From: Cryobacterium breve
GTDB taxonomy: Bacteria; Actinomycetota; Actinomycetes; Actinomycetales; Microbacteriaceae
DNA length: 64,000 bases
NCBI RefSeq assembly: GCF_004402375.1
Contig: NZ_SOGJ01000037.1
Coordinates: 1 to 64,000, forward strand
Direction: 5' to 3'
The notes beneath the pieces were generated by a model. The model ran no database searches, was not told the origin of the DNA, and saw nothing but the letters and a program-made list of their open reading frames with translations. Below are positions 1 through 64,000 of this stretch, piece after piece. The position numbers and the translations under genes are program-made. Numbering within the stretch: position 1 is the first letter of the stretch; each line of letters begins with the position of its first letter.

Positions 1-218
1 CGATTCCGTGAACGACCAACAACACCCGCACCAGCCAGCCTCGTCGGGATCAATCACCTCGCCGACGAAACCGCCACAAACTAACCCAAGTGACTCCAGT
101 CAGCTTGACATCGCCCGAATACCGCGTTTTAGTGCAAAATCTCCGTCGAATTGGTCCGGGCCGTCGGGGCAGTGGATCGCGCGTTGGGAGAGAGGCAAGC
201 GTTGGAAGGCGACGACGT
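1..218. other. window edge, no gene supported
   Basis: Short stretch downstream of the HMG-CoA synthase gene. Open frames cross it on both strands, but they run on as shadows into the synthase gene and their translations (rich in Ser, Pro and Arg) look non-coding. I see no RNA gene and no clear terminator hairpin here. Confidence 0.5.
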
Positions 219-1694
219 TCAGGCGGTGGGAGGCACGTAGCGGTAGTACTCGATGCCCTGGTCGTAGAAGTCGGGGCCGTTCGCGGTGCCGAGGTGGTCC
301 ACGACGAACTGGTCGTCGGCCGGGGCAGGCACAAGGTCGCCGGGGCTGCCCTCGTGCAGCGCGATGTACTGCGCCTCGGTCAAGTCGACCGGGTCCTGTA
401 GCGCGGTCTCAACGTTGATCCGGGCGGCGGCGGCCTGCCAGCCCGCTGCGACCCGCATCGGCAGAGCCTCGGCGGCATCGCCGCTGCCGTAGCCGAGGGC
501 CAGCCATTCCTGGCCGGCGAGCTCGAGACCATCCGTCAGGCCATGCTTGAGGCCGGATGCGAGCCAGGCCGGCAGGGCCGCCGTGTAGAGGTTGCCCAGG
601 TCTCGCATGGTGTCGGAGCCGAGACCGAGCTTTTCGCTGACCAGGGTGTTCCAGAGCTCCGTGCTGCGCAGGTGCTGGCGCAGCCGGCGGGACAGCGGGA
701 ACACGTCGCCGGTGATCTCGCCGATGTCGGCACCGTTGCCGTGGAAAGGCGAGGGGGCGCAGAGCTCGGCGAGCAAGAGGTCGGCGTCGATTCCGGCATC
801 CGCGCAGTGCGTTCGCAGCTGGTCCCGGCCCGTTTCCTCGTCGGCCGCGAGCGTGAACAGGTAGGCCATCACCCATCCGGTCGCCGGCATCTGGTGGTAC
901 GGGCGGTGCATGAACACGCGGTCGACCTCGGTGAAGTAGTCGAGGGACTTTCCGGGGCGCTTGCCCAGCATGGCGGTCATCGCGTGGTGGGTGGCATCGA
1001 TGTAGCAGCTGGTGGAGTAGCGGCCGTTGAACACGGGCAGGTCTTGCATTTGTCCGTCGTCGCGAGGCGGCTGACCGCGAAAGCGCGCGAACGGTTTGCG
1101 GAAGTCCGCGACGCGGTAGTCGGAGTCACTGCCGGACCCGGCCAGGTTGACTTCCAACAGACGCGCCTCGCTCTCCAGGAGCACGGCGACGGCGCCCGCA
1201 CCCTGGGTGGGCTCACCGCTGCCCCCGCGGGCGTACTCGGCGATGTCGGCGGAGACGACGATGGCCTGGCGGCCCACACCATCCGTCGCCAGATAGCGCA
1301 GGGCGGCCTTGATGCCATAGACGCCGGCGAGGCAGGCCTGCTTGAACTCTGGCACCTCGCAGTCGCGGGCGAGCAGGGGCATGTCGTGGGCACTGAGGGC
1401 GTCGTTGACCATGCCCTTGACGATGACCGCGCCTGCCGAGTTATCACTGCTGGACTCGGTGCCGAGGGCCAAGAGGCCGACCTGACCCGGGTCGATGTCG
1501 TAGTCGCGGATTAGACGCCACACCGCGTTCGCCGCCAGCGTGTAGACGCTCTGGCCAGGGCCGCGCATGCGGAAGCTCCGGCCGACGACGTTCTTGACCT
1601 TCCCCCACGGCTGGTCGTTCCACTCGCACCAGTCTTCAAGCTGCACGCGGTAAGGCGGCACGAACAGGGAGAATCCACTAATTCCAGGCGTCAA
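219..1694 (-). CDS. mvaS: hydroxymethylglutaryl-CoA synthase
   Basis: Condenses acetyl-CoA with acetoacetyl-CoA to HMG-CoA, the first committed step of the mevalonate pathway, in the cytoplasm. The protein (491 residues) has the three expected active-site segments: Glu80 in LALGTESSSD, the acyl-accepting Cys121 in EFKQACLAGVYG, and His263 in VFMHRPYHQM. The start is a TTG preceded by a GAGGG-type ribosome binding site; no better ATG lies before the conserved N-terminus. It is about 100 residues longer than typical bacterial enzymes (around 390), with the extra length mostly after the thiolase-fold core. It is transcribed away from the decarboxylase/kinase/reductase operon, so the shared 190-bp gap probably holds promoters for both. 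Identity is secure from motifs and context; the role of the extra length is unknown. Confidence 0.92.
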   Translation of the reverse strand: MTPGISGFSLFVPPYRVQLEDWCEWNDQPWGKVKNVVGRSFRMRGPGQSVYTLAANAVWRLIRDYDIDPGQVGLLALGTESSSDNSAGAVIVKGMVNDALSAHDMPLLARDCEVPEFKQACLAGVYGIKAALRYLATDGVGRQAIVVSADIAEYARGGSGEPTQGAGAVAVLLESEARLLEVNLAGSGSDSDYRVADFRKPFARFRGQPPRDDGQMQDLPVFNGRYSTSCYIDATHHAMTAMLGKRPGKSLDYFTEVDRVFMHRPYHQMPATGWVMAYLFTLAADEETGRDQLRTHCADAGIDADLLLAELCAPSPFHGNGADIGEITGDVFPLSRRLRQHLRSTELWNTLVSEKLGLGSDTMRDLGNLYTAALPAWLASGLKHGLTDGLELAGQEWLALGYGSGDAAEALPMRVAAGWQAAAARINVETALQDPVDLTEAQYIALHEGSPGDLVPAPADDQFVVDHLGTANGPDFYDQGIEYYRYVPPTA

Positions 1695-1882
1695 CAGTTC
1701 CCTCTTCAGGTTTGGCGTGGTTGTTCACCCACACCGGGTCTCAAACGCACCATTCCATTATCAACGGATCGGTTGGTGAAAGTGGTGACCAGAAGCGGAT
1801 CGTCAGGCGCAACCGACCCGTGGTGCCGATACGGAGCCCCGGGAAGCGACTAAAATCGAGGGAACCCGATCGGAGCACCACT
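1695..1882. promoter_or_regulatory. divergent promoter region between mvaS and mvaD
   Basis: Gap between the divergently transcribed halves of the mevalonate cluster. An in-frame ATG at 1712 would extend mvaD by 57 codons, but the resulting peptide is unlike the family and would occupy the whole promoter region, so I treat this as non-coding. The mvaD start at 1883 is preceded by CGGAGC. I cannot name a specific -35/-10 pair with confidence. Confidence 0.5.
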
Positions 1883-2893
1883 GTGGACCAACCCATCGAT
1901 GGTGGAGCCACCGCCGTGGCCCGCGCACACAGCAACATCGCCCTCGTCAAGTACTGGGGCAAGCGCGACGCCGCCCTGAACACACCCGCGGTCGGCTCGA
2001 TCTCCGTCACGCTCGACGCGCTCTACACCGACACCCGCGTCACCTTCACGCCCGGCCTGGCCGCCGACGAGTTCTGGCTTGCCGGATGCCGAGGCCCGGT
2101 CACGCGCGTCAGCCACGTTCTCGATCTGGTGCGCGGGCATGCCGCCAGCCTGGGTCTCCCCGCCTCGGGGCTGAACGCCATCGTGTCGTCGACGAACAAC
2201 TTCCCGACGGGGGCCGGCCTCGCCTCGTCGGCGTCCGGTTTCGCGGCCCTCGCTGTGGCTGCCACCGGAGCCGCCGGGCTCACCTTGCTGAGCCGGGAGC
2301 TGTCGATTCTGGCCCGCTACGGCTCCGGCTCGGCCGCCCGGTCTATTTTCGGCGGTTTCGCCGAGATGCACGCCGGCACCGCCGCCGACGGCTCGGACGC
2401 CTACGCGGAGGAGTTGCTCGACCAGGGCGCCTGGCCTCTCGCCGTGGTCGTAGCGATTACCGAGCACGGCGAGAAATCGATAAATTCCACAATCGGCATG
2501 AACGAGAGCAAGGCCACCTCGCCGTTCTACCCTGCCTGGCTGGACTCGGCCGACGACGACCTCGCGGAGATGCGTGCGGCCATCCGGGACCGCGATTTCA
2601 CCCGGCTCGGGGAGCTGTCCGAGTACAACTGTCTCAAGCTGCACGCCCTGATGCTCACAACCCGACCCGCGCTGATCTACTGGAACGCGGCCACCGTCGC
2701 CGCCATGCACGCCGTGCGGGCCCTGCGTGCCCAGGGCGTGCCGGCCTACTTCACCATCGACGCCGGCCCGCAGGTCAAGGTGCTCTGCCTGCCGGGTGAC
2801 GCCGCCGCTGTGCAGCAGGCGATGACGCTCGTGCCCGGCGTGCACGAGGCCCGGATCAGCGCGCTCGGCCCGGCCGCCTACCGGCTGGAATGA
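1883..2893 (+). CDS. mvaD: diphosphomevalonate decarboxylase
   Basis: ATP-dependent decarboxylation of mevalonate 5-diphosphate to isopentenyl diphosphate, the last step of the pathway. Using the GTG at 1883 the protein has 336 residues, the normal family size. It shows the N-terminal AHSNIALVKYWGKRD segment (residues 15-29), the GHMP-kinase phosphate loop PTGAGLASSASGF (108-120), the family-specific GSGSAARSIFGG (147-158), and a C-terminal FTIDAGPQVKVL segment. The stop codon overlaps the start of the phosphomevalonate kinase gene (ATGA), so translation is probably coupled. A longer reading from ATG 1712 is rejected because the extension is not family-like. Confidence 0.93.
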   Translation: MDQPIDGGATAVARAHSNIALVKYWGKRDAALNTPAVGSISVTLDALYTDTRVTFTPGLAADEFWLAGCRGPVTRVSHVLDLVRGHAASLGLPASGLNAIVSSTNNFPTGAGLASSASGFAALAVAATGAAGLTLLSRELSILARYGSGSAARSIFGGFAEMHAGTAADGSDAYAEELLDQGAWPLAVVVAITEHGEKSINSTIGMNESKATSPFYPAWLDSADDDLAEMRAAIRDRDFTRLGELSEYNCLKLHALMLTTRPALIYWNAATVAAMHAVRALRAQGVPAYFTIDAGPQVKVLCLPGDAAAVQQAMTLVPGVHEARISALGPAAYRLE

Positions 2894-3963
2894 TGGCGAT
2901 GACGCTTCCGACCATTCCGTCATTGCCGACGATCCGGGCCTCCGCGCCCGGCAAGCTCTTCCTGCTGGGCGAGTATGCCGTGCTCGAGGGCGCACCCGCG
3001 TTGGTCACCGCCGTCGACCGGCGGGTGGAGGTGACGATCGACGAGTCCTCCACAGTCACCTGGCAGGTCAGCGCACCCAATCTCGGTATCCGCAATCTGA
3101 CCTTGGCAACGGACGGCGCCCTTCCGACCGGCCTCACCGCCACGCAGCGTGCCCATCTCCGCGTCTTCGACGAGGTGCGCGCGACGGTGCAGGCCGCGGC
3201 GCTGCAGGCCCGGGGCCGCCCGTTGCTCACCGTACCCCCGCTCGCGATCACCATCGACAGCAGCGCACTCTCCCGGGGTGACCACAAGCTGGGCCTCGGC
3301 TCCAGCGCGGCCACCGCCGCCGCCTTGACCGACGCCCTGGCCCGCGCCCTGGGCCTGACCCTCGACCGGCGCGAGCTCTTTCGGCTGGCCCACGCCGCCC
3401 ACCGGAACGCGCAGAACGGTGCCGGCAGTGGCGGCGACGTCGCCGCGAGCGTGCACGGTGGGCTGATCCGCTACACCCCGGACGTCGCAGTCGTGCCGCT
3501 CCGCTGGCCGGAGGAACTCCGCATCTCAGCCGTCGTCACCGGCGAGGGCGCACTGACGACCCGCTTGGTGGGCCGCGTGGGTGACTACGCCGCCGAGAGC
3601 CCTGCCCGGCATCGGGCCGACCTCGATCGGCTTGCGCACCTGGCCGAGCAGGCCGAGACAGCGCTGGCCAGCCCGGCCGCCTTCCTGCGCTTGGCCTCCG
3701 ACTACTTCGCCGCCCTGTCCCAGCTCGATGACCACGCCCGGGCCGGCATTGTGAGTGAGCGGCACCGTGAACTGCACGCCCTCGCCCGGCGCGAAGGCAG
3801 CGTCTTCAAGACCAGCGGCGCCGGCGGTGGCGACGTCGGCCTGGCTTTCAGCTACGCCGGAGAACCCACCGAGCGCCTCGCCGGGGCATTCGCCCGAGCC
3901 GGCGCCGCCATCGTCCCGCTCGGCTTTTTCGCCGCCGGCCTACAGGGAGGCACCACGTCATGA
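2890..3963 (+). CDS. mvaK2: phosphomevalonate kinase
   Basis: GHMP-family kinase that phosphorylates mevalonate 5-phosphate. The protein (357 residues) has an N-terminal SAPGKLFLLGEYAVLEG motif (about 18-34), the ATP loop LGLGSSAATAAA (134-145) and the C-terminal SGAGGGDVGLAF motif (about 311-322). The length and the loop fit phosphomevalonate kinase rather than mevalonate kinase, and the mevalonate kinase is accounted for by the next gene. It overlaps mvaD by four bases at its start and the reductase-kinase fusion by four bases at its end, so the three genes form one tight operon. Position in the pathway is inferred from family features plus the complement of neighbours. Confidence 0.88.
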   Translation: MMAMTLPTIPSLPTIRASAPGKLFLLGEYAVLEGAPALVTAVDRRVEVTIDESSTVTWQVSAPNLGIRNLTLATDGALPTGLTATQRAHLRVFDEVRATVQAAALQARGRPLLTVPPLAITIDSSALSRGDHKLGLGSSAATAAALTDALARALGLTLDRRELFRLAHAAHRNAQNGAGSGGDVAASVHGGLIRYTPDVAVVPLRWPEELRISAVVTGEGALTTRLVGRVGDYAAESPARHRADLDRLAHLAEQAETALASPAAFLRLASDYFAALSQLDDHARAGIVSERHRELHALARREGSVFKTSGAGGGDVGLAFSYAGEPTERLAGAFARAGAAIVPLGFFAAGLQGGTTS

Positions 3964-6341
3964 GCCGGTCCCGGATCCCCCGCTTCTACCAGCTGACGGT
4001 CAGCGAGCGCATCGCACTCCTGCAGCAACGAGGTGTTTTGACCGAGGATGCCGCGGCGCACCTCGCCGGCGGAACATCCGCCCTCGACGTGGCGGCGGCC
4101 GACCGGTTGATCGAGAACGTGATCGGCGTGTTCTCGATGCCGATGGGGCTCGGCCTGAATTTCCAGATCAACGGCCGGGACTACCTGGTGCCGATGGTGG
4201 TCGAAGAGCCGTCCATCGTCGCCGCGGTCAGTTCCACGGCCCGGCTGGTGCGCCAGGCCGGAGGGTTCACGAGCGTCGCCGAGGATCCGCTGCTGATCGG
4301 CCAGATCCAGGTCGTCGACCTTATCGACCCCGATCGCGCCCGAACTGACCTTCTCGCGCGCGGCGACGAGCTCGTCGCTCTGGCCAACAGCGGGCATCCG
4401 AACATGGCGGCGCGCGGCGGCGGGGCCCGCGGCATCGAGGTCTTCCTGCGCGGGGCGACCACGCAGAACGGCGAGCTGCTCGTCGTGCACCTAGTGGTAG
4501 ACACCCGCGATGCCATGGGCGCCAACCTGGTCAACTCGATGTGCGAGCGGCTCGCCCCCCTGGTCGAGGAGATCAGCGGCGGCCGCGTGTTCCTGCGAAT
4601 CCTCTCCAACCTCACCGACCGGGCCCTGGTGCGCGCCCGTGCCGTGATCCCGCACGCGCTGCTCGAGACCGCCGATTTCCCCGGCGCACGCGTGCGCGAC
4701 GGTATCGTGCTCGCGAACGAGTTCGCCGCCATGGATCCCTACCGGGCCACCACGCACAACAAGGGCATTATGAACGGGATCGACGCCGTTGCCCTGGCCA
4801 CCGGCAACGACTGGAGGGCGATCGAGGCGGCCGCCCACGCCTACGCCGGACGGGGTGACGGGTACGGCCCGCTCACCACCTGGAGCGTGAACGGATCCGG
4901 CGATCTGGTGGGCGAACTGACCCTTCCGTTGAAGGTCGGGACTGTCGGCGGCCAGGTGGAGTCGAATCCGGCCGTGCGACTCGCGCACACGATCCTTGGG
5001 GTGTCCGGGGCGCCCGAGCTGGCCGAGGTGATGGCCGCCGTGGGGCTGGCCCAGAACCTCGCCGCGCTCAAGGCCCTGTCCACCAACGGCATCCAGCACG
5101 GCCATATGCGTCTGCACGCGCGGGCCGTCGCCGCGGCCGCGGGGGCCAGCGGAGCTCGGTTCGAGGAGGTCGTCGAGAGGCTCATCGCCGACGGCGAGAT
5201 CAAGGTGTGGAAGGCGCGCCAGATCATGCAGTCCCTCGACGGGGGCAGCGACGGCGACCCGGCCAGTGATTCGGCCGCCCCGGATGCCGGGCCTCGCGCC
5301 GCGGCATCCGTCGCGGCGCCCCTGCCACACCCCGCGCCCACGACCTCGGCCACCCTCACGCCACCACCCGCCACCACGCCCGGCGCTGCCCTCGCCCCGA
5401 GCGCCCCCGGAGCGGACGCCCACCTCGGCTACGGCAAGATCATCCTGATGGGCGAGCATTCCGTCGTCTACGGCTACCACGCGATCGCCGCCCCGATCGG
5501 GCTTTCCGTGCGCGCGCAGGTCACCCGCCATGCATCGATCCGCAAACCGGTCATCGCCGACTGGGACATCGACGGCTCGGTGCGCGAACCCATCCGCGCG
5601 GACCTCTCGCACCGGGTCGCGGCGCTGATTGCGTCCCGGCTCGGCGTCACCGCCGCGGGCGTGCGGGTTGACGTGTTCTCGCACCTGCCGCGGGCCAGCG
5701 GCCTGGGCGCCTCCGCCGCGTTCGCAGTGGCGGTGATCCGCGCCGTCGCCGACAGCTTCCAGCTCACGATCAGCGACGCCGAGGTCTCGGGCCTCGCCTT
5801 CGAATGTGAACAGATCGTGCATGGAACCCCGTCGGGCATTGACAACACCGTCGCCACCTTCGGCCGGTCGGTTCTGTTCCAGAAAACGGATGCCCCGGGC
5901 GGTCACACGATCCGCGACATCTTCACTCCCCACCCGATCCCCATCGTGATTGGGCTGTCCGGGGTTGAATCGCTCACCGCCCAGACCGTCGGCCTCGTGC
6001 GCAGTGCCTGGCAGCGCAACCCGGCGCGGTACGAGGGCATCTTCAGCCAGATCGACGGCCTGGTCTTGGCCGGGGTAGATGCGCTGCGCCGCGGCGACAT
6101 CGCCGAGCTCGGCGAGCTGATGAACATCAACCAGGGTCTGCTCAACGCACTGCAGGTGTCGAGTCCGGAGATCGAATCGCTCGTGGCGATCGCTCGGCGG
6201 GCCGGCGCCCTCGGGGCGAAGCTGACCGGCGGTGGAGGCGGGGGCGCAATGATCGCCATCGCCGAGCCCGGCGGAACCGAGCCGATCATGGCCGCAATGC
6301 GCAGCGCCGGGTACACCACGTATCTCACCGAAATTCGCTAG
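3960..6341 (+). CDS. mvaA-mvk: HMG-CoA reductase / mevalonate kinase fusion protein
   Basis: One continuous 793-residue reading frame joins two pathway enzymes. Residues 1 to about 426 are a class II HMG-CoA reductase: VVEEPSIVAA near 80 with the catalytic Glu, DAMGANLVN near 184, TTHNKGIMNG near 264 with the catalytic Lys, and GIQHGHMRLHAR near 378 with the catalytic His. Residues about 427-487 are a linker rich in Ala, Pro, Thr and Ser. Residues about 488-793 are a complete mevalonate kinase: GKIILMGEHSVVYGYHA, LPRASGLGASAAF near 576, SGIDNTVATFG near 625 and the C-terminal KLTGGGGGGAM near 753. It would turn HMG-CoA into mevalonate 5-phosphate through two consecutive reactions. No stop or internal start with a good ribosome binding site is evident at the junction. 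It is the last gene of the operon. Confidence 0.93.
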   Translation: MSRSRIPRFYQLTVSERIALLQQRGVLTEDAAAHLAGGTSALDVAAADRLIENVIGVFSMPMGLGLNFQINGRDYLVPMVVEEPSIVAAVSSTARLVRQAGGFTSVAEDPLLIGQIQVVDLIDPDRARTDLLARGDELVALANSGHPNMAARGGGARGIEVFLRGATTQNGELLVVHLVVDTRDAMGANLVNSMCERLAPLVEEISGGRVFLRILSNLTDRALVRARAVIPHALLETADFPGARVRDGIVLANEFAAMDPYRATTHNKGIMNGIDAVALATGNDWRAIEAAAHAYAGRGDGYGPLTTWSVNGSGDLVGELTLPLKVGTVGGQVESNPAVRLAHTILGVSGAPELAEVMAAVGLAQNLAALKALSTNGIQHGHMRLHARAVAAAAGASGARFEEVVERLIADGEIKVWKARQIMQSLDGGSDGDPASDSAAPDAGPRAAASVAAPLPHPAPTTSATLTPPPATTPGAALAPSAPGADAHLGYGKIILMGEHSVVYGYHAIAAPIGLSVRAQVTRHASIRKPVIADWDIDGSVREPIRADLSHRVAALIASRLGVTAAGVRVDVFSHLPRASGLGASAAFAVAVIRAVADSFQLTISDAEVSGLAFECEQIVHGTPSGIDNTVATFGRSVLFQKTDAPGGHTIRDIFTPHPIPIVIGLSGVESLTAQTVGLVRSAWQRNPARYEGIFSQIDGLVLAGVDALRRGDIAELGELMNINQGLLNALQVSSPEIESLVAIARRAGALGAKLTGGGGGGAMIAIAEPGGTEPIMAAMRSAGYTTYLTEIR

Positions 6342-6427
6342 ACACGCGCATTCCGAACCTGTATTCGAGGTATTCACAACCAGGCATCCGCTGAATCGAG
6401 CTGAGGACAACCGGCGTTCCGGTTCGG

Positions 6428-6525
6428 AATCCACAGCTTTTACACGGAGTTATCCACACCCGCATTCGCAGTCATTCAGCGGGATACAGACAGTTTTCAT
6501 GCTGCTGTCCACAGGTTTTTCCACA
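6428..6525 (+). promoter_or_regulatory. cluster of DnaA-box-like motifs in the 6342-6830 intergenic region
   Basis: Within about 100 bp there are four same-orientation nonamers: GAATCCACA (6428), a perfect TTATCCACA (6450), CTGTCCACA (6505) and TTTTCCACA (6517). They lie in a 489-bp gene-free region between the convergent reductase-kinase and ABC permease genes. The rest of this region holds the two inverted repeats listed next and no credible gene. Function is not known; a DnaA-titrating or regulatory site is one possibility. Confidence 0.55.
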
Positions 6526-6618
6526 TCCCTGTGCACAGATGTATCTTCGACGTCCGCCGGGTGGTGCGCTCACCTCCCCGAAGTCGCGCGACTCGCAACT
6601 CACGACTCGCGGCGCAGG

Positions 6619-6662
6619 TTGTGGAAGTGGGCGCACGTTCTACCGTGCGCCCACTTCCACAA
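6619..6662. repeat. perfect 19-bp inverted repeat with 6-nt loop
   Basis: Left arm 6619-6637 begins TTGTGGAAGTGGG and is matched without error by the right arm 6644-6662. There is no T-tract on either side, and it lies 278 bases past the upstream stop and 169 bases before the next stop, so it is a poor fit for a simple terminator. It could be a transcript-stabilising hairpin or a mobile palindromic element. Confidence 0.85.
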
Positions 6663-6772
6663 GGTGCGCCGCGACGGGCGACGGACGCGCGCGGCGCCGA
6701 CCGGTCAGCGCACCGGGTACTCCAGGTATTCCGTGGGCGCCGCGTATACCCAAGCGCACTCGCGTTCCTGAC

Positions 6773-6818
6773 GCCCCCGGGGCCTGCACGCGCGCGAGCG
6801 GATAGGGGCCCCGGGGGC
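6773..6818 (-). terminator. GC-rich hairpin after the ABC permease gene
   Basis: A 12-bp perfect stem (GCCCCCGGGGCC at 6773-6784 pairing with 6807-6818) with a 22-nt loop begins 13 bases after the stop codon of the minus-strand permease gene. There is no T-tract, which is common for actinobacterial hairpins. Confidence 0.6.
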
Positions 6819-6830
6819 GCGGGCCGGCTG

Positions 6831-8129
6831 CTACTCGTAGCGAAGCGACTCGATCGGGTCCTGCCGCGCTGCGCGCAGAGCCGGGATCGTTCCGGCCAGG
6901 AATGCCAGCCCCATCACCACGAGGATGATCGTGGCCAGTGCGGCGGGATCGAAAGCCACCAGGGTGAGCCCGGGCAGGTCGGCCAGGAGCGTGTCGGCCA
7001 ACACCGCGTTGGCGCCCATCCCCGCGAGCATGCCGACGCCGACACCGAGTGCGCTTCCCATCAGGCCGATGAACACGGCTTCCAGGCTGAACAGGCCGAA
7101 GATCTTGCCGCCGCCGAGGCCCATCGCCTTCATCAGGCCGATCTCCCGGGTGCGTTCCTGCACGCTCATCAACAGCGTGTTGACGATGCCGAAACCGGCC
7201 GCCAGCAGTGCGATCACGGCGAAGGCGTTCAATACCAGCACGATGCCGTCGATGACGGCCTTGAACGAGCCGATCTGGTCTTCCACCGTGGTGCCGGTGT
7301 AGCCCAGGTCGGACAGGTCGGACTTGAGAGTGGTCAGGTCCGCCTCGGCGCCGGTCGGATCGAACCGGACCACAGCCTGGGCATAGCTGTCCTTGCTGCT
7401 CTCCGACAGTCCACCGCTTTGGGCGTCGTAGAGGGCCTCGGTGAGCACCTTGTTGGCCGTGAACGCCGTCGATCCCGCCAAGCCTTCCTCGGAGACGCCG
7501 ACGATGGTGGCCCTCAGCTCGGACTGGGTGCCCGTGACGTCGGTGATGGCGAGGGTGAGCATGGCACCCAGGGCGGCGGCGTCATCCGTGAAGCCCAGGG
7601 GCGTGACGAACGAGACCGGCACGGCAACCTCGTAGTCGCTGCTCGCCGCGTCGGGCTCGGCGCCCGCAGCGAGGTCCAGCTCCATGCCGGGGATGAAGCT
7701 TCCCACATTGGCCTCGTAGGCGGTGCCGTCGGCGACCTGCACGTAATCCGGGCTCACGCTCAGCTGCGGTTGCACGGAAAGAACGCCGTCAATGGCGCCG
7801 ATCGAGTCGAGGTCGTCCGTGGTCAGGGCGATGAGGCTGAACCCGGGAGCACCGGGTGGCGAGTTCGGGGAATCGACCGCCACCGCGGTGGGATCGTACT
7901 CGACCGGACCATCCGTGCCGTCTTCAGCCGCCTTGGTGACAGTGATGACGTCGTCGGCGCCGATCGAGGCCACCGTCGTGTCGATGTACTGGTTGATGCC
8001 GGTGCCGACCCCGCTGGTGAGGGTGAGGGTGAAGGCGCCGATGAAGATCGAGAGCACCGTGAGGATGGTGCGGGTCTTGCTGCGCAGGCTGTTTTTAACG
8101 GCCGAGCGGATCAGGTCGAAGGCATTCAT
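6831..8129 (-). CDS. ABC transporter permease, MacB/FtsX family
   Basis: Membrane subunit of an ABC exporter. The 432-residue protein has the family plan: one N-terminal membrane segment after the NSLRSKTRTILTV motif (about 14-40), a large extracytoplasmic domain (about 45-290), then three membrane segments with the FtsX signature around VQERTREIGLMKAMG (about 325-340). It ends in RQDPIESLRYE, typical of MacB-type permeases. A strong AGGAGGTG ribosome binding site precedes ATG 8129, and this start overlaps the stop of the ATPase gene by four bases. The pair probably exports a peptide, lipid or antibiotic; the substrate cannot be read from sequence. The divergent two-component system suggests stress or envelope-responsive control. 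Confidence 0.88.
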   Translation of the reverse strand: MNAFDLIRSAVKNSLRSKTRTILTVLSIFIGAFTLTLTSGVGTGINQYIDTTVASIGADDVITVTKAAEDGTDGPVEYDPTAVAVDSPNSPPGAPGFSLIALTTDDLDSIGAIDGVLSVQPQLSVSPDYVQVADGTAYEANVGSFIPGMELDLAAGAEPDAASSDYEVAVPVSFVTPLGFTDDAAALGAMLTLAITDVTGTQSELRATIVGVSEEGLAGSTAFTANKVLTEALYDAQSGGLSESSKDSYAQAVVRFDPTGAEADLTTLKSDLSDLGYTGTTVEDQIGSFKAVIDGIVLVLNAFAVIALLAAGFGIVNTLLMSVQERTREIGLMKAMGLGGGKIFGLFSLEAVFIGLMGSALGVGVGMLAGMGANAVLADTLLADLPGLTLVAFDPAALATIILVVMGLAFLAGTIPALRAARQDPIESLRYE

Positions 8130-8866
8130 GCGCGCACCTCCTGAGCGGTCGCGATCGTAGCAGCGGTCGCGGCCGGCACCGCGTGCAGGCTGTCGGTGAT
8201 CAGGCCGTCGCGGATGTACACCCGCCGGTCGCAGCGCGCCGCGAGGTCTTCGTCGTGCGTCACGATGATCAGGGTGATGCCCTTTTCCTCTTGCAGCGAG
8301 AACAGGATGTCCTCGACCACCTTGCCGGTGGCGGAGTCGAGGTTGCCGGTGGGTTCGTCGGCGAAGATGACGCTGGGGTTGTTCACCAGCGCCCGCGCGA
8401 TCACCACCCGCTGCTTCTGGCCGCCGGACAGGTCGGTGGCCTTGTTGCGGGCCTTGTCGGCCAGGTCCAGCTGCTCGAGCACCGCCATCCCGCGCCGCTT
8501 GCGTTCGGCGCCGCCGATGCCGGCAATTTGCAGCGGCAGCGTCACGTTGTCGAGCACGCTCGTGTTGGGCGTGAGGAAGAACTGCTGGAACACGAAACCG
8601 AAGGTCTCGTTGCGGGTCTGGTTGACGACCCGGCCGGAGAGCCCGCTGGCGTCGCGGCCGCTGAGCTCGACGGAACCGGTGGTGGGGTTGTCGAGCAGCG
8701 CGAGCAGGTGCATGAGGGTGGACTTGCCTGACCCGCTCTTGCCCACGATGGCGACGGATTCACCCTGCTGGATGTCGACGGAGACGCCCTTGAGGGCGTC
8801 GAACCGGGTGGCGCCACGGCCATACGACTTGTGGATGTCGCGGGCGGCGAGAACGGGGATGGACAT
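8126..8866 (-). CDS. ABC transporter ATP-binding protein, MacB/LolD type
   Basis: Nucleotide-binding subunit paired with the downstream FtsX-like permease. From ATG 8866, preceded by AGGAG, the protein has 246 residues with Walker A GKSGSGKST (about 38-46), Q-loop FGFVFQQF, signature LSGGQKQR, Walker B VIFADEPTGNLDS and the H-loop VTHDED. The E-P-T-G-N-L-D sequence after Walker B is characteristic of the LolD/MacB/FtsE group. A longer frame reaching 9025 is open but would erase the promoter region and lacks family similarity. It overlaps the permease by four bases, so the two are translationally coupled. Confidence 0.92.
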   Translation of the reverse strand: MSIPVLAARDIHKSYGRGATRFDALKGVSVDIQQGESVAIVGKSGSGKSTLMHLLALLDNPTTGSVELSGRDASGLSGRVVNQTRNETFGFVFQQFFLTPNTSVLDNVTLPLQIAGIGGAERKRRGMAVLEQLDLADKARNKATDLSGGQKQRVVIARALVNNPSVIFADEPTGNLDSATGKVVEDILFSLQEEKGITLIIVTHDEDLAARCDRRVYIRDGLITDSLHAVPAATAATIATAQEVRA

Positions 8867-8897
8867 GGTTGAGGTCTCCTGGTTATTGCGTGAGGGA

Positions 8898-8935
8898 GGT
8901 TGCGTGACGGTGGTTGCGTGACGGTGGTTAGCGTG
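8898..8935. repeat. 14-bp tandem repeat upstream of the ABC exporter genes
   Basis: GGTTGCGTGACGGT occurs twice exactly (8898-8911, 8912-8925) and is followed by a partial copy (8926-8935) and preceded by a degenerate one (8881-8897). It lies just upstream of the exporter ATPase start, in the 310-bp gap (8867-9176) shared with the divergent histidine kinase, which otherwise holds no gene. It may bind a regulator such as the adjacent response regulator, or be a slippage product. Confidence 0.8.
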
Positions 8936-9176
8936 CCGGCCGGACCGGCTCACGTCGAACCGGTCCAGCGGCACACCTCCAGTGTCGCCAGACACGCGGC
9001 GCAGGTCGTCCTCCCCTCGTGGCAACCTGGCCGTACCGCGCTGGGCCCGGTTTGACCGGCTGTGGCGTCCGGCCTACCACCACCGCAGTACGCCGGGCAC
9101 CCACGCCCGCGGGAGGACAGCGTGCGGCTCGGTTGGCAGAATGGTGTCGAGTCCGATCCACGGGCGGGAGGACAAC

Positions 9177-10472
9177 ATGCTGATCCAGCGCGACCACGTC
9201 TCGGAGGGCGACCGCAACTTCACCCCGCTGTCCCGGCTGCCCGTTTGGCTGCGCGACACCATCCTGGTGGTGTTCGTGCTCGGTCCGAGCTTCGCCACCC
9301 ACGACTTCGGAGGCGCCGCGACGTCGAGCGTCGGTGCAGCATTGCTGGTGCTCGTCTCGGCCGGTTCGGTCCTGCTGCGTCAGCGCGCGCCGCTCGTCGG
9401 GGCATCCGTTGCGGTTGTCGCCTGCATGCTCGGCCTCGCCATCGACGGGTCCATTGTCACCCAACTATTAGCGGTGCTGATCGGCGTTTTCGGTATGGCC
9501 CGCTGGTTGAGGCGGGGCACCTCGCTGTTCTTCTCCGGCGTGACGGTGATCCTGCTGTCGATAGCCACGGTGTCCTTCCTGGACACCCCGTGGAACGACA
9601 TCCGCACACTCTTGCAGCTGGCGGCTTTCGTGGGTTTCGCCACCGCCGCCGGCGACGCGAATCGCTCGCACGCTGCGTACATCCGGTCGATCACCGACCG
9701 GGCCCGCCATGCCGAGGAAACCAAGGAGTCCGAGGCGCTGCGCCGCGTGGCGGAGGAGCGCCTGCGTATCGCCCGCGACCTGCACGACCTGCTCGCCCAT
9801 CAGATCGCGGTGATCAATCTGCACTCCAGCGTCGCTTCGCAGGCACTCCCTGACCGACCGGACGACGCCGAGAAGTCGTTGGCGACCATCCGTGAGGCAG
9901 CCCGCGGCGTGCTGGGTGAGATCGGCAGCCTGCTCAACGTGCTGCGAGCAGCGGATGCCAGTGGCCCCGGCGCCGGTACGGCGCCCGTCGCCGGGCTCGC
10001 CGACCTCGAAGCGTTGCTCACCGACTTCGAGCGCAGCGGGCTGAACGTGGAGCACCGGGTCGTTGGCACGCCTCGGTCGCTTCCCGGCGCCGTCGACATG
10101 GTGGCCTTCCGCGTGGTGCAGGAGGCCCTGACCAACGCCCACAAGCACGGCGCCGACCACTCCGCACTGCTGCACCTTGACTACCAGGCGGCGGGGGTGG
10201 AAATCGCGGTGACCAACACGGTGGCCATGACCGGGCGCGCCGGATCGGCGGGCGCGGCGAGCCGAACGCCGGTTGGTTCCGGCCACGGTCTGCTCGGCGC
10301 ACGTGAACGCGTGGGATCGGTCGCCGGCCGCCTGACCGCGGCCAGGGGGCCTGGCCCGGTCTTCCGGTTCACCGCCTGGTTGCCGACCGACGGAGGCACT
10401 GCCACCGATCCGAATTCAGCTTCGGGGCCGGCCGCGGCCGTTGCCGCACCCCGCACGAAAGGTGCTTCATGA
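9177..10472 (+). CDS. sensor histidine kinase, NarL/DesK-type (HisKA_3)
   Basis: Membrane sensor kinase of a two-component system. From ATG 9177, preceded by GGGAGGA at 5-nt spacing, it has 431 residues: about four to six hydrophobic segments between residues 25 and 160, a coiled dimerisation helix, the HisKA_3 phosphoacceptor motif RIARDLHDLLAHQ with His near 202, and a C-terminal ATPase domain with ALTNAHKHG near 317 and the GHGLLGARERV glycine-rich segment. There is no evident extracellular sensor domain, so the stimulus is probably sensed within or at the membrane, as in cell-envelope stress kinases. Its stop overlaps the response regulator start by four bases. An upstream ATG at 9141 is in frame but less well spaced. 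Confidence 0.9.
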   Translation: MLIQRDHVSEGDRNFTPLSRLPVWLRDTILVVFVLGPSFATHDFGGAATSSVGAALLVLVSAGSVLLRQRAPLVGASVAVVACMLGLAIDGSIVTQLLAVLIGVFGMARWLRRGTSLFFSGVTVILLSIATVSFLDTPWNDIRTLLQLAAFVGFATAAGDANRSHAAYIRSITDRARHAEETKESEALRRVAEERLRIARDLHDLLAHQIAVINLHSSVASQALPDRPDDAEKSLATIREAARGVLGEIGSLLNVLRAADASGPGAGTAPVAGLADLEALLTDFERSGLNVEHRVVGTPRSLPGAVDMVAFRVVQEALTNAHKHGADHSALLHLDYQAAGVEIAVTNTVAMTGRAGSAGAASRTPVGSGHGLLGARERVGSVAGRLTAARGPGPVFRFTAWLPTDGGTATDPNSASGPAAAVAAPRTKGAS

Positions 10473-11173
10473 TCTCCGTGGTTCTCGCCGACGACCAGTC
10501 CCTGATTCGCACGGCCGTGGCCGAACTGGTGTCGCACGAAGAGGGCTTCACCGTGGCCGGTCAGGCCGGCAACGGGCGCGATGTCGTGGCCCTGGTGCGG
10601 GAACTGCGCCCCGATATCGTGCTGATGGACATCCGGATGCCGGTGATGGACGGCATCCAGGCGACCGCTGCCATCTGCGCCGACCCTACCCTGGCCGGTA
10701 CTCGGATCATCGTGCTGACCACTTTTGAAGAGGACGAGTACGTGCTGCAGGCGCTGCGAGCCGGAGCCAGCGGATTCGTTGGAAAGGGCACGGAAGCCCA
10801 CGACCTGATGACCGCCATCCGCACCGTGCACAGCGGTGACGCGCTGCTCTCGCCACGGGCCACCCGAGCGCTCATCGACCGGTACACGGCCCCGGCCGAA
10901 CGCCCCTCCCTCGTGGCACCGGCCGAGCTGGCGCTTCTTACCGACCGGGAGCGGGAAATTCTTCTGCTCGTGGCCCGCGGCCTTGCCAACACCATGATCG
11001 CCGATGAACTCGTGATCTCCCCGCACACCGCCAAGACCCATGTGAACCGCATGATGACCAAGCTGGGCGCACACGATCGCGCTCAGCTGGTGATCATCGC
11101 CTACGAATCGGGCCTGCTCGTGCCCGGTGGCAGCGGGATGCTGCGCGGCCCGCTCGACAGGGGGCACCTGTAG
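10469..11173 (+). CDS. response regulator, NarL/FixJ family
   Basis: DNA-binding partner of the preceding kinase. The 234-residue protein has an N-terminal receiver domain with acidic residues Asp8/Asp9, the phosphorylated Asp54 in VLMDIRMPVMDG and Lys106, followed by a LuxR-type helix-turn-helix (about 165-225) with LTDREREILLLVARGL and the recognition segment SPHTAKTHVNRMM. Start and kinase stop overlap (ATGA). The divergent exporter operon is the obvious candidate target, by analogy with many actinobacterial kinase/regulator/ABC sets; this is inference. The gene converges with the PotC-like gene downstream. Confidence 0.92.
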   Translation: MISVVLADDQSLIRTAVAELVSHEEGFTVAGQAGNGRDVVALVRELRPDIVLMDIRMPVMDGIQATAAICADPTLAGTRIIVLTTFEEDEYVLQALRAGASGFVGKGTEAHDLMTAIRTVHSGDALLSPRATRALIDRYTAPAERPSLVAPAELALLTDREREILLLVARGLANTMIADELVISPHTAKTHVNRMMTKLGAHDRAQLVIIAYESGLLVPGGSGMLRGPLDRGHL

Positions 11174-11237
11174 CTGGGCGCTAGCGAGCCGCGAGCGCTA
11201 CCGAATGTCCCTGTGTGTGAAACCGCGATCCGAACGG

Positions 11238-12047
11238 TCAGTCCTCCTCTTCAGCCCTTGAGAGCCGCTGCGACACGTAGACGGGGATGAACGAGGCAAG
11301 GATGATGACGGTCGCGACGACATTGACGACGCTGGCCTCGTTGGGACGGGCCATCTGGTTCATGATCCACAACGGCAACGTGTCCACTCCCGGCGGTGCC
11401 GTGAAGATGGTCACCACGACCTCGTCGAAGCTGAGGGCGAAAGCCAGCAGGCCCCCGGCCACGAACGCGGTGCGGAATTGGGGAAAGGTGATGAGCTTGA
11501 AGGTCTGCCAGAGCCCGGCCCCGAGGTCCATCGAGGCCTCCTGCAGGTTCGGGCTCATGCGGCGCAGCCGGGCGAGCACGTTGTTGAAGACCATGACCAT
11601 GCAGAAGGTGGCGTGGGCCACGATCATTCCGAAGTACCCGATCTGAATACCGATCGGTTCGAGGATGTTGTTGTAGGTGTTGCTCAGGGCGACACCCGTG
11701 ACGATTCCGGGCAGTGCGATCGGGAGCACGATGAGCAGGTTGACGGTCTGCTTGCCGAAGAAGCTGTACCGCTGCAGCGCGAACGCGGTGAGCGTGCCGA
11801 GCACCAACGCCAGCACGGTGGCGCCGAGGCCCACGACGATCGAATTGAGCAGGGCGGCACGAATGGGCTCGCTGGTGAAGGCGACGACCCACCAATCGAC
11901 CGAGAAGTCCGTCACCGGCCAGGTGGCGATCCGGGCGGCGTTGAACGAGTTGAGCACGACGAGGGACAGGGGAATGTACATGAACACGAGCACGACGCCG
12001 ACGATGGTGCCAAGGCCGATCTTGGCGCTGCGGGTGAGTCTCAGCAT
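11238..12047 (-). CDS. potC: ABC transporter permease, PotC-like
   Basis: Second inner-membrane permease of a spermidine/putrescine-type importer. The 269-residue protein has six hydrophobic segments and the cytoplasmic EAA-type loop around LQEASMDLGAGLWQTFKLITFP (near residues 160-180), which docks on the ATPase. The short N-terminus and the LSLVVLNSFN segment fit PotC rather than PotB. It lies nine bases after the PotB gene and is last in the potA-potD-potB-potC order. Substrate could be a polyamine, GABA or a related amine or opine; family membership alone does not decide. Confidence 0.88.
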   Translation of the reverse strand: MLRLTRSAKIGLGTIVGVVLVFMYIPLSLVVLNSFNAARIATWPVTDFSVDWWVVAFTSEPIRAALLNSIVVGLGATVLALVLGTLTAFALQRYSFFGKQTVNLLIVLPIALPGIVTGVALSNTYNNILEPIGIQIGYFGMIVAHATFCMVMVFNNVLARLRRMSPNLQEASMDLGAGLWQTFKLITFPQFRTAFVAGGLLAFALSFDEVVVTIFTAPPGVDTLPLWIMNQMARPNEASVVNVVATVIILASFIPVYVSQRLSRAEEED

Positions 12048-12056
12048 GGCGGGCTC

Positions 12057-12971
12057 CTACATCCGGTCCAGTGCGCCGGTCTTGCGAACGGCGAACAGGT
12101 AGACCAGCACGAAAACGATGGGAACGACCGAGAATGCGGCCGCGATGGGCGGGTTGAGGTTGATGTTCGATGCGATCACGCTGCCGATCATCTGGGTGGA
12201 CCCGCCCACGAATTTGGCGGCGAGGTAGTCGCCGAGGCTGAGCGAGAAGGTGAAGATCGAACCGGCGATGAGGGCGGGCTTGAGCAGCGGCACGACGACG
12301 GTGCGGATGGTGGTCCAGCTGCGCGCTCCCAAGTCGGCCGACGCGTCGAAGAGGTTGGCCGGGATCTGGCGCACTGCGGTGTAGACGGGCAGGGCCATGT
12401 AGGGGAACCAGAGGTAGGTGAGGGTGAGGACCACGGTCGTGTAGCTGAATCCGGGACCGCTGAGGCCGAGGGGTTCGAGGGCTGAGTTGAAGAAGCCGTT
12501 CTCGGTGAACGTGATGCGCATGGCGAGAATCTTCACCAGGTAGCCCGCCCAGAGAGGCAGGGTGATGGCGACGGCCAGGAAGGCACGCAACCAGGGCGAC
12601 GCCACCTTGGCCATGAAGATGCCCAGCGGGATGGAGAACATGACACTGAGGAGGGTCACCAGCAATGCAATCGACAGTGTGCGCAGCGAGGTCGAGAGGT
12701 AGGCCGGGTTTTCGACCAGCCGTACGAAGTTGTCGAGGGTGAAACCTGGGATGACCTTGGAGGTGAATGGGTCGGTGCGCCAGAAAGCGGTGACCAGGAG
12801 CATCACGAGGGAGAAGATGTAGACGCCGACGAGCCAGGTCAGGGGCAACGCCAGCAGCCCGAGCAGGCGCAGCCGCGGACTGCGATGCAGCCGGGTCGAG
12901 AGGGGCTTTCTGCCGGCGGGCTGGACCCGGCCCTGGCCGGGTGTCGTGACGCGGGGCACTGTGCTGGTCAC
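12057..12971 (-). CDS. potB: ABC transporter permease, PotB-like
   Basis: First permease of the polyamine-type importer. The 304-residue protein begins with a GTG and an N-terminal cytoplasmic tail rich in Arg and Pro, then six membrane segments; the EAA loop reads NLFDASADLGARSWTTIRTVVVP (near 215-235). A first extracytoplasmic loop with FVRLVENPAYLSTSLRTL is typical of PotB/PotH proteins. It is separated from potD by a strong hairpin and from potC by nine bases. Confidence 0.88.
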   Translation of the reverse strand: MTSTVPRVTTPGQGRVQPAGRKPLSTRLHRSPRLRLLGLLALPLTWLVGVYIFSLVMLLVTAFWRTDPFTSKVIPGFTLDNFVRLVENPAYLSTSLRTLSIALLVTLLSVMFSIPLGIFMAKVASPWLRAFLAVAITLPLWAGYLVKILAMRITFTENGFFNSALEPLGLSGPGFSYTTVVLTLTYLWFPYMALPVYTAVRQIPANLFDASADLGARSWTTIRTVVVPLLKPALIAGSIFTFSLSLGDYLAAKFVGGSTQMIGSVIASNINLNPPIAAAFSVVPIVFVLVYLFAVRKTGALDRM

Positions 12972-13007
12972 GGTGATTCCTTAGGTGCGTGCGGATGCGG
13001 ATGGGGG

Positions 13008-13037
13008 TCGGTGGGGCCCTGGTCTGGGCCCCACCGA
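13008..13037 (-). terminator. intercistronic hairpin between potD and potB
   Basis: A perfect 12-bp stem (TCGGTGGGGCCC at 13008-13019 with 13026-13037) and 6-nt loop starts seven bases after the potD stop. It has no T-tract. In binding-protein operons such hairpins commonly protect the upstream mRNA or end part of the transcripts, so more binding protein than permease is made. Confidence 0.75.
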
Positions 13038-13044
13038 AAGGTGA

Positions 13045-14235
13045 CTAGCTCTTGACGGTGAGCCAGGCATCCGTCCACTGCTGGAAGTTGGTGCAGGTGA
13101 CGTCGGTACGTCCGTCGATGCACTGCTCGAGCGGAGTGGTCCAGAACCAGACGTTCTCGAAGTACTCCTCGTCGGTGGCGTGGAAGTACTCGCAGTGCGC
13201 TGCGGCCTCATCGCTGGTCTCGCAGAACGCACCGTTGGCCGGGGCCATGCCGAAGCCCATCGCGATCGCGCCGTTGACCTCGGCGGAGCTGGTGTAGTCC
13301 ATCCACAGGTAGCCGCAGTTGGGGTTCTTCGCCTCGGCCGAAATCATCCAGGCGTCCGCCCAGCCGGTCGAGCCCTCTTCGGGCAGCACGCTCTTGAACT
13401 TTTCGTCCTCGGTGAGCTTGCGCAGGATCTCCCACGAGGTACCCACGACCGATGTTCCACCGGCGTACGAGGTGATCTGGGCGACCGGGTCGGCCCAGTA
13501 CTCGCTGACGATTCCGTTCTGCGTCTTCAGCAGCTCGATGGCCGCGTCAAGCTGCTTCTGGTCGAGTGCGTACGGGTTGGTGATACCTAGATCGGGTTCG
13601 TGCGTCATCAGGTACACGGCGGCGTCGGCGATGTAGATCGGAGCGTCATAGGCGATGATCTCGCCGGCGTAGGGGCTGTCTTCCTCCCATACGACATCCC
13701 AGCTCGTGGGCGCTTCGGTGACGATTTCGCTGTTGTACTGCAGGATGTTCGCACCGCGGCCGATCGGAACGCCATAGCTCTTGCCATTGATCGTGTCGTA
13801 GATCTGGCCCTGCATTCCCTTGACCGTGTCGTCGCCGAAGTTGGGGATCAAGTCGATGTTGATCGGCGCGACGTCGCCGCCGGCGATCAGGCGCAGGCTC
13901 GCATCGCCGGAGGCCGATACGAGGTCGTAGTCTCCGGTGCGCATAAGCGTGACCATCTCGTCGCTCGTACCTGCGACACGGCGGTTGACGACGCATCCGG
14001 TTTCTGCGGTGAACTGGTCGGACCATGCCGGCTCGACGAATCCGCTCCACGCGACGATGTTCACTTCGCCCTCAGCCTTATCCAGCTTGTCCATCATGGG
14101 TACGTCAGGAACGTCGATACTGAGGCCGCCGGCAGACGTGTCGCCGTTCTCCGTGTCACCGGTGCCGCTGCAGCCGACGAGCACCAGCGTTGCCGCTGCC
14201 ATCATCGCGGGAAGCAGCATGTACTTCTTCTTCAT
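13045..14235 (-). CDS. potD: extracellular solute-binding lipoprotein, PotD-like
   Basis: Substrate-capturing subunit of the importer. The 396-residue protein starts with a lipoprotein signal peptide (KKK basic start, hydrophobic core, lipobox LVLVGC with Cys22), then a Ser/Thr/Gly-rich tether and a periplasmic-type spermidine/putrescine-binding fold, recognisable from VNIVAWSGFVEPAW, MRTGDYDLVSASGD and the conserved GVPIGRGANILQYN segments. It is anchored to the outside of the cytoplasmic membrane. It lies between the ATPase gene (54 bases upstream) and a strong hairpin that precedes the permease genes. The Cys-rich C-terminal part (CNYLW, CETSDEAAAHC, CIDGRTDVTC) may form disulfides. Confidence 0.9.
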   Translation of the reverse strand: MKKKYMLLPAMMAAATLVLVGCSGTGDTENGDTSAGGLSIDVPDVPMMDKLDKAEGEVNIVAWSGFVEPAWSDQFTAETGCVVNRRVAGTSDEMVTLMRTGDYDLVSASGDASLRLIAGGDVAPINIDLIPNFGDDTVKGMQGQIYDTINGKSYGVPIGRGANILQYNSEIVTEAPTSWDVVWEEDSPYAGEIIAYDAPIYIADAAVYLMTHEPDLGITNPYALDQKQLDAAIELLKTQNGIVSEYWADPVAQITSYAGGTSVVGTSWEILRKLTEDEKFKSVLPEEGSTGWADAWMISAEAKNPNCGYLWMDYTSSAEVNGAIAMGFGMAPANGAFCETSDEAAAHCEYFHATDEEYFENVWFWTTPLEQCIDGRTDVTCTNFQQWTDAWLTVKS

Positions 14236-14289
14236 GGAACTCTCCTAGTGATTCGTGGTGCAGGGTGGGTGTCGTGAGGGTCGTTCGGC

Positions 14290-15363
14290 TCAAGGGACGA
14301 TCGACACGTGGTCGGTCTTCCAGATGGCCCGCACGGCGTCGCCGCGGCCGAAAGCGGCCGCCGCCGTGGGGTGGTGGTCGTTGTGGCGTTCGGCGGTGAG
14401 CCGCAGGCCGGCGGCGGTCTCGATGATGTACCGCGTGGCCGGGCCGGTGTAGACGGTTTCGTAGACGGTGCCGAGCACGGAGGTCTCGTCCGCGGCGACG
14501 GTAGAAGCCGCATCGGCGAGTCGCACCCGCTCCGGGCGCACGCTGATGAGCTTGTCTATTCCGGTGATCACGCTGGCGTGGGCAGGGGCGATGAGGTTCG
14601 AGATCCCCAGGAATCCGGCCACGAACGCGGTCTGAGGAAACTCGTAAACCTCGTTGGGCGTTCCGACCTGCTCGATGCAGCCGTTGTTGAACACAGCGAT
14701 GCGGTCGCTCAGGGTGAGGGCCTCCTCCTGGTCGTGGGTGACGAAGATGAAGGTGATGCCGACCTCGCGCTGGATCTGCTTGAGCTCAACCTGCATCTCC
14801 TCGCGAAGCTGCTTGTCGAGAGCTCCGAGGGGCTCGTCGAGTAGCAACACGCTGGGCTGCAGGATGAGTGCACGGGCCAGCGCAATGCGCTGCCGCTGCC
14901 CCCCGGAGAGCTGATGGGGCAGGCGGTCGGCGGTGTGGGCAAGGCGCACCTGCTGGAGGGCCCGCTCGACCCGTTCCGCCGTTTCGGGCTTCCCCATCTT
15001 GCGAACCCGCAGGCCGTAGCCGACGTTCTCGGCGATGGTCAGGTGAGGAAACAGCGCGTAGTCCTGGAAGACCGTGTTCACGTTGCGGTCGAACGGCGCC
15101 GTGCGGGTGACGTCGACACCGTCGAGTTCGATTGCTCCGCTCGTGACGTCCTCGAAGCCGGCGATCATGCGCAGCACTGTGGTTTTGCCTGACCCGGAGG
15201 GCCCGAGCATAGAGAAAAACTCCCCGGCGTGAACTTCCAGGTTGAGTTCTGCGACGGCGACAACATCCCCGAACACTTTGGTGACGGAGTGCAGGCTGAC
15301 GCCCGTGGGGGTGAATGAAGCGGATGATGCTGCTTCAAGTAATGCGCGGCCAGACTGTGGCAT
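14290..15363 (-). CDS. potA: ABC transporter ATP-binding protein, PotA-like
   Basis: ATPase subunit of the importer, first gene of the operon. The 357-residue protein has Walker [10 protein letters not shown] (about 54-62), Q-loop [11 protein letters not shown], signature LSGGQRQR, Walker [13 protein letters not shown] and H-loop VTHDQEEA, then a C-terminal TOBE-type regulatory domain (about 265-350). Order on the minus strand is potA, potD, potB, potC. It is divergent from a GntR-family regulator, with a palindromic candidate operator in the 137-bp gap. Confidence 0.93.
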
Positions 15364-15408
15364 TGGTCGATGACTCCTTGGAACGACGGTGGTCTAAGAG
15401 GTTGGCCT

Positions 15409-15430
15409 AAACATATAGTTCCATAGGTTT
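15409..15430. promoter_or_regulatory. candidate GntR operator between potA and the regulator
   Basis: AAACATAT-agttcc-ATAGGTTT is a 22-bp palindrome with one mismatched pair, flanked by GGC and TGG, in an otherwise AT-poor region. Its place between the divergent importer operon and the FadR-type regulator makes it the best candidate binding site. Inference only. Confidence 0.45.
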
Positions 15431-15500
15431 TGGCGCAAGCAGATTAATTTCGTGGTCCATTCATCGCGGCAGCCATGGCGGTGTGAGGGAGAATGATGCC

Positions 15501-16265
15501 GTGCCCGCATCCACGACGACGCCCTCTCGACGGGGCGAGCCCTCGCGTCTGCAGAGCGCCGTGTTCCAGCCCATCGGCGACGCGGGACGAGCGGCGCTGG
15601 TTGAGCGGCGCATCGCCGAGGCGATCACCGGTGGCGTCCTCGCTCCCGGCACGAAGCTGCCCGCGGAGTCCGAGTTGGCCAGGCTGTTCGGCGTCGCCCC
15701 GGCAACCGCTCGGGAGGCACTCCAATCCCTGCGCGCACGTCGCCTAGTCGTCACCCGTCGCGGGCGCAGTGGTGGAAGTTTCGTCGTCGAAACCGCCAAC
15801 GCCGCCGAATTCGCCACTCGGGCCCTCTGCGCCATGTCACGGGTCGCCCTCCGCGACTTGGCCGCACACTACCTGGCCGTCACGGGTGCCTGCGTCGCCC
15901 TGGCCGCCCAGCGGGCCGACCCGAGCGAGATCCTGCGCATCCGCGGCCGGGTCGATCGCTACACCGGCAACGATCCATTGACGTGGCGACGGCTGGCCGA
16001 CGACGCGCACCTTGAAATTTCAGCCCTCAGCCAATCGGCCAGGCTCACCCGTGAGCAGATGCGCCTGCAGGCGGAATTCTCGCCATTCCTCGCACTCGTC
16101 GACGCGTCAGAGGCCGATCGGGTTCGCAGCCGCAGCCAACTCCTCGCCGTGCTCGACGCCGTCGCCGCCGCGGACTCCACTGCGGCGACCAACCGGGTGC
16201 GGGAGTCCATCATGGATGCCGTGGACCGGCTGATCGATCACCGGGCGGAGTTGGCCCGGTCGTGA
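15501..16265 (+). CDS. GntR-family transcriptional regulator, FadR subfamily
   Basis: About 254 residues from GTG 15501, preceded by AGGGAGA. The N-terminal winged helix (about 20-95) has the GntR signature VERRIAEAITGGVLAPG and LPAESELARLFGVAPATAREAL with the recognition helix, followed by the wing RGRSGGSFV. The C-terminal half is an all-helical FCD/FadR-type effector domain; metal-binding His and Asp positions are only partly evident. It probably represses the divergent importer operon and may also control the following Cache-domain gene 82 bases downstream. The effector is likely the imported compound or a breakdown product. An in-frame GTG at 15483 would add six residues. Confidence 0.85.
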   Translation: MPASTTTPSRRGEPSRLQSAVFQPIGDAGRAALVERRIAEAITGGVLAPGTKLPAESELARLFGVAPATAREALQSLRARRLVVTRRGRSGGSFVVETANAAEFATRALCAMSRVALRDLAAHYLAVTGACVALAAQRADPSEILRIRGRVDRYTGNDPLTWRRLADDAHLEISALSQSARLTREQMRLQAEFSPFLALVDASEADRVRSRSQLLAVLDAVAAADSTAATNRVRESIMDAVDRLIDHRAELARS

Positions 16266-16347
16266 CTGCGGGCGCCCTCCCCCGGTACTGTATATCCCAG
16301 TCACCGAGGATCAGCGCCCTGGCGCGACTCGCAACAAGGAGGTTGCC

Positions 16348-17055
16348 ATGACGGCAGGAGTCCCCACGGTCGCGTCCCGCGCGGTCGCAGCCGTCGATGG
16401 GTACTTCGCCGACGCCCTTGACGCCTTGGAGGCCTGGCGGCTCGACATCGCGGGCGACATCGCCGCGGCGCGGCGCTCCGGCCCGATCACCACGTCGCGA
16501 CTCGACGCGCTGGTGGCGCCGTACGCGCGGCAAACCCTCGACACGCCAGGGATGTCCGTCTACGGCGCGGGATTCATCGCCGCCCACGACTCACTCGCCG
16601 ACGCCCCCAGCCACCTCGCGTGGTGGCAGGGGCCGCAACGCGCCCGGCTGACCCTCGCCAATCAGGCGATCAACAAGGGCAATATCGACTACAGCGAACT
16701 CGAGTGGTACCGGGTTCCCCTGCTCACCGGCAAGGCCCACATCGCGGGGCCCTATGTCGACTACCTGTGCAGTGACGAGTACACGATCACCGTGGCCGCA
16801 CCGGTTCGGATCGACGATGTATTCGTCGGCGTCACCGGACTCGACCTGCTCATCGACACCGTCGAGCGCGACCTCACACCCCGCCTCGCGCTGTTGGGTG
16901 CCGACATCACCATCGTCAACACCGCCGGCCGCGTCGTGGTGTCGACGAATCACCGCCTGGCCACCGGGGAGTCCCTCCGCGGTGACGCATACCGGGATGC
17001 CGAGCGGGTGCCGTGTTTGCGCACGCCTCTCGAGATCGTGCTCCGCAGGTCGTAG
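16348..17055 (+). CDS. Cache-domain-containing protein (cytoplasmic)
   Basis: 235 residues preceded by AAGGAGG, a strong ribosome binding site. There is no signal peptide or membrane segment, unlike most Cache proteins, which are extracellular sensors. The part from about residue 60 to 210 looks like a PDC/Cache small-molecule-binding fold: a conserved EWYRVPLLTGKAHIAGPYVDYL segment, ITVAAPVRIDDVFVGVTGLDLL and ADITIVNTAGRVVVSTN. It follows the FadR-type regulator and is divergent from the PotABCD-type importer, so it may sense or bind the same ligand. No catalytic motif is seen. Function is not known; the Cache assignment is by pattern recognition. Confidence 0.7.
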   Translation: MTAGVPTVASRAVAAVDGYFADALDALEAWRLDIAGDIAAARRSGPITTSRLDALVAPYARQTLDTPGMSVYGAGFIAAHDSLADAPSHLAWWQGPQRARLTLANQAINKGNIDYSELEWYRVPLLTGKAHIAGPYVDYLCSDEYTITVAAPVRIDDVFVGVTGLDLLIDTVERDLTPRLALLGADITIVNTAGRVVVSTNHRLATGESLRGDAYRDAERVPCLRTPLEIVLRRS

Positions 17056-17203
17056 GCAGGGCCCCGCCCACCGACGTCAGCGGCTCAGCATGGCGGGGAG
17101 CCTGAGCATCGGGACCGATACAGTCGGGTCGCCAGACCAAATGTCGACGACGTCATCTGCTCCCGATCCGACGACGACGCAGTAATTCATGTGACCAGGT
17201 TCT

Positions 17204-17222
17204 GAACTGAAACGTTCAGTTC
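17204..17222. repeat. operator-like inverted repeat in the 17056-17406 gap
   Basis: GAACTGAA-acg-TTCAGTTC is a perfect 8-bp inverted repeat with 3-bp spacer, resembling TetR-type operators. No regulator gene or ORF of quality lies within the 350-bp gap between the Cache gene and the tRNA-Leu terminator; the rest of the gap shows nothing I can name. Confidence 0.5.
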
Positions 17223-17406
17223 TATCCCTGGCGGCAGCGGCACGAACCGGGAATCTGCGACACGTCCGGTAGGTTCAGACTCCGACTCCAGCACATCAGC
17301 TACAGAGCCCACACACTGATAGACCGCGCCAATCGCCCGTCGATGCCGGAGATCGGAACAAGAGGCCCGACCGAGGCTGACCTCACAGCGTGATCACTGA
17401 AACGAC

Positions 17407-17436
17407 GAGAGGCCCCCGATTCCTCGGGGGCCTCTC
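17407..17436 (-). terminator. terminator after tRNA-Leu
   Basis: Perfect 13-bp stem (GAGAGGCCCCCGA at 17407-17419 with 17424-17436) and 4-nt loop, 42 bases past the 3' end of the minus-strand tRNA. On the minus strand it is followed by a short GTTT-containing stretch. Confidence 0.8.
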
Positions 17437-17478
17437 TGTCCGACTGGGTTGAAGGCAGTCAACCCATCTTGTTCACTG

Positions 17479-17562
17479 TGCGCGAGGGGGGACTTGAACC
17501 CCCACGTCCTTTCGAACACTGGCACCTGAAGCCAGCGCGTCTGCCAATTCCGCCACTCGCGC
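17479..17562 (-). tRNA. tRNA-Leu (CAG anticodon)
   Basis: 84-nt cloverleaf read on the minus strand: acceptor GCGCGAG pairing with CTCGCGC plus discriminator A, D-arm GGCGGAATTGGCAGACGC, anticodon stem CTGGC/GCCAG with loop TTCAGGT giving anticodon CAG, a long class II variable arm and the T-arm GGGGGTTCAAGTCCCCC. CCA is not encoded. It decodes CUG, the main Leu codon in high-GC genomes. Confidence 0.96.
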
Positions 17563-17801
17563 GAACTTAGGAAGATTAGCACTTTCCGAGGGCACTACGC
17601 CATTCGGGGCCGGGTAGGCCACGCAAACACCGGGGTGGACGGCGTGGCGCGGGCCAGAAAACGCCCCGGGAATCCGCCGCAGAAAGCGTTCCGGGCTCCC
17701 TCCCCGTAGGATGACAACCCCGCTGGGTATCGCCCTGCGCGTGAGTTAACACTTGAGACAAGTAACATGCTCATAGCCGAAAGGATCGGATCGGGAGACC
17801 T

Positions 17802-18554
17802 GTGGGCATTCTGGATAGTTTTGAAAAGGGTCTCGAGCGCGCCGTCAACGGTGCGTTCGCCAAGACCTTCAAGTCGGGGCTGCAGCCGGTGGAAATCACC
17901 TCAGCGTTGCGTCGCGAACTCGACACAAAAGCAGCGGTTGTGTCCCGCGACCGCATTCTCGCGCCCAATCGCTTCACGGTGCGCATGAGCAACACCGACT
18001 TCCAGCGCATGTCCGCCCTCGGTCAGACCCTCCTCGAGGAGCTCACCTCCCTCGTGCAAGAGCACGGTCGAGATCAGCGTTATCAGTTCGCAGGAGGCGT
18101 ATCCATCAGCCTCTCCGCCGACCGTGGACTCAGCGAGGGAATGGTCCAGATCGACTCCAGCACAATCAAGGGCAGCGTCGCCTGGATTCCCGTGGTCGAA
18201 GTCAATGGCAAGCGCTACCCCCTAACCCAGTCGCACACGGTTATCGGCCGCGGCAGCGACGCCGACATCACCATCGATGACTCCGGCACCTCACGCCGTC
18301 ACGTCGAGATCCTCTGGGACGGCTCCCGCGCCCAGGTGCGCGACCTGGGCTCGACCAACGGCTCCCAGCTCAACGGTTCGCCGGTCACGCAGGCGATCCT
18401 GGACCCCGATTCCGTCGTCACCATCGGCCGCACGCGCATCGTTTTCCGCGTCATAGCGCAGGCCTCGTCGTCGTCCGAGCCCGTGAGCGACCGTCGGAGC
18501 GACGGCGGCCGCGAGCGTCACGACATGGACGGGTTCTGGGGGCCCAACGCATGA
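17802..18554 (+). CDS. fhaA: FhaA, DUF3662 and FHA domain protein
   Basis: First gene of the phospho-signalling and cell-wall operon. The 250-residue protein starts at GTG 17802 after CGGGAG. Residues 1-115 form the DUF3662 domain (FEKGLERAVNGAFAKTFKSG); after a short linker, residues about 138-230 are an FHA domain with the phosphothreonine-binding GRGSDADI, SRRHVEI and LGSTNGSQLNG motifs. In mycobacteria FhaA is phosphorylated by PknB and acts in peptidoglycan synthesis with the lipid II flippase. This version is short (mycobacterial FhaA has over 500 residues) because the middle linker is nearly absent. It overlaps fhaB by four bases. Confidence 0.92.
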   Translation: MGILDSFEKGLERAVNGAFAKTFKSGLQPVEITSALRRELDTKAAVVSRDRILAPNRFTVRMSNTDFQRMSALGQTLLEELTSLVQEHGRDQRYQFAGGVSISLSADRGLSEGMVQIDSSTIKGSVAWIPVVEVNGKRYPLTQSHTVIGRGSDADITIDDSGTSRRHVEILWDGSRAQVRDLGSTNGSQLNGSPVTQAILDPDSVVTIGRTRIVFRVIAQASSSSEPVSDRRSDGGRERHDMDGFWGPNA

Positions 18555-19120
18555 GCGTCAGTGAGCTCACTCTGCTCGTGCTGCGCCTCGGCTTCCTGCT
18601 GGTGCTATGGCTCTTCATTTTTGGCATCGTCTACGCGCTCCGCAGCGACCTATTCGGCCAGCGCGCACGCAAGATGCAGGCGGATGTCGCGGCCCCAGCC
18701 GGTGCACCCGTCGCGTTCCCGAGCCCCGTGACCCTGCCCCCCGCGGCCGCGGCATCCGCACCCACGGAGCAATTCGCGGCCAGGCCGAGCCCAGCATTCA
18801 CGGACGTGGACGATAAGGCCACCACCCAAAACGCGACCCGCCTCGTGATCACCTCAGGCCCAAAGGCCGGCACCGAGTTCCCGCTCACCGGCGACTCGAT
18901 CACCATCGGTCGGTCCGGCGACTCCAGTCTTGTCATCCGTGACGACTACACCTCCACTCACCACGCGCGCCTGATGCTCTGGCACGACAAGTGGATGATC
19001 CAGGACCTCGATTCGACCAACGGCACTTTCCTCGATGGGAAGCGCATGGCCGTCCCCACTCCAGTCCCGCTGAACACCACCGTCAAGATCGGCGCAACCA
19101 GCTTCGAGCTTCGGCGGTAG
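18551..19120 (+). CDS. fhaB: FhaB (FipA-type), membrane-anchored FHA protein
   Basis: 189 residues. An N-terminal membrane segment (about 7-28, LLVLRLGFLLVLWLFIFGIVYAL) is followed by a linker rich in Ala and Pro and a C-terminal FHA domain (about 95-187) with IGRSGDSSLVI, STHHARLM and LDSTNGTFLDGKRM. FHA domains bind phosphothreonine peptides, so this protein likely recruits phosphorylated partners of PknA/PknB at the membrane, as described for mycobacterial FhaB/FipA in cell division. It overlaps fhaA by four bases and lies four bases before pstP. Confidence 0.92.
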   Translation: MSVSELTLLVLRLGFLLVLWLFIFGIVYALRSDLFGQRARKMQADVAAPAGAPVAFPSPVTLPPAAAASAPTEQFAARPSPAFTDVDDKATTQNATRLVITSGPKAGTEFPLTGDSITIGRSGDSSLVIRDDYTSTHHARLMLWHDKWMIQDLDSTNGTFLDGKRMAVPTPVPLNTTVKIGATSFELRR

Positions 19121-19124
19121 CTGC

Positions 19125-20354
19125 ATGGCGACAGTCAGTCACAGCGCGGCCGCGTCCCACGTTGGAAAGATTCGGTCCAACAACCAGGACTCCGGCTACT
19201 CCGGGCGTCACCTATTCTTGGTGGCCGATGGGATGGGCGGCCACGCGGGCGGCGACGTCGCCTCTGCGATCGCCACCAAGCGCATCACGGAAGCCGACCG
19301 GGACTATCAGTCGCCGCAGGACGCCGAGTTCGCCCTGCAGGCTGCCCTGATCGCCGCCAACTCGCAGTTGGCCGAGACCGTCTTCGAGCACCCTGAGCTC
19401 ACCGGTATGGGCACCACCGTGAGCGCCCTCGTCGTGCTGCACGATGAGGTGGCGATCGCCCATATCGGCGACTCGCGCATCTATCTGCTCCGTGAGGGCG
19501 AGCTGTCGCAGATCACGATCGACCACACCTTCGTTCAGCGCCTCGTCGACAGCGGTCGCATCACCGAAGCGGAGGCCATGGTGCATCCGCGCCGCTCCGT
19601 GCTGATGCGGGTGCTCGGCGACGTCGAGTCGTCCCCGGAGATCGACACCTCCATCCTCGCCACGTTCGCCGGCGACCGCTGGCTGATCTGCTCCGACGGG
19701 CTCAGCGGCGTCGTTTCCAACACGGGCATCGCCGCGGCCATGCTCAGCCCTCTCGACGCGCAGGGCGTCGCCGACCGCCTGGTGAAGGAAAGCCTCGACG
19801 GCGGGGCCCCCGACAACGTCACCATCGTCGTCGTCGACATCGGTTCGCCCGCCGACCGGGTCGACTCCCCCGTCGTGGTCGGGTCGGCAGCCGCCCCCCT
19901 GGCGTTTGGCGAGGAGCCCACACGCGGCCGCGCGCTGCGCATGTCCAGCCTGCGCCTGCACCCGGTGCGGGAGACTCACTTCGAGCCCGACTCCCAGGAC
20001 TACCTCTCCGAATTGATCGAAGAGGACAACCGCCGCGCACGCCGCCGTAAGGTCACCTGGCTGGTCGGCATCATCCTGCTGGTCCTGGCCATCGTCGGCG
20101 CCGGCTTCCTCGGTTACCAATGGACCCAGAGCCGCTACTACGTGGGGGTGGAGGGCAGCACGGTCGCCATATACCAGGGCGTGCAGCAGGACCTCGGCCC
20201 GCTCTCGCTCTCCTCCGTCTACGAAGACACCGACCTGGAACTGTCCGAACTGCGGGTCTATGACCGGCAACAGGTCGAACAAACCATCAGCGCGACGTCC
20301 CTCGCGGACGCAGTGCTCATCGTCGAACGGCTCCAAGATGCCAGCCTCCAGTAA
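19125..20354 (+). CDS. pstP: PstP, PP2C-family Ser/Thr phosphatase
   Basis: Membrane-bound metal-dependent phosphatase that reverses PknA/PknB phosphorylation. The 409-residue protein has the PP2C motifs RSNNQD (17-22), ADGMGGHAGGDVA (34-46), GMGTTVSAL, AHIGDSRIYLL, and C-terminal SDGLSG and DGGAPDNVTIV with the metal-binding Asp residues. A basic stretch (RRARRRK) leads into one membrane segment (about 312-334), followed by an extracellular domain of about 75 residues. The end overlaps the RodA start by 17 bases, which suggests coupled translation. Confidence 0.94.
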   Translation: MATVSHSAAASHVGKIRSNNQDSGYSGRHLFLVADGMGGHAGGDVASAIATKRITEADRDYQSPQDAEFALQAALIAANSQLAETVFEHPELTGMGTTVSALVVLHDEVAIAHIGDSRIYLLREGELSQITIDHTFVQRLVDSGRITEAEAMVHPRRSVLMRVLGDVESSPEIDTSILATFAGDRWLICSDGLSGVVSNTGIAAAMLSPLDAQGVADRLVKESLDGGAPDNVTIVVVDIGSPADRVDSPVVVGSAAAPLAFGEEPTRGRALRMSSLRLHPVRETHFEPDSQDYLSELIEEDNRRARRRKVTWLVGIILLVLAIVGAGFLGYQWTQSRYYVGVEGSTVAIYQGVQQDLGPLSLSSVYEDTDLELSELRVYDRQQVEQTISATSLADAVLIVERLQDASLQ

Positions 20355-21735
20355 CCGGTCAACGACGACGGATGCGCCGGCGCGTCCGTCCCGCGTGCGC
20401 CGCCTGCATCTACCGCAGAAGCTGCGCAACCTCGAGTTGTTCCTGCTCCTCATCGCCTGCGGCATCAATGCCGCCAGCGTCGTACTCGTGCAGCTCGGCG
20501 CCCTCGGCCGCATCGACACCACCCTCGTACTGCTCGGCGCCGGCCTGTCGGCGCTGGTGCTGGCCATGCACGTGGTGCTGCGCTTCGTCGCCCGCGAAGC
20601 TGACCCCTTCATCCTGCCCATCGCCACCCTGCTCAACGGCCTCGGAATCGCCATGATCTACCGCATCGACCTGGCCAATGAGGAAACGGGCCTGGCCAGC
20701 GCTTCGGTTCGCCAGACCATGTGGAGTGCCCTGGCCATCGGCTGCGCTATTGCAGTCCTGCTGATCATCCGCAATCACCGGGTGCTGTTCCGCTACACCT
20801 ACATCGCCGGCTTCGTCGGCGTGGCCTTGCTACTGCTCCCTCTCGTGCCCGGCCTCGGCCGCGAGGTCAGCGGAGCACGCGTGTGGATCGGCATCGGCTC
20901 CTTCGCCACCTTCCAGCCAGGTGAGATCGCAAAGATCGCCCTGGCGGTCTTCTTCGCCGGCTACCTCGTGCGCAACCGCGACAGCCTGTCCATGGTGGGC
21001 AAGAAATTCCTCTGGATGCGTTTTCCGCGCCTCCGCGACCTCGGCCCGATCCTTGTGGTCTGGGCATTGTCCATGTCCGTGATCATCTTCCAGCGCGACC
21101 TCGGCACCGCCCTGCTCTACTTCGGCCTATTCCTGGTCATGCTCTACCTCGCAACGGGCCGGCTCAGCTGGGTGCTTCTCGGAATGTCCCTCTTCCTCGG
21201 CGGCGCCATCGTCGCCAGCCAGACCCTGGACTACGTCAACGGCCGGTTCATGAACTGGCTCGATGCTCTGAACCCGGATGTCTACACGGCCGACGGCGGC
21301 AGCTACCAGCTGGTGCAGGGCCTCTTCGGGCTCGCCAAAGGCGGCCTCGTCGGTACGGGACTCGGCCAGGGCCGTCCGGAGATCACCCCAGTCCCGCAGA
21401 GTGACTACATCATCGCCAGCCTCGGCGAGGAACTCGGCCTGGCCGGCATCTTCGCGATCCTGGCCCTCTACCTTCTCCTCGTCGCACGCGGCTTCCGCAT
21501 CGGCTTCGCCGGAAACGACGACTTTGGCAAGCTGCTCGGCGTCGGGCTCTCCTTCGTCATCGCCCTGCAGTGCTTCATCGTGATCGGCGGTGTCACCCGG
21601 GTGATTCCGCTCACCGGACTGACAACCCCCTTCCTCGCTGCGGGTGGGTCCTCCCTCGTGGCGAACTGGATCATCGTCGCCCTGCTTCTGCGCCTCTCCG
21701 ACACGGTGCGCAACCAACCCAGGCTGGTGGTCTGA
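20338..21735 (+). CDS. rodA: RodA/FtsW-family (SEDS) peptidoglycan glycosyltransferase
   Basis: Polytopic SEDS protein that polymerises lipid II with its partner class B penicillin-binding protein encoded next. From ATG 20338 it has 465 residues with about 12 membrane segments; the family motif region VSGARVWIGIGSFATFQPGEIAKIAL (near 180) and the C-terminal GGVTRVIPLTGLTTPFLAAGGSS (near 420) carry typical SEDS residues, and IIFQRDLGTALL contains the catalytic Asp. The start within pstP is chosen because longer readings lie entirely inside the phosphatase. The stop overlaps the pbpA start (TGATG). Its operon partner PbpA supports a RodA role in elongation or shape over the division protein FtsW. 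Confidence 0.92.
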   Translation: MPASSNRSTTTDAPARPSRVRRLHLPQKLRNLELFLLLIACGINAASVVLVQLGALGRIDTTLVLLGAGLSALVLAMHVVLRFVAREADPFILPIATLLNGLGIAMIYRIDLANEETGLASASVRQTMWSALAIGCAIAVLLIIRNHRVLFRYTYIAGFVGVALLLLPLVPGLGREVSGARVWIGIGSFATFQPGEIAKIALAVFFAGYLVRNRDSLSMVGKKFLWMRFPRLRDLGPILVVWALSMSVIIFQRDLGTALLYFGLFLVMLYLATGRLSWVLLGMSLFLGGAIVASQTLDYVNGRFMNWLDALNPDVYTADGGSYQLVQGLFGLAKGGLVGTGLGQGRPEITPVPQSDYIIASLGEELGLAGIFAILALYLLLVARGFRIGFAGNDDFGKLLGVGLSFVIALQCFIVIGGVTRVIPLTGLTTPFLAAGGSSLVANWIIVALLLRLSDTVRNQPRLVV

Positions 21736-23186
21736 TGAATCGTGAACTCAAGCGAGTGAGCTTGGTCGTTCTGCTCATGTTCGTGGCCCTCCTCACCTCG
21801 ACGACGATCGTGCAGGTGTTCCAGGCGGACAGCCTGTCTGCGGATGCCCGCAACACCCGCACGCTGTACGACAGCTATTCCATCGAGCGCGGTCCGATCC
21901 TCGTCGGGGGCGAGCCGATTGCCCAGTCGATGCCCGCTGAGGACGACTACAAGTTCCAGCGCACTTATAGCAACGGACCGCTCTACGCACCGGTCACCGG
22001 TTTCCTGCCCCTCAACGGCGCACCCACCGGCCTCGAGCATGCCCTCAACAGCGAACTCAGCGGCACCTCGGACGCTCAGTTCTTCGACAAGATGAACGCA
22101 CTGATCACGGGCCAGAGCCCGAAGGGGGCATCCGTCGAGGCCACCATCGACCCGGCTGCGCAGCAGGCCGCCTGGGACGCCCTCGGTGACCTCACCGGGT
22201 CGGTCGTGGTCACCGAGCCGGCGACCGGTCGCATCCTCGCCATGGTCTCCAAGCCCAGCTACGACCCGAACCTGCTCACGGTGCACGACAACCAGCAGGT
22301 CACCGACAACTACCAGGCCCTCCTCAACGACGAGTCCGACCCGCTGATCGACCGCTCCATCAACGCGCTCAACCCTCCGGGTTCGGTGTTCAAGCTGGTT
22401 GTGGTGACCGCAGCGCTGGAATCGGGCAAGTTCACCCCGGAGAGCACCTTCCCCAACCCGGCCACCTACCAGCTGCCTGGGTCATCGTCGATCGTCATCA
22501 ACTCCGGCGGCGGAACCTGCGGCGGCGGCGACACGGTCACCATCGCGACCGCCCTGAAGCAGTCCTGCAACATCCCGCTGGCAGAACTCGGTCTGCAGCT
22601 GGGCGATGACGCCATCCGCGAAACGGCAGAGAAGTTCGGTTTCAACAGCGGATATTCGATTCCCCTCGACGTGTCCCAGAGCGCATACCCCACGGCTCTC
22701 GACGACGCGCAGACCGCACTGTCGGCCTTCGGCCAGACGGATGTCCGTGCCACGGCCATGCAGATGGCTATGGTTTCGGCCACGATCGCAAACGGCGGCG
22801 TGCTGATGGCCCCCAATCTGGTGGATGCGGTGACGGCCCCCGATCTGAGTCCGATTCAGGTCTTTGAGCCGCAGACCGTGGAACGGGTGATGAGCGCCGA
22901 AACGGCGGCGACACTGACCCAAATGATGGTCAATGGAGTCCAGGATGGCGCCGCCAGCAATGCAAGAATAGATGGGGTCAACGTGGCAGGTAAAACGGGT
23001 ACGGCGGAGAACGCCGAAGACGAGCCTTACACGCTGTGGTTTACCGGATTCGCCCCAGCGGAGGATCCGAAATACGCGATCACCGTTCTCGTTGAAGATG
23101 GCGGGGGACTTGGCCAGACGGGGTACGGCAATCTGCTTGCCGCACCTATTGCAAAGCAGGTACTAGAGGCGGTGCTGAACAAATGA
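21735..23186 (+). CDS. pbpA: PbpA, class B penicillin-binding protein
   Basis: Membrane-anchored peptidoglycan transpeptidase. The 483-residue protein has an N-terminal membrane anchor (about 9-30), a pedestal domain, and the transpeptidase domain with SxxK in NPPGSVFKLV (Ser near 216), SCN near 276 and KTGT near 419. It is the expected partner of the adjacent SEDS polymerase; in mycobacteria PbpA is needed for division and is a PknB substrate. The start is one base into the rodA stop; the stop overlaps the pknA start by four bases. Confidence 0.94.
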   Translation: MNRELKRVSLVVLLMFVALLTSTTIVQVFQADSLSADARNTRTLYDSYSIERGPILVGGEPIAQSMPAEDDYKFQRTYSNGPLYAPVTGFLPLNGAPTGLEHALNSELSGTSDAQFFDKMNALITGQSPKGASVEATIDPAAQQAAWDALGDLTGSVVVTEPATGRILAMVSKPSYDPNLLTVHDNQQVTDNYQALLNDESDPLIDRSINALNPPGSVFKLVVVTAALESGKFTPESTFPNPATYQLPGSSSIVINSGGGTCGGGDTVTIATALKQSCNIPLAELGLQLGDDAIRETAEKFGFNSGYSIPLDVSQSAYPTALDDAQTALSAFGQTDVRATAMQMAMVSATIANGGVLMAPNLVDAVTAPDLSPIQVFEPQTVERVMSAETAATLTQMMVNGVQDGAASNARIDGVNVAGKTGTAENAEDEPYTLWFTGFAPAEDPKYAITVLVEDGGGLGQTGYGNLLAAPIAKQVLEAVLNK

Positions 23187-24898
23187 GACCTACATCAGGG
23201 CTCACCTTCGGGGGACGATACGAGCTGCAGTCCCGGATCGCCATTGGCGGGATGGGCGAGGTTTGGAAGTCCGTCGACCTCGTAATCGGTCGCACGGTCG
23301 CCATCAAGATCCTCAAGGATGAGTACCTCGGTGACCCTGGGTTCCTCGAGCGTTTCCGCGCCGAGGCCCGGCACGCCGCACTGGTCAACCACGAGGGAAT
23401 CGCCAACGTGTTCGACTACGGCGAAGAAGACGGCAGCGCCTTCCTGGTGATGGAGCTCGTGCCCGGCGAGGCACTGTCCACGATCCTCGAACGCGACCAC
23501 GTTCTTCCCGCCGACAAGGTCCTCGACATCGTCTCCCAGACGGCTGCCGCACTGCACGCTGCCCACGCCGCGGGCCTCGTGCATCGCGACATCAAGCCGG
23601 GCAACCTGCTGATCACGCCCGAAGGCCGCGTCAAGATCACCGACTTCGGTATCGCCCGCATCGCCGACCAGGTGCCGCTCACGGCGACCGGCCAGGTCAT
23701 GGGCACTGTGCAGTATCTCTCCCCCGAGCAGGCCAGCGGACGCTCCGCCTCGCCGACGACGGATATCTATTCCCTGGGCATCGTCGCCTACGAGAGCCTC
23801 GCCGGCCGCCGCCCCTTCACGGGCGAGTCCCAGGTCGCAATCGCCATGGCCCAGATCAACGAGACCGCTCCCGACCTGCCGGCCACGGTGTCGGAGCCGG
23901 TGCGCAACCTGGTGATCTCCTGCCTGGCCAAGAACCCGGCTGACCGACCTGCCTCGGCCGCGCACCTGTCCCGTGCCGCCGCAGCCCTCCGCCGCGGTGA
24001 CATCGCGGCGGCCGCGGCATCCGTACCCGCCATCATGAACGGCGCCACACCGACCTCAGCGACCATGCTGATGCCCGGTGCCGCCGGCATGGCGGCCACC
24101 ACCGTGCTGAACACGGGCGCGCCCGCGATGCGCTCGACCACGGTCGCGGCCGATACCGACGAGGAGAAGAAGAAGCGTAGCCCGTGGACTTGGCCGCTGA
24201 TCGCGCTGATCGCGCTGCTCGCCCTCGTTCTCACCGGCACCCTGATCGCGCTGTTCACGCAGAACGATCCGAGTACTCCGGTCGAGAAGCCCACGTCCAG
24301 CGCCACGCCGATTCCGAGCAAGACGCCGACGGCAACACCGAAGCCCACTCAGACTCAGACTCAGGCACCGACGGTCACCACCGTCGAGGTCAGCCTGGCT
24401 GATTTCCAGGGTCTGACCAGCGGAGAGGCTCGCGACAAACTGTCCGGACTCGGGCTCGTCGCGGACGTCCAGCCCGGCAACGCCGCAGCCGCCGCGGATC
24501 AGATCGTCGACACCGTCTACGAGGTGAACCCGACCGGCCCGGTCACGAAGGGCTCCACCATCACGGTCACGGTCTACACCGCGGCCGAGCCACCGGACGC
24601 CCCGACGGGCGCTCCCACGGTCGCCCCGGCAACGGCCGTGGCCGGCACCCAGGTGACGGCCAGCTGGACGGCGCAATCCTGTCCCAGCGGCCAGACCCTG
24701 TCGGGCTACGAGGTCGTCGCCGACGGTGCCGCCGAGTCCCCCGGTCCGGTGGGCCCGGACGCCACCTCGACCACGATCACCGCGGGTCCCGACGCCGGCA
24801 CCTTCACGGTCAAGTTCCGCTACATCTGCGGTCAGGCCTCGTCCGACTACTCCGCGCCGTCGAACCCGGTCGCCGTCACCGCAGCTCCCGCCGGATAG
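23183..24898 (+). CDS. pknA: PknA-type Ser/Thr protein kinase with PASTA and FN3-like ectodomain
   Basis: 571 residues. The kinase domain (about 10-270) has IGGMGEVWK, VAIKILK, the catalytic HRDIKPGNLL, DFGIAR and GTVQYLSPEQA. A juxtamembrane region rich in Ala, Thr and Met leads to one membrane segment (about 334-355). Outside the cell there is a Thr/Pro linker, one PASTA domain (about 400-470) and a C-terminal module of about 100 residues that looks like a fibronectin type III fold with two Cys (in QSCPSG and YICGQ) that could pair. PknA of mycobacteria has no PASTA domain, so this ectodomain is notable. It follows pbpA with an ATGA overlap and is 63 bases before pknB. It likely phosphorylates FhaA, FhaB and division proteins. 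Confidence 0.92.
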   Translation: MRPTSGLTFGGRYELQSRIAIGGMGEVWKSVDLVIGRTVAIKILKDEYLGDPGFLERFRAEARHAALVNHEGIANVFDYGEEDGSAFLVMELVPGEALSTILERDHVLPADKVLDIVSQTAAALHAAHAAGLVHRDIKPGNLLITPEGRVKITDFGIARIADQVPLTATGQVMGTVQYLSPEQASGRSASPTTDIYSLGIVAYESLAGRRPFTGESQVAIAMAQINETAPDLPATVSEPVRNLVISCLAKNPADRPASAAHLSRAAAALRRGDIAAAAASVPAIMNGATPTSATMLMPGAAGMAATTVLNTGAPAMRSTTVAADTDEEKKKRSPWTWPLIALIALLALVLTGTLIALFTQNDPSTPVEKPTSSATPIPSKTPTATPKPTQTQTQAPTVTTVEVSLADFQGLTSGEARDKLSGLGLVADVQPGNAAAAADQIVDTVYEVNPTGPVTKGSTITVTVYTAAEPPDAPTGAPTVAPATAVAGTQVTASWTAQSCPSGQTLSGYEVVADGAAESPGPVGPDATSTTITAGPDAGTFTVKFRYICGQASSDYSAPSNPVAVTAAPAG

Positions 24899-24961
24899 CC
24901 GCGGCCCGAGGAGTTACGGCTAAAGTACGAAGATCTGTGTCTGCGACCTGGGAGTAATGCT

Positions 24962-26659
24962 GTGACTGATGAAGGCCGTCTTCTCGCTGGCCGTTACCGT
25001 GTGGGGGCACACATCGGGCGCGGCGGGATGTCCGATGTGCACATCGGCACCGATTCCCGCCTCGGCCGCACGGTCGCGATCAAGTTGCTCAAGTCTTCGC
25101 TCGCCGCCGACCCGGCTTTTCGCACCCGCTTCCGTCAGGAGGCGCAGGCAGCCGCCCGCATGGCTCACCCCACCATCGTGCGGGTCTTCGACGCCGGCGA
25201 GGAGACCATCACCGAGGGCAGTGGCCACGAGTCGCAGATCCCGTTCATCGTGATGGAGTACGTCGACGGCCGCCTGCTCAAGGACATCATCCGCGAGGGT
25301 CCCGTGCAGGCCGACGAGGCCGTGCGCATAATCGACGGCGTCCTGACGGCTCTCGAGTACTCGCACCGCGCCGGCGTCGTGCACCGCGACATCAAGCCGG
25401 GCAACATCATGATCACCAAGACCGGCCAGGTCAAGGTCATGGACTTCGGTATCGCCCGGGCCATCTCCGACTCGTCGACGACCGTGGCGCAGACCACGGC
25501 CATCCTTGGCACGGCCTCCTATTTCTCTCCCGAGCAGGCCAAGGGCGAATCGGTGGATGCCCGCACCGACCTGTATTCCACCGGAGTCGTCCTGTTCGAA
25601 ATGCTCGCGGGACGAGCGCCGTTCCGCGGGGAGTCCCCCGTGGCCGTGGCTTACCAGCACGTGAGCGAGACTCCTGTCAAGCCCAGCTCGATCAACCCGA
25701 AGGTCTCCCCCGCCCTCGACGCCGTCGTGCTGCACGCGCTTGCGAAGGACCGCTTCGATCGCTACCAGAGCGCCGTCGATTTCCGCGCCGACGTCGATCT
25801 GGCCGCGGGCGGGCAGATCCCGGTCTTCCACAGCGCCGACGACACCGGTGGCGGCCTCTTCGCCGCTGCCCCACTGTCCGCCTCCGCCTCTGAACTCGCC
25901 CTCAAGCAACTCTCCGAGGACGAGTCCATGGTGCGCACCCAGCGCCGCCCGCCGGTGATCTGGATCTGGGCCGGCATCCTGAGCGTCGTCGTCATCGTGT
26001 TGTCCGTGATGATCTGGGCCTTCAGCCTCACCCCGAACAGTGACCTGCCCGACAACTCCCGCCGGGTGCCGTCACTCACCGGACTCAGCTACGACCAGGC
26101 GCAGACGTCCCTGCTGGACCAGGACCTCGCCGCCATCCGTGCCGAGGAGCCCAGCGCCACTGTCGCCAAGGACGAGGTCATCCGCACCGACCCTCCTGCC
26201 GGAACGATCGCCCAACCGACAGACCTGATCAGGGTGTACATCTCCACCGGGGCTCAGCCGGTCGACGTTCCCGATGTGACGAACCTGCCCCTCGCTGACG
26301 CCCAGACGGCGATCACAGACCTGGGTCTCACCCCCGGTTCGGTGACCCGGGAGAACTCTCCGAATGTCGCGGCCGGCCTGGTACTCCGCACCGACCCGGC
26401 TGCCGCGACGACGGAGAAGACCGGCGTCACGGTCAACTTCATCGTCTCGAGTGGACTCGTCGCCCTCCCCGACCTGGAGGGCCAGGCCCTGAGCGCTGCC
26501 ACCGATCTTCTCAACGGATCAGACCTGCAATTGATCAGCATCCCCACCCCCGACGACACGTGCCCGCTGGCGGCCGGCTCGCCCGTCACCCGGCAGTCTC
26601 TCGCCCCGGGCGATGTGCCTCAGAAGTCCGAGGTCACGCTGTTCTACTGCGCCGGCTGA
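24962..26659 (+). CDS. pknB: PknB-type Ser/Thr protein kinase with three PASTA domains
   Basis: 565 residues from GTG 24962, preceded by GGGAG. Kinase domain about 10-275 with GRGGMSDVHIG, VAIKLLK, HRDIKPGNIM, MDFGIARA and GTASYFSPEQAKG; one membrane segment about 333-353; then three PASTA repeats (about 360-427, 428-493, 494-565), the last with a Cys pair (DTCPLAAG, FYCAG). PASTA domains sense muropeptides or lipid II and control peptidoglycan synthesis and division. Mycobacterial PknB has four PASTA repeats. Last gene of the plus-strand operon; it converges with the amidotransferase gene, three bases away. Confidence 0.95.
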   Translation: MTDEGRLLAGRYRVGAHIGRGGMSDVHIGTDSRLGRTVAIKLLKSSLAADPAFRTRFRQEAQAAARMAHPTIVRVFDAGEETITEGSGHESQIPFIVMEYVDGRLLKDIIREGPVQADEAVRIIDGVLTALEYSHRAGVVHRDIKPGNIMITKTGQVKVMDFGIARAISDSSTTVAQTTAILGTASYFSPEQAKGESVDARTDLYSTGVVLFEMLAGRAPFRGESPVAVAYQHVSETPVKPSSINPKVSPALDAVVLHALAKDRFDRYQSAVDFRADVDLAAGGQIPVFHSADDTGGGLFAAAPLSASASELALKQLSEDESMVRTQRRPPVIWIWAGILSVVVIVLSVMIWAFSLTPNSDLPDNSRRVPSLTGLSYDQAQTSLLDQDLAAIRAEEPSATVAKDEVIRTDPPAGTIAQPTDLIRVYISTGAQPVDVPDVTNLPLADAQTAITDLGLTPGSVTRENSPNVAAGLVLRTDPAAATTEKTGVTVNFIVSSGLVALPDLEGQALSAATDLLNGSDLQLISIPTPDDTCPLAAGSPVTRQSLAPGDVPQKSEVTLFYCAG

Positions 26660-26662
26660 CGC

Positions 26663-27301
26663 TCAGTTCAGCTTCAGCAGGGGAGTGAGGGCCTTCGCCG
26701 TCTCCTGCGCCTCGGGTAGGCCGGCCAAGGCGAGCCAGTTGGCCACCATGCGGTAGCCGCCCTCGGTCAGAACCGACTCGGGGTGGAACTGCACTCCCAG
26801 GATCGGTGCGCTCACGTGCCGGAGGCCCATGATCACTCCTCCCTGGGTGCGGGAGGTCACGATCAGGTCGTTCGGCACCGTGCCGTCGACAACGGCAAGG
26901 GAGTGGTAGCGGGTGGCCGTGAAGGGCTGGGGCACACCGTCGTAGAAATCGCTGCCGTCGTGCGTGATCTGGCTGGTCTTGCCGTGCATGAGTTCGTCGG
27001 CGTTGGTGACCGTGGCACCGAAGGCCTCCGCGATCGCCTGGTGACCCAGGCAGACGCCGAACAGCGGCAGTCCTGACTCGAGGGCCGCCCTCACGATGGG
27101 GATGGAGACGCCGGCGTCAGACGGCTTGCCGGGCCCGGGCGAGATGAGAACGCCGTCGAACTCCGCAATCCGGGTCGCGGCATCCGCGGGCTCGAAGGCG
27201 TCGTTGCGCAACACGACAGTTTCGGCGCCGAGCTCCATCAGGTAGCCGTTGAGGGTGTAGACGAAGCTGTCGTAGTTATCGATGACGAGGATGCGGGTCA
27301 T
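26663..27301 (-). CDS. anthranilate/aminodeoxychorismate synthase glutamine amidotransferase subunit
   Basis: Class I glutamine amidotransferase of the TrpG/PabA group, which supplies ammonia to a chorismate-using synthase for tryptophan or folate. The 212-residue protein begins with RILVIDNYDSFVYTLNGYL, has the oxyanion segment ISPGPGKPSDAG, the nucleophile Cys in FGVCLGHQAI (near 82), and the His/Glu pair in VQFHPESVLTEGG. The start is set at ATG 27301, which overlaps the stop of the 53-residue membrane protein gene; the longer open frame upstream runs through that gene and the sortase gene out of family register. A PabA-like gene next to pknB is common in actinobacteria. No synthase large subunit is in the window. 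Confidence 0.9.
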   Translation of the reverse strand: MTRILVIDNYDSFVYTLNGYLMELGAETVVLRNDAFEPADAATRIAEFDGVLISPGPGKPSDAGVSIPIVRAALESGLPLFGVCLGHQAIAEAFGATVTNADELMHGKTSQITHDGSDFYDGVPQPFTATRYHSLAVVDGTVPNDLIVTSRTQGGVIMGLRHVSAPILGVQFHPESVLTEGGYRMVANWLALAGLPEAQETAKALTPLLKLN

Positions 27302-27459
27302 GGGCTTTCCACCGTGACTTCCTGGTTGTTGACAATGGAATCCACCCACGGGAAAACCCAGGTGGACAGGGCGAGCAGAACGAGGGCCAGGAGAACGAGC
27401 ACAAGCACGATCCGAAGCCAGAGCGGTCCGGGCAGAACCCGCCAGAGAGCAGCGTACAT
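27298..27459 (-). CDS. small single-pass membrane protein, 53 residues
   Basis: Too short for usual ORF thresholds but convincing. ATG 27459 is preceded by AGGAGG at good spacing, and its stop overlaps the amidotransferase start (ATGA). The protein starts MYAALWRVLPGPLWLR, then one hydrophobic segment of about 20 residues (Leu/Val rich), then a short FPWVDSIVNNQEVTVES tail. It lies nine bases after the class E sortase gene, between sortase and amidotransferase, and is probably co-transcribed with both. I do not recognise a named family; the operon place suggests a membrane partner of the sortase or of the division genes. Confidence 0.82.
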   Translation of the reverse strand: MYAALWRVLPGPLWLRIVLVLVLLALVLLALSTWVFPWVDSIVNNQEVTVESP

Positions 27460-27468
27460 AGAGGCCTC

Positions 27469-28278
27469 CTAGCCCTTGGCCTGGGCGTTGATGACGGTCG
27501 CAACCTCGGGCGGCGGGCCGGCGGATGTCGGTTGCCACGATTCGAGTACTCCGTAAGCGATGATGCGCTCGGCCGTGGACAGCAGGGGATTGCAGCTGGT
27601 CAGGGTGATGAAACGGTCCACTGGGGTGACATCCGCGTTGTGCGGCACCGGCGCGATGACATCCACGGTGGTCGGCGCCACGTACTCGAGGTCGCGGAAC
27701 CGATAGGTGTAGTAACCGTCGGCGGTCTGCACGTAGATCGCGTCGCCGAGCTGGAGTTCGTTGATCAGGTGCATGCCACCGCCATTGGCGCTGCGATGCG
27801 CTGCCACGGCGAAGTTGCCGACCTCGCCCGGCATCTGGGTGCCGGGGTAGTGCCCGATCCCCGACCGGGAACTGTTGAGCACGTCGTTGTTGATCCCCTC
27901 GGCAATGGACCGGTTGTATACCGCACCGAAACGCGGCACATAGAGCACGGCGAAAGTTTCGGACTCTGCGGGTGCCACACCGACGAGCGGCTCACCGAAA
28001 TCGACCACCGCTGCAGCGTCTTCGGGGGCCGTGTCTCGGCTGGAGAGGTCGTCTTCGATCCAGGTCTGACTGATCTCGGCCGCCGCATTCGACTGCTGCC
28101 CCGCCATGACCATGTCATTCCACCAGAGCTGCCAGCCCAGAAAGGCGAACACGAGCACCCCCGCAGTGAGGAGCAGCTCGCCGAACACCCCAATGACGCT
28201 GATCTGCGCCGGTCGACGCCTGTCGCGCAAGGTTCGGCGGGTCGGCGCTGCGGGAGGCAGATCTACTCGCTCGGACAT
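27469..28278 (-). CDS. class E sortase
   Basis: Membrane-anchored transpeptidase that attaches LPxTG/LAxTG-type surface proteins to peptidoglycan. The 269-residue protein has a basic N-terminal tail, one membrane segment (about 28-50), and the sortase fold with catalytic His161 in VAAHRSANG, Cys229 in FITLTSCNP and Arg238. TLTSC is the actinobacterial sortase signature, and the extra RDLEYVAPTTVDVIAPVP stretch fits class E. First gene of the minus-strand group with the 53-residue protein and the amidotransferase, divergent from crgA. No sorting-signal substrate was recognised in this window. Confidence 0.9.
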   Translation of the reverse strand: MSERVDLPPAAPTRRTLRDRRRPAQISVIGVFGELLLTAGVLVFAFLGWQLWWNDMVMAGQQSNAAAEISQTWIEDDLSSRDTAPEDAAAVVDFGEPLVGVAPAESETFAVLYVPRFGAVYNRSIAEGINNDVLNSSRSGIGHYPGTQMPGEVGNFAVAAHRSANGGGMHLINELQLGDAIYVQTADGYYTYRFRDLEYVAPTTVDVIAPVPHNADVTPVDRFITLTSCNPLLSTAERIIAYGVLESWQPTSAGPPPEVATVINAQAKG

Positions 28279-28359
28279 GTCTCGATTCTAATCGTGACGG
28301 TGCGTGTCGCCCGCAGGAAGCCTGCGTGGGATCCAGCCAAAGACGCTAGAATCGCAGTC

Positions 28360-28605
28360 ATGTCACGCTCGAATCCCCGCACGAAGCCCGCCCGCAACGA
28401 GGTCGTCCGCTCCGGCGAGGCCGGTCCGAACCCCGTGTGGTTCAAACCGGTGATGTTCGGTTTCATGCTCATCGGCCTGGCTTGGATCATCGTCTTCTAC
28501 GTGAGCCAGGGCACCCTGCCGGTGGCCAGTTTCGGATCGTGGAACATCATGGTCGGCTTCGGTATCGCCTTCGTGGGCTTCCTGATGACCACCCGCTGGC
28601 GCTAG
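28360..28605 (+). CDS. crgA: cell division protein CrgA
   Basis: 81-residue membrane protein with two membrane segments (about 28-50 and 60-78) after a basic cytoplasmic tail. The PVWFKPVMFGFMLIGLAWIIVFY segment and the C-terminal GFLMTTRWR are typical. CrgA helps assemble or regulate the divisome (FtsZ, FtsI, PbpA) in actinobacteria and usually sits close to pknB, as here. The start is ATG 28360; the longer open frame to 27532 is antisense to the sortase gene. Confidence 0.93.
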   Translation: MSRSNPRTKPARNEVVRSGEAGPNPVWFKPVMFGFMLIGLAWIIVFYVSQGTLPVASFGSWNIMVGFGIAFVGFLMTTRWR

Positions 28606-28663
28606 CTCTCCCCCTGGCCCACCCCCGCTCACATCCAGAATGACAACGGTGTAATTATCCCCA

Positions 28664-28683
28664 TGTGGATAACCTGTGGATAA
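28664..28683 (-). promoter_or_regulatory. pair of perfect DnaA boxes upstream of dps
   Basis: Two exact TGTGGATAA nonamers (28664-28672 and 28675-28683; TTATCCACA on the minus strand) separated by two bases, in the 217-bp gap between crgA and dps. A GCCCGGC/GCCGGGC hairpin (28702-28727) follows and may end crgA transcripts. DnaA might regulate dps or be titrated here. Confidence 0.7.
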
Positions 28684-28822
28684 CTCTCCGTTCACCTGAT
28701 TGCCCGGCGTGAACCCGATTGCCGGGCGCATCCGTGGCTAAGCTGCTCTGTAAACCAAACGGGGGGGCACCGACCGAAACGCGGTCGATTGTGTCTCCGT
28801 CGTGTGAGAGAGGCGCAACACA

Positions 28823-29317
28823 ATGAAAGCATCAGCACAACTGGGCTCCAACCTGCAGTCCGTCCTCGTCGACCTGATCGAATTGCACGTACAGGGCAAG
28901 CAGGCGCACTGGAGCGTCGTGGGCAAGAACTTCCGTGATCTGCACCTGCAGCTCGACGAAATCATCGACGACGCCCGCCTGTTCTCTGACCAGCTGGCCG
29001 AGCGGATGCGCGCACTCGATGCCCTGCCGGACGGCCGCAGTGAAACTGTCACCGCGACCACCCACCTGCCCAAGTTCCCGGCCGGAGAGGTGGACACCAC
29101 GGAGACCGTCGGCCTGGTCACCGACCGCCTCGACGCGACCGTTGACAACATCCGTGCCGTTCACGACGCCATCGACGAGGAAGACCCGACGAGCGCCGAC
29201 ATCCTGCACGCCTTCATCGAGAAGCTGGAGCAGTACTCCTGGATGGTCAGCGCCGAGAACCGTACTCCGCGAAAGCCCACGTCCAAGGCCTCGACCAAAC
29301 CGGCCGGCAAGGATTGA
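28823..29317 (+). CDS. dps: Dps-family ferritin-like DNA-protection protein
   Basis: 164 residues. The intersubunit ferroxidase ligands match the family in spacing: His29 and His41 (QAHWSVVGKNFRDLH), Asp56 and Glu60 (SDQLAE). Dps forms a 12-subunit shell that oxidises ferrous iron with peroxide and stores it. A Lys/Arg/Thr-rich C-terminal tail (TPRKPTSKASTKPAGKD) could bind DNA, as in mycobacterial Dps. Preceded by GAGAGG. Its stop overlaps the TTG start of the acyl-CoA dehydrogenase-like gene, so the following operon is coupled to dps. The pair of DnaA boxes lies about 140 bases upstream. Confidence 0.92.
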   Translation: MKASAQLGSNLQSVLVDLIELHVQGKQAHWSVVGKNFRDLHLQLDEIIDDARLFSDQLAERMRALDALPDGRSETVTATTHLPKFPAGEVDTTETVGLVTDRLDATVDNIRAVHDAIDEEDPTSADILHAFIEKLEQYSWMVSAENRTPRKPTSKASTKPAGKD

Positions 29318-30378
29318 GCCGGGAGCCGGTCTGGCTGACCGCGCCGGGGAAGCGACCGGCGGACTGCGGCCTGCAGGACACCGCGGCGGCGGCCTTCGCC
29401 GTGAACGGAGACGCCGGGCGAGCCCTGGACCTGTCCCGTTCCCTCGGTGGCTCCGTTCCCCGGCCGGGGAACGGACAGACCGTCCGGCTCTTTGAAACCC
29501 TGGCCACCCTGGCCGCCGTGGACCTCACAGCGGCCAGGGTGGCCGAGGCGCACCTGGATGCTCTCTCCATCCTCGACCAGGCCGACCTGGATCCGGCCGG
29601 GGTCGTCGTGGGCGGCAGCACGGAACCGACCTGGGGCGTCTTCGCCGCCGAAGGCGCGGGCGTCCGGCTCGACGCGCGGCAGACCGGTCACGAACGGTGG
29701 CACCTCGACGGCACGAAACCCTGGTGCTCGCTTGCCGGCTCTCTCAGCCACGCGCTGATCACCGCGCACACCTCGGCCACCACCCGGCGGCTGTTCATGG
29801 TCGCCCTGACCGACCCCGGGATCACCGTTCGCACGGACCTGTGGGTGAGCCGAGGCCTGCCGGACGTGCCGAGCGGACCGGTCGAGTTTCGAGACGTTTC
29901 GGCCCGTCCGGTCGGAAGCGACGGCTGGTACCTCCGCAGGCCAGGCTTCGCCTGGGGTGGAATCGGCGTCGCCGCCTGCTGGTGGGGTGGCGCCGTCGGC
30001 CTGGCCAGGCGCGTCTGGGAGTCCGTTCTCGAGCGGAAACCCGACCAGATCGCGCTTTCCCACCTGGGCGCCCTGGACGTCGCACTGACCGCGGCAGGGA
30101 CCTCCCTGGCTGCCGCCGCCACGGCTATCGACGCCGGTGACGCCGTCGGCGAGCAGGGCGCGCTGCTCGCAGCGCGAGTCCGAGGCCAGATTGCGCGAAC
30201 GGTCGAGGACGTGGTCGCCCGCACGGGCCATGCGCTCGGCCCGGCGCCGCTCGCTTTCGATCCACGGCACGCCGCGCGCGTGGCCGACCTACAACTCTAC
30301 GTTCGCCAGCACCACGCCGAACGGGATGATGTTGCCCTCGGCAGTCGTCTGCGCGAGTCCGGGGTGTCCCCGTGGTGA
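29314..30378 (+). CDS. acyl-CoA dehydrogenase-like protein
   Basis: 354 residues from a TTG that overlaps the dps stop by four bases. The middle has the acyl-CoA dehydrogenase beta-domain pattern (HLDGTKPWCSLAGSLSHALITA near 130-150), and the C-terminal part is a helical bundle (GVAACWWGGAVGLARRVWE and later). It is shorter than usual (about 380) and I cannot find a clear catalytic Glu or the R-x-Y-x-G ending, so a redox function on an acyl-CoA is uncertain. It precedes, with a short overlap, a PIG-L/methyltransferase fusion and a glycosyltransferase; a dehydrogenase of this kind may act on an acyl group of the same product. The gene is clearly coding by overlaps and codon use. Confidence 0.78.
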   Translation: MSREPVWLTAPGKRPADCGLQDTAAAAFAVNGDAGRALDLSRSLGGSVPRPGNGQTVRLFETLATLAAVDLTAARVAEAHLDALSILDQADLDPAGVVVGGSTEPTWGVFAAEGAGVRLDARQTGHERWHLDGTKPWCSLAGSLSHALITAHTSATTRRLFMVALTDPGITVRTDLWVSRGLPDVPSGPVEFRDVSARPVGSDGWYLRRPGFAWGGIGVAACWWGGAVGLARRVWESVLERKPDQIALSHLGALDVALTAAGTSLAAAATAIDAGDAVGEQGALLAARVRGQIARTVEDVVARTGHALGPAPLAFDPRHAARVADLQLYVRQHHAERDDVALGSRLRESGVSPW

Positions 30379-31772
30379 GTTTCCAGCACGGCGAGGCCGG
30401 CACACCCGAGACCGTGTGGGCGGCCGCGCATCGCTTGTCGCAACCGCCGACGGAGGCACTGCCCCTCGATGAACTACGCCAGCTCGTCGTGGTCGCAGCG
30501 CACCCCGACGATGAAACGCTCGGTGCCGGCGGACTGATCTCCCGAGCCGGACGGGCCGGCCTACCGGTGACGGTGGTGGTGCTCACCAACGGTGAGGCCT
30601 CCCATCCCGGGTCCAGCACGCACGATCCCGCGCGGCTCGCGGCGCTGCGCCGGCTCGAGGTGACGGATGCCGTCGCGGCCCTGGCACCCACAGCGCTGGT
30701 GCGACTGGCCGAGCTTCCCGACGGTTCCCTCACCGCGTGCCTGGAGGAGGCGTCACGTGCGATTTCCGCCGCTATCGGGGCGGACGGGCCGGGAACCTGG
30801 CTGATCACGCCCTGGAGCCTCGACGGACATCCGGACCATACGGCAGCAGCCGACGCAGCCCGCCACGTCGCCCGGGGTCGGAACGTCAGACACTTCGAGT
30901 ACCCGATCTGGGCCTGGCACTGGTCCACGCCGGACGACCCGGTCTGGTCGAACGTTTCGGTGCGGACCCTGCACCTCGCACCCGAAGACCGACGGCGCAA
31001 GTCCAGGGGCATGGCCCTGCATCGCAGCCAGGTGCAGCCACTCTCCGAGCTGCCCGGAGACGAACCGATCCTCCAGGCGGGCTTCAGTGCGCACTTCGAC
31101 CGCGGCTACGAGACCTTCCTTGAGAGCGAGGCCGCACCGGAAACCCCAGCCCAGACCGAGACGAAACCGAGTTTGACCGGTGCGTTCTTTGAGGATTTCT
31201 ACGCCGGCAGGCACGACCCGTGGGGTTTCGAGACCCGCTGGTACGAGGAACGCAAGCGATTCCTGACCCTGGCCGCACTGCCGCGCCGACGTTTTCGTGC
31301 GGCGCTGGAATTGGGCTGTTCGATCGGCGTGCTCACAGCCGGCCTGGCCGACAGGTGCGACAGCGTCCTCGCGGTCGACATCTCCGAGCAGCCGCTCCTG
31401 GTGGCCCGCGCCCGGCTGGCCGAACAACCCAGCGTCAGTTTCACGCGGCGCACGCTGCCGTCCGAATGGCCTGACGGCTCTTTCGACTTGATCGTGCTCT
31501 CCGAGGTCGGTTACTACTTCTCCGCGGCAGAACTGATCGGGGTGTTGGAACGGTGCCGCGACAGCCTCGCCGACGGCGGGGCGATCGTGGCCTGCCATTG
31601 GCGGCATCCGGTGCCGGAATATCCGTTGAGCGGCGACCAGGTGCACACAGAACTCGGCCGGCTGGCCGGGTTCGAGCGCACGGTCGAACATCGGGAGCGT
31701 GACTTCCTGCTCGAGGTGTTCGAACCCGCGCCGACTCGCTCTGTCGCGCAACGCGAGGGCCTGGTGCCGTGA
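30372..31772 (+). CDS. bifunctional PIG-L deacetylase / SAM-dependent methyltransferase (NodS-like)
   Basis: 466-residue two-domain protein. Residues about 30-250 form a PIG-L (LmbE) zinc deacetylase with the metal motif AAHPDDETLGAGG (near 42-54) and DGHPDH with the second metal ligand; such enzymes remove acetyl groups from N-acetylglucosamine conjugates. Residues about 268-466 are a class I methyltransferase with FFEDFYAGRHDPWGFETRWYE, the SAM-binding ALELGCSIGVLTAGLA and VDIS, closest in pattern to the NodS N-methyltransferase of rhizobial Nod factors. Deacetylation followed by N-methylation of the same amino sugar is a reasonable inference. Start GTG 30372 (or 30375) overlaps the preceding gene; the stop overlaps the glycosyltransferase start. 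Confidence 0.88.
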   Translation: MVSFQHGEAGTPETVWAAAHRLSQPPTEALPLDELRQLVVVAAHPDDETLGAGGLISRAGRAGLPVTVVVLTNGEASHPGSSTHDPARLAALRRLEVTDAVAALAPTALVRLAELPDGSLTACLEEASRAISAAIGADGPGTWLITPWSLDGHPDHTAAADAARHVARGRNVRHFEYPIWAWHWSTPDDPVWSNVSVRTLHLAPEDRRRKSRGMALHRSQVQPLSELPGDEPILQAGFSAHFDRGYETFLESEAAPETPAQTETKPSLTGAFFEDFYAGRHDPWGFETRWYEERKRFLTLAALPRRRFRAALELGCSIGVLTAGLADRCDSVLAVDISEQPLLVARARLAEQPSVSFTRRTLPSEWPDGSFDLIVLSEVGYYFSAAELIGVLERCRDSLADGGAIVACHWRHPVPEYPLSGDQVHTELGRLAGFERTVEHRERDFLLEVFEPAPTRSVAQREGLVP

Positions 31773-32488
31773 CCGGGCACGTTTCGATTGACAGGGTCGT
31801 CGTCGTGGTCCCGGCCCGTAACGAGGAGGAGCTCCTGCCGCGCTGCCTATCGGCGCTGGCCGTGGCCGTCGCGGATGTTGGCGGGGCGGCCGGCCAGAAG
31901 CAGCCCGTCGTCGATGTGGTGGTTGTGCTCGATCGGTGCACCGATGGCACGGCCGCTATCGCCGAAATCTGGCCTGGAATCGAGAGCATCAGCACGAACA
32001 GCGGAGCCGTCGGCGCCGCACGCCGCGCGGGTGTGCGACATCTGCTGCCGACATCTCACCTGTTCACGTCGGCGACCTGGATCGCCTCGACGGATGCCGA
32101 CTCCGCCGTGCCGCCCAACTGGTTGTCCGCGCAGCTCACATTCGCCCGCAACTCTGTTGATCTCGTGCTGGGAACAGTGGTCCCCGACGAGGGGCTGTCC
32201 GACGGCGTCCGGGAACGATGGGACGCCCAGCACCGGCTGGTCGAGGGACACACCCATGTTCACGGCGCGAATCTCGGCGTGCGCGCCGACCGGTACCTTC
32301 AGGCCGGGGAATTCGCCCGCGTCGACAGACACGAGGACGTGCGGCTGGTCTCCGACCTGCGTAGTCTCCGGGTGAGCGAGATCCGCACCGAGCTGATCCC
32401 GGTGCTCACCTCCGGCCGGCTCACCGGTCGCGCCCCGGCCGGCTTCGCCGGCTATCTGCGCGACCAGGCGGCCGAGGCCCTCTCCTGA
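31769..32488 (+). CDS. family 2-type glycosyltransferase
   Basis: 239 residues from GTG 31769, overlapping the previous stop (GTGA). Nucleotide-sugar-binding VVVVVPARNEEELLPRCL at the N-terminus, STDADSAVPPNWL with the DxD metal motif (near 108), and a later RHEDVRL segment with the probable catalytic acidic residue. No membrane segment, so likely cytoplasmic or peripheral. Last gene of the dps / dehydrogenase / deacetylase-methyltransferase operon; it could attach the sugar that the fusion protein modifies. It converges with the rhomboid gene, nine bases away. Confidence 0.88.
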   Translation: MTGHVSIDRVVVVVPARNEEELLPRCLSALAVAVADVGGAAGQKQPVVDVVVVLDRCTDGTAAIAEIWPGIESISTNSGAVGAARRAGVRHLLPTSHLFTSATWIASTDADSAVPPNWLSAQLTFARNSVDLVLGTVVPDEGLSDGVRERWDAQHRLVEGHTHVHGANLGVRADRYLQAGEFARVDRHEDVRLVSDLRSLRVSEIRTELIPVLTSGRLTGRAPAGFAGYLRDQAAEALS

Positions 32489-32497
32489 ACCGAATAG

Positions 32498-33328
32498 CTA
32501 AACCAGGAACATCGACAGGCTGAGCAGCCCCAGCACCGCTCCGAAGACCGTGATCAACACCGTCTGCACCCGCTGTTGCTTGATGCGGCGGGTCTGCACG
32601 AAGATCAACCCGATTACGGCGCCGGCCACCAGACCACCCACGTGCGCCTGCCAGGCCACGTTCAACCCCGGCAGGAACCCGATCACCAGGTTGATCCCGA
32701 CCAATATCAACAGCTGGGTGGCGTTGCCGCCCAGGTGCCGCTGGATGATCAGGAATGCGCCCATCAGACCAAAAATGGCACCGGACGCGCCGACAACCGG
32801 AATACGCGGATCGGACAGGAACAGGACGCCCAGAGATCCGGCGAGGCCGCTCAGCCCGTAGAGGGCGAGAAAACGCCCCCGGCCGAGCATTCCCTCGAGG
32901 ATCTGCCCGAAGATCCACAGGGTGTACATATTCAGCAGAACATGGAAGATGGAGCCGTGCACCAGCACGCTGGTCAGCATTCGCCAGGGCTCGAAGTTGC
33001 CGGGATAGGAATAGACGCCCGCGTACCAGAGGATTCTCGTGAAATCGTCACCCAGGACGAACTGCAACAGGTACACAGCCATCGTGACCGCGACGATCGT
33101 GGTCGTCACCGGATGCGAGGACCGGGCGAGCCGGGTCAGCACGGCCGGCTTGGTGCGCGGGGCGCTTTTGCGCTGCTCCGCCATGCAGTTGGGGCAGATC
33201 ACGCCGACGGCGGCCTGCGTCTGGCAGTCCGGGCAGATCGTGCGACCGCAACGCTGACAGAGGATAAAGCTCTGCCTGCCCGGATGCCGGTAGCAGTAGT
33301 TAGCGGCGGTTCCGGGCAGGTCTGTCAT
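32498..33328 (-). CDS. rhomboid-family intramembrane serine protease with N-terminal zinc-binding segment
   Basis: 276 residues. The N-terminal 50 residues carry Cys12, His15, Cys24, Cys27, Cys32, Cys35, Cys45 and Cys48, a B-box/zinc-ribbon-like cluster. Six membrane segments follow, with the rhomboid elements WRMLTSVLVHGSIFHVLLN, catalytic Ser182 in GASGAIFG and His229 in AHVGG. Rhomboids cleave transmembrane helices; the metal-binding head may select substrates or partners. Start ATG 33328 is chosen because upstream reading enters the cyclophilin gene. It follows the cyclophilin gene by ten bases and is probably co-transcribed. Confidence 0.9.
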   Translation of the reverse strand: MTDLPGTAANYCYRHPGRQSFILCQRCGRTICPDCQTQAAVGVICPNCMAEQRKSAPRTKPAVLTRLARSSHPVTTTIVAVTMAVYLLQFVLGDDFTRILWYAGVYSYPGNFEPWRMLTSVLVHGSIFHVLLNMYTLWIFGQILEGMLGRGRFLALYGLSGLAGSLGVLFLSDPRIPVVGASGAIFGLMGAFLIIQRHLGGNATQLLILVGINLVIGFLPGLNVAWQAHVGGLVAGAVIGLIFVQTRRIKQQRVQTVLITVFGAVLGLLSLSMFLV

Positions 33329-33338
33329 TGAGGGGAGC

Positions 33339-33878
33339 CTAGACCTGCTCGACGGTGACGCTCTCGATGACGACTTCCGTCTGCGGACGGTCGCGACCGT
33401 CGGTGGGAACCGTCGCGAGCTTCGCGACGATCGCACGTGAATCCTCGTCCTCGACGGCGCCGAAGATGGTGTGCTTACCCTGCAACCAGGTGGTGGGCAC
33501 GACGGTGATGAAGAACTGAGAGCCATTGGTGCCGCGACCGCCCTGGATGCCAGCATTCGCCATGGCGAGCACGTAGGGCTGGGTGAAGTCGAGGTCGGGG
33601 TTGATTTCGTCGTCGAACTGGTAGCCCGGTCCACCGGTGCCCTGTCCGAGCGGGTCGCCCGCCTGGATCATGAAGTCCTTGATGATGCGGTGGAAGACAG
33701 TACCGTCGTAAAGCGGGGCGTTGGAGGTCTGCCCGGTGGCGGGGTGCTTCCACTCGATCTCACCGGTCGCGAGACCGACGAAATTCTTGACGGTCTTCGG
33801 CGCGTGATTGCCGAAGAGGTTGACCTTGATCGGTCCGAGGGTGGTATTGAGTGTGGCGACAGCAGTGTGCTTAGACAT
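33339..33878 (-). CDS. ppiA: cyclophilin-type peptidyl-prolyl cis-trans isomerase
   Basis: 179-residue cytoplasmic cyclophilin that accelerates proline isomerisation in protein folding. Motifs: FHRIIKDFMIQAGDP (active-site Arg/Phe/Gln), MANAGIQGGRGTNGSQFFIT and LQGKHTIFGAV with the conserved His. No signal peptide. The start is ATG 33878 in MSKHTAVATLN; the upstream frame extension is antisense to the promoter region of the next gene. Location close to gyrA in the origin region is common in actinobacteria. Followed ten bases later by the rhomboid gene. Confidence 0.94.
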   Translation of the reverse strand: MSKHTAVATLNTTLGPIKVNLFGNHAPKTVKNFVGLATGEIEWKHPATGQTSNAPLYDGTVFHRIIKDFMIQAGDPLGQGTGGPGYQFDDEINPDLDFTQPYVLAMANAGIQGGRGTNGSQFFITVVPTTWLQGKHTIFGAVEDEDSRAIVAKLATVPTDGRDRPQTEVVIESVTVEQV

Positions 33879-34001
33879 GGAGTAATTCTTGCACAGCCGG
33901 ATTGGGGCAATCCGATGGACACCCGGGCACCCAGAGCCCTCCCAGACGATTGCGTGGCAAGATGGACAGTGTTCGCCACATGACATCGATGGAGGGTCCA
34001 G

Positions 34002-34541
34002 ATGAGCCTGTCACGCAAGCGCCGCAAGGAACTTACTCGGCTGCGTAAGAGCGCAGACGAATTATGGAACAACCAGCAGGAAGTGCTAGAGCGTGCCAAC
34101 GCCATTGCACGGGAGGCCAGCCGCCAGGCCGGTATCCTCACCCGCGAAGAAGTAGTACCCCGCGTGCGTGAAAGCTACGATCACCTCCTGCGCCCCGGAG
34201 TGCAGGCCACTCAGGAAATGGCCGACGGTGTGCGCCACCAGGTGGTCGACCGGATGCTGCCCGGCATCGGCAGCGGCATCGGAACGGCCATCGGGTCCGT
34301 AATGAGCGTTGGCGACATCGCGCGTGACGCCCGCGTGCGCGCGGCGCTGAACCGGGTACGGTTCCAGAAGCCCGTTGTGATCGAGAAGAAGGGTCCGGGT
34401 GCCGGCTCCTACATCGCACTCGGTATTGCCCTGGCAGCGGCCGCCGGCGTCGCGTACGCGGTCTGGCAGACGTTCCGCGCCGACGACGAACTGTGGGTCG
34501 CCGAAGACGAGCCCACCGGCGCCACATCGACCGAGGACTAG
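34002..34541 (+). CDS. hypothetical protein with one C-terminal membrane segment
   Basis: 179 residues after a GGAGGG ribosome binding site. A basic N-terminus (SRKRRKELTRLRKS) leads into an amphipathic, probably coiled-coil helix (about 15-60), a Gly-rich stretch GIGSGIGTAIGSVMSVGD (near 88-105), and one membrane segment (about 142-162), with an acidic C-terminus. I do not recognise a characterised family; similar small proteins occur near gyrA in related genomes as far as I recall. It is divergent from the cyclophilin gene and followed by a strong terminator. Confidence 0.8.
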   Translation: MSLSRKRRKELTRLRKSADELWNNQQEVLERANAIAREASRQAGILTREEVVPRVRESYDHLLRPGVQATQEMADGVRHQVVDRMLPGIGSGIGTAIGSVMSVGDIARDARVRAALNRVRFQKPVVIEKKGPGAGSYIALGIALAAAAGVAYAVWQTFRADDELWVAEDEPTGATSTED

Positions 34542-34568
34542 TACTGCGCACCAAGTGAGTTCTGCACA

Positions 34569-34609
34569 GGGGAGGGCCCGTATCCAGTGGATGCGGGCCC
34601 TCCCCTTTT
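34569..34609 (+). terminator. intrinsic terminator after the hypothetical gene
   Basis: Perfect 12-bp stem (GGGGAGGGCCCG at 34569-34580 with 34594-34605), 13-nt loop, then TTTT; begins 28 bases past the stop codon. Confidence 0.88.
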
Positions 34610-34617
34610 GTGCGGGG

Positions 34618-34641
34618 GAGGAGGGTAGTAACCCCCTCCTC
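34618..34641. repeat. second G-rich hairpin
   Basis: GAGGAGGG (34618-34625) pairs with CCCTCCTC (34634-34641) around an 8-nt loop, directly after the previous terminator. The surrounding 34642-34836 stretch has further short GC-rich palindromic words and no credible gene. Confidence 0.6.
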
Positions 34642-34836
34642 ACTGCTGGCGCCCCCGTGCCCGCTGACGGGGCTGTGAGGTGCTCTTCGTTCACCGGTAG
34701 TACCCGGGGGCTGTGGCCGGGGCTGGGTGGCCACAGACGGCTTGCGGAGGCACTCTGGGCCTTCGAGCCACGGGGAGCCCTTCCGTTCGCTCCTTCGCCG
34801 CTCACTGCGCGTTCGATTCGCGGTGTTCTATGACAT

Positions 34837-34877
34837 GAAGAACGCCCGGCCCCGAAAAGCGGGGCCGGGCGTTCTTC
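34837..34877 (-). terminator. terminator after tRNA-Ala
   Basis: Perfect 18-bp stem (GAAGAACGCCCGGCCCCG at 34837-34854 with 34860-34877) and 5-nt loop, five bases past the 3' end of the minus-strand tRNA-Ala. On the plus strand it is followed by GTTTGT. Confidence 0.85.
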
Positions 34878-34882
34878 GTTTG

Positions 34883-34955
34883 TGGAGCCACGGGGAATCG
34901 AACCCCGGACCTCCTGCTTGCAAAGCAGGCGCTCTACCAATTGAGCTATGGCCCC
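34883..34955 (-). tRNA. tRNA-Ala (TGC anticodon)
   Basis: 73-nt cloverleaf on the minus strand: acceptor GGGGCCA/TGGCTCC with discriminator A, D-arm GCTCAATTGGTAGAGC, anticodon arm CTGCTTTGCAAGCAG with anticodon TGC, and T-arm CGGGGTTCGATTCCCCG. CCA is not encoded. It sits between tRNA-Ile and a strong terminator. Confidence 0.97.
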
Positions 34956-35001
34956 GCATGATCACGGGGAGTGTGTGCTGTGGTGGTGAACCAATCTTGC
35001 G

Positions 35002-35075
35002 TGGGGATACCGGGATTTGAACCTGGGACCTCTTCGTTATCAGCGAAGCGCTCTAACCAACTGAGCTATATCCCC
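35002..35075 (-). tRNA. tRNA-Ile (GAT anticodon)
   Basis: 74-nt cloverleaf on the minus strand: acceptor GGGGATA/TATCCCC with discriminator A, D-arm GCTCAGTTGGTTAGAGC, anticodon loop CTGATAA (GAT), T-arm CCAGGTTCAAATCCCGG. CCA is not encoded in the gene. tRNA-Ile then tRNA-Ala downstream of gyrA is a conserved actinobacterial arrangement. Confidence 0.97.
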
Positions 35076-35114
35076 CTCTTTGGGCAGGTTTGAGACTACC
35101 CGATGCGGCGGGAA

Positions 35115-35151
35115 TCTCCCAATCGGGCCGCCCAGCGGCCCGATTGGGAGA
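35115..35151 (-). terminator. terminator of the gyrB-gyrA-DUF3566 operon
   Basis: Perfect 17-bp stem (TCTCCCAATCGGGCCGC at 35115-35131 with 35135-35151) with 3-nt loop, ten bases after the DUF3566 stop on the minus strand. Confidence 0.88.
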
Positions 35152-35160
35152 GACCGACGA

Positions 35161-35560
35161 CTAGTTGTTCGTGAAACCGACGAGCAAGCCCCCGGTGATC
35201 TTCACACTCAGGTTGTACAGAACCGCATAAACGGCTCCCAATGCGGTGATCACGACAGTGTTCAGGATCGCCACGACGAAGGCGAAACCCATGACGTTAC
35301 CGATCGACAATATGCTCGCCAGATCTGAGGATGCACCGGCGATATCGGTGTACAGGTCGTCGATCTTGCCGAAGATTCCGGTTCCGTTGAGGATCGTGAA
35401 GATCAGGAACGTGGCCACGATCGTGACGATTCCCAGACACAGCGCGATCAAGAAGGACAGTTTGACGGCCGACCAGAAATCCACGTATACGAGCTTGAGC
35501 CGGACCTGCTTGGTCGCGGCCGGCTTGCGGCTGGATTTCTTGGCGAGCTTTTCAGCGACA

Positions 35561-35568
<8 letters not shown>
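35161..35568 (-). CDS. DUF3566 membrane protein
   Basis: 135 residues with a basic N-terminus ([17 protein letters not shown]) and two membrane segments (about 35-60 and 90-115), separated by an extracellular stretch that ends in [19 protein letters not shown]. This matches the DUF3566 family, which sits directly after gyrA in many actinobacteria (Rv0007 in M. tuberculosis). Its start overlaps the gyrA stop by eight bases, so it is translationally coupled to gyrase. The function is unknown; a link to cell envelope or division is suggested for the neighbourhood in mycobacteria. Confidence 0.9.
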
Positions 35569-38168
<2,600 letters not shown>

Positions 38169-38179
<11 letters not shown>

Positions 38180-40145
38180 GGAAACGCACGTCCTTCGCGT
38201 TTTTCTGGATGAAGTTGCGGCGGGACTCGACGTCCTCGCCCATCAGGGTGGAGAAGATTTCATCGGCGGCGGCAGCGTCGTCGAGGGTGACCTGGAGCAG
38301 AGTGCGAGACTCGGGGGCCATGGTGGTTTCCCACAGTTCCTTGTAGTCCATCTCTCCCAGACCCTTATAGCGCTGGATCCCGTTGTCCTTGGGGATACGC
38401 TTTCCGGCCGCGGCGCCGTCAGCCAGGAGTGCGTCGCGCTCCCGGTCGGAGTACACGTATTCGTGTGCTGAGTTCGCCCATTTGAGGCGATACAGCGGCG
38501 GCTGGGCCAGATAGACATATCCGAGGTCGATCAGTGGACGCATATACCGGAACAGCAATGTGAGAAGCAGGGTCGTGATGTGCTGGCCGTCAACATCGGC
38601 ATCCGCCATCAAAACGATCTTGTGGTAACGAACCTTGTCCGGATTGAACTCTTCGCCCATGCCGGCGCCGAACGCCGTGATCATGGCCTGAACCTCGGCG
38701 TTGCCGAGGGCCCGGTCGAGTCGGGCCTTCTCCACGTTCAGGATCTTGCCGCGCAGAGGAAGGATGGCCTGAAACTCAGGGTTGCGGCCCTGCACAGCGG
38801 AACCGCCGGCCGAGTCGCCCTCCACGATGAAGATCTCGGAGAGGGACGGGTCCTTGCTCTGGCAGTCCTTGAGCTTGCCAGGCATGCCGCCACCCTCGAG
38901 GAGACCTTTGCGCCGCGCCGTCTCCCGCGCCTTGCGGGCGGCCATCCGTGCGTTCGACGCCTGGAGCGCCTTGCGGATGATCTCGCGCGCCGGGTTGGGG
39001 TTGCGGTTGAACCAGTCAGACAGCTGGTCATTGGCGACCTTCTGCACGAAGGACTTGGCCTCGGTGTTGCCCAGCTTGGTCTTCGTCTGGCCTTCGAACT
39101 GCGGTTCCGCCAACTTGATCGAGACCACGGCGGTCAGACCCTCGCGCACGTCATCGCCGGTGAGGTTGTCATCCTTTTCCTTCAGGATGCCCTTCTCGCG
39201 GGCGTACTTGTTGACCAGCGTGGTCAGTGCGGCGCGGAAGCCCTCTTCGTGGGTGCCACCCTCGTGCGTGTTGATTGTGTTCGCATAGGTGTGCACGCTC
39301 TCGGTGTATGCGGTGGTCCACTGCATAGCCACCTCGAGGGCCATCTTTCGTTCGTGGTCTTCCCACTCGAACGAGATGATGTCATCGTTGACCAAGTCGG
39401 CCTTCTTGGCCTTGTTCAAGTATTCGACGTAGTCGACGAGGCCGTTCTCGTAGAGGAAGTTCTTCGTGACCGGCTTGCCGTCGTCATCAAAGTTCTCTGA
39501 CCGCTCGTCCGTGAGCGTGAGGCTGAGCCCCTTGTTGAGGAAGCCCATCTGCTGGAAGCGCGCCCGCAGGGTCTCGAAGTCGAAGATGGTCGTTTCGAAG
39601 GTCTCCGAGCTGGGCCAGAAGGTGATGGTGGTTCCGGTCTCGTCGGACACCTCATCCATGGTGAGGGGAGCGTTGGGCACGCCGTCATGGAAACTCTGGC
39701 GCCAGACGTGCCCCTGACGGCGCACCTCGACCTCGAGCCGGCTCGACAGGGCGTTGACGACAGAACTGCCGACGCCGTGCAGTCCGCCGGACACCGAGTA
39801 ACCGCCGCCGCCGAACTTGCCGCCGGCGTGCAGAACGGTGAGCACGACCTCCACGGTCGAGCGGCCCTCCGCCTTGTGAATATCCACCGGGATCCCACGG
39901 CCGTTGTCGGCAACGCGAACCGCGCCATCGGCCAGGATTCTAATGTCGATGGTGTCGCAATGACCAGCGAGGGCCTCATCGACGGAGTTGTCCACAATTT
40001 CGTAGACGAGGTGATGAAGGCCGCGCGGTCCCGTGGAACCGATGTACATTCCGGGTCGTTTGCGAACGGCCTCCAGTCCCTCGAGGACTTGGATATCGTC
40101 TGCGCCGTATCCGTGCTCCGGCTCGATCTGTGGGTCGACTGACAT
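38169..40145 (-). CDS. gyrB: DNA gyrase subunit B
   Basis: ATPase subunit of gyrase, 658 residues. GHKL ATP-binding motifs [14 protein letters not shown] and [13 protein letters not shown] (about 50-90), [19 protein letters not shown] (about 107-125), a Toprim metal-binding region with [10 protein letters not shown] (near 435) and [11 protein letters not shown], and the C-terminal [12 protein letters not shown] typical of GyrB. It overlaps gyrA by 11 bases and starts 121 bases after dciA, a gap containing CGGGTCAA direct repeats. Confidence 0.97.
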
Positions 40146-40266
40146 CTGAAATTGGGCTCCTGACCGTCGCGCGGGCGACCCTTGAGCTTATCAAACGGGT
40201 CAACGGGTCAGGGCCAAATCGGGCATCTGCGGCGTTTATTTCACCGGGTTGACCTGTTTTGTCTAT

Positions 40267-40755
40267 TCACCCGTAGGTATCGCGCGGACCGCGCCCTGGA
40301 ATTGATCTGGGACCCTTTTTCCAGGAGGGCGCGTTAGGGCCTTGAAAACGGATCGACTCGATCCCAGCATCCGGGTACTGCACGGCGATGTGCGACATGA
40401 TCTCGACCCTCATCATGCGCAGCTGCGTGGCCCATGCCGTCGACTCGCACTGCACCGTGAGCACACCCTCGTCGATTCCGGCCGGCGTTGAGTGCTTGGA
40501 CGTCTCCTCACCGGCCAACAGGATCCAGGACGCCAGCAATTCGGATTGGGCAAGCGGCGAGTTCCAGCCGAGTTGCAGGGTCAGGGAATTGATCGTGTCG
40601 CCAAGTCCCCGTGGATCGCGTCCCGCGCCGAACGGTACGCTCGACCCGATCTCGGCTCCTGGACGTCGGCGAGCCCGGAAGCGTTTTGCGTTCGGGTCGC
40701 CGAAGACGTCCTTGAAGCGCAGGTAGACGCGGGCGGCTTCGCTCGGCTCAGCCAT
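40267..40755 (-). CDS. dciA: DciA-type (DUF721) helicase operator protein
   Basis: 162 residues of the DUF721 family, which in bacteria without DnaC/DnaI loads or activates the replicative helicase DnaB. The conserved DUF721 core covers about residues 45-140 (LGDTINSLTLQLGWNSPLAQSELLASW and CESTAWATQLRMMRVEI), with a basic N-terminal segment and a C-terminal tail rich in Gly and Arg. It lies between recF (8-base overlap) and gyrB, the usual place in actinobacteria (Rv0004). Confidence 0.9.
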   Translation of the reverse strand: MAEPSEAARVYLRFKDVFGDPNAKRFRARRRPGAEIGSSVPFGAGRDPRGLGDTINSLTLQLGWNSPLAQSELLASWILLAGEETSKHSTPAGIDEGVLTVQCESTAWATQLRMMRVEIMSHIAVQYPDAGIESIRFQGPNAPSWKKGPRSIPGRGPRDTYG

Positions 40756-41929
40756 CGACGACAGCCCCGGCGTTGATATGGATGGTGTGGGCCGTGAGAT
40801 CCTCCGGCACGTCTTCCAGCACTGCGGCGGTGATCAGCACCTGTTCGAAATCGGTGACGGCAGCGGCCAACCGTCGGCGGCGGGACAGATCCAGCTCAGC
40901 GAAGACGTCATCAAGGATCAAAACCGGGTCTCCGGTAGCGGAATCGCGGCGCAACAGTTCTGCGGAGGCGAGCTTCAAAGCGAGCGCGAACGACCAGGAT
41001 TCCCCGTGACTGGCATAGCCCTTGGCCGGCAGGGCATTGAGCATGAAAATCACGTCGTCGCGGTGCGGACCGACCAGGGTCATGCCCCTGTCGAGTTCTT
41101 TGCGGCGGAGGGCCGTCAGCGCCATGCGAAATGAGTCCCCGGTGGTTGATCCGGTCGATACCGAGCCGGTGGATACCGGTTCCGTAAAGCCACCAGCCTC
41201 GATGGCGGCATCCTCATCGGCACCCAGGATGCTGAGCAAGGGCAGCAGGGCCGGCCCATGGTTTTCGCCGGCGACGGCCTGATAGGCCGCGCCCAACGGT
41301 TCGCTCAGCAGACGCACGAGTTCGGCGCGCTCGTCGATGATCTCGGATCCGAGGGCCACCAGCCGGTCGTCCCAAATTTCTAGGGTGCCGAGTTGGGTGG
41401 TGCGCAAACCCGAGGCGCGCGCAGATTTCAGCAGGGTGTTGCGCTGCCGCAGCACCCGGTCGTAATCGGCAATCACCCCTGACAGCCTCGGGGTGCGCAG
41501 AATCAGGAGCTGGTCGAGGAAGCGGCGGCGACCGGACGGGTCGCCGCGAACGAGCGCCAGGTCTTCGGGGGCGAAGAGAACGCTGGAGAAGTACCGCGTC
41601 AGTTCCCGGGTCTTGATCACGGAGCGGTTGACCTGAGCGCGATTCAGGCCTGTGCGGTTGATTTGCACCTCGGCCAGGATCTCGCGCCCGTTGTATTCGA
41701 GTCGGGACCGGATGATGCCGGCGTCCTGCCCGGCCCGGATCATGGCCGAGGTATTCGAGACCCGGTGCGAGCTGAGGGTGCTGAGGAAACCGAGCGCCTC
41801 AACCAGATTGGTCTTGCCTTGACCGTTACGACCAACGATCAGGTTGGGGCCCGACGCGAACGGAACCTCGACCTGCGCATAGTTGCGAAAGTCGGTCAGG
41901 GACAGGTGTGTGACCCGCACCCGATTCAA
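40748..41929 (-). CDS. recF: DNA replication/repair protein RecF
   Basis: SMC-like ATPase that helps RecA loading at gaps. The 393-residue protein has an N-terminal THLSLTDFRNYAQ motif, Walker A GRNGQGKT (33-40), the ABC-type signature area VGPHRDDVIFML, and Walker B LILDDVFAELD near the C-terminus. Its start overlaps the gnd stop by four bases and its stop overlaps dciA by eight bases. Confidence 0.95.
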   Translation of the reverse strand: MNRVRVTHLSLTDFRNYAQVEVPFASGPNLIVGRNGQGKTNLVEALGFLSTLSSHRVSNTSAMIRAGQDAGIIRSRLEYNGREILAEVQINRTGLNRAQVNRSVIKTRELTRYFSSVLFAPEDLALVRGDPSGRRRFLDQLLILRTPRLSGVIADYDRVLRQRNTLLKSARASGLRTTQLGTLEIWDDRLVALGSEIIDERAELVRLLSEPLGAAYQAVAGENHGPALLPLLSILGADEDAAIEAGGFTEPVSTGSVSTGSTTGDSFRMALTALRRKELDRGMTLVGPHRDDVIFMLNALPAKGYASHGESWSFALALKLASAELLRRDSATGDPVLILDDVFAELDLSRRRRLAAAVTDFEQVLITAAVLEDVPEDLTAHTIHINAGAVVDG

Positions 41930-42813
41930 TCAGCCGTTTTTACGGCGTGTCCACCGAACTGATTGCGCAGGGCTGCGACCGCCTTCATCGCGGGGGAATC
42001 ATCCTGACGGGACACGAACCGGGCGAAGATGGCCGCGCTGATCGTCGGAACGGGAACCGCATTGCTGATGGCCTCCTCGATAGTCCAGCGGCCCTCTCCG
42101 GAGTCTTCGACAAAACCCTCGATGTTCGCCAAGTCAGGGTCTTCGTCCAGGGCCCGCACCAGAAGTTCGAGCAACCACGATCGCACCACGGTTCCGCGTT
42201 GCCAGGCCTTGAAGACTCCGGGCACGTCCGTGATCAGATCATCGCGCTTTTCCAGCAGTTCATAGCCCTCGGCGTATGACTGCATGAGCGCATATTCGAT
42301 TCCGTTGTGGACCATCTTCGCGTAGTGCCCGGCCCCGACCCCGCCGGCGTGCACAAAGCTCTCGTCGCGCGGACCTGCCGGGCGCAGGGCATCGAACACG
42401 GGCATGGCCCGTTTTACCTGATCTGCCGATCCACCGACCATCAATCCGAAGCCATTGGTGCGTCCCCACACGCCACCGGAAACCCCGGCGTCGATGTAGT
42501 GCACGCCCGTGGTGGCCAGTAGCGCCGAGTGGGCGAAGTCATCGGTGAATCGCGAATTCCCGCCGTCGATCACAAGGTCGCCGGCACTCAGAAGCGTGGA
42601 CAGTTCGGCGATTACGACATCCGTGACGACTCCAGCGGGAACCATGACCCAGACCACGCGCGGGCTCGGAAGTGTGGCAATCAGCTCAGCCAGGCCGTTC
42701 ACATCCGAGATGACCGGGTTGCGGTCGAAACCGGTAACCGTGATCCCGTTCGCCCGAAGTCGGTCGCGCATATTGGCTCCCATTTTTCCGAGGCCGACGA
42801 TGCCGATGTGCAT
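41926..42813 (-). CDS. gnd: 6-phosphogluconate dehydrogenase (decarboxylating), short form
   Basis: Converts 6-phosphogluconate to ribulose 5-phosphate with NAD(P)H formation. The 295-residue protein is of the short GndA/YqeC type (classical enzymes have about 470). Rossmann motif GLGKMGANM (7-15), VIDGGNSRFTDD with catalytic residues, SGGVWGRTNGFGLMVGG, and AGHYAKMVHNGIEYALM with catalytic Lys and Asn. A gnd gene between dnaN and recF is typical of many actinobacteria and probably reflects operon history more than a replication function. Confidence 0.94.
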   Translation of the reverse strand: MHIGIVGLGKMGANMRDRLRANGITVTGFDRNPVISDVNGLAELIATLPSPRVVWVMVPAGVVTDVVIAELSTLLSAGDLVIDGGNSRFTDDFAHSALLATTGVHYIDAGVSGGVWGRTNGFGLMVGGSADQVKRAMPVFDALRPAGPRDESFVHAGGVGAGHYAKMVHNGIEYALMQSYAEGYELLEKRDDLITDVPGVFKAWQRGTVVRSWLLELLVRALDEDPDLANIEGFVEDSGEGRWTIEEAISNAVPVPTISAAIFARFVSRQDDSPAMKAVAALRNQFGGHAVKTAD

Positions 42814-42833
42814 GGCTATCCTTCCAAAATTCT

Positions 42834-43982
42834 CTAGCGCAACAGCAGGTTGGGCTGGAGCAGGTATTTGTAGCTGTCGGCGCCGGCCTGCTCCCGTGAG
42901 GTCTGGCTGGTGATCAACACCGGTCCGGGCTTGTTGGGGTTCTCTGTCTTCGTGAAGGAGATGCGCACGAATTCGGAGTGCACTGCCCCCAGTCCGTCGA
43001 GCAAGAACTGCGGTTTGAGCGAGACGACAGTGTCGGTTCCGGACAGGATCGCATCGATGGTCTCAGAGGCCTGAGCCTGTTCAGATCCGACCGCTTCAAG
43101 GGTGAGGCCGTCCGCGCTAAACGTGAACCTCAGGGCTGCTTCGCGCTCGAGAACCAACTGCACGCGTCGCGTTGCCTCAATCAGATCGGCCGTGTTCATA
43201 ACCGCGTAGTTGTCCACATTCTCGGGGAAGAGACGCCGTACGGGCGGGTAATTTCCCTTGATCAAAAGCGACGTAACGGTTTTCTTATCGGCCGTGAACG
43301 CGATCAGCTCGCGGTCGTCGGTGTTGGTGATCGCGATCGAGATCGTGCCGCTGTGACCGAACGTCTTGCCGACTTCCTGGAGCGTGCGAGCCGGAACCAA
43401 AGCCGTCACGGTCTCGGTTGCTGTCGTGCTGCCCTTGTCCCAGTCGATCTCGCGAACTGCGACGCGGTAACGGTCGGTGGCAACGAGGCTGAGGCTGTTC
43501 TCGGTGATTTGCAGCTGCACCCCGGTGATGACGGGGGTCACGTCGTCTCGAGACGCAGCGACGGCAACCTGGGCCACGGCGGCGGCGAATTCTTCGGCCG
43601 GCACAAGACCGGATTGCGCGCTGACCTGCGGGATGCTCGGGTATTCCTCGACGGGCATGGACAGGAGCGTGAAGCTGGCGCTGCCACAGCTGACCGTGAT
43701 GCGGGATTCATTGGTCGAAAAGCGCACGGGTGCATTCGGCATCCGGCTCGCGATGTCGGCGAGAAGGCGTCCGGAAACGAGAACCTTGCCGGTTTCTTCC
43801 ACGTCTGCGGCAATCTCGGTTTGTGCCGAGACCTCGTAGTCGAAGGAGGAGAGAATCAAGCCGGTTGCCGTCGCTTCGATCAGCACACCGCTCAAAATGG
43901 GCAGCGTCGTGCGCTGGGGAAGGAGCTTGACAGCGAAAGAGACGGCTTCGCTGAAGACGTCCCGGTTGGCCTGAAATCTCAC
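42834..43982 (-). CDS. dnaN: DNA polymerase III sliding clamp (beta subunit)
   Basis: Ring-shaped clamp that tethers the replicative polymerase. From GTG 43982 (AGGAGTG upstream) the protein has 382 residues and starts RFQANRDVFSEAVSF, as the family does; a longer reading from 44069 adds 29 residues that are not clamp-like and would run into the origin. Three repeated clamp domains of about 125 residues are recognisable (LPILSGVLIEA; MPVEEYPSIPQV; VARTLQEVGKTF). It follows the origin region and precedes gnd by 20 bases. Confidence 0.95.
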   Translation of the reverse strand: MRFQANRDVFSEAVSFAVKLLPQRTTLPILSGVLIEATATGLILSSFDYEVSAQTEIAADVEETGKVLVSGRLLADIASRMPNAPVRFSTNESRITVSCGSASFTLLSMPVEEYPSIPQVSAQSGLVPAEEFAAAVAQVAVAASRDDVTPVITGVQLQITENSLSLVATDRYRVAVREIDWDKGSTTATETVTALVPARTLQEVGKTFGHSGTISIAITNTDDRELIAFTADKKTVTSLLIKGNYPPVRRLFPENVDNYAVMNTADLIEATRRVQLVLEREAALRFTFSADGLTLEAVGSEQAQASETIDAILSGTDTVVSLKPQFLLDGLGAVHSEFVRISFTKTENPNKPGPVLITSQTSREQAGADSYKYLLQPNLLLR

Positions 43983-44345
43983 GAAGTCACTCCTGTTCGG
44001 TTTGAGACCTGGATACGGCCTCAATGGTAGTCGTGTTTGGCGGAGCACTTTTTTGTAACCGCTGGGCACTAAAGGTTGTCGGATGGAGAGAGATAGAAGT
44101 TAATTGTTAATCTTCATAACCGGTGTGGAAACTGTGGATAACTTTCTGGATGGCGCTTGACGACTGGGAACTACAAACTTGTAACTTGTTGGCAGCCTGT
44201 GAGCGTTAATCGCACCTCGGTGCCTGGCCGTCGTTCGGTCCAAAGGAGTTTGCACAAGGACCGGCGGAGTTTCTACAGGTTGTGCCCAGTTGTGTAAACA
44301 ATTTCCACAGGGTTATCCACAGGTGTGAAAACTGAAGAAAAGACG
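43983..44345. other. oriC candidate, dnaA-dnaN intergenic region
   Basis: 363-bp AT-rich gap with perfect DnaA boxes TGTGGATAA (44133-44141) and TTATCCACA (44313-44321), and relaxed boxes TGTGGAAAC (44124), ATTTCCACA (44301) and TGTGAAAAC (44324), plus the related TGTGTAAAC (44291). The AT-rich words around 44095-44120 could be an unwinding element. This is the usual oriC place in actinobacteria, and transcription on both sides runs outwards. Confidence 0.88.
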
Positions 44346-45764
44346 CTATTTATAGCGGTGGTTCTGCTTGATCCGGTTCGTGAGCTCGGTCACCTGGTTG
44401 TAGATCGACCGGCGTTCCTTCATCAGCTCGCTGATCTTCTTGTTCGCGTACATCACCGTGGTGTGGTCCCGATTGCCGAATAACTGGCCGATCTTGGGCA
44501 ATGACAGGTTGGTCAGCTCCCGGCACAGGTACATCGCGATCTGGCGCGCCGTGGCGATCGCCTGCGACCGAGACGAGCCGTAGAGGTCGTCCACGGAGAG
44601 CTTGAAGTAGTCGGCGGTGTTCGTGATGATGTCCACCGGCGCGATCACGTTGTCCTCGTCGAGGGTGATCAGGTCCTTGAGCACCGTTTGCACCAGGTCC
44701 ATGTCCACCGGCGTGCGGTTGAGACTGGCGAAGGCCGTCACCCGGATCAGGGTTCCCTCGAGTTCACGGATATTCGAGGAGACCTTCGAGGCCATGAACT
44801 CGAGAATGTCGTGGGGAACCTGGAGTTTTTCGCTCTGCGCCTTCTTGCGCAGGATGGCGATGCGAGTTTCCAGGTCGGGCGCCTGGACATCAGTGATCAG
44901 GCCCCATTCGAAGCGCGACCGCATGCGGTCCTCGAAACCGGTGAGGTGCTTGGGAGGCAGGTCGCTCGTTATCACCACCTGTTTGTTGTGGTCGTGCAGA
45001 GTGTTGAAGGTGTGGAAGAAGGCTTCCTGGGTTTCCGCCTTTCCCTGCAGGAATTGAATGTCGTCGATCATCAGGATGTCGATGTTGCGGTACCGCGACT
45101 GGAACGCCGAGCCGCGGTTGTTGGCGATTGAGTTGATGAAGTCGTTGGTGAATTCTTCGGAGCTGACATAACGAACGCGGATGCCGGGGTAGAGACTCAT
45201 GGCGTAGTGGCCGATGGCGTGCAGGAGGTGTGTCTTTCCAAGACCCGAAGATCCGTAGACGAAAAGGGGGTTGTAGGCCTTCGCCGGCGCCTCGGCCACC
45301 GCGACCGCTGCAGCATGGGCGAAGCGGTTGGACTGTCCGATCACGAAGTTATCGAAGCTGTACTTCGAATTGAGCCGGGTGTCGTGCGGGCGCTCGGGGG
45401 AGCTGCTCTCAAAAACGGACTGCGGTGCTGCCGGGGTTTCGACGTCCGGGGGAGAGGTGGACTCGTGCACGGGCCGAATCGATTCCTTCTCCAGTTCCGG
45501 ATTGACGACGACATAGAAAGTGGACACCGCGGAGGACTCATCGAGTTGACCCATTGCGGTCAGCAGCGGCACGCGCATCCGTTGATTGAGCATGCTGGCC
45601 GTGAACTCGTTGGGAACCTCCAGGTAGAAGGTTCCCGCAGCGATTCCCTTGGGCTCGACCAGGTTGAGAAAGCCGTACAGCATGGGCGTGATGCTGTCGT
45701 CGGATTCTAGACTGGTCAGGACCGACCGCCAGGTCTCCGCGATGGGCTGTTCTTCGGTGGCCAT
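44346..45764 (-). CDS. dnaA: chromosomal replication initiator DnaA
   Basis: Initiator ATPase that binds DnaA boxes and opens oriC. From ATG 45764, preceded by GGAG, it has 472 residues; an in-frame ATG at 45788 would add eight residues without a ribosome binding site. Domain I about 1-90; a linker about 91-125; AAA+ domain with Walker A GSSGLGKTH (near 168), Walker B ILMIDDIQFL and the box VII Arg region; C-terminal DNA-binding domain with the signature GNRDHTTVMYANKKI near the end. It is flanked on both sides by DnaA boxes. Confidence 0.96.
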   Translation of the reverse strand: MATEEQPIAETWRSVLTSLESDDSITPMLYGFLNLVEPKGIAAGTFYLEVPNEFTASMLNQRMRVPLLTAMGQLDESSAVSTFYVVVNPELEKESIRPVHESTSPPDVETPAAPQSVFESSSPERPHDTRLNSKYSFDNFVIGQSNRFAHAAAVAVAEAPAKAYNPLFVYGSSGLGKTHLLHAIGHYAMSLYPGIRVRYVSSEEFTNDFINSIANNRGSAFQSRYRNIDILMIDDIQFLQGKAETQEAFFHTFNTLHDHNKQVVITSDLPPKHLTGFEDRMRSRFEWGLITDVQAPDLETRIAILRKKAQSEKLQVPHDILEFMASKVSSNIRELEGTLIRVTAFASLNRTPVDMDLVQTVLKDLITLDEDNVIAPVDIITNTADYFKLSVDDLYGSSRSQAIATARQIAMYLCRELTNLSLPKIGQLFGNRDHTTVMYANKKISELMKERRSIYNQVTELTNRIKQNHRYK

Positions 45765-46164
45765 GGTTTTTCTCCGCTTTTCTCTCATTGTTGCCTTCTA
45801 CAACGACGGAGATCGAGGTGCGGCTCGACTCTGAACGCGTGATCCAGCCAAAGCATCCACAAGGTTATCCACCGCCTGTGGGCAAATAAGCCCCAATTCA
45901 CAGGGTTTGTTGAAAACCTGTGGATAACTTGTCCTCACGGTAGTCAATCACCGCCAGTCAGGCCAAATTCGTTCGCATTTCGTGCGCGTGTCGATGATCC
46001 AAGTGAACCAAAGGGTGTGTAGAACGAGGATTTTGGGAGGCCGAGTTTGACCAGCACCGGCCAAAGCCGTAGTTTTAATCAGTTGACCCCAGCCCGAGGG
46101 CTACCTCACTCTTTCCCGGCCGCTCAGTTTGGCCTACGGAGATTTAACACGTGGAGACAAAACT
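45765..46164. promoter_or_regulatory. dnaA-rpmH intergenic region with DnaA boxes
   Basis: 400-bp divergent promoter region. It contains TTATCCACC (45865), TGTGGGCAA (45877) and a perfect TGTGGATAA (45919-45927) next to an inverted CACAGGGTTT/AAAACCTGTG arrangement. It must hold promoters for dnaA and for rpmH-rnpA; the boxes probably allow DnaA autoregulation and may form the second part of the origin. The 45930-46164 part has no other feature I can name. Confidence 0.75.
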
Positions 46165-46302
46165 ATGAGCAAGAGAACTTTTCAGCCGAACAATCGCCGT
46201 CGCGCCAAGGTGCACGGCTTCCGCCTTCGCATGAAGACCCGTGCCGGCCGCGCGATCCTCGGTGCTCGCCGTCGCAAGGGTCGCATCGAACTCTCCGCCT
46301 AA
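46165..46302 (+). CDS. rpmH: 50S ribosomal protein L34
   Basis: 45 residues: [19 protein letters not shown] at the start and [10 protein letters not shown] at the end, strongly basic, exactly the L34 pattern. ATG 46165 is preceded by GTGGAG. First gene of the rpmH-rnpA-yidD-yidC-khpB-rsmG operon on the plus strand, divergent from dnaA. Confidence 0.97.
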
Positions 46303-46310
46303 GCACACTC

Positions 46311-46700
46311 GTGCTCGCGGGGGCCCATCGCATCACTACCGGTGACGACTACAAGATGGTCGTCCGCCGGGGTGTGCGAGTAGTGGGTCCGCATCTGGTG
46401 ACCTACCTGCGCCGGAATTCCGATGGAGTCTCGGTGCGGTTCGGGTTCATCGTCGCGAAAAATGTGGGTGACGCCGTGCGGCGCAACCGCGTGCGTCGTC
46501 GGTTGAAGGCGGCGAGCTTTGATGTGCTGGCCTCAACTCGGCCCGGCACGGATGTCGTCATCCGGGCTCTGCCCTCGGCGAGGGATGCTTCGTGGTCGAC
46601 TCTGCATGCGGAGCTGACCGCGGCCCTGGAGAAATTCCAGCGCACCGCGGGTTCTCCTCCTGCCGGTAAGGCCCAGGCGTCGATCCGATCGGCTCGATGA
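46311..46700 (+). CDS. rnpA: ribonuclease P protein component
   Basis: Basic protein cofactor of RNase P, which trims tRNA 5' ends. About 129 residues from GTG 46311, eight bases past the rpmH stop. The N-terminus AGAHRITTGDDYKMVVRRGVRV and the RNR signature VGDAVRRNRVRRRLKAA are diagnostic. No strong ribosome binding site is seen, so translation may be coupled to rpmH. It is followed by yidD three bases later. Confidence 0.92.
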   Translation: MLAGAHRITTGDDYKMVVRRGVRVVGPHLVTYLRRNSDGVSVRFGFIVAKNVGDAVRRNRVRRRLKAASFDVLASTRPGTDVVIRALPSARDASWSTLHAELTAALEKFQRTAGSPPAGKAQASIRSAR

Positions 46701-46703
46701 CCT

Positions 46704-47015
46704 ATGAACAGGTTTCTGACCACGCTCATACTCCTCCCGCGGAATGCGGGAGTTCTCGTCTTGCGTGCGTACAGAGCCCTGATCTCCCCGCTCTACGGCG
46801 ATGTCTGCCGGTACTACCCCTCCTGTTCGGCGTATGCACTCGGCGCCGTGCAAGAGTACGGACTCATCGTGGGATCAGCACGGGCCGGGCTCCGGCTGGG
46901 CCGATGCCATCCATGGGCCGAAGGCGGGATTGACGACGTTCCCCCCAAGCGGAATCGTCGCTACACCGTGACGTCGTTTGGTTTTGTTATCGCAACGAGC
47001 CACGGAAAGGGCTGA
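46704..47015 (+). CDS. yidD: membrane protein insertion efficiency factor YidD
   Basis: 103 residues with an amphipathic N-terminal helix, YRALISPLYGDVCRYYPSCSAYALGAVQ (three family cysteines region) and LRLGRCHPWAEGGIDDVP. YidD helps YidC insert membrane proteins. The rnpA-yidD-yidC order is conserved. The start is three bases after rnpA. Confidence 0.95.
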   Translation: MNRFLTTLILLPRNAGVLVLRAYRALISPLYGDVCRYYPSCSAYALGAVQEYGLIVGSARAGLRLGRCHPWAEGGIDDVPPKRNRRYTVTSFGFVIATSHGKG

Positions 47016-47022
47016 CGCAAAG

Positions 47023-47994
47023 ATGGACCTCCTAGGTACGATTCTCTGGCCGTTGAAATGGGCAGTTGAGCTTTTGCTCGTCGCATTCCACTCTCTCTTC
47101 TCCGTCCTCGGGATGGACACAGACGCCGGCTTGACCTGGGTGCTCTCGATCGTCGGCCTCGTGATCGTCGTGCGGGCGGCCCTGATCCCCATTTTCGTGC
47201 GGCAGATCAAGAGCCAGCGCAAGATGCTTGAGGTTGCCCCGCAGCTGAAGAAGATTCAGGACAAGTACAAGGGCAAGAAGGATCAGTTTTCGCGTGAAGC
47301 CATGTCCCGCGAGACCATGGATCTGTACAAGCGCACAGGCACCAACCCGCTGAGCTCTTGCCTGCCCCTCCTGCTCCAGATGCCGATCTTCTTCGCGCTG
47401 TTCTCCGTATTGAACGACGCACAGCGCAGCCAGGCAGGAGTCGGTCCACTCAACGACGATCTCGCCAAGAGCTTTGGCAGCGCCACCCTCTTCGGCGATG
47501 CGCCACTGCATGACTCATTCGCGTCCCAATGGACGAAAATGATCGCTGGTCAGGACTTCAATGCCGTGGTCATGTGGATCGCTGCCATCATGGTCGTTCT
47601 GATGACGGCCTCGCAATTCATCACGCAGTTGCAGATCGTCTCTAAGAACATGTCGCCGGAGACTAAGGCGAGCCCCATGTTCAAACAGCAGCGCATCATG
47701 TTGTACCTCTTGCCGCTCGTTTTCGCCTTCTCGGGCGTGGCCTTCCCCCTCGGTGTCATGTTCTATTGGCTCACCTCCAACATCTGGACGATGATCCAGC
47801 AGTTCCTGGTCATCCGGAACATGCCCACTCCGGGCAGTGAGGCCGCCAAGGCCCGCGAAGAGAGGTTGGCCCGCAAGGGTAAGCTCATCGCCACGGATGG
47901 TGACGTGATTGTCGTTGAAGAGCCCAAGAAATCCCAGCGTCAGCAGCCGATCGCCAAAAATCGTGCCAAGAAGCAAACCGGCCCCAAAAAATAA
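47023..47994 (+). CDS. yidC: membrane protein insertase YidC
   Basis: Inserts membrane proteins alone or with SecYEG. From ATG 47023 the protein has 323 residues with five to six membrane segments, the WPLKWAVELLLVAFHSLF start, a conserved cytoplasmic hairpin (QRKMLEVAPQLKKIQDKYKGKKD), MSRETMDLYKRTGTNPLSSCLPLLLQMPIFFALF and a basic C-terminal tail (QQPIAKNRAKKQTGPKK). As in Gram-positives there is no large periplasmic domain. An upstream ATG (46978) inside yidD is rejected by ribosome binding site position. Confidence 0.95.
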   Translation: MDLLGTILWPLKWAVELLLVAFHSLFSVLGMDTDAGLTWVLSIVGLVIVVRAALIPIFVRQIKSQRKMLEVAPQLKKIQDKYKGKKDQFSREAMSRETMDLYKRTGTNPLSSCLPLLLQMPIFFALFSVLNDAQRSQAGVGPLNDDLAKSFGSATLFGDAPLHDSFASQWTKMIAGQDFNAVVMWIAAIMVVLMTASQFITQLQIVSKNMSPETKASPMFKQQRIMLYLLPLVFAFSGVAFPLGVMFYWLTSNIWTMIQQFLVIRNMPTPGSEAAKAREERLARKGKLIATDGDVIVVEEPKKSQRQQPIAKNRAKKQTGPKK

Positions 47995-48007
47995 GAAGAG
48001 ACCCAAC

Positions 48008-48523
48008 GTGACTGAGAACACTGATGTGATCGCCGCGCCTGGACCGGCGGACGAATCCCCCACGCTCGACCAGCTCGAGCAGGAGGGGGATATCGCCGCG
48101 GACTACATCGAGGAATTCCTCGACATCTGCGATCTCGACGGGGACATCGACATCGATGCCCGCAATGGACGGGCATATCTGTCGGTCAACTCCTCGGACG
48201 TGGTGAACCTGCGGTTGCTCTCCAAGCCGGAGACGGTCAATGCTCTGCAGGAGCTGACTCGTCTAGCCGTGCAGAACAAGACCGGGTCCTTCTCCCGGCT
48301 GATCCTTGACATCGGCGGGTCGCGTGACGCCCGCCAGGCCGAGTTGGCTTCACTGGTCGCCCGGGCCGTCGAGCGGATCCAGGCCGGCGCCGCCGAGGCT
48401 TCCTTGCCGGCCATGTCGTCCTACGAGCGCAAACTTGTTCACGATCTGGTGTCCGAAGCAGGATTCGTGTCGGAATCCAAGGGCGAGGGCCGGGACCGTC
48501 ACACGGTCATCTCCCCTGCCTAG
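48008..48523 (+). CDS. khpB: KhpB/Jag-type R3H RNA-binding protein
   Basis: 171 residues from GTG 48008, preceded by AAGAAGAGA. An acidic N-terminal segment, a KH-like domain (about 40-100, LDGDIDIDARNGRAYLSVN) and a C-terminal R3H domain (about 105-170) with MSSYERKLVHDLVSE and RDRHTVISP. It binds RNA with KhpA and affects cell wall and division in other Gram-positives. Conserved directly after yidC. Confidence 0.92.
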   Translation: MTENTDVIAAPGPADESPTLDQLEQEGDIAADYIEEFLDICDLDGDIDIDARNGRAYLSVNSSDVVNLRLLSKPETVNALQELTRLAVQNKTGSFSRLILDIGGSRDARQAELASLVARAVERIQAGAAEASLPAMSSYERKLVHDLVSEAGFVSESKGEGRDRHTVISPA

Positions 48524-48533
48524 TTCGCCCGCC

Positions 48534-49163
48534 GTGACTGAAATTCTCGAGGCCGAGCCGGCCGTGGCCGCGAATCTCTTCGGAGATCGGGTTGAGGTTG
48601 CGCGCGCATTCGTGCGCAACCTGGCTGCGCAGGGCGAGGAACTGGGTTTGATCGGGCCGCTTGAGGTGCCTCGCCTGTGGAGTCGACATATCCTCAACTG
48701 TGCTATCGTTGCGCCGCTCCTGCGCCCGGGTCTCGTTGGCGACGTGGGTTCGGGGGCAGGCCTACCGGGTCTGGTGCTCGCGATCGCCCGGCCTGACGTG
48801 ACTTTTGTGCTGATCGAGCCGATGGAGCGTCGGATTGCGTGGCTCACGGGTCAGATAGCGGCTCTGGGCCTGACAAATGCGAGTGTGCTGCGCGCTCGCG
48901 CGGAAGATGTGCGTCTGCCTCGACGCCTCGACCAGGTGACTGCACGCGCCGTGAGTGCGTTCCGCACGCTGATCCCACTGACCGCACCCCTATTGAAGCC
49001 GGGTGGCGAGCTGGTGCTGATGAAGGGCGCGGGGGCTCCGGCCGAGGTCGAAGCGGCCGCGAAGGCCATCCGTAAGTTCCGATTGAGCAATGTCGAGGTG
49101 ATCACCCTCGGTGAGGGTGTGCTGCAGGACGTGACCCGGGTCATAAGGGCTACAGTGGATTAG
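48534..49163 (+). CDS. rsmG: 16S rRNA (guanine527-N7)-methyltransferase
   Basis: 209 residues from GTG 48534. The SAM-binding motif GDVGSGAGLPGLVLAI (near 68-83), FVLIEPMERRIAWL and the RAVSAFRTLIPLTAPLLKPGGELVLMKG region are typical of RsmG/GidB. Loss of this enzyme gives low-level streptomycin resistance in other bacteria. Ends the ribosome/insertase operon; parA follows after 87 bases. Confidence 0.94.
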   Translation: MTEILEAEPAVAANLFGDRVEVARAFVRNLAAQGEELGLIGPLEVPRLWSRHILNCAIVAPLLRPGLVGDVGSGAGLPGLVLAIARPDVTFVLIEPMERRIAWLTGQIAALGLTNASVLRARAEDVRLPRRLDQVTARAVSAFRTLIPLTAPLLKPGGELVLMKGAGAPAEVEAAAKAIRKFRLSNVEVITLGEGVLQDVTRVIRATVD

Positions 49164-49242
49164 TCCCCGGTGTCTGCTTATTGTCAGTGGTGAGACACAG
49201 CCGGAGCCCCTGTGGGATGGCTCATCGATCGTCGAACGCAAA

Positions 49243-49258
49243 GGTTTCACGTGAAACA
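49243..49258. promoter_or_regulatory. parS site 1, at the parA start
   Basis: GGTTTCACGTGAAACA matches the universal parS 16-mer except the first base. It covers the probable GTG start of parA, so ParB or ParA binding here could also affect parA expression. Confidence 0.9.
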
Positions 49259-50189
49259 ACCTGGCGAAGACCAGCAATTCAGCAAGACGACCACAGGGTT
49301 CGACGACACGACTCCGCTCGCACGGGAGATTTCAGACCTAACCCGTCGCCGACAGCGAATTGCGTCCGATCAGCTTCCGAAGCCGGAGAAGACCCGTGTC
49401 ATCACCATCTCGAACCAGAAGGGCGGCGTCGGCAAGACCACGACTGCGGTCAACCTCGCCGCGGCTCTGGCCCGACAGGGTGCCCGCGTCCTGGTGATCG
49501 ACCTTGATCCTCAGGGCAATGCCTCAACGGCCCTGGGTGTCGAACATCGTGCCGAGACACCCAGCGTCTACGACGTGATCGTCAACGATCTGGAAATGTC
49601 CGCCGTAGTGCAGAACAGCCCCGAGTTCGGATCCCTGTTCTGTGTTCCGGCGACCATTCACCTCGCGGGCGCGGAGATTGAGCTTGTGTCGCTCGTGGCC
49701 CGTGAGCAGAGGTTGAATCGCGCACTTGAGATGCACCTGAAGACGATGGACGACCCGTACGACTACGTGCTCATTGACTGCCCTCCCTCCCTGGGTCTCC
49801 TCACGATCAACGCGTTCGTCGCGGCGCGTGAGGTGTTGATTCCCATTCAGTGCGAGTACTACGCCCTGGAGGGTTTGAGTCAGCTGCTGAAGAACATCGA
49901 GCTGATCGAGAAGCACCTGAACCCGGATCTCGCTGTTTCTACCATCCTGCTCACCATGTACGACAGCCGCACGAACCTGGCCAATCATGTGGCGCAGGAT
50001 GTGCGCGAACATTTCCCGAAACAGGTACTGAATACCCTCATTCCCCGGTCTGTGCGCGTTTCTGAGGCGCCGAGCTACGGGCAGAGCGTCATCAGCTACG
50101 ACCTGAATTCCGCAGGATCGCTCTCCTATCTCGAAGCAGCGGCAGAAATCGCCCGTCGGGGCGCACCCAAGACTGGAGTCGCACTGTAA
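49251..50189 (+). CDS. parA: chromosome partitioning ATPase ParA
   Basis: ParA/Soj ATPase that moves ParB-bound origins. Walker A variant SNQKGGVGKTTT, VIDLDPQGNAST, and IDCPPSLGLL are all present. From the GTG at 49251, inside parS, the protein has 312 residues with an N-terminal extension rich in charged residues (TPLAREISDLTRRRQRIAS) found in other actinobacterial ParA proteins. A GTG at 49212 would add 13 residues and has a GGAG box five bases upstream, so the start is not certain. It overlaps parB by one base. Confidence 0.93.
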   Translation: MKQPGEDQQFSKTTTGFDDTTPLAREISDLTRRRQRIASDQLPKPEKTRVITISNQKGGVGKTTTAVNLAAALARQGARVLVIDLDPQGNASTALGVEHRAETPSVYDVIVNDLEMSAVVQNSPEFGSLFCVPATIHLAGAEIELVSLVAREQRLNRALEMHLKTMDDPYDYVLIDCPPSLGLLTINAFVAAREVLIPIQCEYYALEGLSQLLKNIELIEKHLNPDLAVSTILLTMYDSRTNLANHVAQDVREHFPKQVLNTLIPRSVRVSEAPSYGQSVISYDLNSAGSLSYLEAAAEIARRGAPKTGVAL

Positions 50190-51139
50190 TGGCAAAAAGG
50201 ACCGGGCTCGGCCGTGGCATCGGCGCACTGATTCCCATCCAGGATGACCCGACTCAGGCGCGTCCGGTCGACGTGTTCTTCCCCTATAGCGACGCCGTGC
50301 AGCCGAACGAGAGCGTGGGACTGCTGCCCGTTCCCGGGGCCCGACTGGCGCACCTGAACCCGAACGACATCGTTCCCAACCACGTGCAGCCGCGGAATGT
50401 CTTCGACGAGGCGGACCTGGCTGAGCTCGTGCGAAGCATCCAGGAAGTAGGCGTTTTACAGCCGATCGTGGTGCGGTCCATCGTGGAGCAGCCGGGCAAA
50501 TACGAATTGGTGATGGGGGAGCGGCGTCTCCGTGCCACCAAGGAAGCCGGCCTTGGCACCATTCCCGCCATCATCCGCGAAACTGCGGACGTCGACATGC
50601 TGCGGGATGCGCTGCTGGAGAATCTGCATCGAGCGCAGTTGAACCCCCTGGAAGAGGCGTCGGCATATCAACAGCTTCTGGCCGATTTCGGCATAACGCA
50701 GGAGGAATTGGCCCTCAAAATCGGTCGTTCGCGCCCGCAGATCACGAACACCATCCGTTTGCTCAAGCTGCCGGAGTCCGTTCAGCTACGTGTCGCAGCC
50801 GGTGTACTATCTGCCGGTCACGCTCGTGCCATCCTGTCGGTTGTCGACCCGGTGGGCATGCTGAAGCTGGCCGACAAGATCGTCAATGAGGACCTGTCAG
50901 TGCGCGCTGCCGAGGCTGCCGCGGCAACGACGCCTCGCGTAGAGACTGCCAAACCGGTTCGTGGGCGGCGTCAGGGTCATCTCGATGAGATCGCAGAGCA
51001 TCTTGGGGATCGTCTGGATACCCGGGTGAAGATTCATTTGGGGGCAAGAAAAGGCCAGATCACGGTCGATTTCGCGACCATCGGCGATCTGAACCGCATT
51101 CTCGGCGTTCTCGGCGAACCTGGTTTCGGAGCCAATTAG
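50189..51139 (+). CDS. parB: chromosome partitioning protein ParB
   Basis: 316-residue CTPase/DNA-binding protein that loads at parS and spreads. MAKRTGLGRGIGALIP is the usual N-terminus, with the ParA-stimulating region; the CTP-binding motifs GERRLRATKEAG and NLHRAQLNPLEEA (near 110-155), the helix-turn-helix TQEELALKIGRSRPQITNTIRLLKLP, and a C-terminal dimer domain follow. The five parS sites nearby are its targets. Confidence 0.96.
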   Translation: MAKRTGLGRGIGALIPIQDDPTQARPVDVFFPYSDAVQPNESVGLLPVPGARLAHLNPNDIVPNHVQPRNVFDEADLAELVRSIQEVGVLQPIVVRSIVEQPGKYELVMGERRLRATKEAGLGTIPAIIRETADVDMLRDALLENLHRAQLNPLEEASAYQQLLADFGITQEELALKIGRSRPQITNTIRLLKLPESVQLRVAAGVLSAGHARAILSVVDPVGMLKLADKIVNEDLSVRAAEAAAATTPRVETAKPVRGRRQGHLDEIAEHLGDRLDTRVKIHLGARKGQITVDFATIGDLNRILGVLGEPGFGAN

Positions 51140-51466
51140 CGCTCGCTACTCACAATTCTGGCGTGTGACTCCGGCGGGACTCGGTGCGCTCGGGACGGGT
51201 CGCCGGCAATTCAGCGTGGGTCATCATGCGCGTGTTCGCACCCGTGCTAGAACGTCTGTCGTCGCACGTCGCCACTGATGCACCGCACTTTCGGCATGGC
51301 GGGCGCCCCACTCGGACCTTGGCGGAGATGCACGACGCGCTGACACTATGACGGTGGGTCCTGGTTGCGTCTGGGTGCGGCCATTGTGTGGGGAGTTCTC
51401 AACACCGGCTTGAGAGATCAATCAGTGAGCACCCATTCCGAATCCAGCTCCACCTGGCACCTGTCG

Positions 51467-51482
51467 TGTTTCACGTGAAACA
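51467..51482. promoter_or_regulatory. parS site 2
   Basis: TGTTTCACGTGAAACA, exact match to the 16-bp consensus ParB site, 328 bases after parB. Confidence 0.96.
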
Positions 51483-52461
51483 CGGACGCTGACCCGGGAA
51501 CCATATTCGGTGGGTGTGCCGCTTCGAGTCGCCAAGGTTTGGTCCGCACGGTCGTGATCTGGGGTGAAATAGTGCTGGCGAAAATTCTCGCGACCGGCGA
51601 CAAACCTTCTCAGGGCCTCAACTCGAGTCGAATTCGCGGATTAGACGTCACCAGGAGGCATCCTTAGCGATTTTTGGCCGGTGGGAGCAAGACGAAATCT
51701 CTACAAATTATGTGAAATTGGGCCCGCGGATGGGCTCAACTCGACGGTGAACGTTGTCTTCACTTTCAATGAGCACTATACGAAAGCGGTGCAGAGGAGC
51801 GGGATTGTGTGCTGGGCCTGAGGTTCGGCCCCCGCTCATCCTGTCTGATCGGAGGGCCCACCCCGTCAAGCAGGAAATACCGCAGTTCGATCTCTGAAGC
51901 GCGCGGACAACGGCGATGTCGAATCGTGGGAGTAGACGCGACCCGGTCGGAATACGTCGTTTCGACCGAGACAACCGACGCTCACAAAGTGGCAGGCGAG
52001 ACCCGACGGTATCTGAGCGGGTCGCGGTCTTCGAGCGAAATGACGGCAGTGTGGGCTGGGTGGCGTGGCCACAGTGTGCCGGCGATTCTGTTCGCACCTG
52101 TTGGGTCGGGGAGAAGTGTTCCCTGCGCAGGGGGGTCTGGACCGGGACGAACGGGGTTTTGAAACCCGTTCAGCAGACCCGTGACGGAGGTGGTCGCATG
52201 TCTTCTGTCTTGCTCAAAGATTGGTCTCCTGCGGTATAGCGAGATCTCACGGTTCCGGGGGAGGAGGGGCGGTTCAGCGGCGCGTCGGATCGAGTGCCAT
52301 CGGGGGTTTTGCTGGTCGGGAGCCGACCGAGCGCGGCGGTTCTGCCTAGTGACTCCATCACGTTGGGAGCGGTGGACAAGACGCGGAGGCTCGGCACACC
52401 TGTCGACGGTAATGGACTAGCAGAGATCCACCGCTAAGACCGGTGGCCACAACGGCCCGAC

Positions 52462-52477
52462 TGTTTCACGTGAAACA
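52462..52477. promoter_or_regulatory. parS site 3
   Basis: TGTTTCACGTGAAACA, exact match to the ParB site consensus, in the gene-free region. Confidence 0.96.
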
Positions 52478-52743
52478 CGTCTAGGCCGGCGTGCACTAGC
52501 GGTGCGGAGCGGATATGTGATGCTGCGGCCGCGAGAAATCGGCGCTGTGTGGAGCCTTGCCGTGGCGCCCGCAGGGCGCCGCGACCGAATTCTCTCGGCG
52601 CCGATCAGTCCACATTGGCGGCCATCCAGCATTCGGTTGTGAACACCGAACGTAAACCTTGAACGGACGTTTGGTGTGGGAAGTCGTCATAAAGGGCAGG
52701 GCGGATACATGGTCCGTCATCGACGATGTGATCCCTAAGGAAG

Positions 52744-52759
52744 TGTTTCACGTGAAACA
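52744..52759. promoter_or_regulatory. parS site 4
   Basis: TGTTTCACGTGAAACA, exact consensus; 282 bases from site 3. Confidence 0.96.
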
Positions 52760-53086
52760 CGGCCCACGATGACCGTGGAGCAGGGGCGATGATGACATTT
52801 CACTCTGGAATATGTGGGTCACCGGTGGCTGAGGCTGAATCGGAGCTTCGTCGGGCGTGACCTTGGATTGCGTGTGGCCATAGTGTGGGACGCGACAGAG
52901 TCGAGTCCGTTGACAGCGGAGGAGCCAGCCCGACGTGAGCCGATCGCCGTCCGGCCATCGGCGGTTGCGTCTCAGGCCGATGCCTCGTGCGTTCCCACCG
53001 TCGACCGTATCTATACCGGGGCGCTCACGGAATATCGTTCCGCTGCGAGGTGGCGGCACCTCGTTGGCTGTAGCGGGACGGCGGTT

Positions 53087-53165
53087 GTGCGACCGGGAGA
53101 GTGCGACCGCGAGAGTGCGACCGCGAGAGCGAAGCTGCGAGAGCGTAGCTGCGAGAGCGTAGCTG
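53087..53165. repeat. 14-bp tandem repeat, about 5.6 copies
   Basis: Units: GTGCGACCGGGAGA, GTGCGACCGCGAGA twice, GCGAAGCTGCGAGA, GCGTAGCTGCGAGA and a partial GCGTAGCTG. Two unit types share the CGAGA end and the 14-bp period, which suggests stepwise duplication with drift. Lies between parS sites 4 and 5. Confidence 0.9.
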
Positions 53166-53334
53166 GCTACGACATCCCGGGGTTCACCAGGTCGAATCGC
53201 GGGCCCGTTTGGCGCCGGTGAGACACTGTTCAGGTGATGGTGGGGTGACTGGCCCGACCGTCGCCCTCAGGTATTCCGACAGTTCGCGGCGTATCCGGCG
53301 TACAGGTGGTGGTGACAAGGGGCCTGAAGGTGGC

Positions 53335-53350
53335 CGTTTCACGTGAAACG
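53335..53350. promoter_or_regulatory. parS site 5
   Basis: CGTTTCACGTGAAACG: the 14-bp core is exact and the two outer bases differ but remain palindromic. Confidence 0.9.
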
Positions 53351-53389
53351 GTGCGTTCAACGTCACTCAGGAGTGGACCTGCAGAGCGC

Positions 53390-53425
53390 GGAGCCAACGG
53401 AGCCAACGGAGCGCACGGAGCCAAC
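53390..53425. repeat. 9-bp tandem repeat, four copies
   Basis: GGAGCCAAC three times with one GGAGCGCAC copy, just past parS site 5 and about 70 bases from the end of ddl. In frame it would not encode any recognised gene. Confidence 0.85.
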
Positions 53426-53494
53426 GACGGGCAGGTAAACGTCCGAGAAGAGAGAGAACACGCCGAGCCCAGGCCGAACGGAAGGGTGCGGGGA

Positions 53495-54451
53495 TCAGCC
53501 CTCAGCAATGGCGGCGCGAGCAAGCGCGTCGTAGACGGTGCCAAGGGACTGCCCGGAAGCCTCGATGCACTGGGGCACCAGGGAGGTCTCGGTCAGGCCG
53601 GGCAGGACGTTCGCCTCCAGGAACCACGGCACACCGTCCGGGTCCACGATCAGGTCGATGCGGGATATGTGCCGCAGCCCGAGCAATGTGTGGATAGCGA
53701 CCGCGGTCTCGGCCACCAGGTCAGCGACCTGGTCGTGAATCCGAGCGGGCGTGTAGAACAGGGTGTCACCAGCGTTGTATCGGGCTTCGAAACTGTAGAC
53801 ACCGTCGATGGGCACGATTTCAACCGCGGGGAGGGCCATGGGGCCATTGCCGGTGTCAATCACGCTCACTGCGAGTTCGGTGCCCTCAATCTTTTCCTCT
53901 ACGAGGGCGACGTTGGCGTAGGTGTACGCGTCAACCATTGCACGGGGCAGTCCGGCGGCGGTGTCGATGATACTGACCCCCTGGGCCGATCCTCCTTCGG
54001 CGGGCTTTACCACGAGTGGTGTGGGCAGTGCGGTGAGCAGGTGCTCGAGTACACTCGCGGCACCGAGGTCACGGAACGTCTCAGTGGACAGCGCGATCGA
54101 GTCCGGAGTCGCGTAGCCGGCACGGCGCACGAGCTCCTTGGCGATGGGCTTGGACCAAGCCAAACGGGCCGGTCCGCCGCGGGAGCCCACGTGTGGGATC
54201 CCCGTGGTCTCGAGGAGGGCAAGGAGTGCCCCGTCCTCGCCGGTTGCACCGTGCACGACGGGCCAGATCACATCGGGCTTGCGGCGGGTCAGGTCGGCGA
54301 GTAGTCCGGCCTGCGGGTCGATCAGGGTGACGGTGTGACCCAGGCTCGTCAGGGCATCCGCGACGCGTCGTCCCGATCGCAGCGACACGTCGCGTTCGTG
54401 CGAGATCCCACCGGCGAGAACAACGATATCTAGGGGCGAAATATCACTCAT
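53495..54451 (-). CDS. ddl: D-alanine--D-alanine ligase-like ATP-grasp protein
   Basis: Joins two D-alanines for peptidoglycan precursors. The 318-residue protein starts at ATG 54451 after AAGGAAA. N-terminal VLAGGISHERDVSLRSGRRV and HGATGEDGALLALLE are family motifs; the ATP-grasp part has PLVVKPAEGGSAQGVSI and the metal-binding EANVLPGLTETSLVP at the end. Compared with the usual GSSVGVS and EVNTxPGMT sequences it is slightly divergent, so a relative that joins other D-amino acids is possible. The size fits DdlB-like enzymes. It follows an aminotransferase gene by 49 bases and runs towards the parS region. Confidence 0.85.
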   Translation of the reverse strand: MSDISPLDIVVLAGGISHERDVSLRSGRRVADALTSLGHTVTLIDPQAGLLADLTRRKPDVIWPVVHGATGEDGALLALLETTGIPHVGSRGGPARLAWSKPIAKELVRRAGYATPDSIALSTETFRDLGAASVLEHLLTALPTPLVVKPAEGGSAQGVSIIDTAAGLPRAMVDAYTYANVALVEEKIEGTELAVSVIDTGNGPMALPAVEIVPIDGVYSFEARYNAGDTLFYTPARIHDQVADLVAETAVAIHTLLGLRHISRIDLIVDPDGVPWFLEANVLPGLTETSLVPQCIEASGQSLGTVYDALARAAIAEG

Positions 54452-54500
54452 GATCTGGGGTTTTCCTTGCTCTGGCTGAAAGAGTAACGGGGAATTCGAA

Positions 54501-55820
54501 CTACGAGATGTTCGGCGGAGGGGAATTGAAGCGGTCGTCTTCGCGGAGAGGGTTGAGGGAACCGGTGCCGGCAAAGGTCTCGAGCAGGTCGAGCTCGTCG
54601 CGGAGAACGGTCGCGAGGCGACGAACGCCGAGACGGATGTTCTCCGGCGTCGGGTAGCAGAACGAGAGGCGCATGTTTCGTCGCCCATCTCCATCAGCGA
54701 AGAACGCTGTACCCGGCGTGTACGCCACGAGTTCCTTGACCGCCCGCGGCAGCATGGCCTTCGAGTCGAGCCCCTCCGGCAGAGTGACCCAGACGTAGAA
54801 CCCGCCGTTGGGGTTGGTCCAGGTGAGGTCGGGCAGGTACTCGTCAAGGGCATCCAGCAACGCATTCTTGCGCTCGTGGTAGACGCCGCGGAAAGTGTTG
54901 ATCTGTCCCTTCCAATCGGCCGTCGCCAGGTACTCGGAAATCACCAGCTGGCTGAACGAGCTGGGCGAGAGCACTGCGGCCTCATTGGCGAGCACCAGCT
55001 TCTCCCGGATGGCGTGCGGGGCTAGTGCCCAGCCCACCCGGAATCCGGGAGCGAGGGTCTTGGAGAACGTGCCGAGGTAGACGACGCCGTCTTCTTCGAC
55101 CGAGCGCATCGCCTCCGGCGCCGGCTGGTCGAAGTACAGCAGACCGTAGGGATTGTCTTCCAGCACGAGGATGTCGTTGGTCCGGGCGATCTCGAGGACC
55201 TCGAGTCGGCGGGCCCAGCTGAGCGTCACCCCCGCGGGGTTGTGGAAGTTGGGGATCGTGTACAGGAACTTGATGGTCCTGCCGGCGTTCTTCAGGCGCT
55301 TGATGTGCTGACGGAGCGCCTCGGGGATTATCCCTTGCTCATCCATGGGTACGTGGTCCACCTCGGCCTGGTAGGACTTGAAGATGACCATGGCGGTGAC
55401 GTAGCTGGGGCCCTCCGATAGCACGACGTCTCCCGGGTCGAGAAAGAGCTTGCTGACCAGTTCGAGCGCGTGCTGAGAACCGGTCGTCACAACCACATCG
55501 TCGGCGTGGGCGCGGATGCCTTCCAGCGCCATGACCTCGAGGATCTGCTCCCGCAGAACGGGGACGCCTTGACCTGAGCCGTATTGCAGGGCCACGGGCC
55601 CCTGCTGGCGCATGACCCGGTCCATGGCGCTGACGACGAGGTCGGGCGGCAGGGCGGCCACGAAGGGCATGCCGCCGGCCAGAGAGACGACCTCGGGACG
55701 GGACGCCACCGCGAAGAGGGCCCTGACCTCGGAGGCGCGCAACCCCGCGGCTCGCTCGGCGTAGTGGTGGTACCACGGGTCGAGGTTGTTCCCGGTCTGG
55801 GGGGAGCGCTGTGCGGTCAC
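54501..55820 (-). CDS. PLP-dependent class I/II aminotransferase (LysN/MocR-like, no DNA-binding domain)
   Basis: 439 residues from GTG 55820, preceded by GGAAG. Fold type I aminotransferase with VTTGSQHALELV, PNFHNPAGVTLSW, ILVLEDNPYGLLYFD and the PLP-binding Lys in YLGTFSKTLAPGFRVGW; C-terminal NMRLSFCYPTPENIRLGVRRL with the carboxylate-binding Arg. The pattern is that of 2-aminoadipate/aromatic aminotransferases related to MocR but without its GntR head. Substrate is not determined. It is upstream of the ligase gene in the same orientation. Confidence 0.87.
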   Translation of the reverse strand: MTAQRSPQTGNNLDPWYHHYAERAAGLRASEVRALFAVASRPEVVSLAGGMPFVAALPPDLVVSAMDRVMRQQGPVALQYGSGQGVPVLREQILEVMALEGIRAHADDVVVTTGSQHALELVSKLFLDPGDVVLSEGPSYVTAMVIFKSYQAEVDHVPMDEQGIIPEALRQHIKRLKNAGRTIKFLYTIPNFHNPAGVTLSWARRLEVLEIARTNDILVLEDNPYGLLYFDQPAPEAMRSVEEDGVVYLGTFSKTLAPGFRVGWALAPHAIREKLVLANEAAVLSPSSFSQLVISEYLATADWKGQINTFRGVYHERKNALLDALDEYLPDLTWTNPNGGFYVWVTLPEGLDSKAMLPRAVKELVAYTPGTAFFADGDGRRNMRLSFCYPTPENIRLGVRRLATVLRDELDLLETFAGTGSLNPLREDDRFNSPPPNIS

Positions 55821-55881
55821 GTCACTTCCGATCTGGTGAGGCTCCAATCGTATGGGGTTGACAGCATCCGGCCCGAATCCC

Positions 55882-55912
55882 AAAAAACCCGTCCGGCGAG
55901 TGCCGGACGGGT
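55882..55912 (-). terminator. intrinsic terminator after trxA
   Basis: Perfect 11-bp stem (ACCCGTCCGGC at 55887-55897 with 55902-55912), 4-nt loop, followed on the minus strand by a run of six T. It starts 27 bases after the trxA stop and separates trxB-trxA from the aminotransferase gene. Confidence 0.93.
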
Positions 55913-55938
55913 CAGGGCCTCAGTGGAGGCAGAGCGGA

Positions 55939-56262
55939 CTAGGCGAGGTAGGCGGCAAGATCCTTTTCGAGCGCAACCTTGGGCTTGGCGCCGATGACGG
56001 TCTTGACGACCTCACCCTTCTGGAACACCTTCATCGCAGGGATGGACGTGATCTGGTACTTTGCGGCCAGCGCCGGGAAGTCGTCGACGTTCAACTTGAC
56101 GATGTCGAGCTTGTCAGCGTTTTCGGTGGCGATCTGGTCCAGGATCGGGCTGACTGCGCGACACGGGCCACACCACTCCGCCCAGAAGTCCACCAGAACG
56201 GTCTTCTCGTTGTTGATGACTTCCTGATCGAAGGTGGCGTCGGTGACAGCGCGTGCAGACAT
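55939..56262 (-). CDS. trxA: thioredoxin
   Basis: 107-residue disulfide reductase with the active site WCGPC (Cys31, Cys34) in VDFWAEWCGPCR, the cis-Pro segment ITSIPAMKVF and the C-terminal helix. The trxB gene lies 43 bases upstream, so the reductase and its substrate are made together. A clean terminator follows. Confidence 0.97.
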   Translation of the reverse strand: MSARAVTDATFDQEVINNEKTVLVDFWAEWCGPCRAVSPILDQIATENADKLDIVKLNVDDFPALAAKYQITSIPAMKVFQKGEVVKTVIGAKPKVALEKDLAAYLA

Positions 56263-56305
56263 GTGATTACTCCTTGGTTGAGGGATATGCGAGTTCGGAA
56301 GGGAT

Positions 56306-57268
56306 TTACGCGAGTGCGGGTTCGCCGGCGCTGGCCAGGAGTGCCTCCGGCAGCGAGGCCAGGTAGTGCTCCGCGTCGAGGGCGGCCACGGTTCCGGATG
56401 CTGCGGCGGTCACGGCCTGGCGATAGGTCGGGTCGATCACGTCTCCGGCGGCGAAAACGCCGGTCTGGCTGGTCTTCGAGCTGCGTCCCGCGACGGCGAT
56501 GGTGCCCTCGGGGGTCAGGTCGAGCTGGTTGTGCACGAGGTGCGTGCGTGGGTCGTTGCCGATGGCCACGAAAATGCCGCCGAGGGGGAGCGACGTCTCG
56601 GCACCGGTGACGGTGTGGCGGAGGACCAGGCCGTCGACGGCATCCGTGCCGGTGATGCCGACAACCTCGGAATTCCAGACGAATTCGATCTTCGGATTGG
56701 CGAAGGCGCGTTCCTGCATGATCTTGGAGGCCCGCAGGGAGTCCTTGCGGTGCACAACGTAGACCTTGCTCGCGAAGCGGGTGAGGAAGGTCGCCTCCTC
56801 CATGGCGGAGTCGCCGCCGCCGATCACGGCAATGGTCTTCTCCTTGAAGAAGAAGCCGTCGCAGGTGGCACACCAGGACACGCCACGGCCAGACAGGCGT
56901 TCTTCATCCTCGAGTCCGAGCTTGCGGTAGGCGGAACCGGTAGCGAAGATCACGGCAAGGGCCTCGTGCGTCTCGCCGTTGCCGAGGGTGACGGTCTTCG
57001 TGTCGCCGGTGAGGTCGAGCTCGGTGACGTCGTCGTAGAGCACCTCGGTGCCGAAACGTTCGGCCTGCTCCTGCATCTTGGCCATCAATTCGGGGCCCTG
57101 GATGCCTTCGGCGAAGCCCGGGTAGTTCTCCACCTCTGTCGTGTTCATCAATTCGCCGCCGGCTTCGACCGAACTGGCGATCAGAAGCGGCTTCAGATTC
57201 GCGCGGGCGGCGTAGATCGCCGCCGTGAAACCGGCCGGTCCGGAGCCGATGATGATGATCTGACGCAC
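56306..57268 (-). CDS. trxB: thioredoxin reductase
   Basis: 320-residue FAD/NADPH enzyme that reduces thioredoxin. FAD motif IIIGSGPAGFTAAIY (5-19), redox pair Cys133/Cys136 in WCATCDG, NADPH motif VIGGGDSAMEEA, and C-terminal GVFAAGDVIDPTYRQ. First gene of the trxB-trxA operon; the position near parB and the origin is conserved in actinobacteria. A 130-bp gap with no other feature separates it from murJ. Confidence 0.97.
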   Translation of the reverse strand: MRQIIIIGSGPAGFTAAIYAARANLKPLLIASSVEAGGELMNTTEVENYPGFAEGIQGPELMAKMQEQAERFGTEVLYDDVTELDLTGDTKTVTLGNGETHEALAVIFATGSAYRKLGLEDEERLSGRGVSWCATCDGFFFKEKTIAVIGGGDSAMEEATFLTRFASKVYVVHRKDSLRASKIMQERAFANPKIEFVWNSEVVGITGTDAVDGLVLRHTVTGAETSLPLGGIFVAIGNDPRTHLVHNQLDLTPEGTIAVAGRSSKTSQTGVFAAGDVIDPTYRQAVTAAASGTVAALDAEHYLASLPEALLASAGEPALA

Positions 57269-57398
57269 GCGTAGACTCCTTCAAGTTGTTGGGGGAAGCG
57301 ATCTCGATTACCTCGCTGCCGGATACAACACATCCTAATCGGATGCTATTCCGAGCCTCCTGAGGGCAAGGCAGACGGGCAGCAGGACGGACTGCCGG

Positions 57399-59018
57399 TC
57401 AGCGGCGACGGATGCGGTCGACCAACGGGTCGATGAAGCCGCGCAGCTCACTGGTACGCATGAGCAGCAGCAGGCCGAAGTAGACGGCCGACATGACCAG
57501 TCCGATGACGATCATGGACAGAACGGCCGGGAGCTTGCCGGACAGGGCGAATCCGGCCTCCTGGGCGCCGCCGAGCAGGAGCAGGAGCAGGAGGCCGGCC
57601 AGGATTGCGGGCACAGCCGCCACCGAGTACTTGACGAGGCTGCGCAGGATGCGTCGTCCATCGATACCGTCCAGGCGCCCTCGGAGCAGCCACGCGGCCA
57701 GCAGGGCTTGGGCGATGCCGGAGATGGAGACCGTGAGGGCAACGCCGGCGGCGATCCAGGCGCTGGGCAGGAGAGCACAGGCGAGCACTCCGACGACGAC
57801 CAGGGTCACCTGGAACAGGGTGAAGAAGAAGGGCGTTCGGGTGTCTCCCAGAGCGTAGAAAGTGCGCTGCACGACGAACAACACGCAGAACGCGACAAGA
57901 CCGAGCACGTAGGCGATGATGACGTTGCCGATGCTTTGCACCTGGTCGAAGGGGGAGACGAAGACCCGGGCGAACGGGTAGGCGCAGACGGCGATGACGG
58001 CGGAGGCGAGCATGATGATCAGGGTGGTGCCGCGGATGGCGGAGGAGGCATCCGTTCTCACCAAGGCCAACTTGCCCACTGAGGCGTGCTCGCTCATCCG
58101 CGTGAAGTAGGCGGTGGCGACCGAGACGGTGATCACCGAGTGCGGGAGCATGAAGATGAGCCAGGCGGTGTTGAGCGCGGCGACCGAGGCGTCGGAGTCA
58201 CCGGCGAGCGTGACGACGTTGGTCTCGACGATTCCGGCCAGGGTGGTCAGCAGCAGCATGCCAAAGGTCCAGCTCGCCATACGACCTGCCACGCCGAGCC
58301 CGACGCCGCGGAATCGGAAATCGGGGCGGAAGCGCAGGCCGATGCGGTGCCAGAAATAGAACAGCACGACTGCCTGCAGCACGACCCCGAGCGTGGCACT
58401 CCCGGCCAGCACCGCGATCATGGCGGGCGTGAAATCGGTAGCCAGCCGGTCACCGTTGGGGTCTGCCCCGTAGAGCGCCGAAAAGACGACCAGGCCGGCG
58501 ATCGCCACGACGTTGTTGAGTACGGGCACCCAGGTGAACGGGCCGAAGGACTTGCGGGCGTTGAGCACCTCGCCCAGAACCGTGTACAGCCCGTAGAAGA
58601 AGATCTGCGGCAGGCACCAGAAGGCGAATGCCGTGGCGAGGGCCAGCGATTCCGGCTTCATGTTCGCCCCGTAGAGGAGGGTCAGAACGGGCGCCAGAAC
58701 GGTGGCCGCGATGGCCGTCGCGGCGAGGATGACCAGGGCCAGCGTGAGCAGCTTGTTGATATAGGCCGTACCGCCGTCGTCGTGCAGGCTGGCGCGCACG
58801 ATCTGTGGAACCAGGACGGCCGTCAGCACCCCGCCGGCCACGATGACATAGATCGTGTTCGGAAGTTGGTTGGCCACGGCGAAGGCGTTGGTGCTCTGGC
58901 CGACCTGGCCGATCACCCCGGCCAGAACGATCAGCTTCACGAAGCCGAGGATGCGCGAAACGATCGTTCCGGAGGCGAGGAATGCGCTCGCCCGGCCGAT
59001 GCTGTCGGTCTTAGCCAC
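57399..59018 (-). CDS. murJ: lipid II flippase MurJ
   Basis: 539-residue MviN/MurJ protein with about 14 membrane segments; N-terminal ASAFLASGTIVSRILGFVKL and ANQLPNTIYVIVAGGVLTAVLVP are typical, as is the LVAFCVLFVVQRTFYALGDTRTPF segment. It moves lipid II across the cytoplasmic membrane. Mycobacterial MviN has a C-terminal pseudokinase and extracellular domain bound by FhaA; here these are absent, so control by FhaA, if any, must use another contact. Its start overlaps the DUF6049 stop by eight bases. Confidence 0.93.
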   Translation of the reverse strand: MAKTDSIGRASAFLASGTIVSRILGFVKLIVLAGVIGQVGQSTNAFAVANQLPNTIYVIVAGGVLTAVLVPQIVRASLHDDGGTAYINKLLTLALVILAATAIAATVLAPVLTLLYGANMKPESLALATAFAFWCLPQIFFYGLYTVLGEVLNARKSFGPFTWVPVLNNVVAIAGLVVFSALYGADPNGDRLATDFTPAMIAVLAGSATLGVVLQAVVLFYFWHRIGLRFRPDFRFRGVGLGVAGRMASWTFGMLLLTTLAGIVETNVVTLAGDSDASVAALNTAWLIFMLPHSVITVSVATAYFTRMSEHASVGKLALVRTDASSAIRGTTLIIMLASAVIAVCAYPFARVFVSPFDQVQSIGNVIIAYVLGLVAFCVLFVVQRTFYALGDTRTPFFFTLFQVTLVVVGVLACALLPSAWIAAGVALTVSISGIAQALLAAWLLRGRLDGIDGRRILRSLVKYSVAAVPAILAGLLLLLLLGGAQEAGFALSGKLPAVLSMIVIGLVMSAVYFGLLLLMRTSELRGFIDPLVDRIRRR

Positions 59019-61353
59019 GGGGCTCCATCGGTGATCGGGGGGCGGACGACTCGGCGTCTGCGGGCTCAGAGCCAGTCGGTCCGGCGTCAGACGGCTCAGG
59101 GTCGATTTGCTCGGGATCAGCCCGTTCCCGGCGTCGCCGCAGAATGTTGCGCCACACGCCGAAGCCGAAAAACAACACCACGAATGCCGCGAAAAGCAGG
59201 GCTCCGAGGCCTTCCCAGTCTGCGCGCACGTTGATCGGGATCAGGGATGGTTCCTGGATGACCGATCCCGTCGGGGTGAGCAGGGTCACGCGCAGGGTGA
59301 CGGCACCGTTGCCCACGGCGGCCGTCACCGGAATGGTCACGGTGCGCGCGGACTGCGCTTCAATAGTGGACTCGACGGCGTCGCCGACCAGCAGGCGTCC
59401 GTTCGACGGAACAACCTGCACCATGACGGTCACGGCCTGGTCGAGGGCGTTGTCCAGCGTCACCGGTATGTCCACCTGGCTGCCTACCACGTTGATCGGT
59501 CCCTTGGTCGCGACCGTGATGGAGTCCAGGAGCTTAGAGGATGCCGCGAGACTGTTGCCGACGGCGTTCGACCAGCTTTTATCCTGCGCGGCCCAGGAGT
59601 TGGACAGGAGGGCCATCAGGTCAAGGCGCTGGGTTCCCGTGACGAGCCCGGGGCTGGACAACGCTGCAGAGAAGGCGAGAACGTCGGACTCGCGCTCGAG
59701 GAGTCGGGTGGCCTGGTCGACACGGTCGGCAGGTTCGGACAGGCTGTCGAAGGTGACCTCGTCGGCGGGGGCGGATGCCCGCACCTCCGGCAGGCTGGAC
59801 GGCGCGTACCAGAGAAGGGTGGACAGGGCGTCGATGGTCTGGCCCAGTCGACTGGCGTTCGGCGGCCAGCCGCGATCGAAGGTGGCCAGGAGGGTGCGGG
59901 CCGTTCCCGGCCGCTCTGCCGACACCACCGCCAGCTGCGAGCTGACCTCCGCCATGGCCTCGCGCCACGCGTCATCCGATGTCGCCATTGCGGCGGCGCG
60001 CAGGGCGTCGGCGATGTCGTCGTCGATGACCAGACCCTGGCCGTTTCCGGCGCCGAGATCGACGGCGGAGTTGGGAGTGAAATCGCTGGCGGCCCCGGAG
60101 GTGTTCGCGCCACCCAGGATCGTAGTGCTGAGGCCGCTGGCCGTGAACACGTCCAGGTCGTTCGCGGCGACGTCACCCTCGGCGGGCCAGCCGATATCCG
60201 TAGCGCTATATTCCCAGGCGAGTAACTCTTCCATCGTCGGCGGTGTGTTGTTGCTCGGCGTCGCGGGTTCGTCCGTCGGTGTCGGCGTCTCGACGACTGT
60301 GGGCGCGTCCGTGGGCGCCCCACTGGGATCGGAGGTATCGGTCGGCGCTGGGTTCTGGTCCGTTGCGGCGAAGAGGGCGGGGTCGATGGCCTGGTCGAAT
60401 GAGGAGGGTGCAAGAAGAGTGATGGCGCCGGACTGGGCCTGAAGGGACAGGTCCGCATCTGCATAGCTGAGCGGGAATATGTCGTTCGGGGCCTGGTCGA
60501 GCCGGTCCAGCCACTCGACAGCGCTAGCCGGCGCCGCGGATCCGAGGATTCGGATGGAAACAATGATCTGAGGGTCGATTGCGATGGTGACGGGTTTCCC
60601 GGCGACGCCGTCAAGCTGGCGGCTGAGCACACCGGAAGGGGAGGTGTAGGTCTCGAGCGCCTTGCCGGTGATCAGACCCGTCGACTGGGTCGGAACGGTG
60701 ATGGGCATGATCACGGCCAGGTTGGCCGGGGTGACCTCCTCATTCGAATACCAGACGAAGGTACCGCGGCCCTCGGCGCGCACGGTGTCACCGGCGGTGA
60801 GGGTGGCCGCAATCCCACGGGCGCCCCAGGCGTTGCCACTGGTAAGCCCCACGGAATCAGCAGGCACGGTCAGCGTGAAGATCTCGGTGCTGTCCGGCTG
60901 AATGGATGCCGTCAGAGGCTGGGTCAGCATCAGATCGCCGGATTTGCCCGACTTCTCCGGGCTCAACCAGGAGTTGAGCGCGGTGCGGCTGATCAGAGCA
61001 CGCTCCGCGAGGTAGAGGTCTATCGTTCCCGGGGCGATGGTATCGGACGTCGCGTTGTCAATCGTGACGGTGACCGTGAGGTCCTGGTCGGCCCGGAGCG
61101 GTTCCATCGTGGTGTGTGCCACCGTGATGCTCACCTCGTTGGCCGACGCTGCTGCGGCGACCTGCACGGTTTGCGAGGCCTGCGCAGCCGTGGCGACCGT
61201 CGCGGCAGACGCGGGCAAGACGATTGCGAGCGGGACCACCCCCGCAAGCAGGGCGGCCAGAACGGCGCGCAGTGGCATCCTGGGCGGCCGTCGGAGGCCC
61301 CGAATCGATCCGGGGAGCGCGGGCCGATGCTGAGGAACAGACACGGCCACCAT
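59011..61353 (-). CDS. DUF6049-type secreted/membrane protein
   Basis: 780 residues. N-terminal signal or anchor segment (about 28-52, VLAALLAGVVPLAIVLPASA) followed by a large extracellular part, a low-complexity stretch rich in Pro, Thr and Asp (about 345-375), and one C-terminal membrane segment (about 722-742) with a cytoplasmic tail rich in Arg then Glu, Pro and Asp. No catalytic motif is seen. Proteins of this kind sit directly before murJ in many actinobacteria (between cca and murJ), which suggests a role in peptidoglycan precursor transport or in scaffolding, but no function is known. Translationally coupled to murJ by an eight-base overlap and divergent from cca. Confidence 0.85.
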   Translation of the reverse strand: MVAVSVPQHRPALPGSIRGLRRPPRMPLRAVLAALLAGVVPLAIVLPASAATVATAAQASQTVQVAAAASANEVSITVAHTTMEPLRADQDLTVTVTIDNATSDTIAPGTIDLYLAERALISRTALNSWLSPEKSGKSGDLMLTQPLTASIQPDSTEIFTLTVPADSVGLTSGNAWGARGIAATLTAGDTVRAEGRGTFVWYSNEEVTPANLAVIMPITVPTQSTGLITGKALETYTSPSGVLSRQLDGVAGKPVTIAIDPQIIVSIRILGSAAPASAVEWLDRLDQAPNDIFPLSYADADLSLQAQSGAITLLAPSSFDQAIDPALFAATDQNPAPTDTSDPSGAPTDAPTVVETPTPTDEPATPSNNTPPTMEELLAWEYSATDIGWPAEGDVAANDLDVFTASGLSTTILGGANTSGAASDFTPNSAVDLGAGNGQGLVIDDDIADALRAAAMATSDDAWREAMAEVSSQLAVVSAERPGTARTLLATFDRGWPPNASRLGQTIDALSTLLWYAPSSLPEVRASAPADEVTFDSLSEPADRVDQATRLLERESDVLAFSAALSSPGLVTGTQRLDLMALLSNSWAAQDKSWSNAVGNSLAASSKLLDSITVATKGPINVVGSQVDIPVTLDNALDQAVTVMVQVVPSNGRLLVGDAVESTIEAQSARTVTIPVTAAVGNGAVTLRVTLLTPTGSVIQEPSLIPINVRADWEGLGALLFAAFVVLFFGFGVWRNILRRRRERADPEQIDPEPSDAGPTGSEPADAESSAPRSPMEPRG

Positions 61354-61433
61354 GTAGGGGATTCTACGGCGTACGCGGGTGGGATGACGCTGCGCCGGGC
61401 GGTCGGCGCCCCGCGAGCAACTAATATGGGGGC

Positions 61434-62864
61434 ATGCAGAGCGTTGCGACAGCCCTCAAGCGGCTGGGCGACCTGGCTGCCACCCCCACGGTTTCCCGCC
61501 TGGCGTCAGCGTTCGCGGACGCCGGCCACGAGTTGGCCCTGGTCGGCGGTCCTGTGCGCGACGCCTTCCTGGATAGACCGATCAATGACCTCGATTTCAC
61601 GACGGATGCCACGCCGGACCAGATCCTGAAGATCGTGAAGCCGATCTCGGACGCTCACTGGGACATCGGTCGGGCGTTCGGCACGATCGGCGCGCAGGTC
61701 TCCGGCGACAAGGTGGAGATCACCACCTACCGGTCCGACAGCTATGACGGTCAGACCCGCAAGCCCGAGGTCGTCTTCGGGCACCGCCTCGAGGACGACC
61801 TGCTGCGTCGTGACTTCACGGTCAACGCGCTCGCCCTGCGCCTGCCGGAGCTCACCCTCGTTGACCCCGCGAACGGAATCGACGACCTCCTGGCCGGTGT
61901 TCTGCGCACTCCGATCTCCCCGGAGGTCTCTTTCGGCGATGACCCCTTGCGCATGATGCGGGCCGCCCGATTCACGGCCCAGCTCGGATTCTCCCTGGAC
62001 GTCGACACCGCCGTGGCGCTGGAAGCTATGGCGGACAGCATCCGAAACATCTCGGCCGAACGCATCGGCGACGAGCTCGCAAAGCTGTTGAAGGCTGACA
62101 ACCCGCACGCCGGGGTCGAACTTCTGGTGGACTCGGGGCTATGCGCCCTGGTGATGCCGGAGATTCCCGCGCTGCGGCTCGAGGTCGACGAGCACCATCA
62201 CCACAAGGACGTCTACCAGCACACGCTGACCGTGCTGGACCAGGCGATCGGCTACGAGACGTCGCGCGGCAACTTCGACGGCCCTGACCTGATCGTGCGC
62301 CTCGCGGCGCTCCTGCACGACATCGGCAAGCCGGCAACCCGCAAGCTCGAGCCGGGCGGCGTGGTCAGTTTCTACCACCACGACTTGGTCGGAGCGAAGC
62401 TGGCCCGGAAGCGTCTGCGCGCGCTGCGTTTCGACAATGACACCATTGCGGCCGTCGCGCGTCTGATCGAGCTGCACCTGCGCTTCTTCGGGTACACCGA
62501 GGGGGCATGGACCGACTCAGCGGTGCGCCGGTACGTGCGCGATGCCGGTGACCAGCTCGAGCGGCTGCACATTTTGACCCGCGCTGATGTGACCACCCGC
62601 AACCGCCGCAAGGCCGACCGTCTCGGATTCGCCTACGACGACCTGGAACAGCGCATCCGGGAACTGAACGAGCAGGAGGAGATGGCGGCCGTGCGCCCCG
62701 ACCTCGACGGGGAGCAGATCATGGCTGTACTGGGTGTGCGACCGGGCCGCGAGGTCGGCGAGGCCTACCGCTACCTGCTCGAGCAGCGATTGGACGACGG
62801 GCCGCTCGGTGAGGAAGAGGCCACCCGCCGTCTGACCGTCTGGTGGGCCGAGCGCGCTCAGTAG
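61434..62864 (+). CDS. cca: CCA tRNA nucleotidyltransferase
   Basis: 476-residue class II enzyme that adds or repairs the 3' CCA of tRNAs. LVGGPVRDAFLDRPINDLDFTTDA (near 36-58) holds the catalytic DxD; RRDFTVNALAL and DPLRMMRAARFTAQLGF follow. A C-terminal HD domain is present (LLHDIGKP near 295, YHHDLVGAKLARK), giving likely extra phosphatase or phosphodiesterase activity. The three tRNA genes in this window lack encoded CCA, consistent with need for this enzyme. Divergent from DUF6049. Confidence 0.94.
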   Translation: MQSVATALKRLGDLAATPTVSRLASAFADAGHELALVGGPVRDAFLDRPINDLDFTTDATPDQILKIVKPISDAHWDIGRAFGTIGAQVSGDKVEITTYRSDSYDGQTRKPEVVFGHRLEDDLLRRDFTVNALALRLPELTLVDPANGIDDLLAGVLRTPISPEVSFGDDPLRMMRAARFTAQLGFSLDVDTAVALEAMADSIRNISAERIGDELAKLLKADNPHAGVELLVDSGLCALVMPEIPALRLEVDEHHHHKDVYQHTLTVLDQAIGYETSRGNFDGPDLIVRLAALLHDIGKPATRKLEPGGVVSFYHHDLVGAKLARKRLRALRFDNDTIAAVARLIELHLRFFGYTEGAWTDSAVRRYVRDAGDQLERLHILTRADVTTRNRRKADRLGFAYDDLEQRIRELNEQEEMAAVRPDLDGEQIMAVLGVRPGREVGEAYRYLLEQRLDDGPLGEEEATRRLTVWWAERAQ

Positions 62865-63355
62865 CGCATCGCGCCGCCTCAGCCGTGACCGCTGCCCCTG
62901 CCTTCGTCCGCTGGAAGCACGGTTCCTCCCCAGGTGGGCGTGGGCGTGGTTGTGCACCGTCAGACTGACGGGCCGGTGTGGGCGGGCGTGCGGGACCAAG
63001 ATCGTCGGCGTGGACAATCACGATTTCGCCGATGGTGATTCGGAGTCACCCGGGGGGTGGGCGAACCGCGCGAACATCTACGTGAGCGGGAAGCCCGCAC
63101 CCGAACGACAGGTGGCCTACCCGAGGCCGGGCGGCGTTGATCGAGGTCGCCCTCATGCCGGAATTGTCCAAATCGCGGGAGAAGTGGCAGTTATGCAGGA
63201 GAAAGAGGCCGGGAGCGGTGGCGGAGGGCCGCGACATCCGGTAGCCTTGGCAGGTTGTCTGTGCGCCGGATTCCCGGCCTCCGCGTTCAACACATGCACA
63301 ACCCTCCTGTTGCAGAGATTCTGCAGCCGTTTAGTCCGAAGGAGGTGGGTTAGTC
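62865..63355. promoter_or_regulatory. cca-rpsF intergenic region
   Basis: 490-bp gap with no credible gene; an open frame at 62950-63402 runs into rpsF out of frame and looks non-coding. The last 100 bases must carry the rpsF promoter and 5' leader; AAGGAGG lies about 12 bases before the rpsF start. I see no named riboswitch. Confidence 0.6.
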
Positions 63356-63916
63356 ATGCATCAGTACGAGTTGATGGTTATCCTCGATCCCGAGATCGAT
63401 GAGCGCACCGTAGCTCCCAGCCTTGACAAGTTCCTCAACGTTGTTCGCAACGATGGTGGAACCATTGACAAGGTTGACGTTTGGGGTCGCCGCCGTCTCG
63501 CATACGAGATCAATAAGAAGTCCGAAGGCATCTACGCCGTTGTCGACTTCACCGCGAACGCTTCTGCCACGGCCGAGCTCGACCGCCAGCTGAAGCTGTC
63601 GGAAGCCGTCATGCGCACCAAGGTTCTTCGCGCAGAAGAGGGCATTGCCCAGGTTGCCGTCGCAAGCAAGCTTGCCGCCGAGAAGGCCGCCCGCAAGGCA
63701 GCCAACCCGAAGGTCATCGCTGCGAAGGCTGAAGCCGCCGCTGCCGCTCCGACCGCCAAGGTCGCCGCGTCCGCGAAGCCAGCCTCGGCAGCTGCTGCCG
63801 CTGCGGTCAAGGCTGCTCCGGCCAAGGCCGACGCCCCGGTTGCCGACGCTCCTGCCACGGCAGAAGCTGTTGCTCCCGTCGCGGCCGAGTCCGCCGACAA
63901 GGCAAGCGACAAGTAG
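63356..63916 (+). CDS. rpsF: 30S ribosomal protein S6 with Ala-rich C-terminal extension
   Basis: Residues 1-95 are a normal S6 protein ([19 protein letters not shown] start, [21 protein letters not shown] core, [12 protein letters not shown]). Residues about 96-186 form a tail of some 90 residues made almost only of Ala, Lys, Val, Pro and Asp, turning from basic to acidic towards the end. Usual S6 length is about 95-135. S6 binds S18 and 16S rRNA in the small-subunit platform. It is followed three bases later by ssb, as in the conserved rpsF-ssb-rpsR order. Confidence 0.95.
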
Positions 63917-63919
63917 CCC

Positions 63920-64000
63920 ATGGCCGGCGAGACCGTAATTACCGTGGTGGGCAACCTCACCAGCGATCCGGAGCTGCGTTACACGCAGAACGGGCTGGCG
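63920..64000 (+). CDS. ssb: single-stranded DNA-binding protein, N-terminal part
   Basis: Truncated by the window end after 27 codons. The start MAGETVITVVGNLTSDPELR fits the OB-fold N-terminus of SSB, and the position just after rpsF agrees. The remainder, including the acidic C-terminal tip, lies outside the window. Confidence 0.92.
   Translation, partial: MAGETVITVVGNLTSDPELRYTQNGLA

Follow-up and report, generated by a model that had tools for sequence, protein, structure and literature searches.

A single gene in Cryobacterium breve encodes a class II HMG-CoA reductase joined to a mevalonate kinase. It reads as one frame with two complete domains and intact catalytic residues, its upstream neighbours recur at most other fused loci, and trees of both domains separate fused from unfused proteins. 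The product is probably a bifunctional enzyme serving the classical mevalonate route, an NADPH-type reductase with a kinase on a disordered tether. The fusion seems to have arisen once and to have passed between phyla. HMG-CoA reductase is usually seen as the control point of this pathway, and its product is the substrate of the kinase. Features of the window, the whole 64,000-nucleotide stretch of contig NZ_SOGJ01000037.1 that was analysed, are listed in Table 1.

Table 1. Positions of the fusion gene, its domains and neighbouring genes in the window
Feature	Position	Strand	Basis or remark
HMG-CoA reductase/mevalonate kinase fusion gene	3960..6341	+	793 codons; same frame in 18 other Cryobacterium genomes
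Class II HMG-CoA reductase domain, residues 1-426, including C-terminal flap (about 378-428), where the linker is joined	3960..5237	+	Pfam, NCBIfam, alignments to 1qax and 5wpj, model
Linker, Ala/Pro/Thr-rich, predicted disordered, residues 427-487	5238..5420	+	No in-frame ATG/GTG/TTG
Mevalonate kinase (GHMP kinase) domain, residues 488-793	5421..6338	+	Pfam, NCBIfam, sequence and fold matches
Probable phosphomevalonate kinase	2890..3963	+	GHMP_kinases_N above cut-off; TIGR01220 138.1 bits, below cut-off 165.7
Diphosphomevalonate decarboxylase	1712..2893	+	TIGR01240 275.5 bits, above cut-off 171.35, from residue 70
Probable HMG-CoA synthase	219..1694	-	Both Pfam domains above cut-off; TIGR01835 139.8 bits, below cut-off 360.35

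Domain structure

The frame starts at an ATG and ends at a TAG stop (6339-6341) with no internal stop, as seen by open reading frame analysis. A first-pass annotation had placed both enzymes in one polypeptide, and this is borne out, with both families above curated cut-offs within the 793 codons. In the reductase half, Pfam HMG-CoA_red (PF00368) matches residues 14-387 (357 bits, above its cut-off) and NCBIfam TIGR00532 matches residues 1-387 (418.3 bits; cut-off 259.95). In the kinase half, GHMP_kinases_N (552-634) and GHMP_kinases_C (707-784) both exceed their Pfam cut-offs, and the NCBIfam mevalonate kinase model TIGR00549 matches residues 492-766 (241.5 bits; cut-off 163.05). The domain limits of that annotation hold, as does its view that both domains are complete, all catalytic and motif residues being there. 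Judged from family membership, it was also right that the two enzymes would catalyse consecutive reactions. Its linker had the correct composition, but spans 61 residues, not 60.

Reductase residues E83, K268, D284 and H382 are identical in 66/66 fused rows, a set that includes a few near-identical copies. We take them to be the catalytic Glu, Lys, Asp and His, with E83, K267, D283 and H381 as their counterparts in Pseudomonas mevalonii. Compared with the P. mevalonii enzyme by Foldseek, the reductase model has a TM score by target of 0.89. Its helices 378-393, 399-411 and 416-428 form the C-terminal three-helix flap, which is described in PMC10070635. Four residues at the flap end distinguish fused from separate reductases: F401 (64/66 versus 0/44), G412 (61/66 versus 8/44), K415 (64/66 versus 3/44) and W417 (61/66 versus 0/44).

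The kinase residues GK 492-493, GEH 498-500, G581, G583, S585, E617, D628 and T673 are identical in all 64 fused rows. K493, GEH, S585, E617, D628 and T673, which presumably have active-site roles, are also identical in 17/17 separate kinases. The best solved matches to this domain, by sequence and by fold, are the enzymes of Leishmania major (2hfs) and Methanosarcina mazei (6mde).

The cofactor helix carries H146 in 65/66 fused rows, whereas 27/44 separate rows have D146; R152 is found in 65/66 fused versus 12/44 separate rows. PMC13370337 assigns the helix motif (H/Y)xSxxxR to NADPH enzymes and Dx(V/L)xxxL to NADH enzymes. H146 and R152 fit the NADPH motif; the third motif position counts against it, being N in the window and N, K or R in 61/66 fused rows where the published motif has S. 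On the helix residues as a whole, the fused reductase appears to be an NADPH user, which suggests a role in biosynthesis.

Neighbouring genes

The decarboxylase gene overlaps the phosphomevalonate kinase gene by four bases, and the 3' end of the latter overlaps the start of the fusion by another four (ATGA). Such stop-start overlaps of the operon genes recur in Microbacteriaceae. The decarboxylase probably starts downstream of its listed TTG. The HMG-CoA synthase gene is divergent from the operon, and it is a caveat to the classical-pathway reading that both the synthase and the phosphomevalonate kinase fall under their NCBIfam cut-offs. No promoter or terminator turned up when the sequence flanking the operon on either side was scanned, which carries little weight in a high-GC actinobacterium.

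A phosphomevalonate kinase gene lies upstream on the same strand at 57/62 fused loci, a decarboxylase gene at 55/62 and both at 55/62. The seven loci with one or both missing include two cut by a contig end (L014, L016), four with neither gene in about 6 kb upstream (L021, L027, L029, L030) and one with the decarboxylase downstream on the opposite strand (L032). The Dyella monticola operon is flanked by HpnI/HpnJ on one side and by an IPP isomerase with HpnH on the other, neighbours that point to biosynthesis. Carriage on a plasmid was considered and rejected: matches were found in 37 plasmid records, none with one place covering 80% of the query.

Distribution and origin

A search of related genomes found the fusion, in a single frame, in 19 of 57 Cryobacterium genomes and at 41 of 80 fetched loci. 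The 80 loci are the top-ranked among 590 confirmed relatives from genome contigs, with ranking on the whole protein. Such a ranking should bring up close unfused reductases, but would miss proteins that have the kinase alone and lie beyond the family and phylum samples. IspG, the sole MEP pathway gene examined, is present in 57/57 Cryobacterium genomes, which suggests that the fusion represents an added pathway.

Among these best 80, fused loci are labelled Pseudomonadota, Calditrichota, Acidobacteriota, Planctomycetota and Actinomycetota; the non-actinobacterial loci are mostly metagenome bins, and their organism labels may be wrong. The first-pass annotation had set the fusion against actinobacterial clusters with separate genes. 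The separate genes fit the family sample, in which other genomes have a stand-alone mevalonate kinase 34-40% identical. The actinobacterial setting is incomplete, given four other phylum labels and Actinomycetota that were seemingly reached more than once.

Near-identical copies and two contig-cut loci (L038, L043) were left out before tree building, 15/44 separate reductases were removed by thinning, and five close Cryobacterium rows were removed from the concatenated tree. The kinase tree holds 62 fused and 16 separate proteins, the reductase tree 62 fused and 29 separate ones. In each, the fused proteins form one side of a branch with 100/100 support, and the split occurs in 100% of 200 bootstrap trees. 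The careful kinase tree omits L037, a long-branched unfused Myxococcaceae kinase; in a quick kinase tree that includes it, support for the split is only 31. One origin is the simplest account of this agreement between domains, and the fusion seems to have arisen once. Fused Actinomycetota fall in three places, one of them a metagenome bin (L012), with an AU p of 3.6e-6 against one clade. From these sequences, Actinomycetota seem to have acquired the fusion more than once, and it looks to have spread across distant bacterial lineages together with the decarboxylase and phosphomevalonate kinase genes.

Proposed function and alternatives

In the proposed mechanism, HMG-CoA would be reduced by the N-terminal half, with NADPH as the most likely cofactor, and the resulting mevalonate would be phosphorylated with ATP by the GHMP kinase at the C-terminus. 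The linker has pLDDT below 50 at residues 430-486, a prediction of disorder. Its length ranges from 7 to 87 residues among fused proteins, by extrapolated domain limits, and its sequence is unconserved, varying even between close relatives. Predicted disorder and wide length variation together favour a loose tether rather than a rigid channel or fixed tunnel, with the caveat that the model (pTM 0.55) leaves the relative domain placement undefined. The kinase would then be suspended from the reductase flap as a tethered neighbour. A single chain sets the reductase to kinase ratio at 1:1; the likely gain would be this fixed enzyme dose and quick removal of mevalonate that might otherwise be lost or re-oxidised. 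Some Cryobacterium species would seemingly gain a second isoprenoid pathway alongside the MEP pathway and, if each pathway is complete, the fusion would feed isoprenoid products.

It is extremely improbable that the single frame is an assembly or frameshift artefact, or that an internal start yields two proteins. The nearest in-frame ATGs to the linker are at residue 423, with a purine-rich stretch 5' of it, and at residue 497, within the kinase and beyond the conserved GK. Linkers of some relatives do contain ATG, GTG or TTG codons, but that of the window has no such start codon in frame. Positions 5230-5430, where the first-pass annotation had considered a hidden stop or frameshift, give no support for either; 18 other Cryobacterium genomes cross the join in a single frame with linkers of differing length, as do 36 fetched loci of the best 80 with other phylum labels or unlabelled. 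With read-through in 19/57 Cryobacterium genomes and many loci from other phyla, misassembly or a shifted frame in the linker is ruled out. Gap runs between the five closest linkers are multiples of three in 12/12 pairwise cases, but this is weak support, since the compared segments had been excised in frame and the count mostly restates the common frame. It is scarcely credible, too, that the reductase half serves mevalonate degradation as in P. mevalonii, even though that enzyme is the closest solved structure by sequence and the matching NCBIfam model has 'degradative' in its name. The NADPH-type helix residues of the fused group disfavour this role, the kinase is carried on the same chain and the neighbouring genes are biosynthetic.

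Three further accounts concern what the join does. Mevalonate could be channelled directly from reductase to kinase in a defined docked arrangement, for which F401, G412, K415 and W417, beside the linker, could make a docking face. This is unlikely, since those residues may merely pack within the flap, the linker is so variable in length and sequence, and the model shows no defined domain placement. It is a long shot that the kinase is coupled to the reductase catalytic cycle, tethered to a mobile, mevalonate-releasing flap whose four distinctive residues hand over or sense mevalonate by contact; if true, the pair would work as a kinetically coupled unit, a natural HMG-CoA reductase-mevalonate kinase machine with no precedent known to us, kept across five phyla. 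A possible but doubtful alternative is that the fusion does nothing special for catalysis and is a neutral join of adjacent genes, with co-expression fixed and a transferable operon as carrier. The four-base overlaps of the other operon genes fit such a join, as do linkers that differ even among close relatives and Bacillaceae loci (8) where adjacent reductase and kinase genes have touching or overlapping frames. However, the careful trees place zero unfused members within the fused group, though one mutation would split the gene and kinase-only members outside the family sample may be missed. We prefer the tethered bifunctional enzyme.

A natural fusion that seemingly arose once and is kept under five phylum labels, its linker varying freely, is a ready-made experiment on whether joining consecutive enzymes alters flux. 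For pathway engineering, it offers both steps in one gene, a module that probably uses NADPH and has apparently already passed between phyla in nature. It could also serve as a marker to trace transfers of the bacterial mevalonate pathway.

Comparison with known systems

Two-enzyme fusions in the mevalonate pathway are already known, as in enterococcal MvaE; we found no description of the reductase-kinase pairing in the literature searched. It is unnamed in the titles and abstract openings covered, which for some searches took in the top of long result lists and left most subscription papers outside. Like the fusion, Enterococcus MvaE is a natural bifunctional protein that unites two mevalonate-pathway enzymes, one of them a class II reductase (PMC10070635). 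In MvaE the reductase is paired with acetoacetyl-CoA thiolase, which acts upstream of it and lies N-terminally; in the present fusion it is paired with a kinase that acts downstream and is attached to the C-terminal flap. No thiolase domain was detected in the fusion protein by Pfam or NCBIfam scans at E 0.001, and the reductase match begins at residue 1.

The P. mevalonii reductase (1qax) shares the class II fold, about 50% identity and the same catalytic residues with the fused reductase. Unlike it, the P. mevalonii enzyme is stand-alone and NADH-dependent (PMC13370337), with Asp146 in place of the His of the fused group. The Streptococcus pneumoniae reductase (5wpj) is closer in its non-Asp cofactor helix (Y..S...R) and RGGGAR stretch, and is NADPH-preferring according to the same paper, but it is stand-alone and without the F401/G412/K415/W417 set. 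The L. major and M. mazei mevalonate kinases are also stand-alone, unlike the fused kinase. Bacillaceae operons (L044-L046, L048-L052) resemble the fusion in having adjacent reductase and kinase genes, followed by the decarboxylase and phosphomevalonate kinase genes; they differ in using two frames, a distant kinase (29-33% identity) and another gene order.

Fusion gene and operon

The first-pass annotation read one gene of the window as an HMG-CoA reductase and a mevalonate kinase in one polypeptide, and this reading holds. The gene is a single open frame with matches above the curated NCBIfam cut-offs to class II HMG-CoA reductase (residues 1–387) and mevalonate kinase (residues 492–766). 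Pfam domain calls agree. No NCBIfam model spanning both halves was matched in the scan; the two were matched separately. By sequence, residues 4–422 match the P. mevalonii reductase, the best solved relative of the N-terminal half, and residues 487–771 match 2hfs, a mevalonate kinase (named L. major in the structure comparison) and the best solved relative of the C-terminal half. Structure comparison recovers the same two folds. Catalytic residues, with roles we take to be as in other such enzymes, are intact in both halves and kept in 66/66 fused rows examined for the reductase and 64/64 for the kinase. The window's own genome has one full-length copy; a second match is short (35%, to residues 708–782).

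Genes of the mevalonate operon and its surroundings (window coordinates)
Feature	Position	Strand	Remarks
Probable HMG-CoA synthase	219-1694		divergent
Diphosphomevalonate decarboxylase	1712-2893		upstream of fusion
Probable phosphomevalonate kinase	2890-3963		directly upstream of fusion
Reductase–kinase fusion	3960-6341	+	793 codons, ATG to TAG
Adjoining genes	6831-14235		

Four-base overlaps join the decarboxylase, phosphomevalonate kinase and fusion genes. The synthase and phosphomevalonate kinase do not reach their NCBIfam cut-offs, which leaves both assignments probable rather than certain. The adjoining genes include a MacB/FtsX-type permease (Pfam) and, by eye from ORF translations, an ABC ATPase, a two-component pair and a polyamine-type ABC transporter. 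We saw nothing that connects them to the mevalonate pathway.

IspG, the sole MEP gene checked, is present in 57/57 genus genomes. About a third of the sampled genus thus most likely has the mevalonate operon as an additional pathway. On another contig, an IPP isomerase adjoins a polyprenyl diphosphate synthase homologue, and from this neighbourhood our guess is that the operon feeds carotenoids in the window's species. In one fusion-bearing Cryobacterium genome of the genus sample (G006), contig C28 holds a further frame that resembles a class II reductase, at 48% identity and without the kinase.

Integrity of the join

Reductase and kinase share one open frame in 19 of 57 genus genomes, the window's included (one match spans both in 12 of them, and 7 give a pair of matches in a common frame); the frame was checked in the 18 besides the window. 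The remaining 38 gave no one-frame match. An assembly slip at the linker is ruled out because 19 species share the frame despite widely differing linker lengths. The window's linker has 61 residues and no in-frame ATG, GTG or TTG. Across the fused set its length is 7–87 residues (by extrapolated domain limits). Among the five closest linkers, all 12 pairwise gap runs are multiples of three, a count that adds little because the pieces were cut in frame. The 76-residue linker of a Cryobacterium bin (L008:6001-8451), also found in L093, has tandem GRESL five-residue repeats, a hint that repeat slippage lengthens linkers.

Distribution and neighbours

How widely proteins with both domains occur had been raised in the first-pass annotation. 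Among the best 80 of 590 confirmed relatives (one-per-species genomes), 41 are fused, including two (L038, L043) that end at contig ends inside the kinase. Nine, of which eight are Bacillaceae loci and the last is a Myxococcaceae bin, have separate neighbouring genes; in the other 30 the fetched stretch shows a reductase alone. Record titles in this set label the fused loci Pseudomonadota, Calditrichota, Acidobacteriota, Planctomycetota and Actinomycetota; one title says only 'bacterium'. Fused loci are mostly metagenome bins; the named strains are three Cryobacterium species and Dyella monticola. In an even family sample, 7 of 199 genomes carry the fusion: that of the window and six others, spread over four further genera. 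Other genomes in this sample have a stand-alone kinase at 34–40% identity or a stand-alone reductase at 49–50%. In the phylum sample the count is 3 of 198, the window's genome plus two members of a single genus from a different class. The distribution is thus sporadic. In the Bacillaceae loci (L044-L046, L048-L052), the reductase and kinase frames touch or overlap, and the pair heads a mevalonate operon whose genes are ordered differently.

Upstream of the fusion on the same strand are a decarboxylase (55/62 fused loci) and a phosphomevalonate kinase (57/62), at more than 1.3 kb in L007 and L009. Seven loci do not have both: two (L014, L016) are cut by a contig end, four gammaproteobacterial bins (L021, L027, L029, L030) have neither in about 6 kb upstream, and in L032 the decarboxylase is located elsewhere. 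A synthase was seen within the fetched stretch in 13/62; many of the stretches do not extend far enough to tell. In Cryobacterium psychrotolerans (L006), IPP isomerase is just downstream of the operon on the other strand. In D. monticola (L010:455-10114) the operon sits among hopanoid genes, bordered by HpnI/HpnJ at one end and by an IPP isomerase and HpnH at the other. It therefore probably supplies hopanoid synthesis there, and the arrangement suggests a dedicated hopanoid pathway.

Origin

In careful trees of each domain, a branch with 100/100 support parts the fused from the separate sequences, both for the kinase (62 fused and 16 separate, without L037) and for the reductase (62 fused and 29 separate). 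A quick kinase tree that kept the very long unfused branch L037 gave the same split with a support of only 31. The simplest reading of these trees is one fusion event. A fused ancestor with later splits may also account for them, being compatible with both domain trees. L037 itself (L037:3467-5752) comes from a Myxococcaceae bin in which reductase and kinase stand side by side in frames of their own, and its extremely long kinase branch unsettles the kinase tree.

A quick both-domain tree (57 rows) places Actinomycetota in three positions: Microbacteriaceae, the bin L012, and L133 with L134. A single Actinomycetota group was rejected (AU p 3.6e-6), and the tree splits the window's own genus within Microbacteriaceae. 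Horizontal transfer of the operon is the natural explanation. The closest non-actinobacterial row to Microbacteriaceae is a bin labelled Salinisphaera (L005:6001-8304), with domain identities of 70% and 65% and adjoining genes resembling glycogen metabolism (by eye); it is possibly a donor lineage or a mislabelled bin.

Predicted cofactor preference and linkage

The literature gives Dx(V/L)xxxL as the NADH motif and (H/Y)xSxxxR as the NADPH motif (PMC13370337). In the R. pomeroyi reductase, changing the cofactor-deciding Asp D154 to Lys gave NADPH activity (PMC12292504); we infer that D154 is equivalent to position 146 of the fusion. The window's cofactor helix reads H146-P-N-M-A-A-R152. His146 and Arg152 are each found in 65/66 fused rows, and separate reductase rows have Asp146 in 27/44 and Arg152 in 12/44. 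The third motif position is N, K or R in 61/66 fused rows whereas the published NADPH motif has S, a group-specific variant. From these residues we predict that the fused reductase prefers NADPH.

In class II enzymes a C-terminal flap closes over the active site (PMC10070635). In the predicted model, the flap helices reach 428 and the linker starts at the flap's end. The linker is predicted to be disordered (pLDDT under 50 at 430–486) and reductase–kinase placement is undefined (pTM 0.55); with the free variation in linker length, this fits a kinase held on a loose tether. The proposed benefits would be a fixed 1:1 reductase:kinase dose and local removal of mevalonate. Four flap residues that set fused apart from unfused reductases (F401, G412, K415, W417) may offer the kinase a docking face, or they may just pack within the flap.

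Comparison with known fusions

We found no description of an HMG-CoA reductase–mevalonate kinase fusion in the titles and abstract openings of the papers listed, a set with few subscription papers. The enterococcal thiolase/reductase MvaE is likewise a natural fusion of mevalonate-pathway enzymes (PMC10070635), but it pairs different enzymes. What look new here are the reductase–kinase pairing, its apparent single origin and its spread.
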